This document shows positions 1 to 7,939 of a stretch of 7,939 nt of DNA, piece by piece. The notes below the pieces were generated by a model, which saw nothing but the letters and a program-made list of their open reading frames with translations, was not told the DNA's origin and did not search any database. Every line of letters starts with the position of its first letter. Positions within the stretch are counted from its first letter, which is position 1. Position numbers and translations under genes: made by a program. The DNA comes from an uncultured Gemmatimonadales bacterium (lineage in GTDB: Bacteria > Gemmatimonadota > Gemmatimonadetes > JACCXV01 > JAHWKZ01). Location of the stretch: contig CAMYLR010000024.1 in assembly GCA_947259315.1 (NCBI GenBank), positions 143,225 to 151,163 of the forward strand, read 5' to 3'.

Positions 1-1
1 A

Positions 2-748
2 ACAGACCGTCCCTACAGCTGGTCGCCCGACGGCTCAAAGATCGCGTTCTCAACCGACCGCGACGGAAACTTCGAGGTCTACGTCATGGACGCCGACGGC
101 TCGAACCCGATGAACCTCACCAATAATGCGGCTTTTGACGGTGAGCCGAGTTGGTCGCCTTTTGCTTTGGATAGCGATGGCGACGGTCTTTCGGACGACG
201 ACGAGATCGCGATAGGTACCGATCCGTTCGATCCCGACACCGACGATGATGGCCTTACTGACGGCGAAGAAGTCGCTCTCGGAACCGACCCGCTCGATCC
301 GGACAGCGATGGCGATGGCCTCACTGACGGGGAAGAGGTCGCTCTCGGGACGGACCCGCTCGATCCCGACACCGACGATGACGGGCTGGACGACGGCGAA
401 GAAGTTGACCTCGGCACCGACCCGCTCGATCCCGACAGCGACGACGACGGGATCGTCGACGGATCGGACCCCGACGTGCTATCCGAAGCGCTCGACTCGA
501 TCCCGGACTCTGCTTTCAAGAGCGGCGACGGTGGTCACCGCAATGCGATGCAGAGCATCCTGGCCGACATCGAGCAGGCGATCGCCGACGGCGACACGGC
601 CGAGGCGATCCGCAAGCTTCAAAACCTGCGACGTAGGGTAGACGGCTGCGGCCCGACAGCCGAAAGAAATGACTGGATCCTCGACTGTCCGAGCCAGCTC
701 ATGGTACGGGATCTGATCGATACGATGATTACCGGCCTGGGCGGTTGA
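2..748 (+). CDS. Secreted TolB-like propeller / thrombospondin type 3 repeat protein, 3' part
   Basis: The reading frame is open from the left edge, so the 5' end is missing; 248 residues are visible. Residues 1-55 hold PD40/TolB-type beta-propeller blades ([12 protein letters not shown], then [17 protein letters not shown], then EPSWSPF). The ATG at 86 lies inside a blade and is not the start. Residues 57-158 are thrombospondin type 3-like calcium repeats (DxDxDG.xDGEE...GTDPLDPD). Residues 159-248 form a probably helical tail with two cysteines (VDGCG, ILDC) ending in [14 protein letters not shown]; similar tails occur at the end of secreted proteins (FIMAH-like), but I cannot assign it firmly. 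In known families TSP3 repeats bind Ca2+ and stiffen extracellular proteins, and PD40 propellers mediate protein contacts. Export is inferred, because the signal peptide lies outside the window. A rho-independent terminator follows 64 bp after the stop. Its promoter and any riboswitch are off the window. Confidence 0.88.
170..475 (+). repeat. 54-bp coding tandem repeats (TSP3 calcium loops)
   Basis: Four to five units of 18 codons with pattern [22 protein letters not shown]. They are conserved at DNA level as well as protein level (for example gacccgctcgatcc recurs with period 54), which suggests recent unit duplication or homogenisation. Alternating DTDDDG and DSDGDG cores give the Asp ladder expected for Ca2+ binding. 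Confidence 0.85.
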
Positions 749-812
749 TCGTCCAAGCTCGGCTGAGCCTTTCTTTGGGCGAGGCGAGACGGCCTTGCTC
801 TCGAATCGACGG

Positions 813-842
813 AAGGGGCGGTCCCTGAGGCCGCCCCTTTTT
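813..842 (+). terminator. Rho-independent terminator of the TSP3 gene
   Basis: A 9-bp stem AAGGGGCGG / CCGCCCCTT encloses a 9-nt loop and runs into five Ts (838-842). It lies 64 bp after the stop codon. The stem and part of the loop (GGGGCGGTCC...CCGCCCC) recur after the lipoprotein gene at 2690, so the terminator appears to be part of the repeated cassette design. Confidence 0.85.
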
Positions 843-865
843 CGTCCGTCCGTTGTTTCGAGACT

Positions 866-1038
866 GTGCTAGTAAGAGTGCTAGTTCAGTTCCGTCTTTT
901 TGCCGTATCAGGGTGCGAAGCGCTCCGCAAATAGGCGGAAAACTCCGCGGACTTACGGCTGATTGCCGAAAAAGAGCTGTTTAGCCCCTGCTTGACATGC
1001 AGGAGGTCACTGGTTCGAATCCAGTGCCGCCCACCATG
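866..1038 (+). repeat. 173-bp cassette-end block, copy 1 (ends in tRNA-Val 3' half)
   Basis: Aligns without any indel to 2745-2917, with about 18 mismatches by hand count (about 90% identity). Parts in order: two direct TGCTAGT heptamers 12 bp apart (867-873, 879-885); a hairpin-capable inverted repeat TCCGC-AAATAG-GCGGA; a TCCGCGGA palindrome; a more diverged stretch (961-986); then the 3' half of a tRNA. Conservation is highest in the tRNA part (one mismatch in about 52 bp). This fits an attachment site: an element-derived arm joined to a displaced tRNA 3' end. No integrase gene is adjacent. Confidence 0.85.
987..1036 (+). pseudogene. tRNA-Val(GAC) 3' half, copy 1
   Basis: Contains an intact anticodon arm (CCTGC, loop TTGACAT with anticodon GAC at 994-996, GCAGG), variable loop, T arm (ACTGG TTCGAAT CCAGT), the 3' acceptor strand GCCGCCC, discriminator A and encoded CCA. 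The 5' acceptor strand (GGGCGGY expected) and D arm are absent: the 26 bases upstream do not resemble a tRNA. It therefore cannot make a functional tRNA and looks like the fragment left when an element integrates at the anticodon loop or 3' end of a tRNA gene. Confidence 0.88.
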
Positions 1039-1117
1039 CACAGCAACAAACAAAACGCTTCCTGCCTATACACGTTCTTGTGTAAGTTCTAAAACTTTGG
1101 TTGTACCGTGTCTGTTT

Positions 1118-1207
1118 CAGATCAGTTACACCGCGCGTAAGAGTCTCGCCTACGCGACGACGGGTTTTCCCCCACAGACAGCCACGTCTTGGTCGCACTA
1201 CAGTTGA
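1118..1207 (+). repeat. Conserved pre-riboswitch leader, copy A
   Basis: Homologous to 2927-3023 and 6805-6916. The riboswitch-proximal 52 bp (1171-1222) match 6880-6931 with three mismatches. Copy A lacks the roughly 20-bp segment around ACAAACAAACGAGTACAC seen in the other two. A weak sigma70-like pair (CAGACA 1175-1180, 18-bp spacer, TACAGT 1199-1204) is shared with copy C and would start transcription next to riboswitch helix P1; this promoter call is tentative. The bases 1039-1117, between the tRNA remnant and this leader, show nothing I can name. Confidence 0.6.
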
Positions 1208-1326
1208 GGTAATAACCCCGACAAGGGCAAACCCGGCGAAAGCCGGAGACGCAAAGCCACGGGTCCTCGCTCCCTCCGCGACGCCGTACCGACGCCACGA
1301 AGGTTTCAAGACCGCCGAGCTACCGA
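1206..1326 (+). promoter_or_regulatory. c-di-GMP-I (GEMM-I) riboswitch, copy A
   Basis: Carries the two hallmark GEMM-I strings in order: AGGGCAAACC (1224-1233) and GACGCAAAGCCACGGG (1248-1263). Between them is a P2 hairpin CCGGC-GAAA-GCCGG (1233-1246) with the conserved GNRA tetraloop that docks into P3. The 3' part CCGCCGAGCTACCG (1312-1325) matches the closing segment of the class, and its TACC (1321-1324) can pair with GGTA (1208-1211) to form P1. P3 seems longer than usual, making the domain about 120 nt. It lies 62 nt upstream of the lipoprotein ATG, in the same orientation, so c-di-GMP control of that gene is expected. GGTA recurs at 1362-1365 just before the Shine-Dalgarno and could compete for the P1 3' strand, which hints at the switching mechanism. 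Confidence 0.86.
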
Positions 1327-1387
1327 AGGCACCGTCTCAGACCTCACCTCGAAAGAAAGCAGGTAACCCCCCACCAAGGAGCAGCCA

Positions 1388-2659
1388 ATGCGACACCTCC
1401 TTTTGTCTCCCTTTGTTGCCGCACTGTTCGTGCTCGGCTGCAATGAAACGCCGACGCAGCCGATCGATACTGACCTTCCGCGCGCGGTGTCGCCGAGTGC
1501 TCTAGGCAGCTTCACAACGTCGGCCGATTTCGATGGCGCGAGTGATCCCTTCTTCGTCCGAACGACCCCCTTTTCGTTTCATCCGACGATAGGGCCTGAT
1601 CCTATAGTGGCCGGTCCCGATGGGTTTTCTGATGGGCGGTACCTGCGCCTCTTCAACTTTTCATTTCTCCACGCGGTCAACGTTGGGTTCGACGAGGCCA
1701 CCGCGGACCCGGTCATCGCAGCAACGGTCGAATTCGATTTTCGGCTGACGTGCAGAGGCAATCGCACCGGGTTCGGCGGCGGCGGCTGTGGCGACGGCTT
1801 TCAGATGTCGCTCCTGCCGACCTCAGACATGGGTCCGACGGGACCGATTCCCGCCGTATTAACCGAACGGCAGGTGCTGGACGACGACCCACCCCATGAA
1901 GGGATTATCCCTCTGACCAGTGGCCTCGTCATCTTGACGTTCAATACGTTCAACAACGGCTCTGGGGAGACCAACAACAACGTCGAGATACAAACGCGGG
2001 GCAGTGGTCCTCCACAGAAATTCCCCCTCGATCCGATGGTCTTCGACATCGCGACCGGCCTGGGCCAGGCCCGGGGCGAGTTCCAGCACGCGCGCCTCGA
2101 TCTGCAACTGACACCGCCCCGGTCGGTGACGCTTGTTCTCACCGACGCACTTGGCGCGAGCATCACGCCGTTCTCCATACCGCTCGATGCCGGTGCGCAG
2201 CCATACGAGATGCGGCTGGCATTCGGCGGTCGAAACGGACAGGCAAGCAATGGAATCGATCTCGACAACATCGTCGCCACGTTCATCACCGATGTTCTCA
2301 TCGAGGTCGATGTCGACATCAAACCGGGCAGCGATCCGAACTCGATAAACCCCAAGAGCATGGGTGTCGTGCCGGTGGCGATCCTCGGGGGCGATGTGTT
2401 TGACGTGACCGATGTGGATGTGACGACGCTCGCGTTTGGGCCAGCTGGCGCCGCGCCTAGCCATGACCTGTCGAATCCGGCCACCTATGCGGACCATCTT
2501 CAGGACGTGAACAGTGATGGCTTCACGGACTTGGTCTCCCACTACCGTCAGAAGGAAACCGGGCTGGCGGTCGGCGATACCGAGGCGTGCATCACAGGGG
2601 AGAGTTTTGGCGGTGCTCCGATCGAGGGTTGTGACGCCGTCAGCGTGCTAGACAAGTAA
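1388..2659 (+). CDS. Lipoprotein with lectin-like middle and calcium-loop C-terminal domain
   Basis: 423 residues. The start is supported by AAGGAG (1376-1381) six bases upstream and by a lipoprotein signal peptide with lipobox VLGC, giving lipidated Cys18. Residues about 40-300 look like an all-beta, concanavalin A/lectin-like sandwich (VEFDFRL at 114-120, GDGFQMSLLP at 135-144, TLVLTDALG, MRLAFGGRNG, then DLDNIVATF near 291-299); this fold call is inference. Residues 307-420 match a recurring secreted C-terminal domain: VDIKPGSDPNSINP, VVPVAILG, DVNSDGFTDLVSHY (a Ca2+-loop-like DxNxDG), GDTEACITG and IEGCD. The paired Cys401 and Cys415 may form a disulfide. No catalytic motif is visible, so a surface binding or adhesion role is the most that can be inferred. 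The gene is monocistronic, between the copy A riboswitch and its own terminator. Confidence 0.88.
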   Translation: MRHLLLSPFVAALFVLGCNETPTQPIDTDLPRAVSPSALGSFTTSADFDGASDPFFVRTTPFSFHPTIGPDPIVAGPDGFSDGRYLRLFNFSFLHAVNVGFDEATADPVIAATVEFDFRLTCRGNRTGFGGGGCGDGFQMSLLPTSDMGPTGPIPAVLTERQVLDDDPPHEGIIPLTSGLVILTFNTFNNGSGETNNNVEIQTRGSGPPQKFPLDPMVFDIATGLGQARGEFQHARLDLQLTPPRSVTLVLTDALGASITPFSIPLDAGAQPYEMRLAFGGRNGQASNGIDLDNIVATFITDVLIEVDVDIKPGSDPNSINPKSMGVVPVAILGGDVFDVTDVDVTTLAFGPAGAAPSHDLSNPATYADHLQDVNSDGFTDLVSHYRQKETGLAVGDTEACITGESFGGAPIEGCDAVSVLDK

Positions 2660-2689
2660 CACGTCGCCACGGTTCGGAGTGAAGATCAC

Positions 2690-2719
2690 GGGGCGGTCCA
2701 TCAGGGCCGCCCCTGTTTT
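2690..2719 (+). terminator. Rho-independent terminator of the lipoprotein gene
   Basis: A stem GGGGCGG (2690-2696) / CCGCCCC (2707-2713) is followed by TGTTTT, 31 bp after the stop. The stem and loop edge are nearly the same as the terminator at 813-842, although the genes are unrelated. Confidence 0.78.
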
Positions 2720-2744
2720 GTGCCGTGGTGTTGCCCTCAGAGGT

Positions 2745-2917
2745 GCGCTAGTAAGTGTGCTAGTTCAGTTCCGTCATTTTGCCATACTAGGGTGCGAAGC
2801 GGTCCGCAAATAGGCGGAAAACTCCACGGATTTACGGCATAATGACGAAAAAGCGCGGTTTAACGCCTGCTTGACACGCAGGAGGTCACTGGTTCGAATC
2901 CAGTGCCGCCCACCATG
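2745..2917 (+). repeat. 173-bp cassette-end block, copy 2 (ends in tRNA-Val 3' half)
   Basis: Second copy of 866-1038 at an exact offset of 1879 bp with no indels. It keeps the GCTAGT direct repeats, the TCCGC-AAATAG-GCGGA inverted repeat and the tRNA end; the TCCGCGGA palindrome is altered to TCCACGGA. Most differences cluster in the 20-25 bp just before the tRNA fragment. Together with copy 1 it delimits the lipoprotein cassette. Confidence 0.85.
2866..2915 (+). pseudogene. tRNA-Val(GAC) 3' half, copy 2
   Basis: Same 50 nt as copy 1 except for one anticodon-loop base: CCTGC TTGACAC GCAGG, anticodon GAC at 2873-2875, T arm, GCCGCCC, A, CCA. No D arm or 5' acceptor strand lies upstream. It is a displaced tRNA end rather than a gene. 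Confidence 0.88.
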
Positions 2918-2926
2918 TAACCATTG

Positions 2927-3023
2927 TAGACCAACCGTACCGTGCGTGGGGTTATCACCTACAGCAGAGCAGCTTTTCCCACACAAACAAACGAGTACAC
3001 TCCCACAGACACTCGTGTTGAGG
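2927..3023 (+). repeat. Conserved pre-riboswitch leader, copy B
   Basis: Shares GTGGGGTTATCACCTAC, ACAAACAAACGAGTACAC and CCCACAGACA with copy C (6805-6916). It diverges near its end (cactcgtgttgaggt in place of the TACAGT-containing stretch), so the tentative promoter element of copies A and C is not preserved. An inverted repeat GTGGG/CCCAC is kept between copies B and C. Confidence 0.55.
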
Positions 3024-3090
3024 TCGGAGTAGGCTTGAAGTAACAACCCCGACAAAGACAAACCCCCGAAAGACGGGGACCTCTGGGCCT
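3019..3090 (+). promoter_or_regulatory. Truncated, probably dead c-di-GMP-I riboswitch, copy B
   Basis: Aligns with the 5' half of the other two copies (TAACAACCCCGACAA, then CAAACCC, GAAAG, ACGGGGAC) but has lost what defines the class. AGGGCAAACC has become AAGACAAACC, GACGCAAAGC has become GACCTCTGGG, and P3 and the P1 3' strand are missing because the sequence joins directly to the ribosome binding site of the next gene. A 17-bp insertion also splits GAGGT from AACAACC. Ligand binding is not expected. The gene below it may have escaped c-di-GMP control. Confidence 0.7.
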
Positions 3091-3108
3091 TGTTGCTGGA
3101 GTAGACCT

Positions 3109-3960
3109 ATGAAACCCCACAAAGAGCCGTATGACGCGCGGTGTTCGATTCCCGGTTCAACAAGATGGCTGGGTAGGCGTGGCATTCTTGGCAGTACTAC
3201 GATCGTGGCGCTGCTCATCCTGAATGCAGTCTCCCTCCCTCGACCGACGCTAGCACAAGAACCTGAGAACGAACGCTCGATAGTGAGCATGTTCCTTCAG
3301 ATAAAGCCTGTCCCCGATCAGGGAGGTGGCCTGCGGCTGGCGAACGTGATCCAAGACGATGTCCCAGAAGCACTGGGCGGTCTCATCTTGATGAAACCGT
3401 CGGCTAATGATCCAGATCTGGTCGCCGAGTATAGGCTCACCGTAATCCGCCACGGAAGTTGCTCCGTAGAAGCAAGCAAGCAGTTGCAGGATGACATCAC
3501 GCTCGCGTTGCGCGAGGCCGAGGTCGAAGGGGTTAGCCTCGCCCCGAGAGACTGTGTTGAGATCTCTACAGCGGAACAGGCTAGTGCCGACAAAGACGTC
3601 GATGAGTGGCTAACCCATCACTGGCGCCAGGAGGAGATCAGTCCTGAAGAGGAACCCATCGTGGTTGTTAGCACCGTGGCGACTTCGGGGGACCTGGTGC
3701 GACTTGCCGCCGCTGCCACCAATCCCGACGATGTGCACAGTGCACAAATCACGCACAAGGGTACGAGCGTTTCGCTTCAGTTGTTTATGGTCGGTTCCTG
3801 CAGTACCCATGTCGTGGAGGGAGTGCTGAGACAGATAAGGCGGGTCGCGCGGTGGATGGGTGTGGATGTCAGCTTCCTTGGGCCCGAGTGTCTGAAGGCC
3901 CTTGTTGAGATGGGACAGGACGAGGTGCGTCGATACGATCCCGACGAAATGCCCAAATAA
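3109..3960 (+). CDS. Secreted protein with two Cys-bounded repeat domains, function unknown
   Basis: 283 residues, not recognised as a named family. The start has GGAG (3098-3101) seven bases upstream. A long n-region with several Arg precedes a hydrophobic stretch (about 26-43) and a likely signal peptidase I site LA|Q (49/50). The mature protein has four cysteines in two matching pairs: GSC118...C149 and GSC231...C261. Each pair brackets a similar 30-residue beta-helix-beta-like segment after a hydrophobic strand (YRLTVIRHGSCS versus VSLQLFMVGSCS; GVSLAPRDC versus DVSFLGPEC). I read this as an internal duplication with one disulfide per copy. It is the first gene of a two-gene operon, 23 bp before the next start, and sits behind the truncated riboswitch. 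Periplasmic or extracellular location is inferred. Confidence 0.78.
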   Translation: MKPHKEPYDARCSIPGSTRWLGRRGILGSTTIVALLILNAVSLPRPTLAQEPENERSIVSMFLQIKPVPDQGGGLRLANVIQDDVPEALGGLILMKPSANDPDLVAEYRLTVIRHGSCSVEASKQLQDDITLALREAEVEGVSLAPRDCVEISTAEQASADKDVDEWLTHHWRQEEISPEEEPIVVVSTVATSGDLVRLAAAATNPDDVHSAQITHKGTSVSLQLFMVGSCSTHVVEGVLRQIRRVARWMGVDVSFLGPECLKALVEMGQDEVRRYDPDEMPK

Positions 3961-3983
3961 CGAGTAGCTGAGAGAGAAGAACC

Positions 3984-4928
3984 GTGTATCCTGGTCGTAT
4001 CGGAACGTTTGGGTTGGCCGTGGTCGTGCTCCTTCTGGTGAATCCGGTTGGGGCACATGCTCAGGTCCCGGCGACCGACCAGGGGTGGCTTGACGCTTAT
4101 CAAGCGGCGTTGCGCCAGCCTCCAGTTGCGGCCGCAAGTCTGGAGTACGTGATCGCGCAGATCCGTCGGAACCCGCCCGTCGCATTTGCTGAGGGCTACT
4201 GGGTAAGTCCCATCGACCTCTTTGGTCTGTTTGCGGATCCCGTCGTAAGAGCCACTCTGGACTCGACTTCGGGCGGGAGACCCACCGCACTGGCGTTTAC
4301 CCCGACCGCGCTTACTCAACCACTAGCATTACCCTATGTCGGCACGTTCACATGGATCGAAGAAAAAGACACACAGGTCACAAGTGTCTTTGTCGCTGCC
4401 GTACAGGATCCAGATAACGTCGTTATCGAGCGCCTACCTCCTCCGCACACCGATCCAGTGGATGAGCCGGAGTGTTATTTCTTTTGCGGTGACCCTGATG
4501 CCTGGGATTTTGATGGCGACGGGTCACCGAATACGACGGACCTGGACGACGACGGAGATGGCGTTCCAGATCAAGCGGACCACTATCCCTACTGGGCGGG
4601 GGGAAGCGATTGTGATTGCGACATCCAATACATCGGGCTCACCGACAAGTTCTCGGAAGGGATCAAGGAGGCGGTGCTAGCGGCTTGGGGTCTGATCGAG
4701 TCGGTAGGAACAGATGCCACAAGCGAAAAGCTGGGATCGATATCCGATGCGACTGGCGACATACGCTTCGTTTTCCCGGACCTGCCCGATGGCTGCCCGA
4801 ACGCGTGTGACCCAAGCGTTCGTTACGTGAGCACCGATCCGAACGATTGCGCCCGCCTTCGGTTTCGATGCGCGGACGACGAAGAGCCCTTCTCGAACGA
4901 ATGCGGCTGCGGCTGTCAGCGTCGCTAG
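3984..4928 (+). CDS. Secreted Cys-rich protein with a calcium-binding Asp-repeat
   Basis: 314 residues from a GTG start that directly precedes the signal peptide; the upstream AGAGAGAAGA is only a weak Shine-Dalgarno, which fits translational coupling to the gene 23 bp upstream. The signal peptide is MYPGR plus a hydrophobic core (about 10-24), with a likely cleavage AHA|Q at 26/27. Residues 172-200 carry a TSP3/EF-like Asp ladder (DFDGDGSPN, DLDDDGDGVPDQAD). Cysteines appear at 164, 168, 210, 212, 271, 275, 289, 296 and in the C-terminal CGCGC (307-311) after EEPFSNE; an 'F.xxCGCGC' ending recurs in secreted proteins of environmental bacteria. The first 140 mature residues are not recognised. 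No enzyme motif is visible. No terminator was found before the tRNA remnant at 4962, and the next gene is convergent. Confidence 0.82.
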   Translation: MYPGRIGTFGLAVVVLLLVNPVGAHAQVPATDQGWLDAYQAALRQPPVAAASLEYVIAQIRRNPPVAFAEGYWVSPIDLFGLFADPVVRATLDSTSGGRPTALAFTPTALTQPLALPYVGTFTWIEEKDTQVTSVFVAAVQDPDNVVIERLPPPHTDPVDEPECYFFCGDPDAWDFDGDGSPNTTDLDDDGDGVPDQADHYPYWAGGSDCDCDIQYIGLTDKFSEGIKEAVLAAWGLIESVGTDATSEKLGSISDATGDIRFVFPDLPDGCPNACDPSVRYVSTDPNDCARLRFRCADDEEPFSNECGCGCQRR

Positions 4929-4961
4929 CAAGTTCGCGATCAAACCGAGACTGATCAGGAA

Positions 4962-4991
4962 CACTGGTTCGAATCCCAGTGCCTCCCACCA
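4962..4991 (+). pseudogene. tRNA 3' remnant, copy 3 (T arm and acceptor end)
   Basis: A T-arm-like hairpin CACTGG-TTCGAATC-CCAGTG is followed by CCTCCC-A-CCA. It differs from copies 1 and 2 by an extra C after TTCGAAT and by CCTCCC for CCGCCC. The anticodon arm is gone and the preceding sequence does not match the 173-bp block. It marks the end of the two-gene cassette, 33 bp after its last stop codon. Confidence 0.7.
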
Positions 4992-5003
4992 TGTAGCTAT
5001 TCC
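4985..5003 (+). repeat. Direct repeat flanking the K+ channel unit, left copy
   Basis: CCCACCATGTAGCTATTCC matches 6787-6805 at 18 of 19 positions. The pair encloses the channel gene at a spacing of 1802 bp. The stop codon and last Glu codon of the channel (minus strand) lie within this copy. Confidence 0.75.
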
Positions 5004-6700
5004 TCGAACTCCTCCGCGAAGCGCTTTCGCTGCTCGATCGTGCCGATCGCGATGAGAACGTCGCCCTCCTTGAACTCTGTCGCTGGGTCCGGATTCGTCA
5101 GCGTCTCACCAGCCCTTTCGATAGCCAGGACGTTGAGACCCGTGCGCGACCCGATTTCACTCGCCACGAGCGTCCCTCCGGACAAACTCGGTGGAACCGG
5201 AATCTTATACAGGTCGGCACTCTCACCTACGACGACCAGTCCTCGACCATCCAACAATGCGAAGATCGTCTGTGTGCCCAAAGTGGCATAGCTGAGTGCA
5301 AAGTCTGCACCGGCCCGGCTCACCGCCTCCACACTTCGGTCTTCGGTGATGCGGCTCACGATCCTGACGTCGGGGTTGGTGCGCCGGCAGTAAACAGCGA
5401 GGTAGATGTTCGTCGCATCTTCGTTGGTCGTGATCACAACGCTCGGAGCCGACTCGATCCCCGCCTCGGCCAGGATGGTCTTGTCTGCCGCATCGCCGAT
5501 AACCACTCGATCACACAGCTCCAGTAGCCGCGGCTCGAGACTGTCATCGCGCTCGACGACGTAGACGGGGATTTCGCGCGCCTTGAGTGAACGAGCCGCG
5601 GCTCGTCCGACGCGGCCGCCGCCGATGACAACTACGGGATTGAAGTTGGCCTGATGGATGAGAAGCAGACTCTCGAGATCGGTAAGCTGATCTTCGGTGC
5701 CGACAACCACGGGGATGCAGTAGTCGGTGAGAACGGTGTCCGCTTGCGCTGGTTCGAGCCGACCGCGTCTCCAGATACCGACGATGTTCAGCCCGGTCAC
5801 CTCACGCAGTCGCGTGCTGCGTATCGTTCTGCCGGCAAGGGGCGTCCCGTGCACCGTGAATTCGGCGATGCGCCGATCGCGGAACGATCCAACAACATGG
5901 ACTCGCGTTGACCCGGCAGCTACCCGTGCGGCCAGGTGTTCACCCAGCTGGCGCTTGAGATCGAGAACGTGGTTGCAGCCGCTCAACTCGAGGATGTGAA
6001 CCGCGTCGGGGCCCTCGGCGATCGCAACAATCGGGACCTCGGTCGAAACCTCACGGACGGTGATTGCGATATTGGTATCGATTCTGTCGTCGCGATTCGC
6101 GAGTATTAGTCGCGCTTGTTCCGCCCGTGCCGCCCGCACCGTTGCAGCGCTCATCAAGGAGCCGCTCATCACTGGGATGTCGTCCGAGTAGAGTTCCATA
6201 AGTCGTCCCGGGTCCGACTCGACCACGAACCACGGCACACCCCTGAGGTCGAGCTTTCGGCCTAGAGCGGCGGCAACGGCGTCGTAGCCGCACACGAGGA
6301 CGTGCCCACTTGTGCCTTCCGGCAGTTCGCGAGGGGCCCTTGTTCGGAGGCGAGCTTCGAGCCACGGAGCGTAGAAGAGGCTAATGAATGCGAACGGTAG
6401 TACGATCAGCAGCAGCATGATTCCCGAGACGAGAACGACTACACTGAAGAGGCGCCCGATATCGCTGTGAAAAGTGATGTCGCCAAAGCCGAGCGTGCTC
6501 ATCACGGTGAGGGTCCAGTAGAACCCAGTCAGCCACGAGTGACGTTCGCCCTCGATTGTCCACATGATCCAATGGAATCCGACCGTGTAGATCACGATCA
6601 CCACGGCAAGAAACGCCAGATACCTGAACAACCCTCGCAGGTTCTGCTGCATGCGGCGATCGCCGAGGAAGAAAGCCATCTGTGCCGGCAAGAACTTCAT
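4997..6700 (-). CDS. Potassium channel subunit with two tandem RCK (TrkA-N/TrkA-C) domains
   Basis: 567 residues starting at Met of MKFLPAQM, chosen because GGAG lies seven bases upstream; an in-frame ATG at 6772 would add 24 residues, lacks a clear ribosome site and lies almost against the tRNA remnant. TM1 is about 27-47, the pore helix 58-68, the K+ selectivity filter TLGFGD 69-74, and TM2 about 84-110. RCK1 is at about 133-345 with a degraded dinucleotide loop (VCGYDAVAAAL instead of GxGxxG). RCK2 is at about 354-555 with a canonical loop VIGGGRVG (358-365) and the ribose-binding acid Glu383. Two RCKs on one 2-TM subunit and this length resemble GsuK-type channels, which assemble as tetramers in the inner membrane with cytosolic gating rings responding to nucleotides or ions. 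It is the only minus-strand gene, has no riboswitch, and is convergent with the operon at 3109-4928. Confidence 0.93.
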   Translation of the reverse strand: MKFLPAQMAFFLGDRRMQQNLRGLFRYLAFLAVVIVIYTVGFHWIMWTIEGERHSWLTGFYWTLTVMSTLGFGDITFHSDIGRLFSVVVLVSGIMLLLIVLPFAFISLFYAPWLEARLRTRAPRELPEGTSGHVLVCGYDAVAAALGRKLDLRGVPWFVVESDPGRLMELYSDDIPVMSGSLMSAATVRAARAEQARLILANRDDRIDTNIAITVREVSTEVPIVAIAEGPDAVHILELSGCNHVLDLKRQLGEHLAARVAAGSTRVHVVGSFRDRRIAEFTVHGTPLAGRTIRSTRLREVTGLNIVGIWRRGRLEPAQADTVLTDYCIPVVVGTEDQLTDLESLLLIHQANFNPVVVIGGGRVGRAAARSLKAREIPVYVVERDDSLEPRLLELCDRVVIGDAADKTILAEAGIESAPSVVITTNEDATNIYLAVYCRRTNPDVRIVSRITEDRSVEAVSRAGADFALSYATLGTQTIFALLDGRGLVVVGESADLYKIPVPPSLSGGTLVASEIGSRTGLNVLAIERAGETLTNPDPATEFKEGDVLIAIGTIEQRKRFAEEFEE

Positions 6701-6780
6701 GCAGGGACTCCGACCGCTCCGAACCAAGTATCGATTGGATCGTCCATTACAGGGCTCAACGTTAGCGGCCACAGCGCTCG

Positions 6781-6805
6781 GTGTCGCCCACCATATAGCT
6801 ATTCC
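6781..6805 (+). repeat. tRNA acceptor remnant, copy 4, with right direct repeat
   Basis: GTGTCGCCCACCA resembles the last 13 bases of the tRNA-Val fragments (GTGCCGCCCACCA). It runs into TATAGCTATTCC, so 6787-6805 forms the right copy of the 19-bp direct repeat at 4985-5003. No T arm is left. It marks the junction between the K+ channel unit and the last riboswitch cassette. Confidence 0.65.
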
Positions 6806-6916
6806 AGATCAACTGCACAGTTTGTGGGGTTATCACCTACATCACAACGGCATTCCCCACACAAACAAACGAGTACACCCCCACAGACAGCCACGTCTTA
6901 GCCGCACTACAGTTGA
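6805..6916 (+). repeat. Conserved pre-riboswitch leader, copy C
   Basis: Most complete copy of the leader. It contains TGTGGGG...CCCCACA (a potential 7-bp stem), ACAAACAAACGAGTACAC, CCCACAGACAGCCACGTCTT (6880-6899) and GCACTACAGTTGAGGTAAC. The same tentative CAGACA (6884-6889) - 18 bp - TACAGT (6908-6913) promoter pair as in copy A is present. Confidence 0.6.
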
Positions 6917-7038
6917 GGTAACAACCCCGACAAGGGCAAACCCGCCGAAAGACGGGGACGCAAAGCTACGGATCCTCTCTTCCTCCGTGGCGCCAAAGGC
7001 CCAGCGTCACGAAGGCCGGAAGACCGCCGAGCTGCCGG
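6915..7038 (+). promoter_or_regulatory. c-di-GMP-I (GEMM-I) riboswitch, copy C
   Basis: Contains AGGGCAAACC (6933-6942), a P2 hairpin capped by GAAA (6947-6950, one internal mismatch), GACGCAAAGC (6957-6966), a P3 with CTACGGA / TCCGTGG pairing (6966-6986), and the closing segment CCGCCGAGCTGCC (7024-7036). P1 forms between GGTA (6917-6920) and TGCC (7033-7036). Compared with copy A this replaces a U-A pair by U-G, so P1 is maintained. It precedes the secreted protein start by about 50 nt in the same orientation. The class binds cyclic di-GMP and commonly controls surface, motility and matrix genes. Confidence 0.88.
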
Positions 7039-7084
7039 CGGAGCATCGCACCACAAGCAACGCGATTTCACCATCCGCGGAGGA
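7035..7084 (+). promoter_or_regulatory. Putative expression platform hiding the Shine-Dalgarno
   Basis: CCGGCGGA (7035-7042) can pair with TCCGCGG (7074-7080) with one bulged G, closing over an inner ATCGC / GCGAT helix (7045-7049 / 7062-7066). The outer helix takes up the first two Gs of the Shine-Dalgarno GGAGGA (7079-7084). It also reuses C7035-C7036, which belong to the P1 3' strand of the riboswitch, so P1 and this hairpin compete. If so, ligand-stabilised P1 would expose the ribosome site (ON switch). This is hand-folded only. Confidence 0.5.
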
Positions 7085-7087
7085 CCC

Positions 7088-7939
7088 ATGCGTCGATCCC
7101 AGTTGCGCGTCATCTCACCGAAGTTCTTGCTTGTTCCGTTGTTGTTGGCGGTCCTTCTCTTGCTCCCAATTGAGACCGCCGGGCAAACCTCAGTGCCGTC
7201 GGAGCTCCAGGATCAGATCGACGCGCTGTTCCCACCACCGGGCCTTCACAAGGCGGCATCTGTCCAGGTCAGGAACATCCTCCGGCAGGCGGGCCGCGGC
7301 GAGATCGCCGATGCCGAGCAGAAGCTTCTCGACTTCATCGAGTTCGGGATGGCGAAGCTGGACGGCGGTCAGCTGCTCGATCCCAACGGAGGCGCGGACC
7401 CGACGCCGGGTGATGCGTTCAGCGAGCTAGTTGTGGCGGTGTCGGAGACCGCCGGGCTGAGTGCCGTCCCCTTGAGCGAGGCGGCGTTGGGGGAGGACGG
7501 GGCGGTCGAGTTCGTGGACGAGAGTGGCGGCACGGTGGTGACCGAGACCGAGTTCGCTGGAGCCGACTTCCCGGCCGGGGCTCTGCCGGATCGGACGCTG
7601 GTCGTGATCGAGCCGTTGCCGGAGGTGGGGGTCCCGGCGGATCGCGACGGCCCGCTGCCCACGGCTCTCGACCAGTACCCGCTCTTCTACGAGATCTCCA
7701 CGTTCCCGGAGGTCCCCGAGCTGGGGGTGCCATCGATTGTGGGTGTGTGTGTGGTGGACCCGCCGGATCCGTTCGCGCCCGACCCAGAGATCGTCGATCG
7801 GCTGAGACTGGCGCATCCGGACCCTGACAACCCCGGGGGGATCGAGATCTTGCCGCTGGCCGATCCGTTCTTCCTCGATTGCGAGGCTGCTAGCACCGGG
7901 GGACTCGAGCTCGCCAGTTCCGGCCGGCTCGGCGGCGCG
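7088..7939 (+). CDS. Secreted ZU5/Ig-like surface protein, 3' end outside window
   Basis: 284 codons are visible and the frame is still open at the right edge. ATG follows GGAGGA by three bases. The signal peptide has basic MRRSQLR, a hydrophobic core (about 13-28) and a likely cleavage TAG|Q at 32/33. Residues 37-100 are probably helical (ELQDQIDALF, VRNILRQAGRGEIADAEQKL, ending LLDPNGG). Residues 146-178 have the ZU5-like strand pattern SGGTVV...FAGADFPAGALPD, followed by LDQYPLFYEIST, GVPSIVGVCV, RLRLAHPDPDNP and PFFLDC. Cys221 and Cys265 could pair. Proteins of this layout usually continue into Ig-like or adhesin domains, as far as I recall. It lies directly under the copy C riboswitch, so c-di-GMP-dependent expression is likely. 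An ORF in another frame (6651-7430) overlaps it and is a shadow. Confidence 0.86.
   Translation, partial: MRRSQLRVISPKFLLVPLLLAVLLLLPIETAGQTSVPSELQDQIDALFPPPGLHKAASVQVRNILRQAGRGEIADAEQKLLDFIEFGMAKLDGGQLLDPNGGADPTPGDAFSELVVAVSETAGLSAVPLSEAALGEDGAVEFVDESGGTVVTETEFAGADFPAGALPDRTLVVIEPLPEVGVPADRDGPLPTALDQYPLFYEISTFPEVPELGVPSIVGVCVVDPPDPFAPDPEIVDRLRLAHPDPDNPGGIEILPLADPFFLDCEAASTGGLELASSGRLGGA

Follow-up and report, generated by a model that had tools for sequence, protein, structure and literature searches.

The window, the whole stretch of 7,939 nucleotides analysed here and the final 7.9 kb of contig C24, is best read as part of an additive flexible genomic island: small units lie in series behind one tRNA-Val(GAC) gene, and each is bounded by a repeat of the end of that tRNA. 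It is probable (roughly 0.8) that the array originated by integration, through serial insertion, at the anticodon loop of this tRNA, of small CIME-like cassettes that lack an integrase. The region would then represent small, non-autonomous integrative cassettes stacked in tandem, each of which would once have borne, beside its attachment core, the 3' half of the tRNA beginning at the anticodon loop. An incoming 3' half would rebuild an intact tRNA and shift the old 3' half to the far side of the insert, where it would now be seen as one of the displaced ends F1 to F5. Successive insertions would push the older units rightward, and their ends would erode. Because the cassettes encode no integrase, the enzyme for integration would have acted in trans or come from a helper that has since disappeared, as with CIME-type elements, and the forward-oriented units would have carried their own leader with a c-di-GMP-I-GGC riboswitch.

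Such a process would explain the intact tRNA, the 3' ends on a single strand, the position of the boundaries, the swapped T-stems of a relative and the growth of the array toward the tRNA. The serial ends on one strand, the starts of the fragments at the anticodon loop, the selectivity for certain tRNAs, the presence of a tRNA-facing integrase in the class and the recurrence of arms with differing cargo all speak for serial integration. Against it stand the lack of such an integrase in the genome and its family, the starts of F1 and F4 at the T-arm, and a G+C content that is only mildly low.

Intact tRNA and displaced 3' ends

The intact tRNA-Val(GAC) gene is found at C24:141215-141288, 2.0 kb left of the window, in an assembly of 2.4 Mb that is 95.8% complete. 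Five displaced 3' ends of this tRNA follow in series on the same strand as the intact gene. The counts of at least five displaced ends and at least six units are lower bounds, as the contig ends at the right edge of the window. F1, left of the window and 769 bp downstream of the intact gene, is an exact 30/30-nt copy of the 3' end from the T-arm onward. The other four lie within the window:

987 to 1036, + strand: F2, displaced tRNA-Val(GAC) 3' end, 50/50 nt against the intact gene, starting at the anticodon stem
2865 to 2915, + strand: F3, displaced tRNA-Val(GAC) 3' end, 50/51 nt, starting at the anticodon stem
4962 to 4991, + strand: F4, displaced tRNA-Val 3' end, 30 nt from the T-arm to the end, with one inserted base and one mismatch
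6781 to 6793, + strand: F5, displaced tRNA-Val 3' end, 12/13 nt against the intact gene

A preliminary description of this DNA had reported four tRNA 3' fragments on one strand that delimit units of 1879, 2076 and 1802 bp, and comparison with the intact gene bears out both the fragments and these spacings between consecutive 3' ends in the window. None of the four carries a 5' half, as had also been stated. The same description expected an intact tRNA-Val and a recombinase to the left; the tRNA is indeed there, but the recombinase is not supported, only XerC- and XerD-like ones having been found in the genome. The rightward decay of the fragments that it proposed (50, 50, 30 and 13 nt) holds inside the window but not for the array as a whole, in which the exact 30-nt T-arm end of F1 makes the series non-monotonic.

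ARAGORN calls no tRNA within the window, and the Rfam tRNA model yields only weak matches there, at 975-1025 and 2853-2912. Matches of 12-13 out of 13 nt to the tRNA suffix occur four times on the + strand of the window; in 200 dinucleotide shuffles, searched on both strands, the best match to the suffix was 11/13, and the scores of the last 13 nt of F4 and F5 were never reached. The motif TAGCTATTCC directly follows F5 and is present after F4 too.

The anticodon stem-loop is the usual crossover point of tyrosine integrases. F2, F3 and the fragments of related genomes start there, while F1 and F4 start at the T-arm, which calls for a different crossover point or for erosion. An intact, regenerated tRNA followed by displaced fragments in the same orientation is the arrangement of a tRNA-targeted tyrosine-integrase element; the integrase such an element would itself encode is missing from every unit of the array. 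The units, of 0.75-2.2 kb, have a G+C content of 57.5-60.5% (64.8% in the partial last unit), against a genome mean of 61.8% (s.d. 2.0). Being only mildly low relative to this mean, G+C content was dropped as evidence.

Units, arms and cargo

The remaining features of the window are listed below; gene calls rest on the ORF list and Pfam, and proteins are termed secreted from our reading of signal-like sequences at their N-termini.

2 to 748, + strand: 3' part of the unit 2 cargo gene, predicted secreted PD40 beta-propeller / TSP3-repeat protein
815 to 842, + strand: terminator-like hairpin and T-run 3' of the unit 2 gene (repeat family D14, sequence)
865 to 986, + strand: unit 2 left arm, conserved and non-coding, 5' of F2, putative attP arm
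1037 to 1216, + strand: unit 3 right arm / leader, type A, 78% similar to the leader after F1
1217 to 1328, + strand: unit 3 c-di-GMP-I-GGC riboswitch aptamer (Rfam RF03167, 63.9 bits)
1388 to 2659, + strand: unit 3 cargo gene, 423-aa predicted secreted or lipoprotein-like protein, no family
2690 to 2717, + strand: terminator-like hairpin 3' of the unit 3 gene, a 28-nt match to the hairpin at 815-842
2744 to 2864, + strand: unit 3 left arm, with repeat copies at 2745-2752 and 2757-2764
2916 to 3108, + strand: unit 4 right arm / leader, type B, 78% identical to 6781-6943
3109 to 3960, + strand: unit 4 first cargo gene, 283 aa, no family
3984 to 4928, + strand: unit 4 second cargo gene, 314 aa, no family
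4997 to 6772, - strand: unit 5 cargo gene, 591-aa ion channel with two TrkA-N/TrkA-C repeats
6794 to 6925, + strand: unit 6 right arm / leader, type B (repeat families, alignment)
6926 to 7040, + strand: unit 6 c-di-GMP-I-GGC riboswitch aptamer (Rfam RF03167, 68.5 bits)
7088 to 7939, + strand: unit 6 cargo gene, predicted secreted protein, no family, cut by the contig end

Each unit contains one or two genes, which agrees with the preliminary description, and one of the units (gene 4997-6772) is on the opposite strand. No integrase gene was found in any unit of the array, and att-flanked units that lack integrase and transfer genes are what defines a CIME. Unit 1, from the intact tRNA to F1, consists of a single reverse-strand gene with its stop about 10 bp from the tRNA end; we read its 227-aa product as a HupE-like membrane protein. 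The gene of unit 2 (F1 to F2) starts upstream of the window, behind F1 and the remains of a GGC riboswitch, and contains a run of N just left of the window. The gene of unit 5 fills its unit, with the stop 6 bp past F4 and the annotated start 9 bp from F5; relatives of its ion-channel product in named genomes match at no more than 48-56%.

Positions 865-1038 and 2744-2917 are 90% identical, which gives units 2 and 3 a common left arm of about 120 nt. In unit 2 this arm has copies of GTGCTAGT at 866-873 and 878-885, with a 12-bp period. Among 298 genomes of the phylum the left arm was detected in the host genome alone, and it has no match in viral contigs. It may represent an attP arm with arm sites. 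Direct-repeat arm sites at the other fragments were considered and dropped, as they did not rise above shuffles. Related leaders are common to units 2-4 and 6, and the cargo genes are unlike one another.

Riboswitch leaders

The aptamers of units 3 and 6 score above the curated cut-off of RF03167 (59 bits). The riboswitch of unit 2 is a decayed remnant of 27 bits, and in unit 4 alignment points to a shortened GGC riboswitch remnant near 3046-3082, where Rfam gives no match. A new detail is that a c-di-GMP-I-GGC riboswitch module, whole or as a remnant, stands at the start of all four forward-oriented units (2, 3, 4 and 6). Since these units bring their own riboswitch leader, their secreted-protein genes probably arrive already under the control of c-di-GMP.

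The succession, in four units, of a tRNA end, a leader and a GGC riboswitch or its remnant might also mean that the fragments are functional parts of RNAs, such as processing signals or tRNA-like leaders of riboswitch mRNAs, and not scars of insertion. This is scarcely credible: no tRNA end was found upstream of the other GGC riboswitches of the host genome, two units have tRNA ends without a riboswitch, and the fragments decay.

The same signature at other tRNAs and in related genomes

The comparison covered the host genome (G000), a genome of the same genus (G001) and two genomes of one sister genus in the same family (G002 and G004), besides other families. In the host, tRNA-Val(TAC) is likewise followed by displaced 3' ends, at +157 and +1200, and the copy at +157 is of the Val-GAC type. 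In G004 they occur at +2596 and +5187 after tRNA-Val(GAC) and at +1094 after tRNA-Arg(CCG). Near-identical intact isoacceptor genes set aside, a scan of 70 tRNA genes in G000 and G004 found downstream copies at tRNA-Val and tRNA-Arg(CCG) only. Contig C49 of G004 repeats this signature at a second tRNA-Val(TAC) but was left uncounted, as it may be a contaminant. G002 (94% complete) showed no displaced ends, its tRNA-Val(GAC) contig reaching only 2.2 kb downstream.

In G025, which belongs to another family of the class, fragments are present at +6707 and +7636 after tRNA-Val(TAC), and the T-stem of both differs from that of the resident tRNA; a swap of the 3' half at every insertion would lead one to expect such a difference. 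An RND efflux operon makes up the first unit and a single gene of 0.93 kb the second, both without integrase. Full fragments start at, or a few nt from, the anticodon loop: this applies to F2 and F3, to G004 Val-GAC +5187 and Arg-CCG +1094, to both G025 fragments (+6707 and +7636) and to those of G125. Three genomes of other families (G037, G010 and G302) possess displaced 5' halves instead, which end in or beside the anticodon loop.

A bactofilin-like gene is 0.9 kb away from tRNA-Val(GAC) in G002; in G004 the distance is about 16.1 kb, and the extra DNA (about 15 kb) holds both displaced 3' ends of the G004 tRNA-Val(GAC) site. This difference would fit a gain in G004, and a loss in G002 is equally possible. 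G000 and G001 are 80% identical over 2.3 kb, a similarity that stops exactly at the last base of the tRNA, with 58 nt remaining in G001. Among the genomes compared, none of which is conspecific, no two strains were found that differ by the presence of one exact cassette, and neither the MOSC gene right of tRNA-Val(TAC) nor the bactofilin gene of G002 and G004 gave a usable orthologous flank for G000. The preliminary description had named related genomes as the place to check for integration, and what they show is the same signature at tRNAs with different cargo and, in one sister-genus pair, extra DNA at the tRNA.

Homology of the leaders and left arms across units (D2-D4) could also result from homologous recombination or segmental duplication, by which repeats of a tRNA 3' end and a leader would have spread through copying. 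We regard this as highly improbable, given that the breakpoints in different tRNAs return again and again to the anticodon loop, on its 3' as well as its 5' side, that most of the scanned tRNAs show nothing, and that the displaced ends of G025 are unlike the resident tRNA.

Recombinases

Only two genes of the host genome match Phage_integrase. Their sequences and neighbours (hslV/hslU-like genes for one, a queG-like gene and a metallo-beta-lactamase-fold gene for the other) suggest the housekeeping XerC and XerD; the assembly contains no non-Xer integrase. A separate integrase of 390 aa (PF00589, E about 1e-16) is encoded in other families of the class. Its gene ends beside a tRNA-Val(TAC), Ile, Arg, Pro or Ala gene and is directed toward it, sometimes from both sides. 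This integrase family is matched at E <= 1e-30 in 45 of 119 genomes, of which some have 16 or more scored copies; a primase/helicase gene neighbours one copy. It was not found in G000-G004 (the host and four genomes of the same family), and an integrase dedicated to tRNA-Val(GAC) was seen nowhere among the genomes searched. Viral contigs matched neither the 390-aa family nor the tRNA tail plus ATG, and no helper ICE or IME was detected for the array.

The preliminary description likened the region to an integron array. Compact single-gene units placed serially, sites in one orientation and recombinases that are XerC- and XerD-like only could indeed be taken for a functional integron-like system, in which XerC/XerD or an undetected enzyme shuffles cassettes at tRNA 3' ends. 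Such a system is very unlikely: no integron integrase was found in the host genome, where the Phage_integrase matches are XerC/XerD-like only, the orientation of the cargo is mixed, Xer proteins are stated to act at dif sites and not at tRNA genes (PMC4383910), and the class has a dedicated tRNA-facing integrase family. Membership among integron arrays is not upheld, the boundaries being tRNA 3' ends, and a model driven by XerCD was dropped as the leading idea. Integron-like capture by way of tRNA anticodon-loop halves, in which an integrase supplied in trans would insert minimal one-gene cassettes, many with a riboswitch leader, at several tRNAs and in several hosts, appears doubtful.

A different history is a fossil series, in which larger, integrase-bearing islands at the tRNA would have shrunk by deletion to one or two genes each and would be immobile now. 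It is a sub-case of an integration origin and a rival only to arrival in the form of small cassettes. CIMEs are thought to arise in this manner (PMC5704250), decay is seen in F4, F5 and the shortened leaders and riboswitches, and the genome has no integrase of a dedicated kind. On the other hand, in units 1 and 5 a single gene takes up almost the whole interval between tRNA ends, with stops 6-10 bp away, units 2 and 3 retain both arms around different genes without a detected remnant of an integrase, and deletion that stops at an intact cargo would need to have happened repeatedly, at several tRNAs. Shrinkage of this kind is a real possibility, to which we give slightly less than even chances. 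The claim of the preliminary description that small integrase-less units were integrated at a tRNA is supported.

Comparison with known systems

The array is less exceptional than the preliminary description assumed, as tRNA-anchored cassette islands with units down to 330 bp are known (PMC10872708, PMC7771536). In additive flexible genomic islands, tRNA-anchored cassettes range from 330 bp or one CDS upward and have variable cargo; examples are fGI-2 of Methylophilaceae, in which the final 20 nt of tRNA-Lys are repeated, fGI1 of Ca. Actinomarinales, and Alteromonas (PMC10872708, PMC7771536, PMC5217437). The array has in common with them that cassettes are added at a tRNA gene and marked by repeated tRNA ends, and differs in its anticodon-loop fragments, the genome-wide check for integrases and the riboswitch or remnant in four of six units. 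The array is set apart by its minimal size, at least six serial units, anticodon-loop boundaries with a genome-wide absence of an integrase, and a repeated riboswitch leader.

CIMEs form att-flanked tandem units without integration or transfer genes (PMC5704250); here, in contrast, the units measure 0.75-2.2 kb, at least six stand in series, and no helper ICE or IME was detected with them. The ssrA islands of Dehalococcoides are arranged in tandem downstream of a stable RNA gene and bounded by a 3' repeat, and 15 of them lack an integration module (PMC3146451). They depend on a serine recombinase and a 20-bp tmRNA repeat, whereas the sites here are tRNA anticodon loops and the units are much smaller.

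The tRNA islands of the Islander catalogue combine a regenerated tRNA with a displaced fragment, and sites centred on the anticodon are one of their two main classes; an entry in Islander must have an integrase and measure 2 kb or more, and sizes there peak at 13.6 and 39.9 kb (PMC4383910). Because of these requirements the present array would be left out of this catalogue, and stacks of 0.75-2.2 kb cassettes are invisible to this reference catalogue of tRNA islands. If such stacks are common, single genes would be gained by a route that has been overlooked; here most of these genes are for predicted secreted proteins and come with a second-messenger riboswitch of their own. The array also makes it testable whether a tRNA-specific integrase mobilises minimal cassettes in trans.

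What the array shares with integron gene cassettes is a series of compact units with one gene each (units 1 and 5); it differs from them in its tRNA-end boundaries, its mixed gene orientation and the absence of a detected integron integrase. Tycheposons are cargo elements of 4-200 kb that target tRNAs and carry a tyrosine recombinase (summarised in PMC10872708). The targeting of tRNAs by cargo elements is common to both, and the array described here is smaller and integrase-less.

Riboswitches and arrays outside the tRNA-Val(GAC) locus

The c-di-GMP-I-GGC riboswitch (RF03167), which intact or as a remnant heads the forward-oriented units of the array, has 10 matches in the source genome and is found in 37 of 119 genomes of the class (E <= 1e-8). 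On contig C32 of the source genome two copies stand in tandem, about 0.86 kb apart.

Loci beyond the main array
Contigs C4, C11, C29, C30 and C32 of the source genome (L024-L028): further c-di-GMP-I-GGC riboswitches
L012:10050-11260 (source genome, C11): a further small array, located at tRNA-Val(TAC)
L254, ~14.9-16.1 kb; L250, ~6.7-10.5 kb; L251 (other families; G010, G037, G302): displaced tRNA-Val(TAC) 5' halves
L265:5219-6400, minus strand: tRNA-facing tyrosine integrase
L263:5179-6345, minus strand: tRNA-facing tyrosine integrase
L253:950-2128, plus strand: tRNA-facing tyrosine integrase
L270-L294: further loci of the integrase observation

The first unit of the C11 array is non-coding, 157 bp long and closed by a 3' end of Val-GAC type, and the next, a methyltransferase-like unit of 1.0 kb, is closed by one of Val-TAC type. 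In the assembly of the same-family genome G004, an additional tRNA-Val(TAC) on C49 (L102) is followed by two displaced 3' ends, both exact, at +3384 and at +3929. Since a tRNA-Val(TAC) is already present on C41, C49 may be a contaminating contig. It is the 5' half of tRNA-Val(TAC) that is displaced in G037, in G010, where the unit holds a FabH-like gene, and in G302, where a TPR protein gene lies between two such halves spaced 2.67 kb apart.

Tyrosine integrases of the class

A family of tyrosine integrases points at tRNA genes (Val-TAC, Ile, Arg, Pro and Ala). Certain genomes of the class show a strong expansion of this family: at least 16 copies were scored, and first-look candidates number up to 85. 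Convergent integrases flank some tRNAs on both sides, and there a CGTAAGTTCAA-like motif adjoins the tRNA.

Left edge of the window

The PD40/TSP3 protein, the cargo of unit 2, contains four in-phase TSP3-type repeats of 66 bp (22 aa) each at 169-498; directly 5' of window position 1, its PD40-repeat gene contains a run of N (L010:9154-9224).

Follow-up and report, generated by a model that had tools for sequence, protein, structure and literature searches.

Organisation of the tRNA-Val(GAC) locus

The stretch of DNA analysed here (the window; 7,939 nucleotides) is the end of contig C24 (positions 143225-151163) of a draft genome of 2.4 Mb that is 95.8% complete. It contains part of a tandem array that begins at an intact tRNA-Val(GAC) gene (C24:141215-141291), 2.9 kb upstream of a duplicated 173-bp block. 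Every unit of the array is closed by a displaced 3' piece of tRNA-Val, always in the orientation of the tRNA. The assembly is a single draft genome; the array continues beyond the end of the contig, and units 1-2 are separated from the window by a run of N. The features of the window, in its own numbering, are:

2..748, plus strand: unit 2 cargo (partial), PD40 beta-propeller and bacterial TSP3-repeat protein (Pfam PF07676, PF18884)
815..842, plus strand: unit 2 terminator-like hairpin, homologous to 2690-2717 (repeat search)
866..873, plus strand: candidate arm-type site 1 of unit 2, octamer GTGCTAGT (exact 8-mer pair)
878..885, plus strand: candidate arm-type site 2 of unit 2, octamer GTGCTAGT (exact 8-mer pair)
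866..986, plus strand: right-end arm region of unit 2, no special secondary structure
987..1036, plus strand: unit 2 border, displaced tRNA-Val(GAC) 3' piece, 50/50 nt from position 28, with anticodon stem CCTGC-TTGACAT-GCAGG
1037..1216, plus strand: unit 3 left end (leader; sequence comparison)
1217..1328, plus strand: unit 3 c-di-GMP-I-GGC riboswitch (RF03167, 63.9 bits)
1388..2659, plus strand: unit 3 cargo, predicted lipoprotein of 423 aa (ORF reading)
2690..2717, plus strand: unit 3 terminator-like hairpin (repeat search)
2745..2764, plus strand: arm-type octamer pair of unit 3, GCGCTAGT and GTGCTAGT (8-mer scan)
2745..2865, plus strand: right-end arm region of unit 3 (repeat search, comparison)
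about 2865-2915, plus strand: unit 3 border, displaced tRNA-Val(GAC) 3' piece, 50/51 from position 27, one mismatch
2916..3081, plus strand: unit 4 left end with a decayed GGC riboswitch at ~3043-3081 (repeat search, comparison)
3109..3960, plus strand: unit 4 first gene, predicted exported protein of 283 aa
3984..4928, plus strand: unit 4 second gene, predicted exported protein of 314 aa
4962..4991, plus strand: unit 4 border, displaced tRNA-Val 3' piece, 28/30 columns from position 49, T stem
4997..6772, minus strand: unit 5 cargo, two-TM potassium channel with TrkA-N/C, 591 aa (PF02254, PF02080, PF07885)
6781..6793, plus strand: unit 5 border, decayed tRNA-Val 3' acceptor end, 12/13 (repeat search)
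6794..6925, plus strand: unit 6 left end, homologous to those of units 2, 3 and 4 (comparison)
6926..7040, plus strand: unit 6 c-di-GMP-I-GGC riboswitch (RF03167, 68.5 bits)
7088..7939, plus strand: unit 6 cargo, predicted exported protein, cut by the contig end

The locus is a tandem array with tRNA pieces of the same orientation at all borders; the pieces start at the anticodon or T stem and decay along the array, and homologous ends enclose unrelated cargo. The first border, upstream of the window, consists of 30 nt from tRNA position 48 (L010:4032-4061). The identity of the pieces to the tRNA falls with distance from the gene, from 30/30 through 50/50, 50/51 and 28/30 to 12/13, an order that fits serial insertion at the tRNA with the newest unit beside it. 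The piece of unit 3 is also matched by the Rfam tRNA model (2853-2912, 30.9 bits).

The same scan was applied to all 42 tRNA genes that the Rfam tRNA model identified, with 430 kb of downstream sequence. Pieces of the 3' terminus were present only at tRNA-Val(GAC) and tRNA-Val(TAC); the remaining plus-strand matches were neighbouring tRNA genes or were short and tRNA-internal, and the scan gave no piece on the opposite strand. Downstream of tRNA-Val(TAC) on contig C11, a 21-nt piece of its own type is located at 1.2 kb, beyond a minus-strand methyltransferase-like gene, and a GAC-type piece at merely 0.13 kb; the two starts at this gene are at positions 57 and 49. A similar array with different cargo is present in a sister genus of the same family (genome G004), in which tRNA-Val(GAC) is followed by two 3' pieces, one of 25/25 from position 53 and a decayed one of 47 columns from position 31. 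Read by eye, its cargo comprises an adenylate-cyclase/TPR-like gene and then, between the two pieces, a dioxygenase-like and an ADP/ATP-translocase-like gene. Taken together, 8/8 clear borders begin within tRNA positions 27-33 or 48-57; the corresponding uniform chance of 1e-5 is illustrative only, as the ranges were picked post hoc.

The units measure 0.7-2.2 kb and have no integrase gene inside. Units 2, 3, 4 and 6 have a homologous left end in common that runs into a c-di-GMP-I-GGC aptamer. The aptamer is intact in units 3 and 6, both above the RF03167 gathering cut-off of 59 bits, degraded in unit 2 (27 bits) and down to one stem in unit 4. Within the genome, the unit 3 leader matches only C24:142080, 144264 and 150102, all inside the array, and a search of 60 relatives for the shared leader gave none. 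The cargo proteins of the units with this left end have apparent signal or lipoprotein starts by eye, including that of unit 2, whose gene begins upstream of the window (L010:4373) with a lipoprotein-like signal. The unit 3 protein of 423 aa has no Pfam or NCBIfam match, and blastp between cargo proteins of different units gave no match. By eye, unit 1 codes for a NicO-like transporter; its gene and the potassium-channel gene of unit 5 are on the minus strand, and neither unit has the shared left end.

Of 149 genomes sampled in the class, 56 have GGC riboswitches, and the present genome has further ones outside the array. The idea that they usually accompany tRNA pieces was dropped: among the loci read, neither the others in this genome nor 29 from other genomes are close to a tRNA gene or a tRNA 3' end. 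The GGC riboswitch is thus a device in common use here that was incorporated into these units.

The duplicated block as a proposed arm region with a tRNA core

An initial annotation of this DNA had described a gap-free duplication of about 90% identity, and this holds: 866-1038 and 2745-2917 are identical at 155/173 positions (18 substitutions, 89.6%, no gaps), and on both flanks identity drops abruptly to chance level. The 120 nt on the 5' side of the tRNA part agree at 104/120 positions (87%), whereas shuffled or reverse-strand comparisons within the window reach 47-51/120 at best. With gaps allowed, the right ends of units 2 and 3 are homologous over ~230 bp (85%), a stretch that reaches as far as the terminators (~815 and ~2690). 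These two full copies were the only ones returned by a search of the whole genome. Both end in a tRNA piece, so that a block recurring without its tRNA end, the case that would have spoken against a site, was not encountered. Sharing of the block outside this genome was searched for in 148 relatives and found in none; an exact 23-mer search of viral contigs for block or leader and an exact 19-mer search of named genomes gave no hit, and the phage database returned tRNA-like matches only.

Most of the internal elements that had been proposed were recovered. The direct repeats 12 bp apart are the octamers GTGCTAGT at 866-873 and 878-885, the first of which reads GCGCTAGT in copy 2, and the inverted repeat TCCGC-AAATAG-GCGGA is located at 924-939 and is identical in both copies. 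The palindrome stands for copy 1 (TCCGCGGA at 944-951) and fails for copy 2, where it is disrupted to TCCACGGA. The part described as a tRNA half, at 987-1036 and 2866-2915, is 50 nt long and corresponds to positions 28-77 of tRNA-Val(GAC). The octamers at 866 and 878 are the sole exact 8-mer pair with a 12-bp period in the whole window, and the GTGCTAGT pair pattern occurs in 1 of 394 genomes of the class, namely this one.

The further suggestion that the block is a folded single-strand substrate was not borne out. Folding of the two arm regions gave z-scores of -1.73 and -0.85 as DNA and of -1.26 and -1.30 as RNA, all inside the shuffled range. The unchanged 23-bp run over the inverted repeat is expected by chance (p 0.41), and since no substitution has occurred in 924-939 the repeat gives no covariation evidence, the signal by which its conservation was to be judged. 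The imperfect palindromic single-strand fold with conserved structure that characterises attC was not found, and attC-like folding was rejected on the fold z-scores together with the lack of covariation. A tRNA-like fold without D arm in the block was rejected as well, being at chance level.

The proposed layout of arm sites plus a core, on the other hand, agrees with several observations. Both full copies (2/2) carry the tRNA end, copies of the tRNA end alone are present at the other unit borders, tRNA identity begins at the anticodon or T stem, and GTGCTAGT pairs flank a tRNA 3' core near a viral P4-like integrase (see below). At the sequence level, these findings support the assignment of the 173-bp block as the end of a putative recombination site composed of an arm region and a tRNA core. 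The block is not the complete site that had been envisaged. No octamer with 0-1 mismatch was detected in the first 200 nt of any left end; what the window contains is therefore a single arm with its core, an attR-like half. Arm repeats beside a tRNA core, as in P4-like attachment sites, are thus present on the right side only and not on both sides of the core, and the units as now present could not be ordinary two-armed sites.

Octamer pairs at viral integrase loci

In the viral locus L139 (identical to L340), a gene whose product has Arm-DNA-bind_3 (PF13356) and Phage_integrase (PF00589) domains is accompanied by GTGCTAGT pairs at -249 and -29, and the tRNA 3' end GAGTCCGTGTGTCGGCACCA sits between the two pairs. 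In L156, GTGCTAGT pairs flank a tRNA 5' half, the core, next to an integrase gene. A XerD-based scan had given two loci; the link to the integrases came from an iterative scan, from reading L156 and L139 and from a Pfam scan. Relatives of the L139 integrase have altered pairs (GTGCCAGT, ATACCAGT, CTATACTA, ATACCACT or GTGCTA) near -250 and/or -30 of the gene, and in L340-L343 the pairs on the two sides are changed together. The coding control of these relatives contained 0 exact pairs. On this comparison, the octamer pairs near L139-type integrases look as arm-type sites should. Among P4-like integrase loci of the host's class, 4 of 30 sampled have an exact 8-mer pair at 12 bp upstream, and the sign thus belongs to a subfamily and not to all P4-like integrases.

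Two broader readings of these motifs were discarded. The GTGCTAGT pair is no general mark of phages, as the viral contigs contain at least 120 matches to the pair pattern, most of them unrelated chance occurrences inside coding sequence and none with a T-arm within 400 bp; two of the matches, in L139 and L156, were informative. CAAATAG, considered as a second motif common to the block, L139 and L156, is absent in the relatives and not enriched in the viral matches.

Recombinases of the host and proposed mechanism

The genome codes for two PF00589 proteins, one XerD-like and one XerC-like, and no others; in each of the five nearest genomes PF00589 matched once or twice. PF13356 was found neither in this genome nor in these five, and it is present in 32 of 119 sampled genomes of the class. 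The recombinases that score as XerC/XerD are far below the cut-offs for integron integrases, the genome contains no integron integrase, and a search for an integrase acting at this array found none. With no accessory integrase in the genome, the insertion enzyme either is absent, has been lost or was missed by the assembly, and the simplest reading is that it acted in trans.

We consider it likely that integrase-less units were put serially into the 3' end of tRNA-Val(GAC) by an integrase acting in trans, and that the 173-bp block represents their attR-like right end. Units 2 and 3 would have been inserted by a P4-like tyrosine integrase that binds the two GTGCTAGT octamers as arm sites and presumably cuts in the anticodon loop (TTGACAT between CCTGC and GCAGG). 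By analogy to tyrosine integrases, the 5-bp stem halves CCTGC/GCAGG of the anticodon arm may represent inverted core sites and the 7-nt TTGACAT the overlap. Both crossover places are sites at which tyrosine integrases recombine within tRNA genes. They imply two kinds of integrase, and a different enzyme that cuts in the T loop could have generated the borders of units 1 and 4. With every insertion the tRNA would be restored and the old 3' end shifted outward, so that the newest unit is adjacent to the tRNA. Since the units are only 0.7-2.2 kb long and contain no integrase, the enzyme was most likely supplied in trans by a visiting element; the units were probably gained with a borrowed enzyme.

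As the left end common to units 2, 3, 4 and 6 continues into the riboswitch, an inserted gene would bring its own c-di-GMP control. It is conceivable, although we hold this only tentatively and with some doubt, that the mobile unit consists of the riboswitch leader, one exported-protein gene, the terminator and the arm-plus-core end, and is moved by a helper integrase in trans. If the leader does belong to the unit, this is an example of a second-messenger riboswitch that moves as the standard control element of a gene cassette. Such cassettes would be akin to those of integrons, with regulation built in, and new genes would enter the genome already wired to c-di-GMP.

Alternative explanations

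The array could also be what is left of ordinary tRNA-Val islands that carried their own integrases, were inserted serially and later lost the integrase together with the left arm. The missing left arm pair and the decaying tRNA pieces speak for such a history, as does the right arm pair, which is of the type found beside integrase genes; in the viral model L139 the integrase adjoins the left arm, exactly the part that is missing here. Independent deletions would, however, need identical stops, for four units have the same left end to the riboswitch and two of them also the same right end, and the units are about equally small in two genera. The common ends around unrelated cargo favour cassettes and the absent left arm favours fossil islands, and we regard the latter as rather unlikely. 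The homologous left and right ends and the common riboswitch leaders would also be accounted for if a single founder unit had been duplicated in tandem, through unequal crossing-over between tRNA pieces, and its coding part had then been replaced. A simple duplication would copy the gene as well, yet the cargo is unrelated by blastp; units 1 and 5 have no shared ends and the borders are of two tRNA kinds, which renders this course of events improbable.

The remaining proposals assign the block or the tRNA pieces a different function. A function of the tRNA pieces at the RNA level, as tRNA-like elements for processing or stabilising the 3' ends of cassette mRNAs, is very unlikely: copy 2 scores 30.9 bits as a tRNA and a 7-mer could pair with the acceptor 3' strand at 6/7 positions, but in the window 13% of positions reach 6/7 and 56% reach 5/7 by chance, the shorter pieces cannot form the structure, and the pieces decay with distance. 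Movement of the units by the host XerC and XerD at a dif-like site, in the manner of pdif modules, would employ the sole tyrosine recombinases found in the genome. We give it very little credence, as the borders track tRNA stems with a 7-nt spacer and no dif-like sequence was noticed in an inspection made without the host dif as reference. A folded single-strand substrate like the attC of integrons is scarcely credible, even though the inverted repeat at 924-939 is retained in both copies: the block folds like its shuffles and has no compensatory change, the palindrome at 944-951 is broken in copy 2, and the genome is without an integron integrase.

Relation to known systems

The best reading of the array is that of integrase-less cassettes forming a new variant of the known tRNA-anchored islands. 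Additive islands of this kind have been described in several aquatic lineages. Those of Ca. Actinomarinales are flexible genomic islands that contain tRNA direct repeats (PMC7771536), and fGI-2 of Ca. Methylopumilus has repeats of the last 20 nt of tRNA-Lys (PMC10872708). The present array has the same small tRNA-anchored cassettes with tRNA-repeat ends and a content that varies between relatives. In addition, several units here share a riboswitch-leader left end and an arm-pair right end, neither of which is mentioned in the portions of the two papers cited here (PMC7771536, PMC10872708). In the literature searched, coverage of which was partial, no paper on riboswitch-bearing tRNA cassettes was found. 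The array supplies parts that bear on how integrase-less single-gene units enter genomes, namely an arm pair shared with the loci of one viral integrase family, two classes of crossover, and an order of decay that dates the insertions.

Islander distinguishes crossovers in the anticodon loop (A) and in the T loop/junction (J) of tRNA genes, and lists 125 tandems of two or more islands and 4 of three or more (PMC4383910). As in these tDNA islands, an intact tRNA gene is followed downstream by displaced 3' fragments of the same orientation that start at the anticodon loop or in the T loop/junction region, corresponding to crossover A or J. The array differs from them by its at least five borders and by units that have no integrase gene within and are mostly near or below the 2-kb limit (PMC4383910), for which reasons the Islander filters would reject them.

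With the P4-like attP of L139/L340 the block has in common the octamer pairs, the 12-bp period, the tRNA core and the identical octamer GTGCTAGT. Unlike that attP, it has the right arm pair only and no integrase gene, its tRNA part is longer (50 nt), and the distance from arm to core is ~101 bp compared with ~55 bp. Tycheposons, which the portions of the sources cited describe as elements of 4-200 kb with a tyrosine recombinase (PMC10872708, PMC11389934), also carry cargo beside a tRNA gene; the present units differ from that description in their length of 0.7-2.2 kb and in having no tyrosine recombinase. Integrons and CALINs, the latter being integrase-less integron arrays (PMC11389934), resemble the locus as arrays of single-gene cassettes with homologous sites and no nearby integrase. 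Here, in contrast, the site is a tRNA 3' end plus arm sites instead of a folded attC, insertion would occur at a tRNA gene, and some of the units have riboswitches of their own.

tRNA-like score of the second block

Positions 2853-2912 of the window, in the second 173-bp block at the right end of the lipoprotein unit (unit 3), exceed the cut-off of the Rfam tRNA model. They do so owing to a 7-mer upstream of the tRNA-Val(GAC) 3' piece that is able to pair with the acceptor strand (6/7), a match for which the chance level in the window is 13%. In the gene of unit 2, four 66-bp repeats (window 169-498) code for bacterial TSP3 calcium-binding repeats, and an N run (L010:5155-5225) lies within this gene immediately upstream of the window.

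Related loci

On contig C11 of the same genome (L317:578-1777, corresponding to C11:62053-63252), two 3' pieces lie behind tRNA-Val(TAC), one of the tRNA-Val(GAC) type at +0.13 kb and one of its own type at +1.2 kb, the two enclosing a methyltransferase-like gene. It looks as if a unit moved across from one tRNA-Val gene to the other, which accounts only partly for the order of events. The sister-genus genome G004 carries a second tRNA-Val(GAC) array (L094:10968-16232), with different single-gene units and decayed 3' pieces; past it lies a further predicted lipoprotein that starts with CNETPT, like that of unit 3.

In a viral family of P4-like integrases (L139:1624-1880 and L340-L353), the tRNA 3' core is flanked on both sides by octamer pairs with a period of exactly 12 bp. 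The octamer sequence varies among members, the two sides of each member agreeing, and the family is a good set for work on arm-site specificity.

Elsewhere, tandem c-di-GMP-I-GGC riboswitches, two or three together, and one divergent pair of them occur at these loci of G008, G080 and G000:

G008:C36:1984-2386
G008:C3:4760-5162
G080:C246:723-994
G000:C4:139-747

Others lie on short contigs or close to contig ends (L026 on C32, L027 on C30, L025 at the start of C4), where the assembly was possibly broken by repeats of a riboswitch-controlled exported-protein family.
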